The notes beneath the pieces are model-generated. The model was not told where the DNA came from and made no database searches. It saw nothing but the letters and a program-made list of their open reading frames with translations. A DNA stretch of 64,000 bases from NCBI RefSeq assembly GCF_004801855.1, contig NZ_SSTC01000020.1, positions 1-64,000 on the forward strand, given 5' to 3'. This stretch comes from Pseudomonas sp. A-1 (lineage in GTDB: Bacteria > Pseudomonadota > Gammaproteobacteria > Pseudomonadales > Pseudomonadaceae). Each line of letters opens with the position of its first letter. Positions within the stretch are counted from its first letter, which is position 1. Position numbers and translations under genes: made by a program. Shown here in pieces: positions 1-64,000 of this stretch.

Positions 1-620
1 TTGAGCTTGTCGGCCTCGCGGGCGCCGCTGTTGGTATCCAGCTTGGCGAGGATCTCCTCGACGCCCATGCGGCCGTTACCGAACGGCTCGCCGTTGAGGT
101 AGATGCTCGGCACCGCCATGATCTGGCGCCGCTCGACCTCGTCCTGGAACAGCGCGCCGTCGATGGCCACGTGCTTGATGTTGGGGTTGAGCACCGCCAT
201 CAGGTTGAGCGCCTGCACCACGTCCGGGCAGTTGTGGCAGGACAGCGAGAAGTAGGTCTCGAAGCGGAACTCGCCCTCGATGCCCTTGATCTGCGCGATC
301 ACCTCGTCGGAGACCTTCGGCGGGTAACCGCCCACCTGCAGCAGGGCCAGCACCAGCGAGGTGAACTCGTGGCCCATGGGCAGGCCGGCGAAGCGCGGGC
401 CGATCTCCACGCCGTCGCGGCGGAAGCCGAACGAGGGCTTGCGGGCGTCCTGGCCTGCGGTATCCAGGGCGATCTTGTCGCTCAGGGCGTCGATGTCCTC
501 GAGCAGGGCGAGCATTTCCCGGGATTTTTCGCCGTCGTCCAGGGACGCGACTATCTCGTACGGTTCGGTGACCCTCTCGAGGTAGGCCTGCAACTGGGTT
601 TTCAGATTGGCATCCAACAT
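1..620 (-). CDS. ahpF: Alkyl hydroperoxide reductase subunit F, N-terminal part (runs off the window)
   Basis: Flavoprotein disulfide reductase that passes electrons from NAD(P)H to AhpC in cytosolic peroxide detoxification. The visible 206 codons start with [10 protein letters not shown] at the ATG complementary to 618-620 and cover the tandem thioredoxin-like N-terminal region. The redox pair CHNC is at residues 128-131, the disulfide that reduces AhpC in the family. The FAD and NAD(P)H domains lie beyond the left edge. It lies downstream of ahpC on the same strand, separated by a hairpin terminator, the usual ahpCF order. Identity is secure; only the end is missing. Confidence 0.96.
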
Positions 621-649
621 GGCGACGGTATCCCTTTTGCGAAATTCGG

Positions 650-684
650 ATATGAAAATGCCCGGGCGGAACCCACCCGGGCAT
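650..684 (-). terminator. Hairpin terminator/attenuator between ahpC and ahpF
   Basis: A perfect 9-bp inverted repeat (658-666 with 676-684, ATGCCCGGG/CCCGGGCAT, 9-nt loop) is followed in the minus direction by TTTTC. It probably ends most ahpC transcripts and lets some reading pass into ahpF, giving more AhpC than AhpF. The hairpin is seen; the read-through role is inferred. Confidence 0.7.
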
Positions 685-742
685 TCGGGAGTCGCGGGAG
701 CCGGGTGACAGCTCCCGCGAGGCGACGACCTGGAAAGGCTGC

Positions 743-1306
743 TTAGATCTTGCCGACCAGGTCCAGCGACGGGGTCAGGGTCTCGGCGCCTTCCTTCCAC
801 TTGGCCGGGCAGACCTGGCCCGGGTGGGCGGCGGTGTACTGGGCGGCCTTCAGCTTGCGCAGGGTCTCGCTGACGTCACGGGCGATCTCGTTGGAGTGGA
901 TCTCCAGGGTCTTGATCACGCCTTCCGGGTTGATGATGAAGGTGCCGCGCAGGGCCAGGCCTTCTTCCGGAATGTGCACGCCGAAGGCGTTGGTCAGCAC
1001 GTGGGTCGGGTCGCCGATCAGCGGGAACTTGGCCTTGCCGACGGCCGGGGAAGTTTCGTGCCAGACCTTGTGGGAGAAGTGGGTGTCGGTGGTGACGATG
1101 TACACCTCGGCGCCGGCCTTCTGGAATTCGGCGTAGTTTTCGGCGGCGTCTTCGATCTCGGTCGGGCAGTTGAAGGTGAAGGCTGCCGGCATGAAGATCA
1201 GCACCGACCACTTGCCTTTCAGGTCGGCTTCGGTGACCTCGATGAACTTGCCGTTGTGGAAAGCGTTGACCTTGAACGGCTGGACCTGGGTGTTGATGAG
1301 GGACAT
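743..1306 (-). CDS. ahpC: Alkyl hydroperoxide reductase subunit C (typical 2-Cys peroxiredoxin)
   Basis: Cytosolic peroxidase that reduces H2O2, organic peroxides and peroxynitrite and is recycled by AhpF. The 187-aa length is the family norm. The peroxidatic cysteine is Cys47 in FTFNCPTE and the resolving cysteine is Cys166 in VCPAKW. The start is supported by AAGGAG about 8 nt upstream. ahpF follows downstream behind a hairpin. OxyR control is usual for this operon, but I could not identify a convincing OxyR site in the 230-bp upstream region that it shares with the tmRNA gene. Confidence 0.98.
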
Positions 1307-1534
1307 TCGCTGAACTCCTTCAGGGTTGAAAACTGGTTGACGGGGAGTATCCTACCCCGGGCGGGGGCTTAGGCGTAATTGATTGAGGGAATCGCCCCAA
1401 TCGCTTCGCTCTATGGCTCCCCGGGGCCGTCCGTCCGGCTGGCCGGACGCTGGCCAGCGGCTACTCTACATCAGACTTGGCCGCAGGGAAGCTTTGCCGT
1501 ACACTTCATACGACCTTGCAAGCAGAAGTACCCA

Positions 1535-1892
1535 GGGGCCGATCAGGATTCGACGCCGGTAACAAAACTTGAGGGGCATGCCGAGCTGGTAACAGAACTC
1601 GTAAATTCGCTGTTACAAACTCATAGTTGCCAACGACGACAACTACGCTCTAGCCGCCTAAGGGCCGCTAGCTGACCCTAGGGGATGCCTGTAAACCCGA
1701 AGATTTGGTCAGTCATATAGAACAGGATCGCCGCCAAGTTCGCTGCAGGCGTAACGGCTAAAACTCATGCAGCTCGCTCCAAGCACCCTGCCACTCGGGT
1801 CGCGAGGAGTTAACTCAGTAGAGATGGCTAAGCATGTAGAACCAATAGCGGAGAGCTGGCGGACGGGGGTTCAAATCCCCCCGGCTCCACCA
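1535..1892 (+). ncRNA. ssrA: Transfer-messenger RNA (tmRNA)
   Basis: Rescues stalled ribosomes together with SmpB. The 5' end GGGGCCG pairs with CGGCTCC before the terminal ACCA, forming the tRNA-like acceptor stem, and the T-arm reads GGTTCAAATCC. The tag frame at 1629-1661 encodes ANDDNYALAA followed by TAA, the Pseudomonas-type proteolysis tag. The 358-nt length is normal. It is followed at once by a terminator and diverges from ahpC. Confidence 0.97.
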
Positions 1893-1904
1893 ACACAAGC
1901 GCAG

Positions 1905-1933
1905 AGCCCCGGATTCCGGGGCTTTGTGCTTTC
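1905..1933 (+). terminator. Intrinsic terminator of tmRNA
   Basis: Stem AGCCCCGG (1905-1912) pairs with CCGGGGCT (1916-1923) across a 3-nt loop, followed by a T-rich stretch. It lies 12 bp after the tmRNA 3' CCA. The remaining 180 bp up to the gap gene show nothing recognisable. Confidence 0.8.
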
Positions 1934-2112
1934 TGGGCCTGCCGTTTCCAAGGCGGGCTAAGGGGCGCGCCGCGGTTCGTGGCCATGGGGTGCCGTTGAT
2001 GCGCGCTTCAGGCGGATCGCCCGGCCGCCGCCCTCGGGCTGCCGCTATCCAGCGGAGCCATCGGCCCGCTTGGGCAAGCCTGTCTCCGGGACCAAGCCAG
2101 GCCATGCCGGGT

Positions 2113-3117
<1,005 letters not shown>

Positions 3118-3432
3118 GGTCTTGTTCTCTTTATTATTGTCGTGGTGGGCGTTCGGCGGCGAGCGGCGAACGTGCCTGACGCCCGCCCAGCGCCGCCGGG
3201 CACGGGTGACCTGACCCGGCCGGAGGCATTGGCGTCGCGCCTCATCTTGAGCATATCGCGCGCCGGCGCGGATGGGAGCAGGAGGCGGGCATATTCGCGG
3301 CCCTCGGTGCTGGGGCCGGGGCGGTGCCGGAAGGGCGCTCGGAGCCTGCGCGGCGAGCGGTCGGTGCGGCTCCGGGGAATGGTCGGCAGTCGTGGGGCGG
3401 GCGGCGCGCAGTGGCCGCCCGGCAGGCGGGGC
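3118..3432. other. Gene-free GC-rich spacer between the GAPDH and hemerythrin genes
   Basis: About 315 bp with no convincing gene on either strand. The open frames here are arginine/proline-rich and lack ribosome-binding sites. A weak AGAGAACAAG just before the GAPDH ATG may serve as its ribosome-binding site. I saw no clear promoter, terminator or repeat. Confidence 0.5.
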
Positions 3433-3882
3433 TCAGCCGAAGATCTTGTTGAGCATGCGGCCGACGAAGCTGCCCTCGAGATCACGCTTGACGTAGTTGA
3501 CGTAGTGCTTGTCGTCGCGCTTGATGTGGTTGGTCAGCCACAGGCCGATGTCGCTGCGCACCTCGCGGGCCAGGCGGATCGGGTCCTCGCCGTTGCCGAA
3601 GCGGTCGCGGTAGGAGTGGGCGCGCTCCTTGAACCGCTCGTGCACCTCATGGTGGGCCTCGAGCATCGGATAGCCGGCCTTCTCCATCAGGGTTTCCTCG
3701 AAGGTGTTGTGCGAGATCGCGTAGTCGATCAGCGACTTGATGACGTGCTCGATCTGCTCGACGGACTTGCTGGAGATGGCCTCGTCGATTTCCTTCAGGT
3801 ATTCGAAGATGCGCTTGTGCTGCTCGTCGATGATGTCGATGCCGGTTTCGAACTCGGCAGTCCAGTTGATCGCAATGGCCAT
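3433..3882 (-). CDS. Bacteriohemerythrin
   Basis: Soluble non-heme di-iron O2-binding protein, thought to act in oxygen storage or sensing. The 149-aa chain carries the hemerythrin ligand set: His22 (DEQHKRIF), His58 with Glu62 (HNTFEE), the histidines of AHHEVHERF (77-81), and His119 with Asp124 (HIKRDDKHY). The start at MAIAINW was chosen over an in-frame ATG 24 codons upstream because AGGAAGAG precedes it and the fold begins there. It is single-domain with no sensor fused. It stands alone, upstream of the GAPDH gene on the same strand. Confidence 0.93.
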   Translation of the reverse strand: MAIAINWTAEFETGIDIIDEQHKRIFEYLKEIDEAISSKSVEQIEHVIKSLIDYAISHNTFEETLMEKAGYPMLEAHHEVHERFKERAHSYRDRFGNGEDPIRLAREVRSDIGLWLTNHIKRDDKHYVNYVKRDLEGSFVGRMLNKIFG

Positions 3883-4149
3883 GGCTCTTCCTCGTTGAGT
3901 GCTTGCTGGGGCTTGGGGAGGGTCCCGTCTTCCACGTAGCAAGTCTAATGCCACACTGTTTCCGTGGTTTTACCGCGCCGTGACGGCCGTGATCGTGTTG
4001 AGGGCGGCTTGCTGGTGTGCGCGGGCCGGTGCGTGAATGCGCACTGTTGGTGCGCTGTTGGTGCGCGCGCGGTAGGGCAGGATCGGCCGGCTGGGTGAAT
4101 ACTTGCCTTGCCGGCTTCCTTCTCGCCCTCTCCTTTCCGGAGGCATGCC

Positions 4150-4650
4150 ATGTCCGCTCCCGCCTTTCCGCTGTTCGCCCGCGCGGTGCGCCTGCTGCTG
4201 GTGCTGCTGTTGATGCCGGGGCTGCTGTCCTGCGCCACGTTCGGCGGTCGCGACCCGCTGAGCTTCCAGGTGGTCGGCATCGAGCCGCTGCGCGGGGAGG
4301 GGCTGGAGGTGCGCCTGGCGGTGAAGCTGCGGGTGCAGAACCCGAATGCCGGGGGGATCGACTACAGCGGTGTTGCTCTGGAGCTGAAGGTCAACGGCAG
4401 GCTGCTGGCGCGCGGGGTGAGCGCTCAGCACGGCCGCTTGCCGGGGTTCGGCGAGAGCGTGATCGAGGTGCCGGTGAGTATCTCGGCCTTTGCTGCCCTG
4501 CGTCAGGCGCTGGGGATGGTCGACAGTGCCCGGCTGGACAATGTGCCCTATGTGCTGCGTGGCAAGCTCGGCGGCGGCTGGTTCGGCAGCCGGCGCTTCA
4601 GCGATGCGGGAGTGGTCGACCTGTCCAGGCTGGCCTCCGGGCGTGAGTGA
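4150..4650 (+). CDS. LEA14-like (WHy/LEA type 2) lipoprotein
   Basis: A 166-aa protein. An N-terminal hydrophobic segment ends in the lipobox LLSC (about residues 24-27), so it is probably lipid-anchored. The rest matches the LEA type 2 beta-sandwich: FQVVGIEPL, then LRVQNPNAGGIDYSGV (the NPN signature) and alternating hydrophobic strands. Family members are linked to desiccation or stress tolerance; the bacterial role is unknown. The start at 4150 has CCGGAGG upstream. It converges with the small gene at 4655 and has no operon partner. Confidence 0.85.
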   Translation: MSAPAFPLFARAVRLLLVLLLMPGLLSCATFGGRDPLSFQVVGIEPLRGEGLEVRLAVKLRVQNPNAGGIDYSGVALELKVNGRLLARGVSAQHGRLPGFGESVIEVPVSISAFAALRQALGMVDSARLDNVPYVLRGKLGGGWFGSRRFSDAGVVDLSRLASGRE

Positions 4651-4654
4651 GAGG

Positions 4655-4846
4655 TCAGCCGGCCAGGTCCCACAGCTTGTCGTCCTGCAGGACGCGGGTC
4701 GGCACGTAGCGCGGCCGGCCGCCGACCTCCTCCAGCTCGGTGAGGCCGGCCAGCTGGTTGACGATGCGATAGCGCTTGCCGGCGGTCTTGTCCCGGAGTG
4801 GATACAGCTCGGCAATCTGTTTGGCCAGTTCGGTGAGGGTGGACAT
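4655..4846 (-). CDS. Small conserved hypothetical protein
   Basis: 63-aa soluble protein beginning MSTLTELAKQIAEL, with a basic middle (KTAGKRYRIV) and an acidic/hydrophobic end. A GGAGCAGAG ribosome-binding site supports the start at 4846 rather than the in-frame ATG seven codons upstream. No catalytic or metal-binding motif is visible and I do not recognise the family. Codon bias fits the surrounding genes, so it is probably real. Confidence 0.65.
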   Translation of the reverse strand: MSTLTELAKQIAELYPLRDKTAGKRYRIVNQLAGLTELEEVGGRPRYVPTRVLQDDKLWDLAG

Positions 4847-5022
4847 AGCTCTGCTCCGTGAATCCATGGCAGCTATTTACCGGGTGCGGGTTACAGTTGT
4901 GCGAAGGCGGGAGCAAGAAGCATGCCGCGCCCCGACGGTTTGCAAACATTCTTGAACGTATGTAAAACGGACGGTCTTGCAGCTGCCCTCCGCCGGCACG
5001 CCGCGTCCTGTCCGGAGTTCCG

Positions 5023-6225
5023 ATGTCCCTGCGTATCCTGCTGATTCTCGGCGCGCTGACGGCCTTCGCGCCGCTGGCGATCGACTTCTACCTGCCCGCT
5101 TTCCCGGCCCTGGCCGACAGCTTCGCCACCGACGTCGAGCACGTGCAGTACAGCCTGGCGGCGTATTTCGTCGGCCTGGCCATCGGCCAGCTGCTCTACG
5201 GGCCGCTGGCCGACCGCTTCGGGCGCCGCGTGCCGCTGCTGTTCGGCGTCGCGCTGTTCGGCGTGGCGACCTTTGCCTGCATGCTGGCGCCGAGCCTCGA
5301 GTGGCTGGTCGCCGCGCGCTTCATCCAGGCGTTGGGCGGCTGCGCCGGGATGGTGGTGTCGCGTGCGGTGGTGCGCGACCTGTGCGATCCGGTCGCCTCG
5401 GCGCGGGTGTTCTCGCGGCTGATGCTGGTGATGGGGCTGGCGCCGATCCTCGCGCCGGCCGCCGGCGGGCTGCTGCTGGAGCTGGCCGGCTGGCGGGCGA
5501 TCTTCGCCGCCCTTGGCCTGTTCGCCGCGCTGTGCCTGCTGCTGGTGCTGCGCTGGCTGCCGGAGACGCGCTCGCCGGAGCTGCCGCCGGCGCCGCTGGG
5601 CGGGGCGCTGCGCCAGTACCGGCTGCTGCTGGCCGATCGGGCCTTCCTGGGGCATGCGCTGACCGGCGGTCTGGCCATCGCGGCGATGTTCGCCTATATC
5701 GCCGGCTCGCCCTTCGTGTTCATCGAGCTCTATCAGGTGCCGACCCAGCAGTACGGCTGGCTGTTCGGCAGCAACGCCGCCGGCTTCATCCTGCTCGCCC
5801 AGTTCAACACGCGGCTGCTGGCCCGGCGCGGTCCGGCGTTCTGGGTGCCGCGCGGGGTGGCCTTCTATCTGGGCTGTGCGCTGGCGCTGCTGGGCGTGGC
5901 CTGGCTGCAGCCGGCCACCCTGTGGCCGCTGCTGGTGCCGCTGTTCGGTTGCATCGCGACCCTGGGGGTGGTGATGCCCAATACTTCGGCCTGCGCCATG
6001 GCTGGGCAGGGCGCCCATGCCGGCAGCGCCTCGGCGCTGCTCGGCAGCCTGCAGTTCTCCATCGCCGCGCTGGCGGCCTCGCTGGTCGGCGTGCTGCACG
6101 ACGGCACGGCGCGGCCGATGGCGCTGGTGATGCTGTGCTGTGCCGGCGGGGCCATGCTGGTGGCCTGGCGCACCGCGCAGCACCGGCCGGATCGGTGCGC
6201 GGCTATCGCGGCGGAGAAGCTGTAG
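5023..6225 (+). CDS. Bcr/CflA-family multidrug efflux MFS transporter
   Basis: 400-aa inner-membrane drug/H+ antiporter with about 12 hydrophobic segments. It opens MSLRILLILGALTAFAPLAID, and FYLPAFPAL is the usual Bcr/CflA opening. The loop 2-3 motif GPLADRFGRR (MFS motif A) follows at about residue 66. Length is normal for Bcr/CflA. It is monocistronic and converges with rpsT across a terminator. The substrate cannot be told from sequence. Confidence 0.93.
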   Translation: MSLRILLILGALTAFAPLAIDFYLPAFPALADSFATDVEHVQYSLAAYFVGLAIGQLLYGPLADRFGRRVPLLFGVALFGVATFACMLAPSLEWLVAARFIQALGGCAGMVVSRAVVRDLCDPVASARVFSRLMLVMGLAPILAPAAGGLLLELAGWRAIFAALGLFAALCLLLVLRWLPETRSPELPPAPLGGALRQYRLLLADRAFLGHALTGGLAIAAMFAYIAGSPFVFIELYQVPTQQYGWLFGSNAAGFILLAQFNTRLLARRGPAFWVPRGVAFYLGCALALLGVAWLQPATLWPLLVPLFGCIATLGVVMPNTSACAMAGQGAHAGSASALLGSLQFSIAALAASLVGVLHDGTARPMALVMLCCAGGAMLVAWRTAQHRPDRCAAIAAEKL

Positions 6226-6274
6226 CGGGCCGGGCGTTCGCCTCGCGCGAGCGCCCGTCACCTTTCTGCGGGCA

Positions 6275-6300
6275 ACAAAAAACCGGCCGAAGCCGGTTTC
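6275..6300 (-). terminator. Intrinsic terminator of rpsT
   Basis: Stem AACCGGC (6281-6287) pairs with GCCGGTT (6292-6298) around loop CGAA. In the minus direction it is followed by a run of T, so it ends rpsT transcripts. Read in the plus direction it is followed by TCTT and may also stop the drug-exporter transcript. Confidence 0.85.
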
Positions 6301-6316
6301 TTGTCGGAACAGAAGC

Positions 6317-6586
6317 TTACGCCTGGGCGAGGGCCTTGATATGGCCGTTCAGGCGGCTCTTGTGACGAGCAGCTTTGTTCTTGTGGATGATGCCCTTGTC
6401 GGCCATACGGTCGATCACCGGCACAGCCAGGGTGTAGGCGGTCTGAGCCTTGGCCAGGTCTTTGGCGTCGATAGCCTTGACTACGTTCTTGATGTAGGTA
6501 CGCACCATCGAGCGCAGGCTGGCGTTGTGGCTGCGGCGCTTCTCAGCCTGTTTGGCACGTTTTTTGGCGGAGGGGGAGTTGGCCAC
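6317..6586 (-). CDS. rpsT: 30S ribosomal protein S20
   Basis: 89-aa basic helical protein that binds 16S rRNA early in 30S assembly. The sequence [18 protein letters not shown] through [13 protein letters not shown] is diagnostic. The ribosome-binding site GAGGAGCTC lies just upstream. It is divergent from murJ, with a promoter-like site in the 160-bp interval and a strong terminator downstream. Confidence 0.98.
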
Positions 6587-6633
6587 CGTCGAGCTCCTCG
6601 AAAACTGGGGATACCAAGTAAATAAGGCCGCGA

Positions 6634-6662
6634 ATCATGCCGGCGCCGAAAGGCGTTGTCAA
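6634..6662 (-). promoter_or_regulatory. Candidate sigma-70 promoter for rpsT
   Basis: On the minus strand TTGACA (6657-6662), a 17-bp spacer and CATGAT (6634-6639) lie 48 bp before the rpsT start. The -35 box is perfect and the -10 box matches 4 of 6 positions. This is inference from consensus only. Confidence 0.55.
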
Positions 6663-6747
6663 GGGGCAATGGCGGCTGTCGGGTGCTGGTCGGGCGGGCG
6701 GGCGCTGGCTTACACTCGCCGACCTTTGCAGGGGCGGGGATTAAAGC

Positions 6748-8295
6748 ATGTCCGGCGAGTCGGCCAAAAGCAGTTTGTTGCGATCCAGTGCGGTGGTCAG
6801 CGTGATGACCCTGCTGTCGAGGGTGCTGGGCATGGTGCGCGACATGGTGGTGGCGGCCTACTTCGGCTCCAGTCCGGCGGCGGATGCCTTCTTCATCGCC
6901 TTCAAGATTCCCAACTTCATGCGCCGGCTGTTCGCCGAGGGCGCCTTCGCCCAGGCCTTCGTCCCGGTGCTCTCCGAGTACCGCGCGCAGCGCAGCCTGG
7001 CCGAGGTCAAGCAACTGGTCGACCGGGTCGCCGGCACCCTCGGTCTGACGCTCACCGCGCTCACCGCCCTCGGCGTGGTCGCCTCGCCCTACCTGATCAT
7101 GCTGTTCGCCCCGGGCTTTCGCGGCGAGCCGGAAAAGCTGGCGCTGGCCGGCGACCTGCTGCGCATCACCTTTCCCTACCTGCTGCTGATCTCGCTGACC
7201 GCCTTCTGCGGCGGCATCCTCAACAGCTACGGGCGTTTCGCCGTGCCGGCCTTCACCCCCGTGCTGCTCAACATCTGCATGATCGGCGCGACCCTGTTCT
7301 TCACTCCCTACTTCGACCAGCCGGTGATGGCGCTGGCCTGGGGCGTGTTCGTCGCGGGCCTGGCCCAGCTGCTGTTCCAGCTGCCGTTCCTCGCGCGCAT
7401 CCGGCTGCTGCCGATCCCGCGGCCTGATCGCAAGGACGAGGGCGTCAAGCGGATCATGACGCTGATGGTGCCGGCGCTGTTCGGCGTGTCGGTCAGCCAG
7501 ATCAACCTGCTGCTGGACACCGTGCTGGCGTCCTTCCTGCAGACCGGCAGCGTGTCCTGGCTGTACTACGCCGACCGCCTGTCGGAGCTGCCGCTGGGCG
7601 CCTTCGGCATCGCCATCGGCACGGTGATCCTGCCCAGCCTGTCGCGCCAGCATGCCGGCGGCGACCCCAAGGCCTTCTCGGCGACCATCGACTGGGCGCT
7701 GCGCATGGTGCTGCTGGTCGGCGTGCCGGCGGCGCTGGCCCTGGCGATCCTCTCCGAACCGCTGATCGCCAGCCTGTTCCACTACGGCAAGATGACCGAG
7801 CGCGACGTGGTGCAGGCGGCCAACGCCCTGGAGGCCTATTCGCTGGGCGTGCTCACCTTCATGCTGATCAAGGTGCTGGCGCCGGGCTTCTTCGCCCGCC
7901 AGGACCTGAGGACCCCGGTGCGCATCGCCGTGCAGTGCATGGTGGCGAACATGGCGTTCAACCTGGTGCTGATCTGGCCGCTGCAGCACGTCGGCCTGGC
8001 GCTGTCCACCTCGCTGTCGTCGATGCTCAATACCGGCCTGCTGCTCTGGGGGCTGCGCAAGGCCGGCGTCTACCAGCCGGCGCCGGGCTGGGGGCTGTTC
8101 GCCCTGCGCCTGCTGGCCGGCTGCGCCGCCATGGTGGCGCTGGTCTGGTGGCTGAACGCGCCCTCCGCGGCATGGTTCGCCTGGGGCTGGCAGCGCCGAG
8201 CGCTGGAGCTGAGCCTGCTGGTCGGCGGCGGCATCGTCGTCTACGTCGCCGCGATGGTCCTGCTCGGCCTGCGCCTGCGCCATCTGCGCCATTGA
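6748..8295 (+). CDS. murJ: Lipid II flippase MurJ (MviN)
   Basis: Inner-membrane flippase of the MOP superfamily that moves lipid II to the periplasm for peptidoglycan synthesis. 515 aa with about 14 hydrophobic segments. The N-terminus has SVMTLLSRVLGMVRD and then AFFIAFKIPNFMRRLFAEGAFAQAF, typical MurJ sequences with the essential Arg residues in the first helices. It is divergent from rpsT and followed by ribF, which has its own -10 box. Confidence 0.97.
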   Translation: MSGESAKSSLLRSSAVVSVMTLLSRVLGMVRDMVVAAYFGSSPAADAFFIAFKIPNFMRRLFAEGAFAQAFVPVLSEYRAQRSLAEVKQLVDRVAGTLGLTLTALTALGVVASPYLIMLFAPGFRGEPEKLALAGDLLRITFPYLLLISLTAFCGGILNSYGRFAVPAFTPVLLNICMIGATLFFTPYFDQPVMALAWGVFVAGLAQLLFQLPFLARIRLLPIPRPDRKDEGVKRIMTLMVPALFGVSVSQINLLLDTVLASFLQTGSVSWLYYADRLSELPLGAFGIAIGTVILPSLSRQHAGGDPKAFSATIDWALRMVLLVGVPAALALAILSEPLIASLFHYGKMTERDVVQAANALEAYSLGVLTFMLIKVLAPGFFARQDLRTPVRIAVQCMVANMAFNLVLIWPLQHVGLALSTSLSSMLNTGLLLWGLRKAGVYQPAPGWGLFALRLLAGCAAMVALVWWLNAPSAAWFAWGWQRRALELSLLVGGGIVVYVAAMVLLGLRLRHLRH

Positions 8296-8337
8296 GCAGG
8301 TGGTCACGGGGCCTACGCCTGATGCCCGATGCATGGG

Positions 8338-8343
8338 TATAAT
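8338..8343 (+). promoter_or_regulatory. Candidate -10 box for ribF-ileS-lspA-fkpB
   Basis: A perfect TATAAT 27 bp before the ribF ATG. No good -35 hexamer is found 16-18 bp upstream, so only the -10 element is supported. Confidence 0.4.
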
Positions 8344-8370
8344 CGGCCAATTTGCACACAAGACGCGTCT

Positions 8371-9318
8371 ATGCAACTGGTCCGAGGTCTCCATAATCTG
8401 CGCTCCTGCCAGCGGGGCTGCGTTGCCACCATCGGCAACTTCGACGGCGTGCATCGCGGCCACCAGGGCGTGCTGGCGCGTCTGCGCGAGCGCGCGGCGC
8501 AGGCCGGCCTGCCCAGCTGCGTGGTGATCTTCGAGCCGCAGCCGCGCGAATTCTTCGCTCCGGACAAGGCCCCGCCGCGCATCAGCAGCCTGCGCGAGAA
8601 GCTCGAGCTGCTGCGCGCCTGCGGGGTCGACCGGGTGCTGTGCCTGACCTTCAACCGCCGCCTGCGCGAGCTGTCCGCCAACGCCTTCGTCCACCAGATC
8701 CTGGTCGAGGGCCTGGGGGTCAGGCACCTCGAGGTCGGCGACGACTTCCGCTTCGGCTGCGACCGCGCCGGCGACTTCGCCCTGTTGCAGGAGGCCGGGG
8801 CGCGCGAGGGCTTCACCGTCGAGTCGGCGGACACCATCGAGCTGGACGGCGAGCGCATCAGCAGCACGCGGGTGCGCGAGGAACTGGCCGCCGGCGACTT
8901 CGCCGAGGTCGAGCGCCTGCTCGGGCGTCCCTACGCCATCAGCGGCCGAGTGCTGCACGGCCAGAAGCTCGGCCGCCAGCTGGGCACGCCGACCGCCAAC
9001 CTGCAGCTCAATCGGCTGCGCCCGGCGCTGAGCGGCGTCTATCTGGTGAGCGTCGCGCTGGACGGCCGGCGCTGGCCGGGAGTGGCCAACATCGGTACCC
9101 GGCCCAGCGTCGCCGGCGACGGCCGTGCCCATCTGGAAGTTCATCTGCTGGATTTCAGCGGCGATCTCTATGGCCGCCGCCTGGTGGTGCAGTTCCACCG
9201 CAAGCTGCGCGACGAACAGCGTTTCGCCTCCCTGGAGGCACTGAAGTCGGCGATCGACGCGGACATCGCCGCCGCCCGTGCCCACTGGCAGGGTCAACCG
9301 TTAGAGAACCTGAAATGA
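8371..9318 (+). CDS. ribF: Bifunctional riboflavin kinase / FAD synthetase
   Basis: Makes FMN and then FAD in the cytosol. 315 aa: an N-terminal nucleotidyltransferase domain with [13 protein letters not shown], and a C-terminal riboflavin kinase domain with GTPTANL and [12 protein letters not shown]. The start at [11 protein letters not shown] was chosen over an upstream in-frame ATG because it fits the family. The stop overlaps the ileS start (ATGA, 9315-9318), so the two are translationally coupled. Confidence 0.96.
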
Positions 9319-12146
9319 CCGACTACAAAGCGACCCTGAACCTGCCGGAAACGGCATTCCCGATGAAGGCCGGGCTGCCGCAGCGCGAGCCGGAAACCCT
9401 CAAGTACTGGGACGAGATCGACCTGTACGGCAAGCTGCGCGCGCTCGGCGCCAGCCGACCGAAGTTCGTCCTGCACGACGGCCCGCCCTACGCCAACGGC
9501 AACATCCACATCGGCCACGCGGTCAACAAGGTTCTCAAGGACATCATCGTCCGCTCCAAGACCCTCGCCGGCTTCGACGCCCCCTACGTGCCGGGCTGGG
9601 ACTGCCACGGCCTGCCGATCGAGCACAAGGTCGAGGTGACCCACGGCAAGAACCTGCCGGCGGACAAGACCCGCGAACTGTGCCGCAGCTACGCCAGCGA
9701 GCAGATCGACGGCCAGAAGGCCGACTTCGTCCGCCTCGGCGTACTCGGCGACTTCGCCAACCCGTACAAGACCATGAACTTCGCCAACGAGGCCGGCGAG
9801 ATCCGCGCCCTGGCCGAGATGGTCAAGGGCGGCTTCGTGTTCAAGGGCCTCAAGCCGGTCAACTGGTGCTTCGACTGCGGCTCGGCGCTGGCCGAGGCCG
9901 AGGTCGAGTACCAGGACAAGAAGTCCGACGCCATCGACGTGGCCTTCGCCGTCGAGGACGCCGCCCAGCTGGCCGCGGCCTTCGGTCTGCCCGCCCTGGA
10001 GAAGACCGCCTGCGCGGTGATCTGGACCACCACGCCGTGGACCATCCCGGCCAACCAGGCGCTCAACCTGCACCCCGAGTTCGAGTATGCGCTGGTCGAC
10101 GTCGGCGACCGGCTGCTGCTGCTGGCCGCCGAACTGGTCGAGTCCTGCCTCAAGCGCTACGGCCTGGAGGGCGAGGCGATCGCCAGCGCCCCGGGCGCGG
10201 CGCTGGAGAACATCCGCTTCCGCCATCCGTTCTACGAGCGCTTCTCGCCGGTGTATCTCGCCGAGTACGTCGAGCTGGGCGCCGGTACCGGCATCGTCCA
10301 CTCGGCGCCGGCCTACGGCGAGGACGACTTCCGCACCTGCAAGCACTACGGGATGAGCAACGACGACATCCTCAACCCGGTGCAGAGCAACGGCGTGTAT
10401 GTCGCCGACCTGCCGTTCTTCGGCGGCCAGTTCATCTGGAAGGCCAACCCGCAGATCGTCGCCAAGCTCGAGGAAGTCGGCGCGCTGCTCAAGCACGAGA
10501 GCATCAGCCACAGCTACATGCACTGCTGGCGCCACAAGACCCCGCTGATCTACCGCGCCACCGCGCAGTGGTTCGTCGGCATGGATCGCGAGCCGGCGCA
10601 GGGCGCCACCCTGCGCGAGCGCGCGCTCAACGCCATCGAGCAGACCGAGTTCTACCCGGGCTGGGGCAAGCCGCGCCTGCACGCGATGATCGCCAACCGC
10701 CCCGACTGGTGCATCTCGCGCCAGCGCAACTGGGGCGTGCCGATCCCGTTCTTCCTGCACAAGGCGACCGGCGAGCTGCACCCGCGTACCGTCGAGCTGA
10801 TGGAGCAGGTCGCCCTGCGCGTCGAGCAGGAAGGCATCGAGGCCTGGTTCAAGCTGGACGCCGCCGAGCTGCTCGGCAGCGAGGCCGCCGACTACGACAA
10901 GATCAGCGACACCCTCGACGTCTGGTTCGACTCCGGCACCACCCACTGGCACGTGATGCGCGGCTCGCACCCGATGGGCCACGACCAGGGCCCGCGCGCC
11001 GACCTCTACCTGGAAGGCTCCGACCAGCACCGCGGCTGGTTCCACAGCTCGCTGCTGACCGGCGCCGCCATCGACGGCCACGCGCCGTACCGCGGCCTGC
11101 TGACCCACGGCTTCGTGGTCGACGAGAACGGCCGCAAGATGTCCAAGTCGCTGGGCAACGTCATCGCCCCGCAGGAAGTCACCGACAGCATGGGCGCCGA
11201 CATCCTGCGCCTGTGGGTCTCGGCCACCGACTACTCCGGCGAGATGGCGGTATCCAAGCAGATCCTGCAGCGCAGCGCCGACGCCTACCGGCGCATCCGC
11301 AACACCATGCGCTTCCTGCTCTCCAACCTCAGCGGCTTCGATCCGGCCACCGACCTGCTGGAGCCTTCGCAGATGCTGGCCCTCGACCGCTGGGCGGTGG
11401 ACGCCGCCGCGCGCCTGCAGGCCGAGCTGGCCGAGGCCTACGAGCAGTACCGCTTCTGGAACGTCTACCAGAAGGTGCACAACTTCTGCGTGCAGGAGCT
11501 GGGCGGCTTCTACCTCGACATCATCAAGGACCGCCAGTACACCACCGCGGCCGACAGCCAGGCGCGGCGTTCCTGCCAGACCGCGCTGTTCCACATCGCC
11601 GAGGCGCTGGTGCGCTGGATCGCGCCGATCCTTGCCTTCACCGCCGAGGAGATCTGGCAGTACCTGCCGGGCCAGCGCAATGAGTCGGTGTTCCTCAACA
11701 CCTGGTACGACGGCCTGTTCGAGCTGGACGCCGACGCCGCGCTGGGGCGCGAGTTCTGGACCGAGGTGATGGCGGTCAAGGCCGCGGTGAACAAGGAGCT
11801 GGAGAACCAGCGCAACGCCAAGACCATCGGCGGCAACCTGCAGGCCGAGGTCACCCTGTACGCCGAGGAGGCGCTGGCCGCCAAGCTGGCCAAGCTGGGC
11901 GACGAGCTGCGCTTCGTGCTGATCACCTCGTACGCCAGCCTGGCGCCGCTGGCCGAGGCTCCGGCCGAGGCGGTCGACAGCGAGGTCGCCGGTCTGAAGC
12001 TGCAGGTGCTCAAGTCGGGGCATGCCAAGTGCTCCCGCTGCTGGCACTTCCGCGCGGATGTCGGCCAGCATGCCGAGCATCCGGAGCTGTGCGGCCGCTG
12101 CGTGGACAACGTCAGCGGCAGCGGCGAGGTGCGCCTGCATGCCTGA
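9315..12146 (+). CDS. ileS: Isoleucyl-tRNA synthetase
   Basis: Class I aminoacyl-tRNA synthetase charging tRNA-Ile, with CP1 editing. 943 aa, the normal proteobacterial length. HIGH occurs as [10 protein letters not shown] near residue 60 and KMSKS as [10 protein letters not shown] near residue 605. A C-terminal zinc site is formed by CSRCWH and CGRCVDN. The ATG overlaps the ribF stop, and the last 8 nt overlap the lspA start, as in other gamma-proteobacteria. Confidence 0.98.
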
Positions 12147-12651
12147 GACCGCCGGGCGCTTCGGCGCCCTGCCGTGGCTGTGGCTGAGCGCGATCGTCTT
12201 CGTGCTCGACCAGGTCACCAAGCTGTACTTCGAGGGCAGCCTGCAGATGTACCAGCAGATCGTGGTCATTCCCGACTACTTCAGCTGGACCCTGGCCTAC
12301 AACACCGGCGCCGCCTTCAGCTTCCTCGCCGACCACGGCGGCTGGCAGCGCTGGCTGTTCGCCGTCATCGCCATCGGCGTCAGCGCCGTGCTGGTGGTCT
12401 GGCTCAGGCGCCTGCCGCGCCGCGGCCAGGGCTGGCTGGCGCTGGGCCTGGCGCTGGTACTGGGCGGTGCGCTGGGCAACCTGTTCGATCGCGTGGCCTA
12501 CGGCCACGTGATCGACTTCATCCTGGTCCACTGGCAGAACCGCTGGTATTTCCCGGCCTTCAACATCGCCGACTGCGCCATCAGCGTCGGCGCCGTGCTG
12601 CTGGCCCTGGACATGTTCAAATCCGAGAAAAGCGGAGACCGCAATGACTGA
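12139..12651 (+). CDS. lspA: Prolipoprotein signal peptidase (SPase II)
   Basis: Inner-membrane aspartyl protease that cleaves lipoprotein signal peptides after lipidation. 170 aa with four membrane segments. Motifs are [22 protein letters not shown] and [11 protein letters not shown]; the two catalytic aspartates lie in the last two. The start at 12139 overlaps the ileS end; longer in-frame starts would run inside ileS. It overlaps fkpB by 8 nt. Confidence 0.97.
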
Positions 12652-13081
12652 ACAGCGTATCGGCCCCGAGCGCCAGGTAACCCTGCACTTCGCCATCAAG
12701 CTCGAGTCGGGCGACGTGGTCGACAGCACCTTCGACAAGAGCCCGGCCGTGTTCAAGGTCGGCGACGGCAACCTGCTGCCCGGCTTCGAGCAGGCCCTCT
12801 ACGGCCTCAAGGCCGGCGACAAGCGTTCGATCGCCATCGAGCCGGAGCACGGCTTCGGTCAGCCCAACCCGCAGAACGTGCAGGTCATGCCGCGCGGCAA
12901 CTTCGAGGGCATGGAGCTGTCCGAAGGGCTGCTGATCATCTTCAACGATGCCGCCAACGCCGAGCTGCCGGGCGTGGTCAGGCAGTTCGACGATGCCCAG
13001 GTGACCATCGACTTCAACCACCCGCTGGCCGGCAAGCGCCTGACCTTCGACGTGGAAATCGTCGACGTGCAGCCGCTCTGA
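12644..13081 (+). CDS. fkpB: FKBP-type peptidyl-prolyl isomerase, SlpA/FkpB type
   Basis: Cytosolic prolyl isomerase and chaperone of the SlyD/SlpA branch. 145 aa: it begins with the FKBP strand [14 protein letters not shown], then [21 protein letters not shown], with an IF-domain insertion ([20 protein letters not shown]). It lacks the His-rich tail of SlyD. It is the last member of the ribF-ileS-lspA-fkpB overlap chain; a REP-like hairpin follows. Confidence 0.94.
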
Positions 13082-13086
13082 CTCCT

Positions 13087-13108
13087 GTAGGGGCGAATTC
13101 ATTCGCCC
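13087..13108. repeat. REP-like palindrome
   Basis: GTAGG followed by GGGCGAAT (13091-13098), a 2-nt loop and ATTCGCCC (13101-13108). This matches the short GTAGG(G/A)GCGAA...TTCGC palindromes scattered in Pseudomonas intergenic regions. It may also act as an mRNA 3' end stabiliser for the fkpB transcript. Confidence 0.6.
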
Positions 13109-13232
13109 AACCGAGCGCCGCAGGCCAAGTGTTTTGGCGATAGGCGGCCCGGCGTTCGCGATGGTGGGTTGTGCTGCTGCGCCGCCAGCCCACCCTGCGA
13201 CTCCCCTGAATCCCCGCGTGCCGAGAACTGCC

Positions 13233-14177
13233 ATGCAAATCACCCTCGCCAACCCCCGCGGCTTCTGCGCCGGTGTCGACCGCGCCATCGAGATCGTCAA
13301 CCGCGCCCTCGACGTGTTCGGTCCGCCGATCTACGTGCGCCACGAAGTGGTGCACAACAAGTTCGTCGTCGAGGGCCTGCGCGCGCGCGGCGCCGTCTTC
13401 GTCGAGGAGCTCGACCAGGTGCCCGACGATGTCATCGTCATCTTCAGTGCCCACGGCGTGTCCCAGGCGGTGCGCGACGAGGCGGCCCGCCGCGGCCTGC
13501 GCGTGTTCGACGCCACCTGCCCGCTGGTCACCAAGGTGCACCTGGAAGTCGCCCGCTACAGCCGCGACGGCCAGGAGTGCATCCTCATCGGCCACGCCGG
13601 CCACCCCGAGGTAGAGGGCACCATGGGCCAGTACGACAACCGCAACGGCGGCGCCATCTACCTGGTCGAGGACGAGGACGACGTCGCCCGTCTCGAGGTG
13701 CGCAACCCCGCGGCGCTGGCCTACGTCACCCAGACCACCCTGTCGATGGACGACACCTCGAAGGTCATCGACGCCCTGCGCGAGCGCTTCCCGGCCATCC
13801 AGGGGCCGCGCAAGAGTGACATCTGCTACGCCACCCAGAACCGCCAGGATGCGGTCAAGCAGCTCGCCGAGGACTGCGACCTGCTGCTGGTGGTCGGCAG
13901 CCCCAACAGCTCCAACTCCAACCGCCTGCGCGAACTGGCCGAACGCATGGGCACCCCGGCCTACCTGATCGACGGCGCCAACGACCTCCGGCGCGACTGG
14001 TTCGACGGCAAGCAGAAGATCGGCATCACCGCCGGCGCCTCGGCGCCGGAGGTGCTGGTCCAGGGCGTCATCGCCCGCCTGCGCGAATGGGGCGCCGACG
14101 AGGTGTGCGAGCTGGACGGCGAGCCGGAGAACGTGACCTTCGCCATGCCGAAGGAGTTGCGGGTGCACGAGCTGTAG
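13233..14177 (+). CDS. ispH: 4-hydroxy-3-methylbut-2-enyl diphosphate reductase
   Basis: [4Fe-4S] enzyme of the MEP pathway that makes IPP and DMAPP. 314 aa. The three cluster cysteines are in [21 protein letters not shown] and [11 protein letters not shown]. The active-site stretch [20 protein letters not shown] and [10 protein letters not shown] are present. The start [10 protein letters not shown] is the family start. A strong terminator follows. Confidence 0.98.
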
Positions 14178-14195
14178 GGGATCAGCTCAATGCAG

Positions 14196-14224
14196 AACGG
14201 GGCGCCATGCGCCCCGTTTTTCTT
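14196..14224 (+). terminator. Intrinsic terminator of ispH
   Basis: A 10-bp stem (14196-14205 with 14209-14218, AACGGGGCGC/GCGCCCCGTT) with a 3-nt loop, followed by TTTTCTTTC. It separates ispH from the converging pilE. Confidence 0.88.
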
Positions 14225-14647
14225 TCAGATGCCGTTGCAGCTCTTCCAGGAACCGTCGGCGTTGACCAGGTCTCCGGTACCGCCACGTAACCCTGTCGAG
14301 GCCAAGGTCAGTGTGCCTTTGCCTGCTAGGCGTCCACCGGCTATTGGAGTTGCGGTCAAGGTGAATGAGGTTGCGGTCGATGCGCTGATCGCAATGTTGG
14401 TTTGTTTGCTGCTTCCATCCACAGGGCTGGCGGAATAGACGCCCAGGACTGCACCGGTATAGCTGTTTTGTCTTGCACGGTGCTGCTCCATCACATTCGC
14501 TGCACCCACCAGGGTCGCCTTGGCATCCTCGCATGCTGTGCGCTGCAGATAGCTTTGATAGTTGGGAATGGCGATGGTGGCGAGAATGCCGAGAATGGCC
14601 ACGACAATCATCAACTCGATCAGGGTAAAGCCTTGCTGTTTCTTCAT
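14225..14647 (-). CDS. pilE: Type IV minor pilin PilE
   Basis: 140-aa prepilin. A short basic leader MKKQQG is followed by [22 protein letters not shown], the PilD cleavage/N-methylation site and helix, with Glu5 present. Two cysteines (near residue 39 and in SWKSCNGI) probably close the C-terminal D-loop. It is the last gene of the minor-pilin operon that primes pilus assembly with PilY1. No pilY2 lies between it and pilY1. Confidence 0.9.
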
Positions 14648-14697
14648 ATGGTGTCTCGATGGCGGTGCGGGCCACCGCAGGTGGCCCGGATCGATGA

Positions 14698-17600
14698 TCA
14701 GTCGGTAGTCTCGTCTATCCAGTAGGTCTTGCCGAGTGGTGGCGTCCTTACCTGAGTCGGCGCGACGGAGGGGTCGGGAAGAACGTAGCAGTCGTTACCC
14801 TGGCAGAACAACTGGGGATCGCTGGAAATACCGCCGCTGTTGCTCTCCTGGTAGCGATCCTCGTAGGTTCCTGCCGCATCCGTCGCTAACCTGGCCGGCG
14901 TGGCATTGAGCAGGCGTACCGCATAAGAGCGGTTCTGGCCGACCGAGGCACTGCAAGCGGCCTTGCTACTGCTGGGCTCGTAGGTGTTGAAGTAGATGGC
15001 GTCGCCGGCGGTCAGCGCGCGAGACAGTACCTTTTCGCCGGCGCCCTTGAGGGTGATATACCAGCCACCACGGCGTTTCCCGAAAGCCGTTTTGGCGGCA
15101 GTCTTATCAGCAGTGCTACCGCTCTGGATCAGGTTATTGGTCGCATCGTACATGTCGTCTTCGCCCAGCGTGCCTTCGTCGTCGCTCCTGAACAGGGTGT
15201 CGGTGCGGAAGGAGTAGAAGCGGTCTTCGATGGTCTTGTTGAGCGGATGGCCGCGGTAGCCGCTGCCGATATTGACTGTCAGGACCGGCTGATAGCCAAC
15301 TTTCAGCAGCGACACGTCGGGCTCGTGGTAGAAGCGCCGCGCCGAGGCCGGGGTATTGCCCCCGACGCTGGCGAATATGCCATCGCCCTTGCTGCCTCCG
15401 GGAGTGACCAAGTCTTTGCCACTTTTGCCATGGTTGATGAAGAAGCGCCAGACCTGGCCGCCCATGTCGCCGACGAAAATCTGGTCGGCTGTCTTTTCCG
15501 TGTCGATAATCAGCGCGCCGCCGTCCTTGAGCTGGCCGGTACTTTTGTCCACCTGGACATCCGATTTGGCCTGGATGTCGATCACTCGCACCTTGCTGGG
15601 GATGCCGTACTTCATCTGGGGCAGCGTCAGGTCGTGCGTGTCGTCATTGCCAGCAGACCAGATCTTTGCTCCGGTCTTGGCGTCGACGATGTAGAGGGCA
15701 TTGCCCACTCCGTCCGCGCTGCGGATGCTGTCCGCCTGGTTGAGAGTGTCCTGCTTGGTGTCATAGCCACCGCCGAAGATCAGCACATCCTTGATTTCGC
15801 TGCCCACCTTGATCCGGGTCTTGACCGGTGCGGACCAAGTCTGGCCCAGTTTCTCGAAGCCCGTGCTGCCGCCGAGGATTTGCCACAGCATCTTGGGGGT
15901 CTTGGGATCGCTGATGTCGAGGGCATAGATATTTCGTCCGCCGCGGCCCATGGTGGCGTAGGCGTAGACGAATTCGCCGCTGTTCTTGCCTGTAATCGGC
16001 TTGCCGTCCGGGTCCTTGCCGCCATAGATCACTCCATTGTTGTTGGCATCGTTGACCCAGAGCGTGACCGTGTTGTCCATCCCGTACAGGCGCGGTTTCT
16101 GCGAGGTGGACTTGGCGTTCGCCTGCAGTTGCTTGATGTTCGGCAGCAGCGCTTCGGGCATGAAGGCGGACTGCTCTACCCCGGTAGCGGCGTCGAACAG
16201 ATGGAGGAAGCCCTCGTTGCTGCCGATGATGGCGCTCATGTCGGCTTTTGCGCAGGTACCGTCAGTGTTGTAGTCCTTGCAGGCATAGGTGATCAGGCGC
16301 GGAGAGGAATGGATGGGGTCGCCCAGCGCCTGTCGAGCCACGGAGTTGCCATCCTCGTCGATATCCAGTCCGCGGATGTAGTTGAGCAGGTTGGTTCGCT
16401 CGGTGCTCGACATACTGCTGTTGCCAAGCTTTGTGCCGGTGATGTTGGTATTGGTGGTGAGCAGCTTTTCAAGGTCGGTAGCTTTGCCGGCCGGCGAAGC
16501 GCCGAGGTAGGTGAACAGCTGGCGCGACGCTGGCGCAGGCAGCATGCTTGCCGCGCCGCCTCGGGCTATGTCGTCGCCATCCTGGGTGGCGCTCCAGAAA
16601 CTGCGGGCACTGGTTTTGAAGAAGCCGCTGTTCAGGTCGATGGCTGGGGCATCATCGGCGTCGACGATGGTGGCTACGCCGTTGTCGATCTTCATGCGAT
16701 AGCGCTTGAGGTTGCCGAGCCAGCGGTCGCTTTCCGAGGGACGGAACAGGGCAAAGTACAGCTCGTCCAGGTTGTCGGCACGGTTGAAGCTGCTCACCGG
16801 GGCGCTGGCGTTCACATAGGTGGTGTTGGTGGCCAGGGCAGCTTGGACAATTTCGTTGAAGGCATTGGCAAGTTCGCCGGCATTTTCTGCCTGGTAGGCC
16901 TTGCCACCTCCCAGCTGGGCCAGATCGTTGAGGAACTTGGTGGCCGTCGCGTCCGAGCTGGTATTGAAGCCGATGGTATGGGTGGTGACGGTGTTGAGTC
17001 CGTCGAAGGTGGCCTGGTCTTCTTGGGCAAGCCATTTCACGGCACTGCGTCCGCATTTTTCATCGTCATCGGTGGCGTCACCTGTGCAGGTGGTCCCCGT
17101 CAGGCTTGCGATGCCGGTTCGTGATGCAGTCGTGTATCCGTTCGCGGCACCGTCGGTCAGCAGAACCAGATAGCTGGCCTGGCAGGAGCTGGTTATCGGG
17201 CTGCGGTCGCTGCCGATATGTTTTCCTGGCTGCTGGGTCAGATAGCCCGCGGCTTCATAGAGTGTGGGGACGATGGGGGTCGATCCACTGGCATTGAGGC
17301 TTTGCACTATGCCATTGGTATATTCGCGAATGGTATAGCTGCTTTCGCCTAGTCCACCGGAAGCGATCTTGATGCGCAGCTTTATGGCGCTTTCGAAGCT
17401 GCTTTCATAGGTCCTCAGTTCGAGATCGCTGGAGCTGGGTTTCAGCATCAGGGTGAGCGAGTTGCCGTCGCTCCAGTCGCTGCGCGAAAAGATGCTCTGC
17501 AGTTCGTTCTTGATGCCGTTTTCCGGGCAGTTGAGTTTGACCGGCTCGCCGGCGGCGACCGGGGTAATGGTGCAGCTCGTACCGCTGGTGAGTGAGCGGT

Positions 17601-19386
17601 CGCTCAGGTTCTTGGCGTTTGTCGAAAGCTCGCTGGAGTTGCCGGTTTTTTCAAAGCTCAGGGTCGCCGTGCCGGTGTTGGTGTCGTCGGGGGTGACTAT
17701 CACCTGGGCGTCAAGAACGGTGGCGCCCTGCTTGATGGGGAGCTTTCTGTACCGACTGGCAATGTGCGTGGCCGAGAGTGGGGCTGTGCTCGAGGTCAGA
17801 TCGACCGGGTAGGTCGTTTTGCCTTTCTTGTCGGTGCCGGTTGTCTGGTACCCGTCGTCTTTCGAGGTGACCACGGAGATGTCCAGGACCGGATTGAGGC
17901 ATCCGTCTTCTCCGCCGGTATAGGTGACGTTCAGCACCGGCTGCAGGCTCTTGGCAGCATCGAGGCTGAACGCCGTCCGGCTGCCGCTGCCCGAGGTGGG
18001 CGACAGGAAGAAGGCCATGGAGTTGTTGCCGCACCAGTCGCTGTTGTTATCGATGACGCTTTGCACCAAGGAGGTAACTGTGGGGCCTTCCACGTAGACC
18101 TGTGGGCTTGCCGTGCGCCACTCTTCCGGGGTCCAGGTCACGCTGCTGGCGGTCTTGATCCGTCCGGTGAAGTTGCTGGCGCTGGCCGTGAAGGCCGGCG
18201 CATCGGCAATGTTCTGCGCCGTGACGGCAAAGGTCACCGGGCGATCATCGGATGCGGCAGGGACGAAGTCGATTCGGGCGGAAGTGACCTTGGCGCCTTT
18301 GGGGATGGCGACGTTCTGGAAGCGCAGGCCGGTGGTGCGGGTGCGGTTTTCGCTCCCCGTCCAGGTGATCTCCAGGCGTGGGGAGTTCTCCGCCCCATCG
18401 CCCAGATACCAGGAGTAGGAATTGTCAGTGGTACCCCGCAGGCGCAGGGCGACATCGGCAATCGGGTTGGTCGCCGGACTCAGGTCTTGCAGCTTCGCGA
18501 ACTTGGGCGTGAGATCGAAGACGATTTCCTTGCTGTCCGCACTGCGCACGGGCGTGGCCGAGGTATTGAGATCGCTATTGCCGAAACTGCGTCCGGCGTC
18601 GATGGTGCTGTCGTTGTTGAAGGCCTCTGCGGTCTTGGTGCTCTCAATCTTGATGCTGAAGTTGCGAAGCGTGGCCGTGGTGCTGGTGGGGGTCAGTATC
18701 AGTTTGGCGCTCTGGATGCTCACGCCGGCGGGTATGTTGAGGTTGCGGAACAGGAGGATGCCGTCGTTGCCGCTGCTTCCCGAGCGGGTGTTGATCGAGA
18801 GCTTCCCCCCCGCCGGGCACGCATATCCGGCATCGGCGATTTTTGCCGAGCAGGCATAGTCTTTGCTGTCTTTCCGAACCACATAATACGAGGCGTAGTC
18901 CGCCGAGTAGCTGGAGCTGCTGCCGAGCGAGCGGGTAACGCTGTTTGCGCTGTTTGCGGTATAGCCCATTACCAGCGTCGGATCGCTGATGTTGGTGGTT
19001 CCGTTGTCAATGTAGGTGGCGTCATCACCGCCTTCCATGATCGCCGGAGTGGCGAGCTTGGCGTTGACGGTTTCGTTGATGTTCTTGACTGGCGACAGCA
19101 GCCGGGATCCGCCATTTTTGGTGTTGAGCGCCATGATCCCGACATTGATATTGCCGGCATTGTTGATGATGGTGCTGAAGGCACTCTTGAGCTGCGTCAT
19201 TCGAGTTCCGCTCATCGAGCCGGAGTCGTCGAGGATGAACAGCACGTTGGGGCGAATCCCTTGGTCGATGGTCGGGCCGCCGAAGAAGATTTCCGTGTCG
19301 TCGGCATGGCTGATGCCGGCCTGCAGGACCAGGCTGGAAAGCAGGGTGGAGGCCAGGAACGGTTTGAAGGTGTGGTGGGGTTTCAT
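14698..19386 (-). CDS. pilY1: PilY1-type pilus tip adhesin, enlarged by three inserted repeat modules
   Basis: Large secreted adhesin and mechanosensor at the type IV pilus tip. 1562 aa from [15 protein letters not shown] lies 9 nt before this ATG, while an ATG three codons earlier abuts it. Signal peptide about 1-28 (GISHA/DD). The MIDAS motif DxSxS lies at 53-57 and the rest of the vWA domain, with VLLTDG, only near 740. Between them are three related beta-rich modules at about 200-345, 350-495 and 540-677, each with a (R)F/Y-x-x-L-x-I-P-x-G-A-like start and a P-x-L-x-(I/V)-x-(Y/W) end. The C-terminal half is the PilY1 beta-propeller with [11 protein letters not shown] and Asp-rich loops DIDEDGN and DANNNG that may bind calcium. 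The P. aeruginosa protein is about 1160 aa. Confidence 0.93.
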
Positions 19387-19406
19387 GACATTCATTCCTT
19401 GTCCTG

Positions 19407-19886
19407 TCAGTAGCGGACCAGATGGCCCTGCAGATGCAGGGCCTGTGCCGGGTGATCGTCGGTGCAGGCAGTCTTGCCATCGCCATCTGCGCAAGCTGGA
19501 TCGGCAAAGGATTCGCCGGTGCTCTGGATGTTGAAACAGGCGTATTGGAAGCTGGTGTTGTCGTCGGAGGCATCCAGCGAGTAGGCGGGGATCACGTCCC
19601 AGCAGGGCCCCGGGGCCCCAGCCGTGGCGGTGTACTGCACGGTTTCGGAGAGTGTTCCCTCCGCTGTCATGGCCGCGATCCTGAACTCCTTCTCGAATTC
19701 ATCCAGCCACTGGCGGATGCCACTTTCGGCAGCCTGGAAGGCTACATTCTGCTGCTGGCTGTTGGCGGCCATGCGCATTTGCAGGGAGGAGGTGCTGGCA
19801 GCGGTGATGGCGATGGTAGTGAGCACCAGCAGCAGTACCAGGCTGACCAGCAGGGCAATTCCGCCTTGTCGGTTCTTGGCTTTCAT
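19407..19886 (-). CDS. pilX: Type IV minor pilin PilX
   Basis: 159-aa pilin-like protein. The start MKAKNRQGGIALLVSLVLLLVLTTIA carries the class III signal G/GIALLVSL with the Glu5 position replaced, as is typical of PilX/GspK-type minor pilins. Two C-terminal cysteine pairs follow. Its start codon shares one base with the pilW stop (TGATG at 19884-19888). It lies 20 bp upstream of pilY1. Confidence 0.88.
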   Translation of the reverse strand: MKAKNRQGGIALLVSLVLLLVLTTIAITAASTSSLQMRMAANSQQQNVAFQAAESGIRQWLDEFEKEFRIAAMTAEGTLSETVQYTATAGAPGPCWDVIPAYSLDASDDNTSFQYACFNIQSTGESFADPACADGDGKTACTDDHPAQALHLQGHLVRY

Positions 19887-20539
19887 CAGATACGGTTCCT
19901 GAGTTCGTAGGTGCCGCTGAATGTGCGGGTCACGTCGCTGCGCGGATCACTGATGGTGAGCTGGATGCGCATGGCTAGGGCGCTGTCCCGCTCGCTCTCG
20001 CTGAGCGCCGCGCTTTCGACCCATCGGGTAGTGCCGCCGCCGGGAATGGCGAAGAAGATGCTGTCGATTACGGCGTTGTCGAGGATAGGGTCGGCACTGC
20101 CGCCGTTCAGGGTCATGCAGAGGGATGTGCCGTTGTTGCACTGTGCATAGGTGACGGTTCGCAGGTACAGCTCGGTGCCGTCGCAGGCCCTGCTGGCGCT
20201 GAACACGGGCTCGGGCGTGTTTCCAGTTTTTTCGGTGCTCGCATAACGGAAGGTCACGCTGTTGGCGGCTACAGCCAAAGCATCCTCGGGAAAGGTGTAG
20301 CTGCCCACCGTCGTTTCGTTGGCAATCGAACTGCATCCCTGGTAACCGGTACGACGAGCATCGGTCCCGATGATTTCCAAGGCTACCCTGCCGCCCTCTT
20401 GGACGCGTGCCAAGGCGTTTGCCGTGCGATCGGATTCGCTGGTGTTGTTGAACAACTGGAGGATGCCGAGCAATAGCAGTGAGCTGATCAGGAGGGCAAC
20501 CATCAGCTCGACAAGCGAAAATCCGCGCTGCTGCTTCAT
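19886..20539 (-). CDS. pilW: Type IV minor pilin PilW
   Basis: 217-aa prepilin. MKQQRG/FSLVELMVALLISSLLLLGI contains the prepilin peptidase site with Glu5. The start at 20539 was preferred over a longer frame because it begins exactly at the leader and overlaps the pilV stop (ATGA). It is shorter than the roughly 270 aa I recall for P. aeruginosa PilW. It acts with PilV, PilX and FimU in the priming complex. Confidence 0.88.
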   Translation of the reverse strand: MKQQRGFSLVELMVALLISSLLLLGILQLFNNTSESDRTANALARVQEGGRVALEIIGTDARRTGYQGCSSIANETTVGSYTFPEDALAVAANSVTFRYASTEKTGNTPEPVFSASRACDGTELYLRTVTYAQCNNGTSLCMTLNGGSADPILDNAVIDSIFFAIPGGGTTRWVESAALSESERDSALAMRIQLTISDPRSDVTRTFSGTYELRNRI

Positions 20540-21027
20540 AGATTCACCCTCAGTACGAAGGTAGACATGGCTGGGGAGTTGGGCGTTGCGGGGTCGTCGT
20601 CGCTGTCCTCGGTGGCGTTGCCTTCCCACGTGATGGTTATGGTGTATTGGTTCGGATCGTTGCGGGCGATGCTGGCGATGGCGCCGGGAATACCTGCTTC
20701 GAGGGCTGCGCGCCAGTCATGCAGGTCCAGCTGGGCCTGCTCGATGGGCGAGCAGCCAGCAGCGCTGCAGTTTGGTTTCGTGGTGGCGGGGGCGCTCGTC
20801 GTCAACTCGTAGTTGTCGCTGGTGATCGCTTGAGCGCGATTGGTGCGCATGCGTTCGACCAGATCCTGAGCCAGCACGCTGACCTGACTGCGCAGGTAGG
20901 CATTCTGACTCGACTGCAGGCTGGTCATCATCAGGGTCGCCATGCCCAGCAGGCCGATGGCTAACACGAGAAGGGCAACCAGTACTTCCACCAAGGTGAA
21001 GCCCTTGTGCGATGCGCGTACTCTCAT
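20536..21027 (-). CDS. pilV: Type IV minor pilin PilV
   Basis: 163-aa prepilin with MRVRASHKG/FTLVEVLVALLVLAIGLLGMATLMM, a typical PilV/GspI leader and helix. A CSAAGC pair may form a local disulfide. It overlaps fimU upstream (ATGA at 21024-21027) and pilW downstream, so the operon is translationally coupled. Confidence 0.88.
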   Translation of the reverse strand: MRVRASHKGFTLVEVLVALLVLAIGLLGMATLMMTSLQSSQNAYLRSQVSVLAQDLVERMRTNRAQAITSDNYELTTSAPATTKPNCSAAGCSPIEQAQLDLHDWRAALEAGIPGAIASIARNDPNQYTITITWEGNATEDSDDDPATPNSPAMSTFVLRVNL

Positions 21028-21500
21028 GGGCAGGCACTCCCGCTGCAGGCTTGACCGATGGCGTTTACCCTTACCTGGTGGCTCTTGCTGCGCTCGGCCT
21101 CAGTCAGGGTCAGGGTTAGCGGGGTTGGTGTGATGGTGCCATTCGGGCGGAATAGCACGGAGCTCTGCGTGCTTTGAATGGTCAGTCCTGTCGCAGCGGG
21201 GATGACGCGTATGACCTCGCTGTCGCTTTCGCGCACCAGCAGGGTGCCGTTCGTCCAGTCGGTTTGGGTTGCGCAGGTTTTATTGTCTGCGTTGGCCGCG
21301 CAGACCCTGATGCTGGTGCGCTGGGTGATTGCCTCGCTGCGAGCAAGCAGCAATGCCCCCAGAAACTGGTTGGCGGTACTGTTCAGGCGGCTATCCAGAG
21401 TGATGCTGCGAAAGCTGGGAATGCCGATGCCGGCGATGATCGCGATGATGGCGATGACCACCATCAGTTCGATCAGAGAAAAGCCGTTGCGTGACTGCAT
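21024..21500 (-). CDS. fimU: Type IV minor pilin FimU (GspH/FimT family)
   Basis: 158-aa prepilin: MQSRNG/FSLIELMVVIAIIAIIAGIGIPSF, then RLNSTANQFLGALLLARSEAI, the GspH/FimT signature. Two cysteine pairs are visible (RVCAANADNKTC and ACSGSAC). It is the first gene of the fimU-pilV-pilW-pilX-pilY1-pilE operon. In P. aeruginosa this operon is AlgR-activated; I did not find a clear AlgR site. Confidence 0.87.
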   Translation of the reverse strand: MQSRNGFSLIELMVVIAIIAIIAGIGIPSFRSITLDSRLNSTANQFLGALLLARSEAITQRTSIRVCAANADNKTCATQTDWTNGTLLVRESDSEVIRVIPAATGLTIQSTQSSVLFRPNGTITPTPLTLTLTEAERSKSHQVRVNAIGQACSGSACP

Positions 21501-21620
21501 GCTGTGCGCTCTCGTGTATTTCCTGAAAGTGGCTTTTGCAGTTGAAGCATCCTGATTGGGCTGGCTGGAGGCCAGTCGCTCGGGACAGGCGCATCGAATG
21601 GGCGACGAGCGGTCGATGGC

Positions 21621-22136
21621 CTATTCGCAAGTGGTGATTTCGCCGATGCGCTGGCTGCGTATGCGGCCGGAAAGGCTGATGACCAGTTGGTGTTGGGGTT
21701 GGTTGTTCATGCACAGTGTCAGAGTCCCATTGGCTGCACGAGTGGTTCCATTGGCCTCGAAGTGCAGGTGCGCCTGTTGCCCGAAGCGGGACCAGCGCCA
21801 TGTGACATCGTCGGGTAGCCTGATCTGGCGGATCAGGCGTTCGCCTGTCTCGAATCGGCCATTCCGGTTGCTGTCCTCGAACACCAGCAGGTTGCGGCCC
21901 CAGGTTCGGGAGCCATCGCAAGCGGAGCTGCCGGAGCAGATGCCGATGGTCGTTCGTTCCAGAACGGCTGAGGCGCGGGCATGGTTTAGCTCTCCCAAGA
22001 GCTGGTTGACGGCTTGGGTCTGGCGGTTTTTGCGCAGCATCTCGCTAAAGGAGGGAGCTGCAATGCCCAGCAGGATGCCTGCGATGAGCAGGCATGCCAT
22101 GAGTTCGAGCAATGTTTGTCCACGCATCGCTTTCAT
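21621..22136 (-). CDS. fimT: FimT-like pseudopilin
   Basis: 171-aa GspH/FimT-family pseudopilin, MKAMRG/QTLLELMACLLIAGILLGIAAPSF, then ELNHARASAVLERT. The +1 residue after the cleavage glycine is Gln instead of the usual Phe/Met, while Glu5 is kept. Alternative starts three codons apart are possible. It lies 120 bp upstream of fimU. FimT homologues have been linked to DNA uptake in natural transformation; a role in piliation is less clear. Confidence 0.82.
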   Translation of the reverse strand: MKAMRGQTLLELMACLLIAGILLGIAAPSFSEMLRKNRQTQAVNQLLGELNHARASAVLERTTIGICSGSSACDGSRTWGRNLLVFEDSNRNGRFETGERLIRQIRLPDDVTWRWSRFGQQAHLHFEANGTTRAANGTLTLCMNNQPQHQLVISLSGRIRSQRIGEITTCE

Positions 22137-22366
22137 GGATTCGACGTCCGTGTCGGAACCTGGATGAGGCTGCAACGGATTCTAGGGGGATTCCGCGCGG
22201 CAGATTGTGATCGCCAGCCGGTTGTGAAGCCTGTACCGGTGGTGGATCGGATTTTTGCTGGCATGGCTGTGCCCGGCTGCGAAGCGTAGACTCTGCAAGC
22301 AGATCGGTAGCGTGCTGGACCAGCCTTTTCCCGAGTACCCTCACAATCTGTCTGCCTGGAATCTTC

Positions 22367-23470
22367 ATGCATAACATCCTCATCATCGGCGCCGGGGCTA
22401 TCGGCCTGCAGTCGGCGCGTCTGCTGGCCCAAGCCGGCTGTTCCGTCACCCTGCTCGATCAGTCCGCCGTGGGCGGCGAGGCTTCCTGGGCCGGTGGCGG
22501 CATCGTCTCGCCGCTCTATCCGTGGCGTTACAGCCCGGCGGTGACGGCGCTGGCGCACTGGTCGCAGGACTTCTATCCGCGCCTGGCCGACAGGCTGATC
22601 GAGGAGGGCGGGGTCGATCCCGAGGTGCACGTCACCGGGCTGTACTGGCTGGATCTGGAGGACGAGGCCGAGGCGCTGGCCTGGGCCGCGCGCGAGGGGC
22701 GGCCGCTGCGCTCGGTGCCGATGGCCGAGGTCGAGGCGGCGGTGCCGGTGCTGCGCCACGGCTACCGGCACGCGATCCACATGGCCGGGGTGGCCAACGT
22801 GCGCAATCCGCGCCTGCTCAGGTCGCTGCGTGCGGCGCTGGCGCAGCTGCCCAACGTCGAGATCCGCGAGCACTGTGCCGTCGAGGGCTTCCTGCGCGAG
22901 GATGGTCGGGTGGTCGGTGTGCAGACCAGGCAGGGCGAGCTGCTTGCCGATGCCGTGGTGGTCGCCGCTGGCGCCTGGAGCGGCGAGCTGCTCAAGAGTC
23001 TCGGCCTCGCGCTGCCGGTGGAGCCGGTCAAGGGGCAGATGATCCTGTTCAAGTGCGCGGCGGATTTCCTGCCGAGCATGGTGATGGCCAATGGGCGCTA
23101 CGCGATCCCGCGCCGCGACGGCCATATCCTGGTCGGCAGTACCCTGGAGTACGAGGGCTTCGACAAGACGCCGACCGCCGAGGCGCTGGGCAGCCTGCGC
23201 GCCTCGGCCATCGAGCTGCTGCCGGCGCTGGCCGACGCCGAGGTGGTCAGGCACTGGGCTGGCCTGCGTCCGGGCTCGCCGGACGGTATCCCGTTCATCG
23301 GTCCGGTGCCGGAGCACGACGGGCTGTGGCTGAACTGCGGGCACTTCCGCAACGGTCTGGTGCTGGCGCCGGCCTCCTGTCAGCTGCTGAGCAACCTGCT
23401 GCTGGGCCAGGCGCCGATTGTCGACCCGGCGCCCTACGCGCCCGCCTTGCGCCTGCGCCGGGCTCAGTGA
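22367..23470 (+). CDS. thiO: Glycine oxidase ThiO / D-amino-acid oxidase family
   Basis: FAD flavoprotein that oxidises glycine to iminoacetate for thiazole synthesis in thiamine biosynthesis. 367 aa. The dinucleotide-binding GAGAIGL is at residues 8-14, GGEASWAGGGIVSPLYPW follows, and the DAO-fold C-terminus includes HWAGLRPGSPDGIPFIG. It is divergent from fimT and followed by tRNA-Thr. It corresponds to PA4548 in the recalled P. aeruginosa order. Confidence 0.9.
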   Translation: MHNILIIGAGAIGLQSARLLAQAGCSVTLLDQSAVGGEASWAGGGIVSPLYPWRYSPAVTALAHWSQDFYPRLADRLIEEGGVDPEVHVTGLYWLDLEDEAEALAWAAREGRPLRSVPMAEVEAAVPVLRHGYRHAIHMAGVANVRNPRLLRSLRAALAQLPNVEIREHCAVEGFLREDGRVVGVQTRQGELLADAVVVAAGAWSGELLKSLGLALPVEPVKGQMILFKCAADFLPSMVMANGRYAIPRRDGHILVGSTLEYEGFDKTPTAEALGSLRASAIELLPALADAEVVRHWAGLRPGSPDGIPFIGPVPEHDGLWLNCGHFRNGLVLAPASCQLLSNLLLGQAPIVDPAPYAPALRLRRAQ

Positions 23471-23492
23471 TAGCCTTCGCGCCACGTTTTTC

Positions 23493-23568
23493 GCCGGTGT
23501 AGCTCAGTCGGTAGAGCGGCTCATTCGTAATGAGAAGGTCGAGGGTTCGATTCCTTTCACCGGCACCA
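23493..23568 (+). tRNA. tRNA-Thr (anticodon CGU)
   Basis: 76 nt including an encoded CCA. Acceptor GCCGGTG pairs with CACCGGC, the D-arm is GCTC...GAGC, the anticodon CGT is at 23526-23528 in loop TTCGTAA, and the T-arm contains GGTTCGATT. Its 3' end is the integration target of the element to the right, and the gene stays intact. Confidence 0.97.
23546..23568 (+). repeat. attL: tRNA-Thr 3' end (left direct repeat of the element)
   Basis: The T-loop-to-CCA segment of tRNA-Thr. It is repeated imperfectly at 35785-35806 (one substitution and one deleted G); the longest shared block is TCCTTTCACCG. Confidence 0.75.
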
Positions 23569-23622
23569 ACAACATACTTCCGCCTTCCCCCGGATTCACC
23601 CGGATAAGACGGGAGCCCAGAG

Positions 23623-23650
23623 AAACCGGCCCTTGCGCCGGTTTTTCTTT
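23623..23650 (+). terminator. Intrinsic terminator after tRNA-Thr, inside the element
   Basis: Stem AAACCGGC (23623-23630) pairs with GCCGGTTT (23637-23644), 6-nt loop, then TTCTTT. It stops tRNA-Thr transcription before the integrase gene. The original terminator of the tRNA may be the hairpin beyond attR at 35821. Confidence 0.75.
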
Positions 23651-23691
23651 GCCCGGAGTTCGCCCGGTTTCATCTGGATAGCCCCGCCGTT

Positions 23692-23740
23692 TAGGGGTAT
23701 GTTTAGGGGTATTCTTGGTTCGATATTGAGCGTACCCCTA
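23692..23740. promoter_or_regulatory. Left integrase arm-type sites (TAGGGGTA repeats)
   Basis: Two direct copies of TAGGGGTA 12 bp apart (23692-23699, 23704-23711) and one inverted copy (TACCCCTA, 23733-23740) whose last base is the first base of the int ATG. The same motif occurs three times near the right end. Occurrence at both ends points to arm-type binding sites for Int or a directionality factor, and the inverted copy would let the protein repress int translation or transcription. Function is inferred. Confidence 0.55.
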
Positions 23741-25053
23741 TGGCGCGCACCGTCACCCCCCTTACCGATCCCAAGTGCGAGGCTGCCAAGCCCCGTGCCA
23801 AGGACTACAAGCTCTTCGACGGGCAGGGGCTTTTCCTGCTGGTGAAGGCGTCCGGAGTGAAGACCTGGCGCTTCAAGTTCACCCGTCCCGATGGCCGGGA
23901 AGGGCTGGCCACCTTCGGTAACTACCCGGCCCTTGGCCTGAAGGCCGCCCGCGAACGCCGCGCCGAAGCCCTGGAGCTGCTGGCGCAGGGTATTGACCCC
24001 ATCGAGCACGCCCGGCAGGCGAAGGCCAGCGCCGTGGCCGCCGCCGCGCACACCTTCGAGGCCGTGGCCCGCGAATGGCACGCCGCCTGCGCGCTCAAGT
24101 GGAAGCCGCACCACGCCGCCACGGTGCTGCGCCGGATGGAATCCCACCTGTTCCCCGCCCTGGGCGCCCGGCCTGTGGCTGATCTGAAGGTGCGCGACCT
24201 GCTGGCGCCGCTCAAGGCTGCCGAGCGCCGCGACACCCTGGAGACCGCCAGCCGCCTGCGCCAGTACATCGCCGGCATCCTGCGCATGGCGGTACAGCAC
24301 GGGATCATCGAGACCAACCCGGCCAGCGACCTGCAAGGCGCCACGGCCACCCGCAAGACCGCGCACCGGCCCGCCCTGCCACTGGAGCGCCTGCCCGAGC
24401 TGCTGGCGAGAGTGGATGCCTACAGCGGGCGCCAGCTCACTCGCATGGCCGTACAGTTCACCCTGCTGGTGTTCATCCGCTCCAGTGAACTGCGCTTCGC
24501 CCGCTGGGAGGAAATCGACTTCGACCGGGCACTGTGGACGATCCCCGCCGAGCGCCCGCCCATCGAGGGCGTGAAGCACTCCACCCGTGGCGCGAAGATG
24601 GGCACGCCGCATCTGGTGCCGTTGAGCCGGCAGGCCTTGGTGCTGCTGGAGCAGGTGCGCCAGCTGACGGGGCGCTTCGATCTGATCTTTCCCAACGATC
24701 ACGCCCACTGGAAGCCGATGAGCGAGAACACGGTAAACGCCGCCCTGCGCCGCATGGGCTACGACACCAAGGCCGACGTGTGCGGCCACGGCTTCCGGGC
24801 GATGGCCTGTTCCGCCCTGGTGGAGTCGGGGCTGTGGAGCCGCGACGCGGTCGAGCGGCAGATGAGCCACCAGGAGCGCAACGGGGTGCGCGCGGCCTAC
24901 ATCCACAAGGCCGAGCACATCGAGGAGCGCCGGCTTATGTGCCAGTGGTGGGCCGACTACCTGGACGCCTGCCGGGAGCAGTTCACTTCACCGTTCGACT
25001 TCTCCAACCGCGGCGAGGAGGCCGGCAACGTGGCGCGGATCAAGCGCGCCTGA
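23740..25053 (+). CDS. int: P4-type tyrosine-recombinase integrase
   Basis: 437 aa. N-terminal arm-binding domain (DUF4102 type, TDPKCEAAKPRAKDYKLFDG to GLKAARERR), central SAM-like core-binding domain (about 105-200), and a C-terminal catalytic domain with Arg247 (FIRSSELR), His350-x-x-Arg353 (HGFRAM), His377 (MSHQERN) and the nucleophile Tyr387 (AAYIHKAEHIEERR). It lies 171 bp from the tRNA 3' end and points into the element. All catalytic residues are present, so it looks functional. Confidence 0.95.
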   Translation: MARTVTPLTDPKCEAAKPRAKDYKLFDGQGLFLLVKASGVKTWRFKFTRPDGREGLATFGNYPALGLKAARERRAEALELLAQGIDPIEHARQAKASAVAAAAHTFEAVAREWHAACALKWKPHHAATVLRRMESHLFPALGARPVADLKVRDLLAPLKAAERRDTLETASRLRQYIAGILRMAVQHGIIETNPASDLQGATATRKTAHRPALPLERLPELLARVDAYSGRQLTRMAVQFTLLVFIRSSELRFARWEEIDFDRALWTIPAERPPIEGVKHSTRGAKMGTPHLVPLSRQALVLLEQVRQLTGRFDLIFPNDHAHWKPMSENTVNAALRRMGYDTKADVCGHGFRAMACSALVESGLWSRDAVERQMSHQERNGVRAAYIHKAEHIEERRLMCQWWADYLDACREQFTSPFDFSNRGEEAGNVARIKRA

Positions 25054-25119
25054 CCTGCCTACTTCTGCACAGATTCCATATCCGTCAGCACTCGGCGCAC
25101 CATTTTTCCCGCCTTGCAG

Positions 25120-25152
25120 TACAATCCCGACAACTGCTGTTGATTCATACAG
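25120..25152 (+). promoter_or_regulatory. Candidate promoter with LexA-like operator
   Basis: A TACAAT -10-like box (25120-25125) is followed 11 bp later by CTGT-N8-ACAG (25137-25152), which matches 12 of 16 positions of the gamma-proteobacterial LexA consensus. It sits 105 bp before the gene at 25258. No good -35 box is seen. CTGT-N8-ACAG is expected about once per 65 kb by chance, so position is the main support. Confidence 0.4.
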
Positions 25153-25257
25153 CTATCTAAACCAGCCACCCAAGCAGCCGGCCGCGCAGCAGAGCGTGCC
25201 GCGGGGGTGGCCGATCGATGCCATGGACAGGCCACACAATGCCGGAGGGGGCAACGC

Positions 25258-26238
25258 ATGTCGGCAAGGTTCGGGCGTATTCCGCTGGATAGGATCATTA
25301 CCGAATGGGAAGACGGGCACCCGATCAATCCGCGTTTGCTGGCCGGTGAGGTGGCCGCCCTGCTGCGCACAGCGGCGCCAGCTGACCACCCGATTCACGA
25401 AGCCTTCGCATCGGCCATCCTGAGCGCAATGCCTGGTGGCTGTGCTGTCACGCATGGAGCCCTTGTCGATTACTTCGAAGGCGCCGGCTCGGGCAGGCCA
25501 CCTGCGATGATCACCACCACTACCGGCTCCGTTCCTGCCTCGGCTGTACTGGTCTGGCGCCAGTGGATCAACCGACTTGCCGATGAAGCAACCAGCCGCG
25601 CGCTGTATGTCGCAGGGCGCGCGATTCCAGCCGGCGACAGCTCCAACATCGCCATGGCCGCCAATGCTTCCCCAACTGCCAGCCAGACTGAGCAGCCGCC
25701 GTTACCATCTGGCAGCGAGCCTGGCTATGTGGCAATGCGACAGCGCGAGCAGCGCCGGGAGGGAGAGCGCCGCGCCGCCGAGCAGTTAGAGGCGAAAGAT
25801 ATCGCCCTGCAACATGCCTTGAGCAGGGAGGCAGCGAAGGACGCCATCATTGCCACCATGAAAGCACAGCTTCAGCTATCGAGGGAGGAGGCGGAGGACG
25901 AACGCCGTAGGCGGATCGAAAGCGACCGAGCGCGCGCGGAGTTGGCCGAGCAGCTGCGCGAGCACGCCGGCATCATCGAGTTCGTGAACCCGGAGAATGC
26001 GTTATCGCCGGTAGAAGGCCGGCGCTTGGTGGCCATCTGGTGCGAGCTGACAGAAAACGGAACGGTAGACGCTGCTACTGATTCGGGTATCGGTGTGGGG
26101 ACGCTGGCGCGAGACTGGTGGAGGAAACATGTTGGCGAGCCATCCGATACCGAGGTCAAGCGTTTGCGATGGGCGCTGACCTGGCCTGCCCGGAAGGGTG
26201 GCGGGGTTGTTGCGAGGCGCCCGCGCAACAAGGGGTAA
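25258..26238 (+). CDS. Hypothetical coiled-coil protein of the element
   Basis: 326 aa; family not recognised. The N-terminal 120 residues look globular (FGRIPLDRIITEWEDGHPIN). A Pro/Ser-rich linker covers about 135-155, a long charged helix predicted as coiled coil about 160-238, and a Trp-containing C-terminal region (DWWRKHVGEPSDTEVKRLRWALTWPA) may bind nucleic acid. The start was set at 25258 because GGAGGGGG precedes it. A LexA-like dyad upstream suggests damage-inducible expression. It could be an activator or partition-like protein; that is a guess. Confidence 0.7.
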   Translation: MSARFGRIPLDRIITEWEDGHPINPRLLAGEVAALLRTAAPADHPIHEAFASAILSAMPGGCAVTHGALVDYFEGAGSGRPPAMITTTTGSVPASAVLVWRQWINRLADEATSRALYVAGRAIPAGDSSNIAMAANASPTASQTEQPPLPSGSEPGYVAMRQREQRREGERRAAEQLEAKDIALQHALSREAAKDAIIATMKAQLQLSREEAEDERRRRIESDRARAELAEQLREHAGIIEFVNPENALSPVEGRRLVAIWCELTENGTVDAATDSGIGVGTLARDWWRKHVGEPSDTEVKRLRWALTWPARKGGGVVARRPRNKG

Positions 26239-26297
26239 CCCCTTTCAGGCCCGCGTCATGCTTGGTTGGCGCAGGCTTATCCACACCGCGTTAGCCG

Positions 26298-26335
26298 AAA
26301 CAGGTCACCCCTTAATTGAAAGCGGTCACCTGTTT
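26298..26335. promoter_or_regulatory. Candidate operator before the AlpA-like gene
   Basis: Two facing copies of a CAGGTCACC-type site: AAACAGGTCACC (26298-26309) and GGTCACCTGTTT (26324-26335), 26 bp between starts, forming a dyad 60 bp before the ATG at 26396. The spacing suits two dimers bound on one face of the helix. The binding protein is unknown. Confidence 0.45.
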
Positions 26336-26395
26336 TGCCCATCACTCGCCCCCCTACCGTGTGCCCCGTCGATTCCGAAATCCGAGGCACCCGGC

Positions 26396-26650
26396 ATGAA
26401 CCAGTCCAACCAAGTAGCAACTCCCTACAACACCCAAACGCCGACCCTACCCGAGCTGATGACGATGGCCGAGGTGGCCGCCCGCTTGCGCCGCACCCGG
26501 TCGGGGGTGGACAAGCTGCGCGCTCGCGACCCGCAGTTCCCGAAAGCGCTGAAGGATGGCGAAAAGCGCAGCTGCCGCATCTTCTTCGTCCGGCAGGAAA
26601 TCGAGGCGTACATTGCGGCCCGCCTGGCAGCGCGCGAGGTGGCCGCATGA
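26396..26650 (+). CDS. AlpA-like helix-turn-helix regulator
   Basis: 84 aa. LPELMTMAEVAARLRRTRSGVDKLRARDPQFPKALKDG is an AlpA/excisionase-type winged HTH (choice of site, helix, then DPxFPxxxxLG-like turn), ending RIFFVRQEIEAYIAAR. In P4-like elements and PICIs such proteins activate int or element genes, or act as excisionase. The start at 26396 has GAGG 8 nt upstream. The stop overlaps the next ATG. Confidence 0.82.
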   Translation: MNQSNQVATPYNTQTPTLPELMTMAEVAARLRRTRSGVDKLRARDPQFPKALKDGEKRSCRIFFVRQEIEAYIAARLAAREVAA

Positions 26651-26976
26651 GCACCACCACCAGCGACGCCGAGCTGCTGGTGCAGGCGCCGAGCAAGATC
26701 GCCAGGGTGCTGGCCTACCAGCTGCCGGCCTGCAACTCGCTGAACCGCTTCGAGGCCGAGGCCCTGGGCGACCACTGCCTGAACTCGACCATTGCGAAGC
26801 TGACCCACGACTACGGCCTGGCCTTCCAACGCCAGCCGGAGAAGGTACCGAACCATTGGGGCACGCCCTGCGACGTGGTGCGCTACCGCTTGCCGGCGAG
26901 CCAGCAGAAGCGTGCCCGTGCGGTGCTGGCGCTGCTGTTCAAGCCGGCGAAGGATCGCAAGGAGGTGGCGGCATGA
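26647..26976 (+). CDS. Hypothetical protein, phage/satellite type
   Basis: 109 aa, overlapping the AlpA-like gene and the rha gene by 4 nt each. A basic C-terminus (QQKRARAVLALLFKPAKDRKE) and the pattern LNSTIAKLTHDYGLAF...CDVVRYRLP resemble a small winged-helix protein common in phage early regions, but no named family can be assigned with confidence. Confidence 0.65.
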   Translation: MSTTTSDAELLVQAPSKIARVLAYQLPACNSLNRFEAEALGDHCLNSTIAKLTHDYGLAFQRQPEKVPNHWGTPCDVVRYRLPASQQKRARAVLALLFKPAKDRKEVAA

Positions 26977-27629
26977 ACATCACCTTGACCACCTACAAGG
27001 GCGAGCCGCGCGTGGATAGCCGGCTGATCGCCGAGCAGTTGGGCAACCAGCACGAGAACACCTATGACCTGGTCAAACGGTACGCGGAGGACTTCCGGCA
27101 GTTCGGAATACTCCGGTTTGAAACCGGAGAAATCACCGGGCGCGGTCAGCCGGAGCAGTACGCCCTGCTCAACGAGGACCAGTGCTATCTGCTGCTGACC
27201 TACAGCCGCAACACCCCGAGGGCGCGGGCGCTCAAGATCAACCTGGTGAAAGCCTTCCGCGAGGCCCGCGACCGCGCCAGCGTCTCCGATGCCCAGTACC
27301 TGCCGTTGTACCACTCCATGCACGCCGAGGTGGCCGCCCTGGCCCAGCGCGCGAAGGAGTGCGGCAGCAGCACCCCCGAACACCTGTTCCACATCAACGC
27401 GAACAAGGCACTGAACAAGGCGATGGGGATCGCCAGTGGCGAGCGCGGCACGCTGACCATCGAGCAACGCTTGATCCTGACCACGTTGCAGGCGGTGTAT
27501 CGGCGCCACCTGCATGACAGCCTGGAGCGCGGCGACGATCACCGCGAGGCCGGGCGCAAGGCGAAGGGCGCGGTGCTGGCGTACATGGCCACCGCTGGCG
27601 GCCTGCTGCTGGGGGAGGTGGAGGCATGA
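26973..27629 (+). CDS. Rha-family phage regulatory protein
   Basis: 218 aa. The N-terminal pRha domain (GEPRVDSRLIAEQLGNQHENTYDLVKRY, then GRGQPEQYALLNEDQCYLLLT and RNTPRARALKINLVKAF) is typical of antirepressor-like or lysogeny-interfering proteins of phages. The C-terminal helical part (ANKALNKAMGIASGERGTL) is often fused to it. It follows the AlpA block in a translationally coupled run. The C4-like RNA lies just downstream; in phage P1 the C4 RNA controls an antirepressor operon. Confidence 0.85.
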   Translation: MNITLTTYKGEPRVDSRLIAEQLGNQHENTYDLVKRYAEDFRQFGILRFETGEITGRGQPEQYALLNEDQCYLLLTYSRNTPRARALKINLVKAFREARDRASVSDAQYLPLYHSMHAEVAALAQRAKECGSSTPEHLFHINANKALNKAMGIASGERGTLTIEQRLILTTLQAVYRRHLHDSLERGDDHREAGRKAKGAVLAYMATAGGLLLGEVEA

Positions 27630-27665
27630 GCCGTCCCGATCTGCGCACCCCTGTTCGCCCGAGTG

Positions 27666-27694
27666 TTGCCAAGCCCACCCGCTGGCGCTATCTT
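27666..27694 (+). promoter_or_regulatory. Candidate promoter for the C4-like RNA leader
   Basis: TTGCCA (27666-27671), a 17-bp spacer and TATCTT (27689-27694), just after the rha stop. Matches are 5/6 and 4/6. A transcript from here would meet the hairpin terminator at 27754 before the C4-like structure. Confidence 0.4.
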
Positions 27695-27753
27695 TCGCCC
27701 GTCGCGGTCAATCCCGCGGCCGACCTTGGCCGGTCGAGTAAACGCAGGCGCAC

Positions 27754-27788
27754 AAGCGCCCCCAAGAGCATTGCAGGCGCTTTTTTTG
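27754..27788 (+). terminator. Intrinsic terminator upstream of the C4-like RNA
   Basis: Stem AAGCGCC (27754-27760) with GGCGCTT (27776-27782), 15-nt loop, followed by TTTTTGTG. It separates rha from the C4-like RNA. The 320-bp interval 27630-27949 contains this terminator, a promoter-like site and the structured RNA, but no separate gene. Confidence 0.65.
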
Positions 27789-27808
27789 TGCCCGCAGTGA
27801 CGCTCTAT

Positions 27809-27892
27809 GGCGGCTGTGCGCGGGACATCCGTCCTCGTGGCGGGTGTGCCGGGTCCCTGTGTTCCCGGTCGGCCAACCCGCGTACAGCCGTC
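27809..27892 (+). ncRNA. C4/CI-type antisense RNA (P1 C4 / P4 CI-like)
   Basis: A 16-bp closing stem pairs 27809-27824 with 27877-27892 without a mismatch (G-U pairs included). Inside are two hairpins: ACATCCG (27825-27831) with CGGGTGT (27841-27847), and CCGGG (27849-27853) with CCCGG (27864-27868). The three-way layout and the surrounding GGCGGCTGTGCG...CCAACCCGC...ACAGCCG match the C4 antisense RNA family of phages. The second loop, TCCCTGTGTT (27854-27863), is complementary over 8 bases to AACACAGG (27932-27939), the Shine-Dalgarno region of the next gene. Structure is read by eye; family assignment is from memory of the consensus. Confidence 0.78.
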
Positions 27893-27949
27893 TCCAATCC
27901 TCGCTTGGCCGCGAGCGGTGACGGCTCCCCAAACACAGGAGCTGTACCC

Positions 27950-28267
27950 ATGAAGCACGACCCCGCCCGCAATCCGTCCGCACTCCGCGAACGCGCCAGC
28001 GCCCACCGCGCCATGGCCATCGCCTCCCTGCACGCCGACTCCTCCCTGTCCGTCCGCCTCAAGCGCTACAACCACCACATGGCCATCTGCCGCGACCTGG
28101 AGGCCACCGCCGCCGAGCAGCAGACCACCAGCACCCGCGACCCGCGCACCGCCCTGGCCTGGCTCAAGGCCGGCAAGTCCGTTCGGATCGACTCGCTCAA
28201 CCTGCGCGACCACCTGCGCCACGTCCGCGCCCTGGCTGCCCTGGAAGCCCGTGGGGGTGCGAAATGA
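27950..28267 (+). CDS. Hypothetical protein controlled by the C4-like leader
   Basis: 105 aa, basic, mostly helical (NPSALRERASAHRAMAIASL, SVRLKRYNHHMAICRDLE), ending in RDHLRHVRALAALEARGG. The start at 27950 has CAGGAG 8 nt upstream, and that site is complementary to a loop of the C4-like RNA. A longer in-frame reading from 27626 runs through the structured RNA and is unlikely. Function unknown; first of a run of small overlapping genes leading to the primase. Confidence 0.7.
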   Translation: MKHDPARNPSALRERASAHRAMAIASLHADSSLSVRLKRYNHHMAICRDLEATAAEQQTTSTRDPRTALAWLKAGKSVRIDSLNLRDHLRHVRALAALEARGGAK

Positions 28268-28485
28268 ATCGCCCGGCCCTGAACCTCATCGAGGCCGCCC
28301 GCAATCGTCTGGCGAAGGCCACCAGCGCCGAGGGCATCCGCTTCGAGGAGCACACCGCAATCGGCATGCTCGACACTCTGGAAAGCCTGCGCCTGATCGA
28401 CATGGACACCTGGCGCACTCTGCGCGCCGAGTTCGACAGCCTGGCCGACAGCCGCCGCGCGCTGCTGCAAGGGGGTGCGAAGTGA
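28264..28485 (+). CDS. Small hypothetical protein of the element
   Basis: 73 aa, helical (LNLIEAARNRLAKATSAEG, MLDTLESLRLIDMDTWRTL), no recognisable motif. It overlaps the preceding stop by 4 nt and the following GTG start by 4 nt, so it belongs to the coupled run. Codon bias fits coding. Confidence 0.6.
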   Translation: MNRPALNLIEAARNRLAKATSAEGIRFEEHTAIGMLDTLESLRLIDMDTWRTLRAEFDSLADSRRALLQGGAK

Positions 28486-28835
28486 GCAACGTCGCAGCCA
28501 TCACCACCAGCAAGGCCGAGGCGCTGGCCGGCGAGCTGCTGGGCGCCCACGACTTCCCCGAGCTGGGCAGTCTGCTGGCGGCAGAGCGCAAGCACTCCAC
28601 CCGCCTGTGGACGGTGCTGAACGAGCTGCGCCTGCATGGCGAGCTGCCGGCCTGGGCGCGCGAGCTGGACGCCGGCACCGGCCGCCAGTGGGAAGCCATG
28701 ATGCAAGCCCGCGCCGACCTGGACAGGGCCCTGGCCGAAGTCCTCGGTGACCCGCAGGGCGACCAGCAGCCTGCCGCCGAGCACGCCGTCCACCAGTTCT
28801 TCGCCGCTCGCTACCGCAACACCACCGAGGGCTGA
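28482..28835 (+). CDS. Small hypothetical protein of the element (GTG start)
   Basis: 117 aa beginning at GTG (28482) in the GTGA overlap with the previous gene, with GGGGG upstream; no suitable ATG exists nearby. Predicted helical, Ala/Leu/Glu-rich (SKAEALAGELLGAHDFPELGSLLAAER). No family recognised. Confidence 0.6.
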   Translation: MSNVAAITTSKAEALAGELLGAHDFPELGSLLAAERKHSTRLWTVLNELRLHGELPAWARELDAGTGRQWEAMMQARADLDRALAEVLGDPQGDQQPAAEHAVHQFFAARYRNTTEG

Positions 28836-28838
28836 CCC

Positions 28839-29084
28839 ATGACCGATTTTCAACGCTGCCAGCAGGCGGCGACGGCCCCGGCTTGCCCGGAGAAAGCTGT
28901 CCTGTCGCTGATCCCGTACCACCTGGAGCTGATCCGCGCCGCCAGCGAAGCGCATCGCCGCGTGCTGAACACCCGCGCCACCGACCCGGAGTGGCCGGAA
29001 GCACACCGCGCCTGGCTCAACGCCGCCGAGTCGCTGGCGGTCGCCATCATCCACCAAGCCGAGCGGGAGGCCCGCCATGGCTGA
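28839..29084 (+). CDS. Small hypothetical protein of the element
   Basis: 81 aa, MTDFQRCQQAATAPACPEK, then helical (LELIRAASEAHRRVLNTRA). GAGGG lies 9 nt upstream, at the end of the previous gene. It overlaps the next gene by 8 nt. Function not recognised. Confidence 0.58.
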   Translation: MTDFQRCQQAATAPACPEKAVLSLIPYHLELIRAASEAHRRVLNTRATDPEWPEAHRAWLNAAESLAVAIIHQAEREARHG

Positions 29085-29382
29085 CCAGCGCAACCCGTAT
29101 GACGGAGAAATGGCGTTCCGGCTCGCCGACATGATCGACAGGGCCGACCAGCGCCGGGCGGATCGGCTCAGGAAGCAGGCCGAGCGCGACGCCCTGTGGC
29201 GCAAGCGCATGCGTTCCGCGACCACCACCATCATGGCCATCGGCGCCATGGGCGACCACATAGCGCAGCGCCTGCCGGAGAACGACAAGCTGCGCTTCGC
29301 CGCGACCTGGATCGTTGAGTCTGCGGATCAGCTGGAGGCGATGTTTCTGGCCATGGCCACCGAGGAGGCCGAGGATGAATGA
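29077..29382 (+). CDS. Small hypothetical protein of the element
   Basis: 101 aa, charged N-terminal helix (ADMIDRADQRRADRLRKQAERD) and a C-terminal helix with acidic tail. GGGAGG precedes the ATG. It overlaps both neighbours by 8 nt; the downstream one is the primase-helicase, so co-translation is likely. No family recognised. Confidence 0.6.
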   Translation: MADQRNPYDGEMAFRLADMIDRADQRRADRLRKQAERDALWRKRMRSATTTIMAIGAMGDHIAQRLPENDKLRFAATWIVESADQLEAMFLAMATEEAEDE

Positions 29383-31615
29383 TCCCGTGATTCCCCTGCG
29401 CCGCGCTGCTGGCGATCCGCTCGACCTGCTGTTGTCGCGCCTGGAGGGTGTGAAGAAGACCGGCGCACGCTACGTCGCTCGCTGCCCGGCGCACGACGAC
29501 AAGTCGCCCTCCCTGAGCCTGTCACGCGGCGATGATGGTCGCGCCCTGGTCCACTGCTACGCCGGCTGCGAGGCCCGCGACGTGCTGGCCGCGGTTGGCC
29601 TGGAACTGCGCGACCTGTTCCCCGACAACCTGAGTGGCGAGCAGCGCCAGCAGTACCGCCGCGAGAAGCTGACCAAGGAACGGAACTTCGAGCGCCTGGT
29701 GATCGAGGCCGCCAAGGGCAGCGCCGCAGCACTGAACGACGAAGACCTGGCCCGGCTGGCGCTGGCGCAGGAACGCATCGACCAGCTTGAACGGGAGCTG
29801 GGCGAGCTGGATACGCTGCCCGAGGTGGCGCCGGATCGCCCGGGCTGGGCGGTGTACGAGTCGTGGGTACGCAACGAGAAGGGCGCGCGGCTCAAGCCGG
29901 GCGTCTACTGGCACGGCTACCGGCGCACCAAGGAGGACGAGGAAGGCGTCTCGAGCGAGGACAGCGAGCGCCCCCTGCGGGACGAGTGGATCGCGTCCCC
30001 GGTGTTCGTCGAGGCCCGCACCCTCAACAGCGACGACGGCACCGAGGGCCGGCTGCTGCGCCTGGTGACGCATGGCGGCAGCAAGGAGTGGACCATGCCC
30101 ATGGAGATGCTGGGCGGCAGTGGCGAGGAGATCCGTCGCGCGCTGTTCGCCATGGGTGCGGTGATCGCGCCGCGGCAGCGAGGCCGCTTTCTGGAGTACC
30201 TGCTGGAGCAGCAGCCGCGGCAGACCATCGCCACCACCAGCCGGCCGGGCTGGCATGAGTCGGGGGTATTCGTGCTGCCCAATCGCACCATCGGCGGCGA
30301 GGGGGTGCGCTTCCAGTCGTCAGGCCGCGCGCCGGACCTGTTCCGGGTGCGTGGCGAGCTGGCGCAGTGGCAGGCGCAGGTGGGCGCCCGCTGTGCGGGC
30401 AACCCTGTGCTGACCTTGGCGGTGGGCTGTGCGCTGGCCGGCCCGCTGCTGAATCTGGTGAAGGTGAACGGCGGGGGCGTCCATCTGGTCGGCGACAGTT
30501 CGAAGGGGAAGTCGCTGGCGCAACTGGTCGGCGCGTCGGTCTGGGGCGATCCGGGGCCGGCAGGCTTCGGCGCTTCCTGGTGCATGACCAAGAACGGCTT
30601 GGAGATCGAGGCCGCTTCCCGCAACGACACCATGCTATCGCTGGACGAGATCAAGCGCGCCAACCCGAAGGACATTCAGGAGATGGCCTACTCGCTGGCC
30701 AACGGGCAGGGCAAGGGCACCATGACCCGCGAGCGGGAGGGCCGCCAGAAGCTCGCCTGGCGCCTGCTGACCATCTCCAGCGGTGAGCGGTCGCTGTCCG
30801 AGCATGCGGCCCTGTCCGGCGATCCGGCGCACGCTGGCGCCGAGCTGCGCATGGTGGACGTGAACGCCGGCACCCGGGCGCATGGCGCCTTCGACGACTG
30901 CCATGGCCTGGACGGGGCAGGCTTCCACAGGGCCATGACCGGCGCCGTCGGCGAGCACTACGGGCACCTGGGCCCGGCCTTCGTCGAGAAGCTGACCGCC
31001 GGCAACGACCGCGCCGGGCTGCTGGAGGACTTCGCCAAGGTGCGCGCCGAGTTCCAAGCGGACAGCGCGCAGGCCGGCCGGGTGGCGGATCGCTTTGCGG
31101 TGATCGCCCTGGCCGGTGAGATGGCCATCGCCTACGGGCTGTTGCCCTGGCCGGTGGGCACCAGCCTGGCGGATAGCCTGCTGCTGTACCGGGAGTGGCT
31201 GGAGCGGGTGGGCAGCGGCAGTGCCGAGGACCGGCAGATCCTGGCCAGCCTCGCCCGCTTCATCGAGCGCCACGGCGATAGCCGTTTCTCCGATGTGCAC
31301 GCCCCCGAGACGGACAGCCGCATCCGTGACCGTGCCGGGTACTGGGAGGACGAGCCGAATCGCCGGCTGTTCCTGTTCAACACGTCCGGCCTGCAAGAGG
31401 CCGCCCACGGCTTCGGGCTGGCGCGCATCGTCACGGCGCTGGATACGGCCGGCGCCATCGCCAAGCGGGACATCGAGAAGGGCCAGAAGCGCAACACCAA
31501 GAAGTACACGCTCCCTGGCGGCAATGGCAAAGGGCGGCGCCCTGGCCTGTATGTGATCGACCCCGACCGGCTGGAGATGGCCGGTACCAACGACAACACA
31601 CACGCAGGAACCTAG
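29375..31615 (+). CDS. Replication protein: CHC2 zinc finger plus DUF927 (primase-helicase type)
   Basis: 746 aa. The N-terminal CHC2-type zinc finger has Cys37-x-x-His40 and Cys61-x-x-x-Cys65 (ARCPAHDDKSPSLSL, HCYAGCEARDVL). A linker with charged helices follows. The DUF927 ATPase domain has a P-loop GDSSKGKS at 373-380 and Walker B MLSLDE at 420-425. No obvious Toprim domain separates the two, so primase activity is uncertain. Related proteins drive replication of P4-like satellites, PICIs and mobilizable elements. Iterons lie just downstream, suggesting it acts at an adjacent origin. Confidence 0.88.
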   Translation: MNDPVIPLRRAAGDPLDLLLSRLEGVKKTGARYVARCPAHDDKSPSLSLSRGDDGRALVHCYAGCEARDVLAAVGLELRDLFPDNLSGEQRQQYRREKLTKERNFERLVIEAAKGSAAALNDEDLARLALAQERIDQLERELGELDTLPEVAPDRPGWAVYESWVRNEKGARLKPGVYWHGYRRTKEDEEGVSSEDSERPLRDEWIASPVFVEARTLNSDDGTEGRLLRLVTHGGSKEWTMPMEMLGGSGEEIRRALFAMGAVIAPRQRGRFLEYLLEQQPRQTIATTSRPGWHESGVFVLPNRTIGGEGVRFQSSGRAPDLFRVRGELAQWQAQVGARCAGNPVLTLAVGCALAGPLLNLVKVNGGGVHLVGDSSKGKSLAQLVGASVWGDPGPAGFGASWCMTKNGLEIEAASRNDTMLSLDEIKRANPKDIQEMAYSLANGQGKGTMTREREGRQKLAWRLLTISSGERSLSEHAALSGDPAHAGAELRMVDVNAGTRAHGAFDDCHGLDGAGFHRAMTGAVGEHYGHLGPAFVEKLTAGNDRAGLLEDFAKVRAEFQADSAQAGRVADRFAVIALAGEMAIAYGLLPWPVGTSLADSLLLYREWLERVGSGSAEDRQILASLARFIERHGDSRFSDVHAPETDSRIRDRAGYWEDEPNRRLFLFNTSGLQEAAHGFGLARIVTALDTAGAIAKRDIEKGQKRNTKKYTLPGGNGKGRRPGLYVIDPDRLEMAGTNDNTHAGT

Positions 31616-31622
31616 AAACCAA

Positions 31623-31868
31623 GGGACAGCAGGGACAAAGGGACAGAGCCAGTATCGACGCGGCTTCCAGCCATTTTCTGGCCTGTCCCTTGAAGAGAGA
31701 GAGGAGGGACAAAGGGACACACACCACCTTGTGAATACAGGTGGCCTTGCTCCTGCTCCCCTGGCTGGCCAGTCCCTGAGAACTGGCGAGGGACCGCCGT
31801 TCCTAGTGCACAGGGACGGCTGAAAGCCGCATGGCACTAGGGCTGTATCCGTTTTGTCCCTTCGTCCC
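31623..31868. repeat. GGGAC iteron cluster, candidate replication origin
   Basis: The 305-bp gene-free interval 31616-31920 contains 11 copies of GGGAC or its complement: direct at 31623, 31632, 31640, 31706, 31714, 31790, 31813 and inverted at 31685, 31772, 31856, 31864. The commonest form is AGGGACA at 8-9 bp spacing. A repeat cluster directly after a primase-helicase gene is the usual place for ori or crr in P4-like elements. No gene fits in this interval. Confidence 0.6.
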
Positions 31869-31920
31869 TCGGTTTTTCGATTTCTAGAGAAACATGTGAT
31901 GAGTAACGCGAGAGAGGCCC

Positions 31921-32337
31921 ATGGCTCTGCTGGCGAAGCTGTTCGAGCAACTGGAAAACGAGCCTGAAAAGTCAGGTATCTGTAGCGAAAAGGCGGGCGC
32001 CCCAGTCGAGTCGGTAAGCATGGCGAAGGTTGCCGCACTGGCGCCGGCCATCAACGACCACCGAGCCGCCCCGGTACCACCGCCAGCGCCAGCAGCGCTG
32101 GCACCCACCCCAACCCCTGCGCCAGCAGCAGAGCGCACTGCAGAGGCGGCCAGCGAGCCGCAGCGCATCGTCCGCACCGCCGCCACGGCTGCGCCGGCCT
32201 GGCTGGCCGCGCGTGATGCCTACCTGAGCCACGCCATGACCTGCCGCGCCTGCCATGCCCCGACCGGCCGCTACTGCCCGGCCGGCGCCGAGCTGCGCGT
32301 CACCTACGACACGACCCCCATGGAGCCGACCCGATGA
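31921..32337 (+). CDS. Hypothetical protein with C-terminal Cys/His knuckle
   Basis: 138 aa. The N-terminal helix (ALLAKLFEQLENEPEKSG) is followed by an Ala/Pro-rich low-complexity linker and a C-terminal AWLAARDAYLSH plus CRACHAPTGRYC that looks like a small zinc knuckle. Such proteins recur in Pseudomonas integrative elements after the primase gene. GAGAGAGG precedes the ATG. It overlaps the next gene by 4 nt. Confidence 0.65.
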   Translation: MALLAKLFEQLENEPEKSGICSEKAGAPVESVSMAKVAALAPAINDHRAAPVPPPAPAALAPTPTPAPAAERTAEAASEPQRIVRTAATAAPAWLAARDAYLSHAMTCRACHAPTGRYCPAGAELRVTYDTTPMEPTR

Positions 32338-33020
32338 CCGCCACGACCATCGCCACGCTGGAGGCCGCCTTGCACCTGTTGCGGCTCGCCATGAAGCCGG
32401 GCGCCAGCCTGCGCGACCGCCTGACCATCACCCGCCTGGTGCTGCGCCGCGTCTGCGCCTGCCGCTCGGCGATCCACGACCAGCGTCATGCCCTGCGCCG
32501 GCAGGCCCGGCTGATGCGCGAGCGCGGCCCGTTCGCCCAGCGGCGCGCCAAGGAGCTGGAGCAGCAGGCCGACAGCCACGGCGCCGAGGATCTGGAGCTG
32601 TCCCGCCCGGTGCTGCTGGCCTTCGGGGAGGCTCTGTTGAGCGACTGCAACGGCTACATGACCGCTCTGGGCTTCGATGCCGTGTGCGACCTGCTGAACG
32701 TCAACCGCATCGAGCGCGAGCAGGCCCGCGCCGAAGGGGTGGCCGATCTGGCCGGGCTGGTGTTCGTTCACAACCTGGAGGACAGCGCCAGCCACCGCGG
32801 CGAGGACTGGAAGCGCGGCCCGCTGTTCGATGCCTGCCTGGCTGCCATGGCCGAGTTCATGAGGCGCACGCCGCGCCACCTGCGCCCCGATCCGTTCGCG
32901 CCTGGTGGTCCGCTGTACGGGGTGCCGGTGATGGAGCTCCACCCGGACGGCAGCATGACCACCAAGCGCCCGGCGCTGGTTGTTCACGACCGCAACGGCT
33001 CCCGCATGGTGGAGCGATAG
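32334..33020 (+). CDS. Hypothetical protein of the element
   Basis: 228 aa, soluble, helical and Arg-rich in the first half (RLVLRRVCACRSAIHDQRHALRRQARLMRERG). The C-terminal half carries PLYGVPVMELHPDGSMTTKRPALVVHD, strand-rich. No known catalytic motif. Coupled to the preceding zinc-knuckle gene by ATGA. Base composition still matches the replication module, unlike the next two genes. Confidence 0.62.
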   Translation: MTATTIATLEAALHLLRLAMKPGASLRDRLTITRLVLRRVCACRSAIHDQRHALRRQARLMRERGPFAQRRAKELEQQADSHGAEDLELSRPVLLAFGEALLSDCNGYMTALGFDAVCDLLNVNRIEREQARAEGVADLAGLVFVHNLEDSASHRGEDWKRGPLFDACLAAMAEFMRRTPRHLRPDPFAPGGPLYGVPVMELHPDGSMTTKRPALVVHDRNGSRMVER

Positions 33021-33195
33021 GCCCGCCCGCCCGGCTGCTGGGGTTCGCCCTGGAGGCCGGGCGGTTGAGTGCGCCACCACAGGCGGCTACCCTCGGCGCA
33101 ACTGATCGGCGTCTGGCCGTTCTATGCCTGTATCAATGGGCAGCTATGGATGATTACTTGCAGGTATGCTGCTGGAAGTTCAGGGAGGACGCTGC

Positions 33196-33963
33196 ATGTG
33201 GGTTTGGCGGGATAAGCGGGAAAAGTGGTTGCTTGCTGGTGCGATATCGGCATTTGTGCTGGTGTGCTTGGTTAATGCCAAGTTGCCTCTATGGCCAGTC
33301 CTTGAAGGTACTACCACTGCTGCCTTTCTGCGCGCAGATGCGACTGCCAGTGTAACTAGTGATCTGTTAATCGGTCTGATCTCTGCTTACATGTTTTACT
33401 TAGCAATAGATCTGCTTCCGAGGCATCGTAAGGAGCAGCGAACCCTTCGGGTACTCAATCTGCTGGTGGCTTCCGTGGCAGACGCGTTCCATCAAGCGCG
33501 AATTTTTGGACACGAGACGCCAATTTCCTCTATCGATGTCAAAGTTATAGACCCTGTCCTGTTGGATGGGATGGCTAGTGAAGCGAAAAAGCCTGATCCA
33601 GAAGTTTTACGTCTGAAATGTGCAACGGAAACTGCGCACTCCAGATACCCTGATTTTCAGCACTCGCTGATTCTAGCCTCTGCCATTTCTGCTGATCATG
33701 CTCTGGAGTGGTTGGTACTCACAGACAAGATTCGCCTGCTGGCCGAGGTTTACGGCACGATGCCCGATAATCCATTTTCCTACATGATGGATGGCCGCCC
33801 CTCCAAAGAGCAGATGGATGATTTGCTGGTGGTGCACAGCTACAGCCAATTCCTCGAAAAGAGAAAATCATACGAATCCACGATGCAGTTTCGGGTCATG
33901 GAAGCAATGGAAGCTGCGGCCCAGTGGTCGCGTTTCGCTAATGGAGTTTCGCAGCATGGCTAA
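33196..33963 (+). CDS. Membrane protein of a low-GC cargo pair (unknown function)
   Basis: 255 aa. Two membrane segments near the N-terminus (WLLAGAISAFVLVCLVNA and SDLLIGLISAYMFYLAI, separated by about 30 residues), then LPRHRKEQRTLRVLN and a cytosolic helical domain of about 170 residues. The start at 33196 (MWVWRDKREKW) has GGGAGG 7 nt upstream; an ATG ten codons earlier lacks a good site. Codon use is clearly more A/T-rich than in the neighbouring element genes, a sign of separate acquisition. It overlaps the nuclease gene by 8 nt. Not recognised; a membrane-anchored partner of the nuclease is plausible. Confidence 0.72.
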   Translation: MWVWRDKREKWLLAGAISAFVLVCLVNAKLPLWPVLEGTTTAAFLRADATASVTSDLLIGLISAYMFYLAIDLLPRHRKEQRTLRVLNLLVASVADAFHQARIFGHETPISSIDVKVIDPVLLDGMASEAKKPDPEVLRLKCATETAHSRYPDFQHSLILASAISADHALEWLVLTDKIRLLAEVYGTMPDNPFSYMMDGRPSKEQMDDLLVVHSYSQFLEKRKSYESTMQFRVMEAMEAAAQWSRFANGVSQHG

Positions 33964-34663
33964 TGCACGTCTCCTCGATGGCTCCTTGATTGATGCTGCC
34001 GACTTCACTCCAGAGGCTTGGGAAGGCATGAAATCTGCCAGTGCAACGGACCCTCTGCTTTTCACAATGGATTGTTGTGGTGCGCGAGCTGTTTTGAAAA
34101 CAAGCATCTATGGCGTCCAGTTCTTTGCACACTACTCGGATGAGTGTGCCACCGCCCCGGAAACGCAGTGGCATGTCGCAGGGAAAGACATGGTCATGGG
34201 AGAGTTGCAAGACCTAGGTATCCAAGGGGTGCTGGAAAAGTCTGGGGGAGCTGGCAAGCGCAAGTGGCGGGCTGACATTTACTTCGAGCTGCCTGGTCGG
34301 CGTGTGGCTATCGAGATCCAACACTCCTATCTGAATTACCGGGACTTTCTGAGGCGCCAAGAGCGATATAGGCATGATGGCGTGGAGTGCTACTGGCTGG
34401 TGCGGCATGAGAACGTTTATCCAGCGCTCTGTAAAACAGTTGTCAGGAACAGACTCAAAACCGAGCATGGGAATAAGTGGCCTGCGCCACCTGCTCAAGT
34501 TTATCCGGCGATTCCGGATATGTTCTTCGCCATTCTGCTTCCTGAACGTGACCCTCAAGTAGTTGTACCGGGCTTGGCTGTGCAGACTAAAACTCTGCTG
34601 CAGGCAATCGTGGCCGGGAACCTCCGCTATAACGGCGACTACTGGTCGATTTCAGAGGCGTAG
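33956..34663 (+). CDS. CoiA-like PD-(D/E)XK nuclease family protein
   Basis: 235 aa. It has the CoiA layout: an N-terminal Cys/His region (DCCGARAV, then FFAHYSDEC), the PETQWHVAGKD helix, and the nuclease core with Asp107 (WRADIYFEL) and Glu120-Ile-Gln122 (VAIEIQHS), an ExQ variant of the (D/E)xK motif, followed by NYRDFLRRQERYRHDGV. The start at 33956 has GGAG 9 nt upstream. It overlaps the membrane-protein gene and shares its lower GC. CoiA acts in competence in Firmicutes; in mobile elements the homologues are uncharacterised. Catalysis and role are inferred. Confidence 0.78.
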   Translation: MANARLLDGSLIDAADFTPEAWEGMKSASATDPLLFTMDCCGARAVLKTSIYGVQFFAHYSDECATAPETQWHVAGKDMVMGELQDLGIQGVLEKSGGAGKRKWRADIYFELPGRRVAIEIQHSYLNYRDFLRRQERYRHDGVECYWLVRHENVYPALCKTVVRNRLKTEHGNKWPAPPAQVYPAIPDMFFAILLPERDPQVVVPGLAVQTKTLLQAIVAGNLRYNGDYWSISEA

Positions 34664-34894
34664 ATTTCTCCCTGCCCTTGATCAGATACTGGCAGACGTG
34701 TTTTCAACTCATCTGGTCAGGCCCCCACCGGGCTGGTACGAAGCCAGTACGAGCCACCACGCGCAACAGCGCAACGCAACGTGCAACACCGTCACGCGGG
34801 AGCTGTTCGCGCCGAGGTTAGCACCCTGGGCGACCGCTCCAGAGCGACGACAGTGCCCGAGCTGTGTCGGCAGTGCTGTCTCACCATTCCACGC

Positions 34895-34950
34895 GGTATC
34901 CAGCGAGGTATCCACGGGTTTCCACGTTTGGTTACCACCCGCGGTTACCA
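34895..34950. repeat. Second iteron array, five GGTWWCCA copies
   Basis: GGTATCCA (34895, 34907), GGTTTCCA (34917) and GGTTACCA (34930, 34943) lie in one orientation with 10-13 bp spacing, all followed by C or G. The last copies sit inside an inverted repeat CGGGTTTCC...GGAAACCCG (34915-34923 with 34952-34960). The interval 34664-35030 has no gene. It could be a second origin, a packaging-protein binding array or an operator for the following gene. Confidence 0.55.
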
Positions 34951-35030
34951 CGGAAACCCGCGTCGGCCTGGCATTCCGCGCCAGTCACATAGCGTGACCC
35001 GCCACCAGGACATGGTGCGAGGTGGCGGCA

Positions 35031-35255
35031 ATGCGGGACATGACTTGTGCAGCGGAAATGCTGGTGACGATCGAGGGGCAGACCAAGCCGGCGATCCAGT
35101 GGGCGGCAGAGCGCGGCTTGAAGTGGCAGACGGTGAAGATGCGGCGCTTCCGCGGCTGGACCTGGGCCGAGGCGTTGCACCCTGAGCTGCGCAGCCGGGG
35201 CCGGTGGATGAAGTGCTGGGGCTGCGGCGCCCAGCTGCAGGCGGTGGCCTGCTGA
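35031..35255 (+). CDS. Small phage-type hypothetical protein
   Basis: 74 aa, MRDMTCAAEMLVTIEGQTKPAIQWAAERGLKWQTVKMRR. The middle resembles small proteins with an HTH-like helix pair found in Pseudomonas phages (QWAxERGLxWQTVKMRRxRG). The C-terminus has CWGCG. The ATG at 35031 has GAGG 8 nt upstream; an in-frame GTG three codons earlier is less likely. Possibly DNA-binding; function unknown. Confidence 0.65.
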   Translation: MRDMTCAAEMLVTIEGQTKPAIQWAAERGLKWQTVKMRRFRGWTWAEALHPELRSRGRWMKCWGCGAQLQAVAC

Positions 35256-35351
35256 TCGCTGCCGGCCTGGCAGTGCTGGCCACAGTTGCCACCGAGTTAA
35301 CACCCCCACGCGGGAAGGAAACAGCGTTTCCACCGATGGAAACACCCCAGT

Positions 35352-35482
35352 GCGCGAGGGGCGGAGAATTTTCCGAGCCCCCTGAAGGGCTGGCCGGCGC
35401 CGGCTGCCGCCATGGTTTCGCGAGCAGTACGCGCGTGCGCGCGAGGGGCGCCCGAATTTCTTCAGCCCCTAAAGGGCCGCCG
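35352..35482. repeat. Two imperfect 44-bp direct repeats with hairpins near the right end
   Basis: Each copy (35352-35395 and 35439-35482, 87 bp apart) starts with GCGCGAGGGGCG, continues with GAATTT/GAATTTT and contains a small hairpin AGCCCC...AGGGC. The 624-bp interval 35256-35879 holds these repeats, the right arm sites, attR and a terminator, but no convincing gene. A packaging (cos-like) or transfer role is possible but unproven. Confidence 0.5.
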
Positions 35483-35690
35483 GGTTTTCGGAGTCCACCA
35501 CGCGAGGAGCTTGCGCAGGCCGGCCCAGTGCGCAGGCCCGGTGCGCAGCCGCGTACCAGCTGCCGAGCGCGCCACCCCGCATCACCAGCCCTACGCACCT
35601 GGCGGGCAGCTACGCACTCTGCGCACCGCCGGCTGCCGAGCACCTGGAGGAGTCGCCGAGGCCGATCACCACCAGTGCCAGCCCCTTGGA

Positions 35691-35728
35691 TAGGGGTACT
35701 TTCGGATTTAGGGGTACGTTTAGGGGTA
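35691..35728. promoter_or_regulatory. Right integrase arm-type sites (TAGGGGTA repeats)
   Basis: Three direct copies of TAGGGGTA at 35691, 35709 and 35721. The last two copy the left-end pair almost exactly, with TTTAGGGGTA repeated at 12-bp spacing. Presence at both ends about 60-80 bp inside the att sites supports a recombination role. Confidence 0.55.
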
Positions 35729-35784
35729 TGGGTCGAGGCTGTGCCCCGTTGATTCCGCTATCTGTGAGGCCTGTGGGTGCGGTG

Positions 35785-35806
35785 TTCGACTCCTTTCACC
35801 GCACCA
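35785..35806 (+). repeat. attR: degenerate copy of the tRNA-Thr 3' end
   Basis: Matches the tRNA T-loop-to-CCA segment at 23546-23568 apart from one T-to-C change and loss of one G in the acceptor strand. The lost G creates a perfect 8-bp inverted repeat, GTGCGGTG (35777-35784) with CACCGCAC (35797-35804). Probably the right junction of the element. Confidence 0.6.
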
Positions 35807-35820
35807 CTGCTTCAGACCAG

Positions 35821-35860
35821 ACAGCCCGTTGCGCTTCGATGCGCAACGGGCTGTTTTGCT
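35821..35860. terminator. Strong hairpin terminator beyond attR
   Basis: A perfect 14-bp stem (35821-35834 with 35841-35854, ACAGCCCGTTGCGC) around TTCGAT, followed on the plus strand by TTTGCTTT. In the ancestral order it probably ended tRNA-Thr on the plus strand; nadC converges on it from the right. Confidence 0.8.
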
Positions 35861-35879
35861 TTGCGCGGTCGCAAAGCGC

Positions 35880-36728
35880 TTACAGGCTCAGACGCATCGA
35901 CAGGTCGATGGCCTTGACGTCCTTGGTCAGGGTGCCGATGGAGATGTAGTCGACGCCGGTTTCCGCGTAGCTGCGCAGGTTGTCGCGATTGATGCCGCCG
36001 GAAGCCTCCAGCTTGGCGCGGCCGGCGGTGAGGGCGACGGCGGTGCGCATGTCGTCGTGGTCGAGTTCGTCGAGCATGATGATGTCGGCACCGGCTTCCA
36101 GGGCCTCGCGCAGTTCGTCGAGGTTCTCCACCTCCACCTCCACCGGGCGGCCCGGGGCGATCCGATGGGCGGCGGCGACGGCCTGGGCGATGCCGCCGCA
36201 GGCGGCGATGTGGTTCTCCTTGATCAGGAAGGCGTCGTACAGGCCGATGCGGTGGTTGTGGCAGCCGCCGCAGGTGACCGCGTACTTCTGTGCCAGGCGC
36301 AGGCCGGGCAGGGTCTTGCGGGTGTCGAGCAGCTTGACCGCGGTGCCTTCGACCAGGTCGGCGTACTCGCGGCAGCGCGAGGCCACGCCGGAGAGCAGCT
36401 GCAGGAAGTTCAGTGCGCTGCGCTCGCCGCTGAGCAGGGCGCGCGCCGGGCCTTCGAGGGTGAACAGGGTCTGGTCCTGCATGGCCCGCTCGCCGTCGGC
36501 GATGTTCCACTGCACCTGCACCCGCGGGTCGAGCTGGCGGAACACCTCGTCGACCCAGGCGGTGCCGCAGATGGTGGCCGCCTCGCGGGTGATGATGCGC
36601 GCCCGCGCCTGGCGTTCGGCGGGGATCAGCTGGGCGGTGATGTCGCCGCTGCCGACGTCCTCGGCAAGCGCGGCGCGCACGTTGGCGGTGATTTCGGCGC
36701 CGAGATCGGCAAGGCGAAGGTTGGGCAT
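35880..36728 (-). CDS. nadC: Nicotinate-nucleotide pyrophosphorylase (carboxylating)
   Basis: Quinolinate phosphoribosyltransferase of NAD de novo synthesis. 282 aa with [63 protein letters not shown] and EASGGI, all diagnostic of type II PRTases. The start at 36728 (MPNLRLADL) was preferred to a longer reading frame. It diverges from the DUF1631 gene, as in P. aeruginosa. Confidence 0.97.
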
Positions 36729-36873
36729 GACGGGCTCCCTGTGCATTTTCGGCGGATTATAGGCTTTTCGCCGCAGGCCGGCTTTTTCGCGAAAGGCAAA
36801 GACGGTCATGGTGCTTGTGTGATCTGCCGCAGGATCCTGCAATCGGCCTGCTCTGCTGGCACCTTGCCCTCCC

Positions 36874-36879
36874 TATAAT
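36874..36879 (+). promoter_or_regulatory. Candidate -10 box of the DUF1631 gene
   Basis: A perfect TATAAT 97 bp before the start at 36976; no convincing -35 hexamer at 16-18 bp. Only the -10 element is supported. Confidence 0.35.
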
Positions 36880-36975
36880 CGGGCCATCGCCTGTCGCAAC
36901 GCGGGACGTTGTGCAGGCCCAAGCTACGAATAGTCGCGTCGGCCCTGCCCGGGTCGCCGGCCCGAGGGAAGTACC

Positions 36976-39492
36976 ATGTCCATTGGAGCGAAAGTCGTCC
37001 CGCTGCAAGTCGGGGCCGCCATGCGCTCGCCGACAGCGGAGCGTTCTATGCCTGCCGGTCTACAGCCGCTGCGCGAGCAGGCGCGGCAGTTTCTCAAGCA
37101 GGGCTTGCAGCGCGTACTCGATGCGGCGGACGACAGCCTGTTCGAGATGTGCGGGCGGGTCGCCAGCAACGCCGATCAGCAGGAGCTGTTCGATGCCATG
37201 CGCACGCTGCGCCTCAAGCGCGAAAGCATGGAAAAGTCCGTGCTGGACGGGCTGGACAAGGCGTTTCGCGAGGTCGGCGCCCAGCACCACCAGGCCGTCA
37301 TGGACGTCCTGCCGGCCGGCCTGCTGTCGCTGGTGAGTCATGACGAACTCGAGGAGTCGGTCGCCATCAAGACGATGGTGATGCGCTCGCTGAGCGAGCA
37401 TGGTGCCGAGTTCAATCCGTTGCAGCAGCGCCTGCAGGCCCTGGTCGGCGTACCGGTCACCGAGGACAACAATCCGCTGTCGGCCCGCACCCTGTGCACC
37501 CTGATGCTCGACGCCCTGCGCCCGCTGGAACTGAAGATCCAGGTGCGCCTGCTGTTGCTCAAGCTGTTCGAGAAGCACCTGCTCAAGTCCGTCGGCGAGC
37601 TGTATGCCGCCGTCAACGATCAGATGATCGCCGCCGGAGTCCTGCCCGACCTGCAGCTGCACACCCCGCGTCCGTCGCGTGCAGCCGCTGGCGAGCGGGC
37701 GGCGGTGGCCGAGGGCCGGGAGGCCGGGGCGCAGGTGGCGCTCGGCGAGCTGCGCGAGCTGCTGGGCCAGGTGCGGGGCGCGGTGTCGACCGCGCCGGCC
37801 GATGCGGTGCCGATCACCCAAGGCGATCTGACCCGCCTGCTGTCGGTCCTCCAGCGCCAGCCGTCGGGGGGCGCGGCGAACCTGCGCCAGCAACTGGATG
37901 GCCTGCTCGCGCGCGCCAGTGCCAACAGCCCGCGTCCGCGGGTGATCGGCAAGCTGGACGAGGACGTGATCACCCTGGTCTCCATGCTGTTCGAGCAGGT
38001 GCTCGGCGATGCGGAGTTGCCCGAGCCGCTGCGTGGCCCCATCGGCGACATGCAGGTTCCGCTGCTCAAGGCGGCGATCCTCGACCAGGGCGTGTTTGCC
38101 GAGCAGAGCCATCCGGCGCGCCAGCTGCTCAACGAGGTGACCGTCGCCGCGCGCGACAGCGAGGATCTGGCCGATATCCACCGCGACCGCCTGCGCAGCA
38201 AGATCGAGCAGGTGTCGCAACGGCTGCGCGAGGACTTCACCGATGATCCGGGGGTATTCGCCAGGCTGCTCGAGGATTTCAGCCGCTTCAGCGCCAGCGA
38301 GCGCAAGCGTGCGGTCCTGCTCGAACAGCGCCTGCTGGAGGCGGAGGAAGCGCGGGCGCTGCGGGAAAATGCCCGTCAGCAGGTCGACCGGCTGCTCAGC
38401 GAGCGTCTGCACGGGCTGACCCTGCCGGCCGCCATCGTCCAGGGGCTGGAACGTGGCTGGGGCGGCTTGCTGCAGCTGATCCTGCTGCGCGAGGGCGATG
38501 CTTCTGCAGAGTGGTGCGGGGCGCTGGCCACGCTCGACGAGCTGCTGGCCCGGGTGGCGCCGCTGCGCAGCCGCGAGGATGCCCGCCTGCTGCAGGAGCC
38601 GCGGCGCAGCGAGTTGCTCGCCGAGCTGAGGCGCGGTCTGGAGCGGGTGGCCTACGAGCCCTTCGAGCAGCAGCGCTTCTTCCAGGAGCTGACCCAGTGG
38701 CAGCGCAAGCTGCTCGCCGATTTCCGCGATGGCCTGGTCGAGCCCGTGGCGCCGCCGGCAGTGCTGGATTCGCCCGAGCCGCTGCGGGAGCCTTCGGTCG
38801 AGTCGGTCGAGTCGGTCGAGTCGGTCGAGTCGGTCGAGTCGGCTGCCGAACTTGTGCCGGGCGGCGAGCCGCTCGTGCCGGGCGTGGCGGTCGAACTCGC
38901 GGCCGAGGAGCCGGTTGCGTCGGCGACCATGCCCGAGATTCCGCTGCTGGACGCCGGCGAGGCGCTGCGGGAAACGGTTGTGGTTGCCCTGCGTCAGGGC
39001 GCGCACGACGACGCGCAGTTCGACTGCTGGGAGCGTGCGGTAGCCGAGGTGGTCGAGAGGCTGCCGGAGCCTGTCCGCGAGGAAGCGGTTGCCGCGGTCG
39101 CGGAGCTTCCGGGCCAGGCGCTCGACGTGGTCGAAGTCGATCCGCCCGCTCAGGCAGAGGCGTCGGCGCAGGCGGAAGCTCCGGCGGCGGTCGAGGCCGT
39201 GGTGATAGACGAGGCGCACTGGGCGCTGGTCGATGGCCTGGGAGCCGGCAGCTGGGTCGAGTTCTGCGCCGACGATGGCAGCCGGCAGCGCTGCAAGCTG
39301 GCGGCCTTCATCCGCGTCAGCGGGGAGTACATCTTCGTCAATCGCGGCGGCGCCAAGGTCGCCACCTACGATCGTGCCGGCCTGGCCCGGGTCTTCGCCT
39401 GCGGCGCGGCGCGGCTGATGGACAACGCCCAGCCCTTCGATCGCGCGCTGCAGGCGATCATCGGCAACCTGCGCGAGATGCGCGAAGCCTGA
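36976..39492 (+). CDS. DUF1631 family protein
   Basis: 838-aa, mostly helical cytosolic protein of unknown function, conserved in Pseudomonas between nadC and ampD. DUF1631 features are visible: QQELFDAMRTLRLKRESMEKSVLDGL, then LELKIQVRLLLLKLFEKHLL and long charged helices to about 590. An acidic Pro/Glu/Ala-rich linker (about 600-735) contains five VES repeats, and a C-terminal PilZ-like beta region (GSWVEFCADDGSRQRCKLAAF, then FVNRGGAKVATYDRAGLARV) resembles a c-di-GMP-binding fold without a clear RxxxR motif. GAGGGAAG precedes the ATG. Confidence 0.85.
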   Translation: MSIGAKVVPLQVGAAMRSPTAERSMPAGLQPLREQARQFLKQGLQRVLDAADDSLFEMCGRVASNADQQELFDAMRTLRLKRESMEKSVLDGLDKAFREVGAQHHQAVMDVLPAGLLSLVSHDELEESVAIKTMVMRSLSEHGAEFNPLQQRLQALVGVPVTEDNNPLSARTLCTLMLDALRPLELKIQVRLLLLKLFEKHLLKSVGELYAAVNDQMIAAGVLPDLQLHTPRPSRAAAGERAAVAEGREAGAQVALGELRELLGQVRGAVSTAPADAVPITQGDLTRLLSVLQRQPSGGAANLRQQLDGLLARASANSPRPRVIGKLDEDVITLVSMLFEQVLGDAELPEPLRGPIGDMQVPLLKAAILDQGVFAEQSHPARQLLNEVTVAARDSEDLADIHRDRLRSKIEQVSQRLREDFTDDPGVFARLLEDFSRFSASERKRAVLLEQRLLEAEEARALRENARQQVDRLLSERLHGLTLPAAIVQGLERGWGGLLQLILLREGDASAEWCGALATLDELLARVAPLRSREDARLLQEPRRSELLAELRRGLERVAYEPFEQQRFFQELTQWQRKLLADFRDGLVEPVAPPAVLDSPEPLREPSVESVESVESVESVESAAELVPGGEPLVPGVAVELAAEEPVASATMPEIPLLDAGEALRETVVVALRQGAHDDAQFDCWERAVAEVVERLPEPVREEAVAAVAELPGQALDVVEVDPPAQAEASAQAEAPAAVEAVVIDEAHWALVDGLGAGSWVEFCADDGSRQRCKLAAFIRVSGEYIFVNRGGAKVATYDRAGLARVFACGAARLMDNAQPFDRALQAIIGNLREMREA
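38794..38838 (+). repeat. Five perfect 9-bp tandem repeats inside the DUF1631 gene
   Basis: Unit TCGGTCGAG, five copies, in frame, coding a run of Ser-Val-Glu. Copy-number changes would add or remove three residues in the flexible linker without a frameshift. Confidence 0.9.
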
Positions 39493-39555
39493 CGGCGCGC
39501 CGGCTTGGCGGGGGCGGCGGGCTGCTCTAGAGTGGCGGCAACCAAGGAGCCGCCC

Positions 39556-40116
39556 ATGCAGATCGACCCCCGGACCGGCTGGTGCGCCAGCGCCCAGCAC
39601 TGTCCATCGCCCAACTTCAACATGCGACCGAGCGGCGAGGTGTCGCTGCTGGTCATCCACAACATCAGCCTGCCGCCGGGGCAGTTCGGCACCGGCCAGG
39701 TGCATGCGCTGTTCCGCAACGAGCTGGATCCGCAGGCCCATCCCTATTTCGCCGGCATCGCTCACCTGCAGGTGTCGGCGCACTTCCTCATCGAGCGCGA
39801 CGGCAGCCTGATCCAGTTCGTCTCCTGCAACGAGCGCGCCTGGCATGCCGGGGTGTCCTGCTTCGCCGGCCGCGAGCAGTGCAACGACTTCTCCCTCGGC
39901 ATCGAGCTGGAGGGCACCGACGAACTGCCCTACAGCGACGCCCAGTACGCCACCCTGCGTGACTTGACCCGCGCGCTGATGCGCGTCTATCCGGACATCA
40001 CCCGCGAGCGCATCTGCGGCCACAGCGACATCGCGCCGGGACGCAAGAGCGACCCCGGCCCGGCCTTCGACTGGCCGCGCTACCTGGATTCCCTGGCCAC
40101 GGAGCGGCAGGCATGA
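39556..40116 (+). CDS. ampD: 1,6-anhydro-N-acetylmuramyl-L-alanine amidase AmpD
   Basis: Cytosolic zinc amidase that recycles anhydromuropeptides and thereby keeps AmpR-dependent beta-lactamase low. 186 aa. Zinc ligands are in LLVIHNISLP, GHSDIAPGRKSDPGP (His and Asp); ELEGTDELPY and HAGVSCF are family signatures. The start at 39556 has AAGGAG 7 nt upstream. It overlaps ampE by 4 nt. Confidence 0.96.
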   Translation: MQIDPRTGWCASAQHCPSPNFNMRPSGEVSLLVIHNISLPPGQFGTGQVHALFRNELDPQAHPYFAGIAHLQVSAHFLIERDGSLIQFVSCNERAWHAGVSCFAGREQCNDFSLGIELEGTDELPYSDAQYATLRDLTRALMRVYPDITRERICGHSDIAPGRKSDPGPAFDWPRYLDSLATERQA

Positions 40117-40940
40117 GCTTTCTGGTGTTGCTGCTGGTCGTGCTGCTGGAGCGGATCGGCCACTGGCGCGAGCGGGTGCAGCAGGATGGGCCGTTGCGCG
40201 CCGCCCTGGCGCGCGTCGAGGCCGAGCCCCGGCTGGCCGGGCGTCCGCTGCGCCAGCTGGCGCTGCTGTTCGGCATGCCGTTGCTGCTGCTCGGCCTGCT
40301 GCTGTGGATGCTGGCGCCGCTGGCCTACGGCATCCTGCTGCTGCCGGTGCATGTGCTGGTGCTGTTGTGGAGTCTCGGTCGTGGCGATCCGCAGCTCAGC
40401 CTGGCACCGTTTCGCGACAGCTGGCAGCGCGGCGATGTCGAGGCGGCCTATCTGGATGCCCGTCGCGACCTCGGCGTGCAGGCCGAGGATGCGTCGAAGC
40501 TGCTGGCCGAGGCGCAGGGTTTCCTGCTCTGGCAGGCGTATCAGGGGTTCTTCGCGGTGGTGTTCTGGTATGCCGTGCTCGGTCCGCTGGCGGCGCTGGC
40601 CTATCGCCTGCTGGCGCTGCTGGTCGAGCATGCCGGCGACGCGGGGCTGCGCCGCTGGGCGGCGCGCCTGCGCCATGGCCTGGACTGGCTGCCGGCTCGC
40701 CTGCTGGTGCTGAGTCTGGCACTGGCCGGCAACTTCGTCGCGGCCAACCGGGTGTTCTGGGCGTACCTGTTCGACCTGCGCGCGAGCGCCACGCAGCTGG
40801 TGGCCGAGGCCGGACGGGCCGCGGCCGATGCCCTGCCGGGGCGGGGCGGCGTGGAAACCCTCGACGAGCTGTGGCAGCTGCTGCGCCGAACCGGCCTGCT
40901 CTGGTACAGCGCCCTGGCGCTGGCAATCCTGCTGCCCTGA
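40113..40940 (+). CDS. ampE: AmpE, inner-membrane regulatory protein
   Basis: 275-aa membrane protein of the AmpE/CobD-like family with about four hydrophobic segments. MSFLVLLLVVLLERIGHWRERVQQDG and NFVAANRVFWAYLF-type ends fit AmpE. Its role in beta-lactamase signalling is debated. The ATGA overlap with ampD supports translational coupling. Confidence 0.92.
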   Translation: MSFLVLLLVVLLERIGHWRERVQQDGPLRAALARVEAEPRLAGRPLRQLALLFGMPLLLLGLLLWMLAPLAYGILLLPVHVLVLLWSLGRGDPQLSLAPFRDSWQRGDVEAAYLDARRDLGVQAEDASKLLAEAQGFLLWQAYQGFFAVVFWYAVLGPLAALAYRLLALLVEHAGDAGLRRWAARLRHGLDWLPARLLVLSLALAGNFVAANRVFWAYLFDLRASATQLVAEAGRAAADALPGRGGVETLDELWQLLRRTGLLWYSALALAILLP

Positions 40941-40944
40941 GGGC

Positions 40945-41724
40945 TCAGCACCAGCCGAACAGCTCGCGCGCGTTGCGGCTGCTGGCGGCGGCCAGTTCCT
41001 CCGCGGCGATGCCGCGCAGCCCGGCCAGCGCGGCGCAGATCTCGGGCAGATGTTCCGGGCTGTTGCGTCGACCGGCGTGCATGCTCGGCGCCATGTCCGG
41101 TGCGTCGGTCTCCAGCACTATGGCCTCCAGTGGCAGCTGCGCCACCACCTTGCGCAGGCGGTTGGCCTGCGGCCAGGTGGCGGCGCCGCCGAGGCCCAGC
41201 CGGAAGCCGAGCTTCAGGTACTCCCTGGCTTCCTCGGCGCTGCCGGCGAAGGCGTGCACGATGCCGCCGCGTGGGAGACGGTAGCGTTTGAGGGTGGCGA
41301 TGGTGGCGGCGTGGGCGCGGCGCACGTGCAGCAGCGCCGGCAGCGCGAACTCCGCCGCCAGCGCGAGCTGGGCCTCGAACAGCGCCTGCTGGCGCTCGCG
41401 GTCCAGCCCTTCGACGAACCAGTCGAGGCCGAACTCGCCGAGTGCGCACAGCTTGGGGTGGCCGGCCAGGCGTTCCAGCCAGCCGCGCAGCTCGGTCAGA
41501 TGCTCCGGGCGGTGCTGCTGCAGATAGATCGGATGCAGGCCGAAGGCGGCATGCAGGCCGTCCTCTTTCTGTACCAGATCCCACAGGCGCTGCCAGTTGG
41601 CTTGGTAGACGCCGAGCACCACCAGCTTCTCCACGCCCAGCGCGCGGCAGCGCTCCAGCACGGCGTCGCGGTCGGCGTCGAAGTCGGGGAAGTCGAGGTG
41701 GGTGTGGGTGTCGATCAGCTGCAT
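40945..41724 (-). CDS. TatD-family metal-dependent hydrolase
   Basis: 259-aa TIM-barrel DNase/hydrolase. Metal ligands: His in DTHTHLDF, Glu in GEFGLDW, His in LLHVRRAH and HAFAGS, and Asp in LETDAPDMAP. The start at 41724 (MQLIDTHTHLDF) is clear; longer frames overlap prfC. It converges with ampE (4 bp apart). The family includes 3'-5' DNases and D-aminoacyl-tRNA deacylases; the substrate is not determined here. Confidence 0.93.
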   Translation of the reverse strand: MQLIDTHTHLDFPDFDADRDAVLERCRALGVEKLVVLGVYQANWQRLWDLVQKEDGLHAAFGLHPIYLQQHRPEHLTELRGWLERLAGHPKLCALGEFGLDWFVEGLDRERQQALFEAQLALAAEFALPALLHVRRAHAATIATLKRYRLPRGGIVHAFAGSAEEAREYLKLGFRLGLGGAATWPQANRLRKVVAQLPLEAIVLETDAPDMAPSMHAGRRNSPEHLPEICAALAGLRGIAAEELAAASSRNARELFGWC

Positions 41725-41783
41725 GGGGACCTCCAGGCATCTGTCGCAAGTGTAGCGGGCGCCGTGAGGGCGCCCGCCCGGGC

Positions 41784-43367
<1,584 letters not shown>

Positions 43368-43575
43368 CGGAAAGGGAACCCGTCGACGGATAGTCGGTCT
43401 GTCAGAAAAGGCGGCGATTATAGCGGATGAGCCCCCCCGCTGACCGGTGAGTGATGAATGGGGGCGGTTTGGGGAAATTTCTGGTTGATCTTGACCCCCC
43501 ATGGTCCTAAAGTTCGCGCCCGAACGTCCATGCTGGAAACGATCCATCCGGCTCAAGTACTGACGACGAGACAGC

Positions 43576-43622
43576 AAGGTCAACCCGCCATCGAGCACGA
43601 CGCGCGGTTGACCTTTTTGCTT
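43576..43622 (+). terminator. Intrinsic terminator in the speC leader
   Basis: Perfect 10-bp stem AAGGTCAACC (43576-43585) with GGTTGACCTT (43606-43615), 20-nt loop, then TTTGCTTT, oriented toward speC and 130 bp before its start. A smaller hairpin GTTCG/CGAAC lies near 43513-43526. The 378-bp gene-free interval 43368-43745 may therefore encode a small RNA or an attenuating leader for speC; I do not recognise a known family. Confidence 0.65.
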
Positions 43623-43745
43623 TCGGCGACATGCCTTGGGAAGTAGGCGAACCAAAGTGGGGAAACTGATCAGGCGTTCGCGGCCCTAGCTGGGCCACTC
43701 CACCACATTCATTTGTCGTTTGTTTTGCCATTTTGGAGCCCATGC

Positions 43746-44912
43746 ATGTCCATCAAGGTTGAAGACTATTTCGATCGCGACACCTTCAAGAAGATGAAGG
43801 CACTCGCTGACCAGAAGGAAACTCCCTTCGTGGTGATCGATCTGCCCACCATCTCCCGTGCCTACGACCAGTTGGGCAGCTGCTTCCCGTTCGCCAAGAC
43901 CTACTACGCGGTCAAGGCCAACCCGGCGGTGGAGATCATCGACCTGCTGAAGGAAAAGGGCTCCAACTTCGACATCGCCTCGATCTACGAGCTGGACAAG
44001 GTCCTGGCCCAGGGCGTCGGCCCGGAGCGCATCAGCTACGGCAACACCATCAAGAAGGCGCGCGACGTGCGCTACTTCTACGAGAAGGGCGTGCGCCTGT
44101 TCGCCACCGACTCGGAAGCCGACCTGCGCAACATCGCCAAGGCCGCGCCGGGCGCCAAGGTCTACGTGCGCATCCTCACCGAAGGCTCCACCACCGCCGA
44201 CTGGCCGCTGTCGCGCAAGTTCGGCTGCCAGAGCGACATGGCCATGGACCTGCTGATCCTCGCCCGTGACCTCGGCCTGGTGCCCTACGGCGTGTCCTTC
44301 CACGTCGGCAGCCAGCAGCGCGACATCTCCGTGTGGGACGCCGCCATCGCCAAGGTCAAGGTGATTTTCGAGCGCCTCAAGGAAGAGGACGGCATCGAGC
44401 TGAAGATGATCAACATGGGCGGCGGCTTCCCGGCCAACTACATCGCCAAGACCAACAGCCTGGAAACCTACGCGGAAGAGATCATCCGCTTCCTCAAGGA
44501 AGACTTCGGCGACGACCTGCCGGAAATCATCCTCGAGCCGGGCCGCTCGCTGATCGCCAACGCCGGCATCCTGGTCAGCGAAGTGGTGCTGGTGGCGCGC
44601 AAGTCGCGCACCGCCGTGGAGCGCTGGGTGTTCACCGACGTGGGCAAGTTCTCCGGCCTGATCGAAACCATGGACGAGTCCATCAAGTTCCCGATCTGGA
44701 CCGAGAAGAAGGGCGAGATGGAAGAGGTGGTGATCGCCGGCCCGACCTGCGACAGCGCCGACATCATGTACGAGCACTACAAGTACGGCCTGCCGCTGAA
44801 CCTGGCCAGCGGTGACCGCCTGTACTGGCTGTCCACCGGTGCCTACACCACCAGCTACAGCGCGGTGGAGTTCAACGGCTTCCCGCCGCTGAAGGCCTTC
44901 TACCTGGCGTGA
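43746..44912 (+). CDS. speC: Ornithine decarboxylase (PLP, alanine-racemase fold)
   Basis: Makes putrescine, the first polyamine. 388 aa, fold III, eukaryotic-like. Lys57 in TYYAVKANP binds PLP, HVGSQQ and EPGRSLIANAG hold the phosphate, and Cys in GPTCDSADIM is the catalytic cysteine of the partner subunit. The start at 43746 has GGAG 7 nt upstream; a longer frame from 43713 is unlikely. Some members also accept lysine. A leader terminator precedes it and another terminator follows. Confidence 0.95.
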   Translation: MSIKVEDYFDRDTFKKMKALADQKETPFVVIDLPTISRAYDQLGSCFPFAKTYYAVKANPAVEIIDLLKEKGSNFDIASIYELDKVLAQGVGPERISYGNTIKKARDVRYFYEKGVRLFATDSEADLRNIAKAAPGAKVYVRILTEGSTTADWPLSRKFGCQSDMAMDLLILARDLGLVPYGVSFHVGSQQRDISVWDAAIAKVKVIFERLKEEDGIELKMINMGGGFPANYIAKTNSLETYAEEIIRFLKEDFGDDLPEIILEPGRSLIANAGILVSEVVLVARKSRTAVERWVFTDVGKFSGLIETMDESIKFPIWTEKKGEMEEVVIAGPTCDSADIMYEHYKYGLPLNLASGDRLYWLSTGAYTTSYSAVEFNGFPPLKAFYLA

Positions 44913-44935
44913 GCCGGGTGCTGTAGCCCGCATGG

Positions 44936-44968
44936 AAACGCCGCGACCTGTCGCGGCGTTTTCGTTTG
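44936..44968 (+). terminator. Intrinsic terminator of speC
   Basis: Stem AAACGCCGCGA (44936-44946) with TCGCGGCGTTT (44951-44961), 4-nt loop, then TCGTTT. Confidence 0.85.
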
Positions 44969-45054
44969 TGGCGCACCTGCCGACCTCCGGCATTGCCATG
45001 GCTTGTGCTGGATCAAGGAAGCGGCCGATGGGCCTGTCGCGGAGGCTGGCGCCA

Positions 45055-45074
45055 ACTTAGAATCATTCTCGAAT
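45055..45074. promoter_or_regulatory. Fur-like box before the alpha-hydroxyacid oxidase gene
   Basis: TTAGAATCATTCTCGAAT matches the central 13 positions of the Fur consensus at 10 positions and shares ATTCTCGAAT with the box at 49381. It lies about 55 bp before the start. Confidence 0.5.
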
Positions 45075-45129
45075 GCGCGGGTGCAGCTTCGTTGTCCCGC
45101 GTCCCGCCCTGCGTTCGAGGAACCCGCCG

Positions 45130-46242
45130 ATGCACCAGCCCCTGCCCAAGTTGCCGCAGATTCCTGCCGAGATCGCCGCGCTGGCCGACTACGAGCCCTT
45201 CGCCCGCGCCCGCATGAGCGAGCAGGCCTGGGCCTACATGGCCGGCGGCGCGGCGGACGAACTCACCCTGCGCGACAACCGCGCGGCTTTCCAGCGCCTG
45301 CGCCTGCGCAACCGGGTGCTGGCCGATCTGCGCGGCGGCGACACCCGGGTCACGCTGTTCGGCCAGACCTTCGATCACCCGATCTTCCTCGCGCCGGTCG
45401 CCTACCACAGGCTCGCCCATCCCGAGGGCGAGTTGGCCACCGTGCTGGGGGCCTCGGCGCTGCGTGCCGGCATGGTGGTCAGTACCCAGGCCAGCGTCGC
45501 GCTGGAGGAAATAGCCCGCCAGGCGCAGACGCCGCTGTGGTTCCAGCTGTACATCCAGCCCGACCGCGGCTTCACCCGCGAACTGGCACAGCGCGCCGAG
45601 GCGGCCGGCTACCAGGCACTGGTGCTCACCGTGGACGCCCCGGTCGGCGGCATGCGCAACCGCGAGCAGCGCGCCGGCTTCGTGCTGCCGCCGGGTGTCG
45701 AGGCGGTCAACCTGCGCGGCATGCGCCCGCTGCAGGCCAGCGCCGATCCCGCCGCCGGCAGCCTGCTGCTCGGCAGTCCGCTGCTGGCGGCGGCGCCGAC
45801 CTGGGCGGACCTGGACTGGCTGCGCGGCCTGACCCGCCTGCCGATCCTGCTCAAGGGAGTGATGAGCGGCGCGGACGCCGGCCGGGCGCTGGCCGCCGGC
45901 GTCGACGGGCTGATCGTCTCCAACCATGGCGGGCGCACCCTGGATGGCCTGCCGGCGACCATCGATGTGCTCGCCGAGGTGGCCGCCGCGGTAGAGGGGC
46001 GCCTGCCGCTGCTGCTCGATGGCGGTATCCGTCGTGGCAGCGACGTGCTCAAGGCGCTGGCGCTGGGCGCGCGGGCGGTGCTGATCGGCCGTCCCTACAT
46101 CTTCGGCCTGGCCACTGCCGGTGCGGTCGGCGTGGCCCATGTGCTGCAGCTGCTGCGCGCCGAACTGGAGGTCGCCATGGCGCTGACCGGCTGCAGCGAC
46201 CTGGCCGGCATCGGTCCCGAGGTGCTGTGGTACTCGCGTTGA
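45130..46242 (+). CDS. FMN-dependent alpha-hydroxyacid oxidase/dehydrogenase (LldD/GOX family)
   Basis: 370-aa TIM-barrel flavoprotein that oxidises a 2-hydroxyacid such as lactate or glycolate. Family signatures: WAYMAGGAADELTLRDN, VAPVAYHRLAHPEGE, LWFQLYIQPDRG, ILLKGVMSGADA, and the active-site SNHGGRTLDGLPAT with catalytic His, plus LDGGIRRGSDVLKALALGARAVLIGRP. No membrane anchor is seen. The start at 45130 fits; a Fur-like box precedes it, which is unusual for a lactate enzyme. It precedes the PiuA/PiuC block on the same strand. Confidence 0.9.
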   Translation: MHQPLPKLPQIPAEIAALADYEPFARARMSEQAWAYMAGGAADELTLRDNRAAFQRLRLRNRVLADLRGGDTRVTLFGQTFDHPIFLAPVAYHRLAHPEGELATVLGASALRAGMVVSTQASVALEEIARQAQTPLWFQLYIQPDRGFTRELAQRAEAAGYQALVLTVDAPVGGMRNREQRAGFVLPPGVEAVNLRGMRPLQASADPAAGSLLLGSPLLAAAPTWADLDWLRGLTRLPILLKGVMSGADAGRALAAGVDGLIVSNHGGRTLDGLPATIDVLAEVAAAVEGRLPLLLDGGIRRGSDVLKALALGARAVLIGRPYIFGLATAGAVGVAHVLQLLRAELEVAMALTGCSDLAGIGPEVLWYSR

Positions 46243-46335
46243 CGGTGGCGAGACGGCCTGGGATTGAGGCGGCGGGCAGGGGAGTTCCGCTGTTTTTGTA
46301 AAGTTAATGTAAAGATGACGCTGGCGGTCTTTACT

Positions 46336-46354
46336 GATAATTCTTCTCAAATAG
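46336..46354. promoter_or_regulatory. Fur-like box before the TonB-dependent receptor
   Basis: GATAATTCTTCTCAAATAG, 19 bp, keeps the left GATAAT half and the central TCA of the consensus. It is 35 bp before the receptor start. Confidence 0.55.
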
Positions 46355-46388
46355 AATCGCATCCCATTAAATCCAGGGAGTGATTCTC

Positions 46389-48593
46389 ATGCGTGCCTTC
46401 GTCAAAGCCTCATCCCGTCAACCCCAGCGCCTGCTGGCCTCGGCCGTCGGCCTGGCCGTGGCCTCCCTGGCCGTTCCGGCCCTGGCTGCGGAGCAGGGCG
46501 CCCTGCAGCTCGACAACGTCACCGTGCAGGGTGAGCAGGAGGCCAGCAGCTCCAAGACCGAGTCGGTCTCCTCGCCGAAATATACCGCGCCGCTGCTGGA
46601 CACTCCGCAGACCATCAGCGTGGTGCCGCAGAAGGTGATCGAGGAGCAGCAGGCGCTGAGCCTGCGCCAGGTGCTGGCCAACGTCTCCGGCATCACCTTC
46701 AGCGCCGGCGAAGGCGGCGGCGGTTCCGGCGACAGCATCAACATCCGTGGCTTCGGCGCCAACGCCAACATGCAGATCGACGGCCTGCGCGACAGCGCGC
46801 AGACCAACCGCACCGACACCTTCAACATCGAGGCGGTTGAGGTCATCAAGGGCCCCAACTCGGTGTTCGGCGGCAGCGGCACCACCGGCGGCAGCATCAA
46901 CCAGGTCACCAAGCAGCCGGTCGGCCGCGACTTCACCCGCCTCGGCGGCAGCCTGGGCACCGACAACTACCACCGCCTGACCCTGGACACCAACCAGACC
47001 CTCGACGGGGTCGGCACCGACAGCGCCTTCCGTCTCAACCTGATGGCCCACGAGAACGACGTGCCGGGCCGCGACGAGATCGACCGCGAGCGCTGGGGCA
47101 TCGCCCCGTCCCTGGCCCTGGGCCTGAGCGAGGACACCCGCCTGACCCTGAGCTACTTCCACCAGACCGACGACATCCTGCCCGACTACGGCGTGCCGGC
47201 CCTCGACGGCAAGAAGCTCGCCGGCGTCGACCGCGAGGCCTACTTCGGCTTCAGCAACATCGACAAGGACGAGATCGAGACCGACTCCTTCACCGTCAAG
47301 CTGGAGCATGCCTTCAACGACAGCCTCAGCCTGCAGAACCTGACCCGCTACAGCCGCATCGACCGCGACGTGGTGATTTCCGCCTCCCACGTCAACACCA
47401 CCGGCGTGCCGGCGGGCAGCTACGTGCCGGCCGGTCCGCAGGGCTACGGCCGCGACGTCAGCAGCGACCTGTGGATCAACCAGACCAACCTGCGCGCCGA
47501 CTTCGACACCTTCGGCCTCGTTCACAGCCTGGCGACCGGCGTCGAGGTGTCCCGCGAGACCTACGATCGCACCACCTACAGCTATGGGCTGGATTTCACC
47601 GGTCGCAGCTTCGACCTGGCCAACCCGCCGGGCCACTACACCGGCCCGATCAACAAGGCGGACTCGGCGGATACCTCGACCGAGCTGACCAATCAGGCGG
47701 TCTACGTCTTCGACACCATCGCCCTCGCCCCCCAGTGGGATCTGAACCTGGGCCTGCGCTACGACTGGGTCGACGGCGAGTACAAGAACGTCGCGCTGCC
47801 GGCCGGCACCCTCACCAAGCTGGACACCAGCGACGAGATGCTCAGCGGCCGTGCCGGCCTGGTCTACAAGCCGGCCGACAACGGGCGCATCTACGTCGCC
47901 TATGGCACCTCGTTCAACCCCTCGGCAGAGTTCCTCGCCTCCAGCGGCACTGGCGTGAGCGCTGCGACCACCGACCTCGAGCCGGAGGAGAACGAGACCT
48001 GGGAGCTGGGCACCAAGTGGGAGCTGTTCGACCGTCGCCTGGAGCTGGACGCCGCGGTGTTCCGCGTCGAGAAGACCAATGCCCGCGAAACCATGGCTGA
48101 CGGCAGCACCCAGCTGGCCGGCGAGCAGCGCGTGCAGGGTGTCGAGCTGGGCGTGACCGGCCACATCACCGAGCAGTGGGACGTCTTCGCCAACTACACC
48201 TTCCTCGACAGCGAGACCCTCAAGGCGGCCGACACCGCCGCCGGTCGCGCCCGGGAAGGCCAGGCGCTGGCCAACACCCCGCCGCGCTCGTTCAACCTGT
48301 GGACCTCCTACGAGCTGCCGGCCGGCTGGACCCTGGGCTACGGCGCCCGCTACGTCAGCGAGCGCAATGTCGCTACCAGCGGCACCGCCAAGCTGGACGA
48401 CTACTGGCTGCACAACGCCATGGTCGGCTACCAGGTCAACAGGAGCCTCGACCTGCAGCTGAACCTCAACAACCTGTTCGACGAGGACTACGTGGCCCAG
48501 GTGCGCCAGACCCCGGGTACCGCTGCCCGATCGGCTGCCATCGAGTACGGCGACGGCCGCTCGGCGATCCTCTCGGCCAACTATTCCTTCTGA
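46389..48593 (+). CDS. TonB-dependent catecholate siderophore receptor, PiuA-like
   Basis: 734-aa outer-membrane receptor for ferric siderophores. Signal peptide to about residue 32 (VPALAAE), plug domain with LDTPQTISVVPQKVIEEQQ, SINIRGFGANANMQIDGLRD and VIKGPNSVFGG, and a 22-strand barrel ending in NYSF with terminal Phe. ATG 46389 has CAGGGAG 8 nt upstream. A PiuC-type dioxygenase follows, as in P. aeruginosa piuA-piuC, where PiuA imports catechol siderophores and siderophore-cephalosporins. Fur control is likely. Confidence 0.93.
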   Translation: MRAFVKASSRQPQRLLASAVGLAVASLAVPALAAEQGALQLDNVTVQGEQEASSSKTESVSSPKYTAPLLDTPQTISVVPQKVIEEQQALSLRQVLANVSGITFSAGEGGGGSGDSINIRGFGANANMQIDGLRDSAQTNRTDTFNIEAVEVIKGPNSVFGGSGTTGGSINQVTKQPVGRDFTRLGGSLGTDNYHRLTLDTNQTLDGVGTDSAFRLNLMAHENDVPGRDEIDRERWGIAPSLALGLSEDTRLTLSYFHQTDDILPDYGVPALDGKKLAGVDREAYFGFSNIDKDEIETDSFTVKLEHAFNDSLSLQNLTRYSRIDRDVVISASHVNTTGVPAGSYVPAGPQGYGRDVSSDLWINQTNLRADFDTFGLVHSLATGVEVSRETYDRTTYSYGLDFTGRSFDLANPPGHYTGPINKADSADTSTELTNQAVYVFDTIALAPQWDLNLGLRYDWVDGEYKNVALPAGTLTKLDTSDEMLSGRAGLVYKPADNGRIYVAYGTSFNPSAEFLASSGTGVSAATTDLEPEENETWELGTKWELFDRRLELDAAVFRVEKTNARETMADGSTQLAGEQRVQGVELGVTGHITEQWDVFANYTFLDSETLKAADTAAGRAREGQALANTPPRSFNLWTSYELPAGWTLGYGARYVSERNVATSGTAKLDDYWLHNAMVGYQVNRSLDLQLNLNNLFDEDYVAQVRQTPGTAARSAAIEYGDGRSAILSANYSF

Positions 48594-48653
48594 CCGTAAC
48601 CGTCCAGGCAAGCCCCGCTCTGCGGGGTTTCGCCGCATCAGGAGAGCGACGCC

Positions 48654-49334
48654 ATGATGCTGCACATTCCCGGGGTGCTCAGCCCCGAACAGGTTCTCGA
48701 CTGCCGGCGCCTGCTGCAGCAGGCGCCGTGGGTGGATGGCAAGACCACCGCCGGATTCCAGTCGGCGATGGCCAAGAACAACCTGCAGCTGCCGGAGGAC
48801 TGCGCCGAAGCGCGGCAGATCGGCGCGCTGATCCTGCAGGCGCTGGAGTGCAACCCGCTGTTCATCGCTGCGGCGTTGCCGGACAAGGTGTATCCGCCGC
48901 TGTTCAACTGCTACCAGGGCGGTCAGGACTTCGGCCTGCATGTTGACAACGCGGTGCGCCTGGACCGCTCGACTGGCGGGCGGGTGCGCACCGACCTGTC
49001 GGCCACCCTGTTCTTCACCGGCCCCGACGAGTACGACGGCGGCGAGCTGGTGGTGGAGGACACCTACGGCGCGCACAGCGTCAGGCTGCCGGCCGGCGAT
49101 CTGATCCTCTATCCCTCCACCAGCCTGCACCGGGTCACCCCGGTCACCCGCGGCGCGCGGGTCTGCTCGTTCTTCTGGATCCAGAGCATGGTGCGCGACG
49201 ACGGCCAGCGCAGCCTGCTGTTCGACCTGGACACCGGCATCCAGCGCATCAACCAGGAGCTGGGGGCCGATCACGCGGCCAGCGTGCAGCTCACCGGCGT
49301 GTACCACAACCTGCTGCGCCGCTGGGCGCTGTGA
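48654..49334 (+). CDS. piuC: PiuC-like Fe(II)/2-oxoglutarate-dependent dioxygenase (PKHD type)
   Basis: 226-aa cytosolic hydroxylase. The iron triad is in FGLHVDNAV (His, Asp) and [14 protein letters not shown] (His; the Arg binds 2-oxoglutarate). [13 protein letters not shown] and MAKNNLQL are typical of YbiX/PiuC proteins. AGGAG lies 9 nt upstream. It is downstream of the PiuA-like receptor, 60 bp apart, probably cotranscribed. The substrate is not established for the family. Confidence 0.93.
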
Positions 49335-49380
49335 CGGCCGGTGCCGCGGGCGGGTAAAGGTTGGGTAAAGCCGATTTGTT

Positions 49381-49399
49381 GCAAATTATTCTCGAATAA
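49381..49399. promoter_or_regulatory. Fur-like box before the PepSY/flavodoxin reductase gene
   Basis: GCAAATTATTCTCGAATAA, with ATTATTCTC and the same ATTCTCGAAT core as the box at 45055. It lies about 100 bp before the GTG start. Confidence 0.55.
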
Positions 49400-49502
49400 A
49401 ATCGTTTCGCACCGCTGCATCCGCCGGCGGTGCGCTGCGGCTTCCTGCCGCCTCCGAGTTCAACTTCGCCGCAGCCGCGGCATAGCGATCAGGTGATCCC
49501 AG

Positions 49503-51884
49503 GTGGTCAAGAAAATCCTCTTCCAGCTGCACTGGCTGCTGGGCATCAGCGCTGGCCTGGTGCTGGCGCTGATGGGCGTGACCGGCGCCAGCCTGTCCTA
49601 CCAGGACGAGCTGCTGCGCCTCCTCAACCCCGGCGTGATGAGCGTCGAGCCGGCCGTCGGCGCACGGCCGCTGAGCCCGGACGAGCTGGTGGTCCGCGTC
49701 GGCGAGCAACTGCCCGGGCGCGCGGTGCTCGGCCTGACCTTCTCCGCCGACGCCCTGGACGCGGCCAAGGTCAACGTCAGCGGCGGCGGGCCGCGCGGCG
49801 AGACGCTGTACGCCGATCCCTACAGTGGCGAGGTGTTCGGCGCGGCGCGCGGCGCCGGTTTCTTCCAGTTCATGATGCAGCTGCACCGCTGGCTGGCCAT
49901 GGGCGACGCCGGCAAGCCGGTCACCGGCGCGGCCACCCTGGCGCTGGTGTTCCTCTGCCTGTCCGGCCTGTACCTGCGCTGGCCGCGCCGGCCCGGCAGT
50001 TGGCGCGCCTGGCTGACCCTCGACTGGCGGCGCACGGGGCGCGGCTTCCTCTGGGACCTGCACGCGGTGGCCGGCACCTGGGTGCTGCTGGCCTACCTGC
50101 TGGCCTCGCTGACCGGCCTGTACTGGTCCTACGAGTGGTACCGCAACGGCGTGCACGCGCTGGCCGGTGAGCCGGCGCCGCAGCACGGCGGGCCGGGCAA
50201 GCGTCGCGGTCCGCCGCAGGGCCAGGCGCAGGCCGAGGCGCCGCGTGCGCCGGTGAGCATCGACGCCCAGTGGGATGTCTTCCGCCACACAGTGCAGGAC
50301 GACTACCGCCTGGCCAACCTGCGCCTGCCCGAGCGCGCCGGCCAGCCGCTGCAGGTGATGTACCTGCCGGAGGCCGCCGGGCACAACCGCGCCTTCAACC
50401 GTATCAGCCTCGATGCCGGCGGCAAGGTGCTGCAGCACGAGCGCTACACCGACAAGAGCGGCGTGCAGCAGCTACTGGCCAGCGTCTATCCGCTGCACAC
50501 CGGCGACTACTTCGGCCAGCCCGGGCGCATCCTCATGCTGCTGGCCAGCCTGGCCATGCCGCTGTTCTTCGTCACCGGCTGGCAGCTCTACCTCGGCCGT
50601 CGTCGTCAGCGTCACGCCGCCCGCGCCGGGCGCCAGGCGCTGGAGGCCGCGCGTGGCGATGGCCAGCCCTGGCTGATCGGTTTCGCCAGCCAGAACGGCT
50701 TCGCCGAACAGCTGGCCTGGCAGACCGCCGGCCAGCTGCAGGCGGCCGGCGCTACCGTCCAGGTGCGCCCGCTGGCCCAGCTCGACGCGCAGGCCCTGCG
50801 CGGCGCCGGGCGGGCGCTGTTCGTGGTCAGCACCTTCGGCGACGGCGAGGCGCCGGACAGTGCCCGCGGCTTCGTGCGCCGGGTGCTGGGCGGCGAGTTC
50901 GACCTCGGCCACCTCGAATACGCCCTGCTCGGTCTCGGCGACCGCCAGTACCAGCGCTTCTGCGGCTTCGCCCGCCAGCTGCACGACTGGCTGCAGGGCC
51001 AGGGCGCACGCAGCCTGTTCGCCCCGGTGGAAGTGGACAACGGCGACCACTCGGCGCTGCAGCGCTGGCGCGCCCTGCTCGGCGAGCTGACCGGCAGTGC
51101 GCCGCCGAGCGAGGCCGAGCCGGCCGCCCGTGACGGCTTCGCCGAATGGACGCTGCGCGAGAAGCAGTGGCTCAACCCCGGCAGCAGTGCCGCGCCGGTC
51201 TGGCGCCTGGCGTTCGAGGTGCCGGCCGGACAGCGCTGGCAGGCCGGCGACCTGGTGGAGATCCTGCCGCCGCAGGCCGGCGCGCGGCCGCGCAGCTATT
51301 CGATCGCCTCGCTGGCCGACGACGGGTCGCTGGAGCTGATCGTCCGCCTGCACCTGCACGCCGATGGTACGCCGGGGCTGTGCTCCGGCTGGCTGTGCGT
51401 GCAGCTGGTAGAGGGCGCCACGGCGCCGCTGCGGCTGCGCCGCAACACCGGCTTCCATCTGCCCGAGGACGACCGTCCGCTGCTGCTGATCGGCAACGGC
51501 ACCGGCCTGGCCAGCCTGCGCGCCTTGCTGCGCGAGCGCGCCTGGCGCGGGCAGCCGCGCAACTGGCTGCTGTTCGGCGAGCGTACGGCGGCGCACGACT
51601 TCCTGTGCCGCGACGAGCTGCTGGCCTGGCAGGCCGAGGGCCATCTGCAGCGCCTCGACCTGGCGTTCTCCCGCGACCAGGCGGACAAGGTCTACGTGCA
51701 GGACCGCCTGCGCGCGGCGGCCGCCGAGCTGCGCGCCTGGCTGGCCGACGGCGCGGCCATCTATGTCTGCGGCAGCCTCGAGGGCATGGGCGAGGGGGTC
51801 GATGCGGTGCTGCGCGAGCTGCTCGGCGCGGCGGCGCTGGCCGAGCTGCAGGAGAGCGGGCGCTACCGGCGCGACCTGTACTGA
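49503..51884 (+). CDS. PepSY membrane protein fused to flavodoxin and FAD/NADPH reductase (ferric reductase type)
   Basis: 793 aa starting at GTG. The N-terminal PepSY-TM part has four membrane segments (FQLHWLLGISAGLVLALMG, GAATLALVFLCLSGLYLRW, WVLLAYLLASLTGLYWSY, GRILMLLASLAMPLFFVTGWQLYL) with conserved His residues. A flavodoxin domain follows (FASQNGFAEQLAW, STFGDGEAPD, LLGLGDRQYQRFCG), then a CysJ/CPR-like reductase with RPRSYSIASL, GNGTGLASL and YVCGSLEGM. It probably moves electrons from NADPH across the inner membrane to reduce iron-siderophores. It corresponds to PA4513, the neighbour of piuA in P. aeruginosa. Confidence 0.9.
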   Translation: MVKKILFQLHWLLGISAGLVLALMGVTGASLSYQDELLRLLNPGVMSVEPAVGARPLSPDELVVRVGEQLPGRAVLGLTFSADALDAAKVNVSGGGPRGETLYADPYSGEVFGAARGAGFFQFMMQLHRWLAMGDAGKPVTGAATLALVFLCLSGLYLRWPRRPGSWRAWLTLDWRRTGRGFLWDLHAVAGTWVLLAYLLASLTGLYWSYEWYRNGVHALAGEPAPQHGGPGKRRGPPQGQAQAEAPRAPVSIDAQWDVFRHTVQDDYRLANLRLPERAGQPLQVMYLPEAAGHNRAFNRISLDAGGKVLQHERYTDKSGVQQLLASVYPLHTGDYFGQPGRILMLLASLAMPLFFVTGWQLYLGRRRQRHAARAGRQALEAARGDGQPWLIGFASQNGFAEQLAWQTAGQLQAAGATVQVRPLAQLDAQALRGAGRALFVVSTFGDGEAPDSARGFVRRVLGGEFDLGHLEYALLGLGDRQYQRFCGFARQLHDWLQGQGARSLFAPVEVDNGDHSALQRWRALLGELTGSAPPSEAEPAARDGFAEWTLREKQWLNPGSSAAPVWRLAFEVPAGQRWQAGDLVEILPPQAGARPRSYSIASLADDGSLELIVRLHLHADGTPGLCSGWLCVQLVEGATAPLRLRRNTGFHLPEDDRPLLLIGNGTGLASLRALLRERAWRGQPRNWLLFGERTAAHDFLCRDELLAWQAEGHLQRLDLAFSRDQADKVYVQDRLRAAAAELRAWLADGAAIYVCGSLEGMGEGVDAVLRELLGAAALAELQESGRYRRDLY

Positions 51885-51928
51885 GGTGATGAATGGCGGG
51901 GCTGCCCCGGGCCTGGCGGCTGAGTGAC

Positions 51929-51981
51929 GTAGGGTGCGCCGTGCGCACCATGCGGTTTGTGGGGCGCGCAGCGCACCCTAC
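51929..51981. repeat. REP-like element (GTAGGGTGCGC family)
   Basis: Outer arms GTAGGGTGCGC (51929-51939) and GCGCACCCTAC (51971-51981) are perfect inverted repeats with a 31-bp middle. A second copy lies at 56163-56226. It overlaps the last codon of xseA, so it also supplies that stop codon. Confidence 0.85.
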
Positions 51982-53357
51982 AACGGCAGTTCCAGCGTGC
52001 CAGACATCGCCGGGCTGTCCTCGACGCGCAGCGCCAGCTCACCCTCGTGCAGCCGGGCGGTCAGGCGCTGGCCGGGAACGGTGTCGGCGGCGCGGCGCAC
52101 GGCGCGGCCACGCTCGTCGAGGAGGATGCTGTAGCCGCGGCTGAGGGTGGCCAGCGGGCTGACCACCTGCAGGGTCTGGGCGATGCCCCCGAGCTTCTGG
52201 CGGCGCTCGCGCAGGCCGGCGTGCATGGCGCGCGGCAGGCGCTGGGCGAGGTGGTCGAGGCGCTGGCGCAGCAGTTCGAGCAGGCGCTCGGGATGCTGGG
52301 CGGCCAGGCGGGTGTCCAGGCGCGCCAGACGCTCATGGGCGGTGCGCAGGCGCTGGTCCAGCGCCCGGCGCAGGCGCAGCTCCAGGTCGTCGAGGCGCTG
52401 GGCCTGCTGGCGCAGCCGTTCGCCGGGATGGCGCAGGCGCCGGCGCAGGCCGTCGAGCTGCAGCTGGCGGGCGGCCAGCAGGTGCTGCATGCGCAGGGTC
52501 AGGCGGCGCTGCAGGCCGTCGAGGCGGCGCTGCAGGTCGCTGGAGTCGGGGGCGAGCAGTTCGGCGGCGGCCGAGGGCGTCGGTGCGCGCACGTCGGCGA
52601 CGAAGTCGGCGATGGTCACGTCGGTCTCGTGGCCGACCGCGCTGACGATCGGTGTCGCACAGGCGGCGATGGCGCGCGCCACCGCTTCCTCGTTGAAGCA
52701 CCACAGATCCTCCAGCGAGCCGCCACCGCGGGCCAGGATCAGCGCGTCGAAGCCCTGGTGGTCGGCCAGCGCCAGCGCGCGGACGATCTGCGCGCTGGCA
52801 TCGACGCCCTGCACCGCGGTGGGCACCAGGGTCAGCTCCACCTGCGGCGCGCGGCGGCGGAACACGCTGATGATGTCGCGGATCACCGCCCCTGACGGCG
52901 AGCTGACGATGCCGACGCGCTGCGGATGGGCGGGCAGGGCGCGCTTGCCCGCGGCGGCGAACAGCCCCTCGGCGGCCAGCTTGTCCTTGAGCGCCTCGAA
53001 GGCCAGGCGCAGCGCGCCGTCGCCGGCCGGCTCCACCGCGTCGAGGATCATCTGGTAGTCGCCGCGGCCCTCGAACAGCGAGACCTTGCCGCGCACCTTC
53101 ACCGCCAGGCCGTCGCGCAGCGCCTGGCGCACCCGCGCGGCGCTGGAGCGGAACAGCGCGCAGCGCACCTGGGCGCCGGCGTCCTTGAGGGTGAAGTAGA
53201 CGTGCCCGGAGGAGGGCCGCGCCAGGTTGGAGATCTCGCCCTCGACCCACACCTGCGGGAACACGTCCTCGAGCAGGTGGCGGGCGCGCTGGTTGAGCTG
53301 GCTGACGGTCAGGACCTCGCGATCGAGGCCGAGCCGCTGGAAGGGATCGGTGAGCAT
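51978..53357 (-). CDS. xseA: Exodeoxyribonuclease VII large subunit
   Basis: Catalytic subunit of the single-strand exonuclease. 459 aa. N-terminal OB domain (LTVSQLNQRARHLLEDVFPQVWVEGEISNL, GHVYFTLKD), catalytic GIVSSPSGAVIRDI, ARGGGSLEDLWCFNEE and SAVGHETDVTIADF, and a long C-terminal coiled coil of Arg/Leu repeats. The start at 53357 (MLTDPFQRLGL) follows the family; an ATG three codons earlier is possible. Its stop lies inside the REP element. Confidence 0.96.
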   Translation of the reverse strand: MLTDPFQRLGLDREVLTVSQLNQRARHLLEDVFPQVWVEGEISNLARPSSGHVYFTLKDAGAQVRCALFRSSAARVRQALRDGLAVKVRGKVSLFEGRGDYQMILDAVEPAGDGALRLAFEALKDKLAAEGLFAAAGKRALPAHPQRVGIVSSPSGAVIRDIISVFRRRAPQVELTLVPTAVQGVDASAQIVRALALADHQGFDALILARGGGSLEDLWCFNEEAVARAIAACATPIVSAVGHETDVTIADFVADVRAPTPSAAAELLAPDSSDLQRRLDGLQRRLTLRMQHLLAARQLQLDGLRRRLRHPGERLRQQAQRLDDLELRLRRALDQRLRTAHERLARLDTRLAAQHPERLLELLRQRLDHLAQRLPRAMHAGLRERRQKLGGIAQTLQVVSPLATLSRGYSILLDERGRAVRRAADTVPGQRLTARLHEGELALRVEDSPAMSGTLELPL

Positions 53358-53400
53358 GGCCGGCATGATAAGCCGAGCGTGCGGCGGGAGCGACAGGGAT

Positions 53401-54315
53401 TCAGTCGTCGGCGAGCAGACGGTCGAGCAGCCAGGCGGCGACCGGGCCGAGTTCGCGCCGGCGCGACCACACCGCGTCCACCGCCACGCGCCTGGGCCAG
53501 CCGTCGAGCGCCAGCTCATGCAGGCGGCCTCTGCCGTAGTCGGCGACCAGCTGGCGCGGCAGCGCCGCCCAGCCGCAGCCGAGCCCGGCCATTTCCAGCA
53601 GCAGCAGGTAGTCCGGCGCCGACCAGCAGCGAGCGCCGCTACGCACGTCGCTGCGCACGCCGCTACGCACGTCGCTGCCCGGCAGGTCGTCGGCCGGCGT
53701 CTCGCTGGCGGTCACGCTGCTCAGGCGCAGCGCGCGCCACTGCGCCAGGTCCGCGGGACCGACCCGCGCCAGGGCGGCCAGCGGATGGTCGACGGCGACG
53801 AACAGGCCGAATTCGGCGCTGACCGCCACCCCGGCGTGGGCGATGTCCGGCGGGTAGGCGGGCTGCGCGGCGAGCAGGCCGAGCTGGGCGCGGCCCTGAC
53901 CGATCAGGTCGAGCACGTCGGCGTGCTCGGCGATCAGGCACTCGAACTCCAGGTCGGGGAAGCGCCGGTCGAGCTCCAGCAGACGCGCCTCGTACTGGCG
54001 GGGCTGGTAGGCGTCGGACAGGACCAGGGTCAGGCGCGCTTCCTGGCCTTGCGCCAGGCGGGCGGCGTGCAGTGCCAGGCGGTCGCCGGCAGCCAGCACG
54101 GCTTCGGCGTGGGCAAGCAGGCTGGCGCCGGCTTCGGTCAGTTCGAGGCGGCGCGGACCGCGGCGGAACAGCTCGACGCCGAGGTCGAGCTCCAGGCGCG
54201 CCACCGCTTCGCTGACGGTCGACTGGCTCTTGCCCAGCCGCCGCGCGGCGGCGCTGAGCGAGCCGCAGGCGGCCGCCTGGGCGAAGGCCTGGAGTGATTC
54301 GGCAGACAGGTTCAT
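53401..54315 (-). CDS. LysR-family transcriptional regulator
   Basis: 304 aa. N-terminal winged HTH (ESLQAFAQAAACGSLSAAARRLGKSQSTVSEAVARLE) and a substrate-binding domain of two Rossmann-like lobes. A Ser-Asp-Val-Arg repeat (SDVRSGVRSDVRSGAR) interrupts the second lobe. It is divergent from the PACE exporter gene with 88 bp between, so it probably controls that gene, as AceR does for aceI in Acinetobacter. The effector is unknown. Confidence 0.92.
   Translation of the reverse strand: MNLSAESLQAFAQAAACGSLSAAARRLGKSQSTVSEAVARLELDLGVELFRRGPRRLELTEAGASLLAHAEAVLAAGDRLALHAARLAQGQEARLTLVLSDAYQPRQYEARLLELDRRFPDLEFECLIAEHADVLDLIGQGRAQLGLLAAQPAYPPDIAHAGVAVSAEFGLFVAVDHPLAALARVGPADLAQWRALRLSSVTASETPADDLPGSDVRSGVRSDVRSGARCWSAPDYLLLLEMAGLGCGWAALPRQLVADYGRGRLHELALDGWPRRVAVDAVWSRRRELGPVAAWLLDRLLADD
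53637..53676. repeat. 12-bp tandem repeats inside the LysR gene
   Basis: About 3.3 copies of CGCT(A/G)CGCACG(T/C), in frame, coding Arg-Ser-Asp/Gly-Val runs. Expansion would lengthen a surface loop of the effector domain by four residues per copy. Confidence 0.8.
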
Positions 54316-54403
54316 ATCGGTTTCACCGATGGCAGCTGGTTTGTTCGTGGCTAGATGACCGATGAGAATAGCGCCCGCTGCTTTCGATCGCGAGGTCCCT
54401 GCC

Positions 54404-54871
54404 ATGAGCCTGAACGCCAATCCCCTGCAACGCTCGCTGGGCGAACGCATCGGCCATGCGCTGGCCTTCGAGCTGATCGCCCTGCTGATCTGCGCACCGG
54501 CGCTGGCCTGGCTGCTGGGCAAGCCGCTGCTGCAGCTGGGGCTGCTGACCCTGATGTTCTCGACCGTCGCCATGCTCTGGAACATGCTGTTCAACTGGCT
54601 GTTCGACCGCGCCCAGCAGCGCCTGGGCTTCCGCCGCGACCTGCGGGTGCGGCTGTGCCACGCGCTGCTGTTCGAGACGGGGCTGATCGTCGTGCTGGTG
54701 CCGCTGGCGGCCTGGTGGCTGTCGATCGGCCTGCTCGAGGCGCTGCTGCTCGACATCGGCCTGATCCTGTTCTTCCTGCCCTACACCGTGGCCTTCAACT
54801 GGGGCTGGGATGTGCTGCGCGAGCGCTGGCTGGCGCGCCGGGCTGCGGCGCCGGCCGTCCAGCGGACTTGA
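54404..54871 (+). CDS. PACE-family efflux transporter (AceI-like)
   Basis: 155-aa inner-membrane protein with four hydrophobic helices arranged as two bacterial transmembrane pair domains. RIGHALAFELIALLICAPALAWLL with the conserved Glu and TVAMLWNMLFNWLFDRAQQR are the first pair; RLCHALLFETGLIVVLVPLAAWWL and PYTVAFNWGWDVLRERWL the second. PACE members export chlorhexidine, acriflavine or short-chain diamines. Divergent from a LysR regulator. The start at 54404 was chosen over one 14 codons upstream because the fold starts here. Confidence 0.92.
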   Translation: MSLNANPLQRSLGERIGHALAFELIALLICAPALAWLLGKPLLQLGLLTLMFSTVAMLWNMLFNWLFDRAQQRLGFRRDLRVRLCHALLFETGLIVVLVPLAAWWLSIGLLEALLLDIGLILFFLPYTVAFNWGWDVLRERWLARRAAAPAVQRT

Positions 54872-54925
54872 TTTGTCCGCGCCAGAGCCTAAGCTGCGCG
54901 GCTTTCTTCTTGCCGGCCAGCCGCC

Positions 54926-55474
54926 ATGACCGCACAGCTCATCCTCGTCCCGCAGATTTCCAGCGTCCCCGCCCACGAGGCCAAGGCGCGCCAGTTGCTC
55001 AACTGGCTGGTCAGGCGCGAGATAGTCGCGGCGCTGCCGACCACCTGCGGGCAGGGCGGCAACGGCATGGCCTACGCCATCGCCCCCGGCGCGCGGCGGG
55101 TGGCCCTGCATCCCGAGCGCTTGCCGTTCGGCCAGCCGCACAACGGCCTGGAGATCGTCACCCGGCGCTGCATCTATACGCCGACCCGCGATTTTCGCGA
55201 GGAAGCCGGCTGCCCGCAGTGCCGCCAGGAGATCGGCGAGCCGCTGTTCGACAGCCTGGAGGCCTGGTGGCCGGGGGAGACCGACAACTTCACCTGCCCG
55301 GAATGCGGCTTCGAGGACGACATCAACGGCTTCCTGTTCCTGCAGCCGTGCGGCTTCTCCGACCTGGGCTTCATCTTCAACGGCTGGGCGGAGGCGGGGT
55401 TGCGTCAGGACTTCCTCGACGCTTTCGCCGAGCGGCTGGGCTTTGCCGTGCGCGTGGTGCAGGTCGATCCCTGA
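54926..55474 (+). CDS. Hypothetical zinc-ribbon protein
   Basis: 182 aa, cytosolic. Two Cys-x-x-Cys pairs (GCPQCRQE and TCPECGFEDD) probably form one zinc ribbon. The rest, including LFLQPCGFSDLGFIFNGW, is hydrophobic and strand-rich. No enzyme family recognised; homologues are, as far as I recall, hypothetical proteins of Pseudomonas. It lies after the PACE gene on the same strand, 54 bp apart, without clear functional link. Confidence 0.75.
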   Translation: MTAQLILVPQISSVPAHEAKARQLLNWLVRREIVAALPTTCGQGGNGMAYAIAPGARRVALHPERLPFGQPHNGLEIVTRRCIYTPTRDFREEAGCPQCRQEIGEPLFDSLEAWWPGETDNFTCPECGFEDDINGFLFLQPCGFSDLGFIFNGWAEAGLRQDFLDAFAERLGFAVRVVQVDP

Positions 55475-55564
55475 GGCGCGCCCTGTAGTAGGCGGCTGTT
55501 ACCCACTTGCCGCGCCATGGTCGATACTGCTGGCTCCTTCACCACCCGGAACAGGGAGAGAACC

Positions 55565-56146
55565 ATGGCTGCGAAGAAGATCCTCATGCTGGTCGGCGAT
55601 TACGTCGAGGACTACGAAGTGATGGTGCCGTTCCAGGCGCTGTCGATGGTCGGCCACACCGTGCACGCGGTGTGTCCGGGCAAGGCCGCCGGGCAGAGCG
55701 TGCGCACCGCGATCCACGACTTCGAGGGCGACCAGACCTACAGCGAGAAGCCGGGGCACAACTTCGCCCTCAACGCCGACTTCGCCGCGGTGCGCGCCGA
55801 GGACTACGACGCGCTGGTGGTGCCGGGCGGCCGCGCGCCGGAGTACCTGCGCCTGAACGCCGAGGTGATCGAACTGGTGCAGGCCATCGCCAAGGCCGGC
55901 AAGCCGATCGCCGCGATCTGCCACGGCGCCCAGCTGCTGGCTGCCGCCGGCGTGCTCAAGGATCGCGCGTGCAGCGCCTACCCGGCCTGCGCCCCGGAGG
56001 TCGCCCTGGCCGGCGGGCGCTACGTGGAAATCCCGGTCGACCAGGCGCACAGCGACGGCAACCTGGTCACCGCCCCGGCCTGGCCGGCGCATCCGGCCTG
56101 GCTGGCGGCCTTCCTCAAGGTGCTGGGTACCCGCATCGAGCTTTGA
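55565..56146 (+). CDS. DJ-1/PfpI family protein
   Basis: 193-aa flavodoxin-like protein. [31 protein letters not shown] and the nucleophile elbow [14 protein letters not shown], with the cysteine expected for glutamine-amidotransferase-like class I members, place it in the DJ-1/PfpI superfamily. Glu in the first third and His after the Cys are typical. Proposed activities are deglycase, chaperone or amidase. GGGAGAG precedes the ATG at 55565. Confidence 0.93.
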
Positions 56147-56162
56147 TCCACACACCAGAGCG

Positions 56163-56226
56163 GTAGGGTGCGCGATGCGCACCGCCCGGGGCGCATCGAC
56201 TCCATGGTGCGCGCGGCGCACCCTAC
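56163..56226. repeat. REP-like element (second copy of the GTAGGGTGCGC family)
   Basis: Outer arms GTAGGGTGCGC (56163-56173) and GCGCACCCTAC (56216-56226), with a longer middle than the copy at 51929. It lies between two same-strand genes and ends 17 bp before the start of the next. Confidence 0.85.
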
Positions 56227-56243
56227 GGTTCGAGGAGACACTC

Positions 56244-56552
56244 ATGTGCGAGCTGTACGTCAAGGCCGACCCGATCCTCTACGAGTCGCGCTCGCGCTCG
56301 CTGCGCATCCGCGGGGTGGTCACCACCCTGCGCCTGGAGAACCAGTTCTGGGACATCCTGCGCGAGATCGCCGAGGTCGACGGCATGACCACCAACCAGC
56401 TGATCGCCAAGCTGTACGAGGAGGTCATGGACTACCGCGGCGAGGTGGTCAACTTCGCCTCCTTCCTGCGCGTCAGCTGCACCCGCTACCTGGCCCAGCG
56501 CCGCGACAGGGTCGCGGAGCTGAGCCTGGTCGGCGGTCGGGCTGTCTCCTGA
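56244..56552 (+). CDS. Ribbon-helix-helix domain protein
   Basis: 102 aa. IRGVVTTLRLENQFWDILREIAEVDGMTTNQLIAKLYEEVMDYRG is a ribbon-helix-helix DNA-binding fold of the RHH_4 type, with an N-terminal strand and two helices. No adjacent toxin gene makes it an evident antitoxin. GAGGAG precedes the ATG at 56244. A REP element sits just upstream. Confidence 0.85.
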   Translation: MCELYVKADPILYESRSRSLRIRGVVTTLRLENQFWDILREIAEVDGMTTNQLIAKLYEEVMDYRGEVVNFASFLRVSCTRYLAQRRDRVAELSLVGGRAVS

Positions 56553-56570
56553 TAGACGCCCGGTGCTGCC

Positions 56571-57683
56571 TCACAAGCCGCAATCCTCCGCCTGGCGGTC
56601 CAGCAGGCGGCGCTGCAGGGCGCGCACCTCGGCGTTGGGTTGCTGCTGCTCGATGAAGGCGAGCAGCGGGTCCTCCACCGCGGTGCTCACCCCGGCCAGT
56701 TCCTCGATCACCGCCTGGCCGCAGAACGGCACGTAGGCCTCGGAGTAGCCGCCCTCGTGGACCAGCACCAGGCGGCCGTCGGCGAACTCCTCGGCGACCT
56801 GGCGCAGGCGTGCGGTCATCGCCCGGAAGGTGCCGCTGTGCGCCAGCATGCGCGCCAGCGGGTCGACCGCGTTGGCGTCGTAGCCGCAGGCGACCACGAT
56901 CAGCTGCGGGCGGAAGCGCGCCAGCGCCGGCACCACCAGGCGCTCGAAGGCGTACAGGTAGGCGTCGTGGCCGCCGCCCGGCAGCAGCGGGATGTTCAGG
57001 TTGCAGCCCTCGCCGGCGCCGGCGCCGCGATCCGCCGCGCCGCCGTAGCCGGCCGGGAAGCAGCCCTCCTGGTGCAGGGAGATGGTCAGCACGTCCGGGC
57101 GCTGGTAGTAGATCGCCTGGGTGCCGTTGCCGTGGTGCACGTCCCAGTCGATCACCGCCACCCGCTCGACGCCGTGGCGCGCCCGGGCCGCCTCGATGGC
57201 CAGCGGGATGTTGGCGAGGAAGCAGAAGCCCATCGCCTGGTCGGCCAGGCAGTGGTGGCCCGGCGGGCGGGACAGCGCGTAGGCGTTGCCCGCCTCGCCG
57301 TGCAGCACGGTGTCCACCGCGGCGATGGCCAGTCCGGCGGACAGCCGGGCGATCTCGTAGCTGCCCGGGCCGATCGGTGCGTGCTCGCCGAGCAGGCCGC
57401 CGCCGGCGTCGCTGAGCGCCTTGAAGCGCTGCAGGTAGTGCGCCGGATGCACGCGCAGCAGGTCCTCGTCGCTGGCCGGCGCGGCCGTGCGCAGGTCGAG
57501 CTGGCGGGTCAGGCCGGAAACGTCCATCAGGTTTTTCAGGCGGCGCTTGGTTTCCGGCGACTCGGCGTGCCCGGCGGCGGCCGGCGGCTGCACCCAGCCG
57601 CCCACCGGCAGGATCAGCGCGTGCTGGCTGGCGCTGTGCCAGAGGCAGAGTTCGTCGAAGAGGAAGGCAGTGCGTCGGTTCAT
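56571..57683 (-). CDS. Class II histone-deacetylase-family deacetylase (acetylpolyamine amidohydrolase-like)
   Basis: 370 aa arginase-fold Zn hydrolase. SRPPGHHCLADQAMGFCFLANI, VAVIDWDVHHGNGTQAIYY (zinc ligands Asp and His), SLHQEGCFPAG, ACGYDANAVDPLARM and VHEGGYSEAYVPFCG are the HDAC motifs. Bacterial members deacetylate acetylpolyamines or related amides. AAGGAG lies 9 nt upstream. It is the last gene of a minus-strand run LuxR-OMP-MFS-HDAC, 25 bp after the transporter gene. Confidence 0.93.
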   Translation of the reverse strand: MNRRTAFLFDELCLWHSASQHALILPVGGWVQPPAAAGHAESPETKRRLKNLMDVSGLTRQLDLRTAAPASDEDLLRVHPAHYLQRFKALSDAGGGLLGEHAPIGPGSYEIARLSAGLAIAAVDTVLHGEAGNAYALSRPPGHHCLADQAMGFCFLANIPLAIEAARARHGVERVAVIDWDVHHGNGTQAIYYQRPDVLTISLHQEGCFPAGYGGAADRGAGAGEGCNLNIPLLPGGGHDAYLYAFERLVVPALARFRPQLIVVACGYDANAVDPLARMLAHSGTFRAMTARLRQVAEEFADGRLVLVHEGGYSEAYVPFCGQAVIEELAGVSTAVEDPLLAFIEQQQPNAEVRALQRRLLDRQAEDCGL

Positions 57684-57708
57684 CTCGGGTACTCCTTGGA
57701 ACAGGGAT

Positions 57709-58878
57709 TCAGGCCGGCTGGCGGCGGTTGATGGCGAGGATCAGGCCCAGCGACAGGGCGGTGCAGGCGGCGGCGCCGAGCAGCACGCCGTGGAAGTCGC
57801 CGCCGCTGGCTTCGAGCAGGCGACCGGCGATGGCCGGGCCGAGGGCGAGGCCGCCGCCGATCACCAGGTTGGTGGCGTTCATCAGCCGGCCGCTGGGGTC
57901 GAGGGCGGCCAGGCTGGCGAGGATGTAGGGCAGGACGAAGGTCCAGGTGAACTTGAACAGCAGCGCGGCGGCGGCGAAGCGGGCCAGTTGCGGCTGATCG
58001 AGCAGCAGGAGGATGGCGCCGAGCATCATCAGGTAGCCGGCCAGCAGCAGCGGCGCGCGGCCCCAGCGTTCGCCGAGCAGCGAGGCGCAGCCGGCACCGG
58101 CGATGCCGAGCAGGGTGGCCACGGCGAGGATGTCGCCGCTTTCACCGGCCGACAGGCCGGCCTGGCCGGCGATGCCGCCGATGAAGGTCCACACCGCGCT
58201 GAGGGCGACGTAGAAGGCCAGCACGGCGAGGATGCCGAGCCCGGCGCGCAGGCGCTGGTCGCTGCCCGGTTCGCTGGTCGTGCGGGCAACATCCCGGCCG
58301 GCGGCCGGCAGGCAGCGGGTCAGCGGCAGGCACAGGCCCATCAGCCCGGCGAGCAGCAGGTAGGCGGCGGCGATGCCGTGTGCGGCGAACAGCCCCGGCA
58401 GCACGGCGAGGCCGAGCGCGCCGATCACCAGCTGGCCCATCACCCACAGGCCATAGGTGCGGCCGGGGTTGGCGGTGCTGGCCGCACTGGACATGCACAG
58501 GATCATCAGCGAACCACCGGCCAGGGCGCTGACGAAGCGCAGGGCGAGCAGCGTCGAATAGCCGCTGGCGAACGCCGAGGCCAGGTTGGCGGCGACGAAC
58601 AGCAGCCCGGCGGCGAGTGCGGCGCGGCGCCAGTCGACGCGGCGCAGCCACCACCAGGCCGGCAGGGTGGCCAGGCTCATGGCGCCCAGCTCGCAGGAGA
58701 ACAGATCGCCGATCTGCGCCGGGGCGAGCTGCCACTGCGCGGCGAGCTGGGCGGCCAGCGCCGGGGCGGTCATCAGCACCGCCGGGGTGATGGCGGCGAG
58801 CAGGACGATGGCGGCGAGCAGGGCGAGGCCGCCGCTGGCGCGGGAGGCCGCGCCCTCGATGTGGGTCTGGGTGGTCAT
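57709..58878 (-). CDS. MFS transporter
   Basis: 389 aa with about 12 hydrophobic segments. N-terminal LLAAITPAVLMTAPALAAQLAAQW and the motif ALRFVSALAGGSLMILCMSS fit a drug/organic-solute MFS permease. GGAGC precedes the ATG. It lies 13 bp after the outer-membrane protein gene and 25 bp before the deacetylase gene, so all three are probably one operon. The substrate is unknown but could be the acetylated compound hydrolysed by the deacetylase. Confidence 0.9.
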   Translation of the reverse strand: MTTQTHIEGAASRASGGLALLAAIVLLAAITPAVLMTAPALAAQLAAQWQLAPAQIGDLFSCELGAMSLATLPAWWWLRRVDWRRAALAAGLLFVAANLASAFASGYSTLLALRFVSALAGGSLMILCMSSAASTANPGRTYGLWVMGQLVIGALGLAVLPGLFAAHGIAAAYLLLAGLMGLCLPLTRCLPAAGRDVARTTSEPGSDQRLRAGLGILAVLAFYVALSAVWTFIGGIAGQAGLSAGESGDILAVATLLGIAGAGCASLLGERWGRAPLLLAGYLMMLGAILLLLDQPQLARFAAAALLFKFTWTFVLPYILASLAALDPSGRLMNATNLVIGGGLALGPAIAGRLLEASGGDFHGVLLGAAACTALSLGLILAINRRQPA

Positions 58879-58891
58879 GGGATGCTCCGGA

Positions 58892-59776
58892 TCAGAACAC
58901 GTGGACCAGGCGCAGCAGGGCCTGCTCGCCGTGGAAGCCGTTGTCGGTGTCGAGGTTGCGCGACAGGGCGAATAGCAGCTGGTTCTTCTGGTCCAGCCAG
59001 TGGCCGAGCTCGAAGCCGAGCTGGGTGTAGCGCTGGTGGGTGCCGTCGAGGGTGTCGCCGTCCAGGCTCAGCTCGCCGCCGTCGGCGTGGATCAGGCGCA
59101 GCGCGCCGTAGCTGGCCGGGGTGAAGTCGTAGGAGGCGAAGGCCTGCAGGCGATACAGCGGGTCCTGCTCGAGGTCCATGCCGTGGTAGTCGTCGTTCTT
59201 GCCGTAGAGCTGCGCCTCGAGGTTGGCCTCCAGCACCCAATTCTCGCCGACGCCCTGGGTGTAGTTGTAGTTGAAGGTCGCCGTCCAGCGGTTGGCGCCC
59301 GGCGAGACGTCGGGGTTGCCGGCGTGGTACTCGCCCAGCGGCGCGCCGATCAGGGTCAGCAGGCCGCTGTAGGTGCGGCGCTCCGGGTCGTTGATGAAGA
59401 ACAGGGTGCCGCCGAACTGCGGATCGCCGAGGCCCTGCTCGCTGCGGTGCGCGGTGCTGCCCGGCAGGCGCGCCTCGATGTCGGCCAGCGGGATGATGAA
59501 CTGCGGGGTGCACAGGGTGCCGCAGAGGTCGCTGAACCACAGCTGGCGCCAGGCGAAGGCGTTGACGGTCAGTTCGGCGTCCTTGTCGGTGCCATGTGCG
59601 CCGCGGAACTCGTCGGCGCGCACGGCCGGCAGGTAGAACACGCCGAGGCTGGTGCCGACCGGCGCGGTGAAGAAGTCGCGGGCATTGAGGTCGGCGGCGC
59701 TGGCGCCGGAAGCGGCGAGGCTGGCGGTCAAGCCGAGCAGGGTGGCGCCAAGCAGGCGTCGGGGCGATGCGGTCAT
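58892..59776 (-). CDS. Outer-membrane transporter-like protein (phenol MetA-degradation family)
   Basis: 294 aa. Signal peptide of about 30 residues (GASAAD), then an aromatic-rich beta-barrel pattern (SLGVFYLPAVRADEF, FGGTLFFINDP, FNYNYTQGVGENWVLEANLEAQLYG) ending in LVHVF with terminal Phe. The family assignment (putative MetA-pathway outer-membrane protein) is by pattern and moderately sure. AGAGGAAAC precedes the start at 59776. Confidence 0.8.
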   Translation of the reverse strand: MTASPRRLLGATLLGLTASLAASGASAADLNARDFFTAPVGTSLGVFYLPAVRADEFRGAHGTDKDAELTVNAFAWRQLWFSDLCGTLCTPQFIIPLADIEARLPGSTAHRSEQGLGDPQFGGTLFFINDPERRTYSGLLTLIGAPLGEYHAGNPDVSPGANRWTATFNYNYTQGVGENWVLEANLEAQLYGKNDDYHGMDLEQDPLYRLQAFASYDFTPASYGALRLIHADGGELSLDGDTLDGTHQRYTQLGFELGHWLDQKNQLLFALSRNLDTDNGFHGEQALLRLVHVF

Positions 59777-59905
59777 GCGGTGTTTCCTCTCTTGTTGTTG
59801 TGCTGGAGCGCGGCGGCCCACGATTTTCTGCGGGCAAGCCGAACCCGGCCCGGCCGGCGCGAGGCGCGGCGGGATGGGCGGACATGCGGGGTTACCCGGT
59901 GTGGA

Positions 59906-60895
59906 TCAATCGGGGGCGAGCCGGTGCAGCAGGTGGGCGACGCTGGCCTTGTCGTTGACGCCGAGCTTGGCGTAGATGGTGCGGATGTGGTGGCGCACGG
60001 TGTTGGGCGCCAGCCCCAGTTCGCGGGCGATCTCCTTGTAGGTGCGCCCTTCGCCGAACAGCAGGGCGACCTCGCGCTCGCGGCCGCTGAGCCGCTCCAT
60101 CGGCCCGCGGCGGCGTGCGGTGAGCAGGTGCAGGTCGCCGACGATGCGTGACTCGATCGCCAGATGTTCGCCCGCGTAGCCCTGCGGGCTGGCCTGCTCC
60201 GGCAGCTGCGGCCCGGTCCACTGCGGCCATTCGGTGAGCAGCAACTCGACGAAGCCGCGTTCGGCGCAGTACAGCACGCCATGGCGGTCGCACACCGCCA
60301 TGGCCAGCGCCTGCGACTGCAGCGACTCGCGCATGGCCACCAGGGTGCGGATCTGGTTGACCGAGACAGCAGCGACCAGGTGCGGCATCAGGTTGTCGAG
60401 CAGCAGGCGCTCGAGCTCGCCGAAGCGCGGCGCCCCGGGCTGGCGGTACAGCGCGAGGTGGTCGCTGAGCTGGGTCAGCGGATCGACGTGGATGATGCAG
60501 ATCAGTTCGCCGAGCTCGTGGCGTGCGGCCAGCCAGCGCAGTCCGGCCGGGCTGTCGGCGGCCTGCATGTCGATGATCACCGCATGCCCCGGTGAGGAGT
60601 GGACGCGGTCGACGGTGATGTCCTGTTCGCGGATCGACTGCCAGTCGTCGAGATACTCGGCCGGCAGGCCGAACAGGTGGCGGCTGTGCTCCTCGGGCAG
60701 GCCGTCGATCAGCGCGGCGCGTCCCCACCAGGCCTTGTCGAACGGCAGCAAGCGTTGCAGGCGTTGCAGCGCCTGGTGGTGGAAGCTCTCGAGGGCCTTG
60801 TCCCTGGCCAGGCGGTTGATGTCCAGCAGGGCGTTGCCGAACTCGGCCAGCCAGTGGCTGGCGATCGGCGGGTCTTGCCGTGCGGGGCTGCGCAT
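59906..60895 (-). CDS. LuxR-family transcriptional regulator with sensor domain
   Basis: 329 aa. The N-terminal 265 residues form a sensor-like domain with no clear autoinducer-binding signature. The C-terminal HTH has LSGREREVALLFGEGRTYKEIARELGLAPNTVRHHIRTIYAKLGV. The start at 60895 has GAGGAG upstream; longer frames run into the guaB promoter. It is co-directional with the OMP-MFS-deacetylase run and diverges from guaB, so it is likely the local regulator. Confidence 0.9.
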   Translation of the reverse strand: MRSPARQDPPIASHWLAEFGNALLDINRLARDKALESFHHQALQRLQRLLPFDKAWWGRAALIDGLPEEHSRHLFGLPAEYLDDWQSIREQDITVDRVHSSPGHAVIIDMQAADSPAGLRWLAARHELGELICIIHVDPLTQLSDHLALYRQPGAPRFGELERLLLDNLMPHLVAAVSVNQIRTLVAMRESLQSQALAMAVCDRHGVLYCAERGFVELLLTEWPQWTGPQLPEQASPQGYAGEHLAIESRIVGDLHLLTARRRGPMERLSGREREVALLFGEGRTYKEIARELGLAPNTVRHHIRTIYAKLGVNDKASVAHLLHRLAPD

Positions 60896-61051
60896 ACGGT
60901 GCTCCTCGGGCCGGATTCTTGTCGTTGTCGGCGCCGGCCTGCCGCGGCAGGGGGCTGGGATCGAGTATCGACCCGTGGGAGAGGGCGCACTATCCTGCAG
61001 ATGCAGGATGCGTTCGTCCGCTCGCAGGCTGTCGCCAGGCGCGGACTTGCG

Positions 61052-62588
<1,537 letters not shown>

Positions 62589-62610
62589 TTGCTGAGCTTT
62601 TGAACTGGCG

Positions 62611-62640
62611 ACACGGGGCTGCTTTTCAGCCCCGTGTCGT
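62611..62640 (+). terminator. Hairpin between guaB and guaA
   Basis: 11-bp stem ACACGGGGCTG (62611-62621) with CAGCCCCGTGT (62627-62637). The following T-run is weak (CGTTTGTG), so it may only attenuate reading from guaB into guaA. Confidence 0.5.
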
Positions 62641-62667
62641 TTGTGCATTCCGCTACGAGAGATGGCC

Positions 62668-64000
62668 ATGGCCCACCACGACATTCACGCTCACCGGATC
62701 CTGATCCTCGACTTCGGTTCCCAGTACACCCAGCTGATCGCCCGCCGCGTGCGCGAGATCGGCGTGTACTGCGAGATCCACCCGTTCGACATGGACGACG
62801 AGGCGATCCGCGCCTTCGACCCGCGCGGCATCATCCTCGCCGGCGGTCCGGAGTCGGTGCACGAGGAGAACAGCCCGCGCGCGCCGCAGGCGGTGTTCGA
62901 CCTGGGCGTGCCGCTGTTCGGCATCTGCTACGGCATGCAGACCATGTCCGAGCAGCTCGGCGGCAAGGTGCAGGGCTCCGACCTGCGCGAGTTCGGCTAC
63001 GCCCGCGTCGACCTGGTCGGCAAGAGCCGCCTGCTCGACGGCATCGAGGACCACATGGACGACGACGGCCTGCTCAGCCTCGACGTGTGGATGAGCCACG
63101 GTGACAAGGTCACCACGCTGCCGGAAGGCTTCCACATCGTCGCCAGCACCCCGAGCTGCCCGATCGCCGCCATCGCCGACGACAACCGCTGCTACTACGG
63201 CGTGCAGTTCCATCCGGAAGTGACTCACACCAAGCAGGGCGGCCGCATCCTGTCGCGCTTCATCCTCGACATCTGCGGCTGCGAGGCGCTGTGGACCCCG
63301 GCCAACATCGTCGAGGACGCCATCGCCACCGTGCGCAAGCAGGTCGGTGACCGCAAGGTGCTGCTCGGCCTGTCCGGCGGCGTCGATTCCTCGGTGGTCG
63401 CCGCGCTGCTGCACCGCGCCATCGGCGAGCAACTGACCTGCGTGTTCGTCGACAACGGCCTGCTGCGCCTGCACGAGGGCGACCAGGTGATGGCCATGTT
63501 CGCCGAGAACATGGGCGTCAAGGTGATCCGCGCCAACGCCGAGGAGCTGTTCCTCGGCCGCCTGGCCGGCGTCAGCGATCCGGAGCAGAAGCGCAAGATC
63601 ATCGGCCGCAGCTTCATCGAGGTGTTCGACCAGGAGGCCAAGAAGCTCGAGGGCATCGACTTCCTCGCCCAGGGCACCATCTACCCGGACGTGATCGAGT
63701 CGGCCGGCGCCAAGACCGGCAAGGCCCACGTGATCAAGTCGCACCACAACGTCGGCGGCCTGCCGGAGGACATGCAGTTCCAGCTGGTCGAGCCGCTGCG
63801 CGAGCTGTTCAAGGACGAGGTGCGCAAGATCGGCCTCGAACTCGGCCTGCCCTACGACATGGTCTACCGCCACCCGTTCCCGGGCCCGGGCCTGGGCGTG
63901 CGCATCCTCGGCGAGGTGAAGAAGGAGTACGCCGACCTGCTGCGTCGCGCCGACCACATCTTCATCGAGGAGCTGCGCAACTTCGACTGGTACCACAAGA
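62668..64000 (+). CDS. guaA: GMP synthase (glutamine-hydrolysing), C-terminus cut off
   Basis: Converts XMP to GMP with glutamine. 444 codons are visible of about 525. The class I amidotransferase domain has the nucleophile GICYGMQTM and FHPEVTHT; the ATP pyrophosphatase domain has [14 protein letters not shown]. The PPi-binding and dimerisation domain is in progress at the edge ([15 protein letters not shown]). [10 protein letters not shown] at 62668 fits the family best; an ATG two codons earlier is possible. Confidence 0.96.

Follow-up and report, generated by a model that had tools for sequence, protein, structure and literature searches.

In Pseudomonas sp. A-1, the replication operon of an apparently P4-like satellite is very probably under the control of a C4-family antisense RNA. 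The window analysed here is a stretch of 64,000 nt (assembly GCF_004801855.1, contig NZ_SSTC01000020.1, positions 1-64,000, forward strand). This reading draws on the Rfam match, the fold z-score, the matches to the c4-a1b1 and isrK models, a P1-like order of segments and cognate pairing over 148 loci. It is further based on four co-resident C4 RNAs that each fit their own leader only, on the in-step change between the window element and a second element (C179) of the same genome, and on the P4-like gene order shared with phiAH14b. Counted against it were the G-U pair in b1, the c4-a1b1 and isrK scores below their gathering cut-offs, and cross-matching co-resident loops that are not depleted. 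With this, the RNA-based immunity switch of P1 and P4 would also occur in small elements of the satellite type in the Pseudomonas family.

Table 1. Features of the C4 region and of the element around it (window positions)
Feature	Position	Strand	Basis or remark
Left direct repeat, candidate attachment site	23690..23712	+	96% identical to right repeat
Tyrosine integrase	23740..25053	+	integrase of the element
Rha-family regulator, start approximate	26970..27629	+	PF09669, 54.8 bits
Promoter-like site TTGCCA-17-TATCTT, predicted	27666..27694	+	consensus match only
c4-a1b1 leader element (RF03163)	27688..27740	+	covariance model
isrK-like leader RNA (RF01394), terminator at its end	27701..27787	+	covariance model
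a1 target site TTGGCCG	27726..27732	+	pairs with a', 7 nt
b1 target site AACGCAGG	27741..27748	+	8 pairs with b', one G-U; duplex -13.3 kcal/mol
Hairpin GGCGC-ACAA-GCGCC, 5' end inside b1, candidate antiterminator	27747..27760	+	folding
Intrinsic terminator with T run, stem arms 27754-27760 and 27776-27782	27754..27787	+	folding, alignment; kept in relatives
C4 antisense RNA	27803..27898	+	RF01695 covariance model, fold
b' loop CCTGTGTT	27856..27863	+	C4 segment
a' segment CGGCCAA	27870..27876	+	C4 segment
a2 target site TTGGCCG	27905..27911	+	pairs with a', 7 nt
b2 target site AACACAGG	27932..27939	+	overlaps Shine-Dalgarno AGGAG (27937-27941); b' duplex -15.5 kcal/mol
First target gene, 105 aa	27950..28267	+	kept behind C4 in relatives
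Small genes, same operon as the 27950 gene	28264..29382	+	before the primase-helicase
Primase-helicase, CHC2 zinc finger and DUF927	29375..31615	+	domain matches
Right direct repeat, candidate attachment site	35707..35729	+	96% identical to left repeat, 12 kb off

The C4 RNA, its fold and its pairing segments

The C4/CI-type identity put forward in a first-pass annotation of this DNA is borne out by the Rfam C4 model, the check which that annotation had proposed and which scores 64.8 bits against a gathering score of 45 (whole-window E 2.7e-10); Rfam has only two further matches in the window. The order a1, b1, C4, a2, b2 and gene annotated in phage P1 points the same way. The closing stem of 16 bp with two inner hairpins, likewise described before, is the minimum-free-energy structure of the 96-nt region (-56.4 kcal/mol), with a z-score of -6.03 and none of 200 shuffled sequences (mean -37.4 kcal/mol) as stable. 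The features of family membership are present, namely the long closing stem, the two inner hairpins and the single-stranded a' linker. Judged by model score and fold, the window RNA is a genuine, well-formed C4/CI-type antisense RNA, an expected member of a family already known.

The mature RNA is predicted to run from GGC at 27809 to near 27892. P1/P7 C4 is processed by RNase P, and the C4-like RNAs of Acinetobacter are highly expressed and apparently processed (PMC5320573). The RNase P start of the window RNA is a prediction carried over from P1 and Acinetobacter, and the GG at 27809 agrees with the GGW/GGC cleavage motif reported in the same study (PMC5320573).

The first-pass annotation had also placed a loop, TCCCTGTGTT, at 27854-27863 and had it pair over 8 bases with 27932-27939; both positions hold, and the ribosome-binding site that this pairing was said to cover is separated by 8 nt from the ATG at 27950. 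As claimed, the RNA heads a small-gene/primase operon, a position that it shares with P4. While the pairing of the loop with b2 stood, the layout given there was incomplete, having overlooked that a' pairs with a2 and that a leader with a1, b1 and a terminator lies upstream. With these included, C4 has four complementary sites in cis (a1, b1, a2 and b2). Absence of b1 was considered and rejected: strict Watson-Crick pairing gave 4 nt, and allowing one G-U pair gives 8 pairs.

Upstream, the promoter-like site has 9 of 12 consensus matches, for which shuffled sequences give an expectation of 0.0. The c4-a1b1 element scores 43.1 bits (E 1.6e-9), slightly under its gathering score of 46.7. We call the leader isrK-like and not isrK because its score of 39.4 bits (E 5.8e-7) is under the gathering score of 50. 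A simple terminator scan returned nothing, its loop limit leaving out the terminator listed in Table 1.

Loops and targets change together in relatives

A search of 116 genomes found C4 in 52, and the sample compared here comprises 148 distinct C4 loci from 39 genomes, which are related to one another and do not represent independent events. Many different loop sequences occur among these loci, and the leader match follows them. Measured by its longest Watson-Crick match, b' fits its cognate leader over 7.59 nt on average and over 7 nt or more in 108 of 148 loci, whereas against other leaders the mean is 4.53 and at least 7 nt are matched in 3.7%. For a', the corresponding values are 6.80 (at least 7 nt in 126 of 148) and, in non-cognate pairs, 4.26 (5.3%). 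None of 2000 permutations reaches the cognate mean for either segment. Since an 8-nt match between b' and leader is found in 96 of 148 cognate but in 1.3% of non-cognate pairs, the agreement of loop and leader is not due to chance, and this co-variation across relatives supports the proposed a' and b' pairing. Within the C4 group of the window, a2 and b2 are as well conserved as a1 and b1.

The host genome itself carries four C4 loci, each loop matching its own leader over 8 nt and the other three over only 4-5 nt. Between the window and C179 elements the target gene is 98% identical over 60 nt and 90% identical over 300 nt from its start, and despite this near-identity a', a1 and a2, as well as b', b1 and b2, have all changed in step; the C179 loop reads CCTTTTC. 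As far as sequences can tell, these two elements are the cleanest natural test of pairing specificity: loop and targets change jointly while the target gene stays nearly constant, which provides ready specificity pairs inside one genome.

Exclusion of elements of equal specificity was also considered as population evidence for immunity in trans, and was rejected. Loops that cross-match are not depleted within genomes (20 of 511 pairs within versus 214 of 10,367 pairs between genomes), and the population data therefore give no support for trans exclusion.

An apparently P4-like element adjoining a tRNA gene

The C4 region lies in an element of about 12 kb, bounded by the direct repeats at 23690 and 35707 and adjoining a tRNA-Thr gene. 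Its genes run in the order integrase, excisionase-like protein, Rha, C4 region, small genes and CHC2/DUF927 primase-helicase; relatives of the last are found in Azotobacter, Azomonas and Pseudomonas. Pfam and PHROG scans of the 105-aa product encoded at 27950 gave no match, and no capsid families were found among the subset of the element's ORFs that was scanned. The gene order (integrase, regulators, immunity RNA, primase-helicase) fits a P4-like satellite, and phiAH14b has the same P4-like order. By its gene content, the element appears satellite-like and resembles satellite P4, with putative mobilisation by a helper. In its right part (33166-34663), an orphan ORF of 265 aa precedes a gene whose product has a CoiA nuclease-like domain (PF06054); the two are possibly cargo or defence genes.

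Proposed mechanism and alternative readings

We propose that the leader would be transcribed from a promoter near 27666-27694 and that part of the transcripts would end at the leader terminator, giving a short isrK-like RNA, while read-through would give a precursor from which RNase P would cut out C4. Pairing of a' and b' with a2 and b2 would then cover the ribosome-binding site of the 27950 gene and block its translation, and, with coupling lost, the downstream primase-helicase operon would be switched off as well. Pairing of C4 with a1 and b1 on the nascent leader probably promotes early termination too. The element would thus be kept quiet, and it should be immune to incoming elements with equal loop specificity. 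We infer expression, processing, repression, termination and immunity, including any immunity in trans, from the sequences compared here.

The strongest competitor to silencing through the ribosome-binding site is that C4 acts mainly by attenuation, with a2 and b2 secondary, a reading that we consider unlikely. On this account, pairing of b' with b1 would open the hairpin at 27747-27760, a rival of the terminator stem at 27754-27782, so that transcription would stop before C4 and the operon. Such a 5-bp hairpin, beginning in the last bases of b1, is found in 86 of 117 leaders against 9.3 in shuffled sequences, its 3' arm doubles as the terminator's 5' arm in 39 of the 59 leaders with a T run, and folding has it form in the nascent leader of the window; moreover, action by premature termination via seqA and seqC has been reported for P4 CI (PMC4825925). 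However, the arms of the hairpin are mostly identical among leaders, which makes the co-variation evidence for it thin, and the equal conservation of a2/b2 and a1/b1 speaks against a secondary role of the former. At equilibrium the full leader favours the terminator (-12.6 versus -8.4 kcal/mol for the hairpin); a thermodynamic on/off switch is therefore unsupported and, as the terminator already wins, any switch between the two must be kinetic, which is plausible. That b1 overlaps a conserved hairpin in competition with the terminator suggests attenuation controlled by C4, a detail that is possibly new: on this model, C4 bound to b1 would do away with the hairpin, which could hasten termination. 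Only tentatively do we extend this to a two-site switch in C4-family RNAs, in which the Shine-Dalgarno site would be masked and b1 pairing would commit the nascent leader to the terminator. The literature searched, whose scope did not take in the older literature on P4 termination, held no description of such a switch. In any case, the attenuation model is now concrete enough for testing.

Two further readings fare worse. It is very unlikely that this copy of C4 was recruited to control genes of the host instead of its own element: C4 RNAs are indeed abundant and present in multiple copies in many genomes, with four in this host, and host-gene regulation has been proposed for the C4-like RNAs of Acinetobacter (PMC5320573), but the window RNA fits four target sites in cis and sits in an element that carries an integrase and a primase. 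Still harder to credit is that the region codes for protein, with an ORF at 27626-28267 that spans C4 and continues into the gene at 27950, the fold of the RNA being incidental. That frame is open in the window, and ORFs like it have been annotated across C4 in phiAH14b (L042, 3771-4253) and vB_Pae_U10 (L043, 1871-2614). Relatives, however, have in-frame stops 54-240 nt before the ATG (e.g. L047, L118, L057 and L049), the ORF has no family match, and the RNA model score and fold are strong. Given the stops and the missing family match, the long protein was rejected, and the annotated proteins of phiAH14b and vB_Pae_U10 are, given the stops in related loci, probably annotation artefacts. Control of the element's own operon by C4 remains the preferred reading.

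Comparison with known systems

The closest counterpart is C4 of phages P1 and P7, which is described by the same covariance model and has the same order of a1, b1, C4, a2, b2 and first gene. The P1 record also shows 7-nt a1/a2 and 8-nt b1/b2 segments around C4, with b2 at the ribosome-binding region, and the complementarity of its a2 and b2 to P1 C4 is exact. P1 C4 controls the antirepressor locus icd/ant, whereas the targets in the window are small genes and a primase-helicase. The loop sequences also differ from those of P1/P7, and the second hairpin of the window C4 is longer.

Gifsy-1, a full prophage, has a system that controls an antirepressor and, via the antirepressor, an antiterminator locus. 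Like the window, it has a leader RNA with a terminator (isrK) and a C4 match directly after it (L225 34131-34214, minus strand, directly downstream of the isrK match); by position, STnc1160 is probably this C4 RNA. Gifsy-1 differs from the window element in these targets and in being a full prophage; in addition, the isrK score of the window leader is under the gathering cut-off.

In satellite P4, as in the window, an immunity RNA heads the replication operon, with an isrK-type leader upstream and a similar gene order. The Rfam C4 model matches the P4 CI region (L226 8420-8507, minus strand), directly downstream of an isrK match. In the P4 record, the region of the CI RNA carries a protein annotation. 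With C4 matches downstream of isrK matches in both P4 and Gifsy-1, the two systems and the window look like one architecture, and IsrK has been called a structural homologue of seqA (PMC4825925). P4 CI differs in that premature transcription termination is reported for it (PMC4825925), whereas b2 of the window overlaps the Shine-Dalgarno site, as in P1.

C4 RNAs elsewhere

Thirty loci of a low-GC genus (L194-L223; genomes G017, G033 and G045) retain cognate matches of at least 7 nt at a1 in 25 of 30 and at b1 in 28 of 30, with downstream a2/b2 in only 2-3 of 30; on this pattern, their C4 RNAs form what appears to be an upstream-only subtype. The genus is Entomomonas, L217 being a 100% match to plasmid NZ_CP094973. 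In some of these loci (L209, 1501-3087; L213, L217, L218 and L220), C4 immediately precedes genes of the VgrG type (type VI secretion tip), an assignment based on PF05954 and PF04717 for L209 and on the tssI annotation of the plasmid. Many other Entomomonas C4 RNAs precede paralogous small proteins of about 96-140 aa, for which the one copy scanned had no Pfam match. To judge from these neighbours, C4 may have been domesticated in Entomomonas. In the family of the window, up to 34 C4 matches occur per genome (G034, G009, G025, G032 and others), and at G044:C237, 73375-73741 (L156 and L174), two C4 matches stand in tandem about 280 nt apart.
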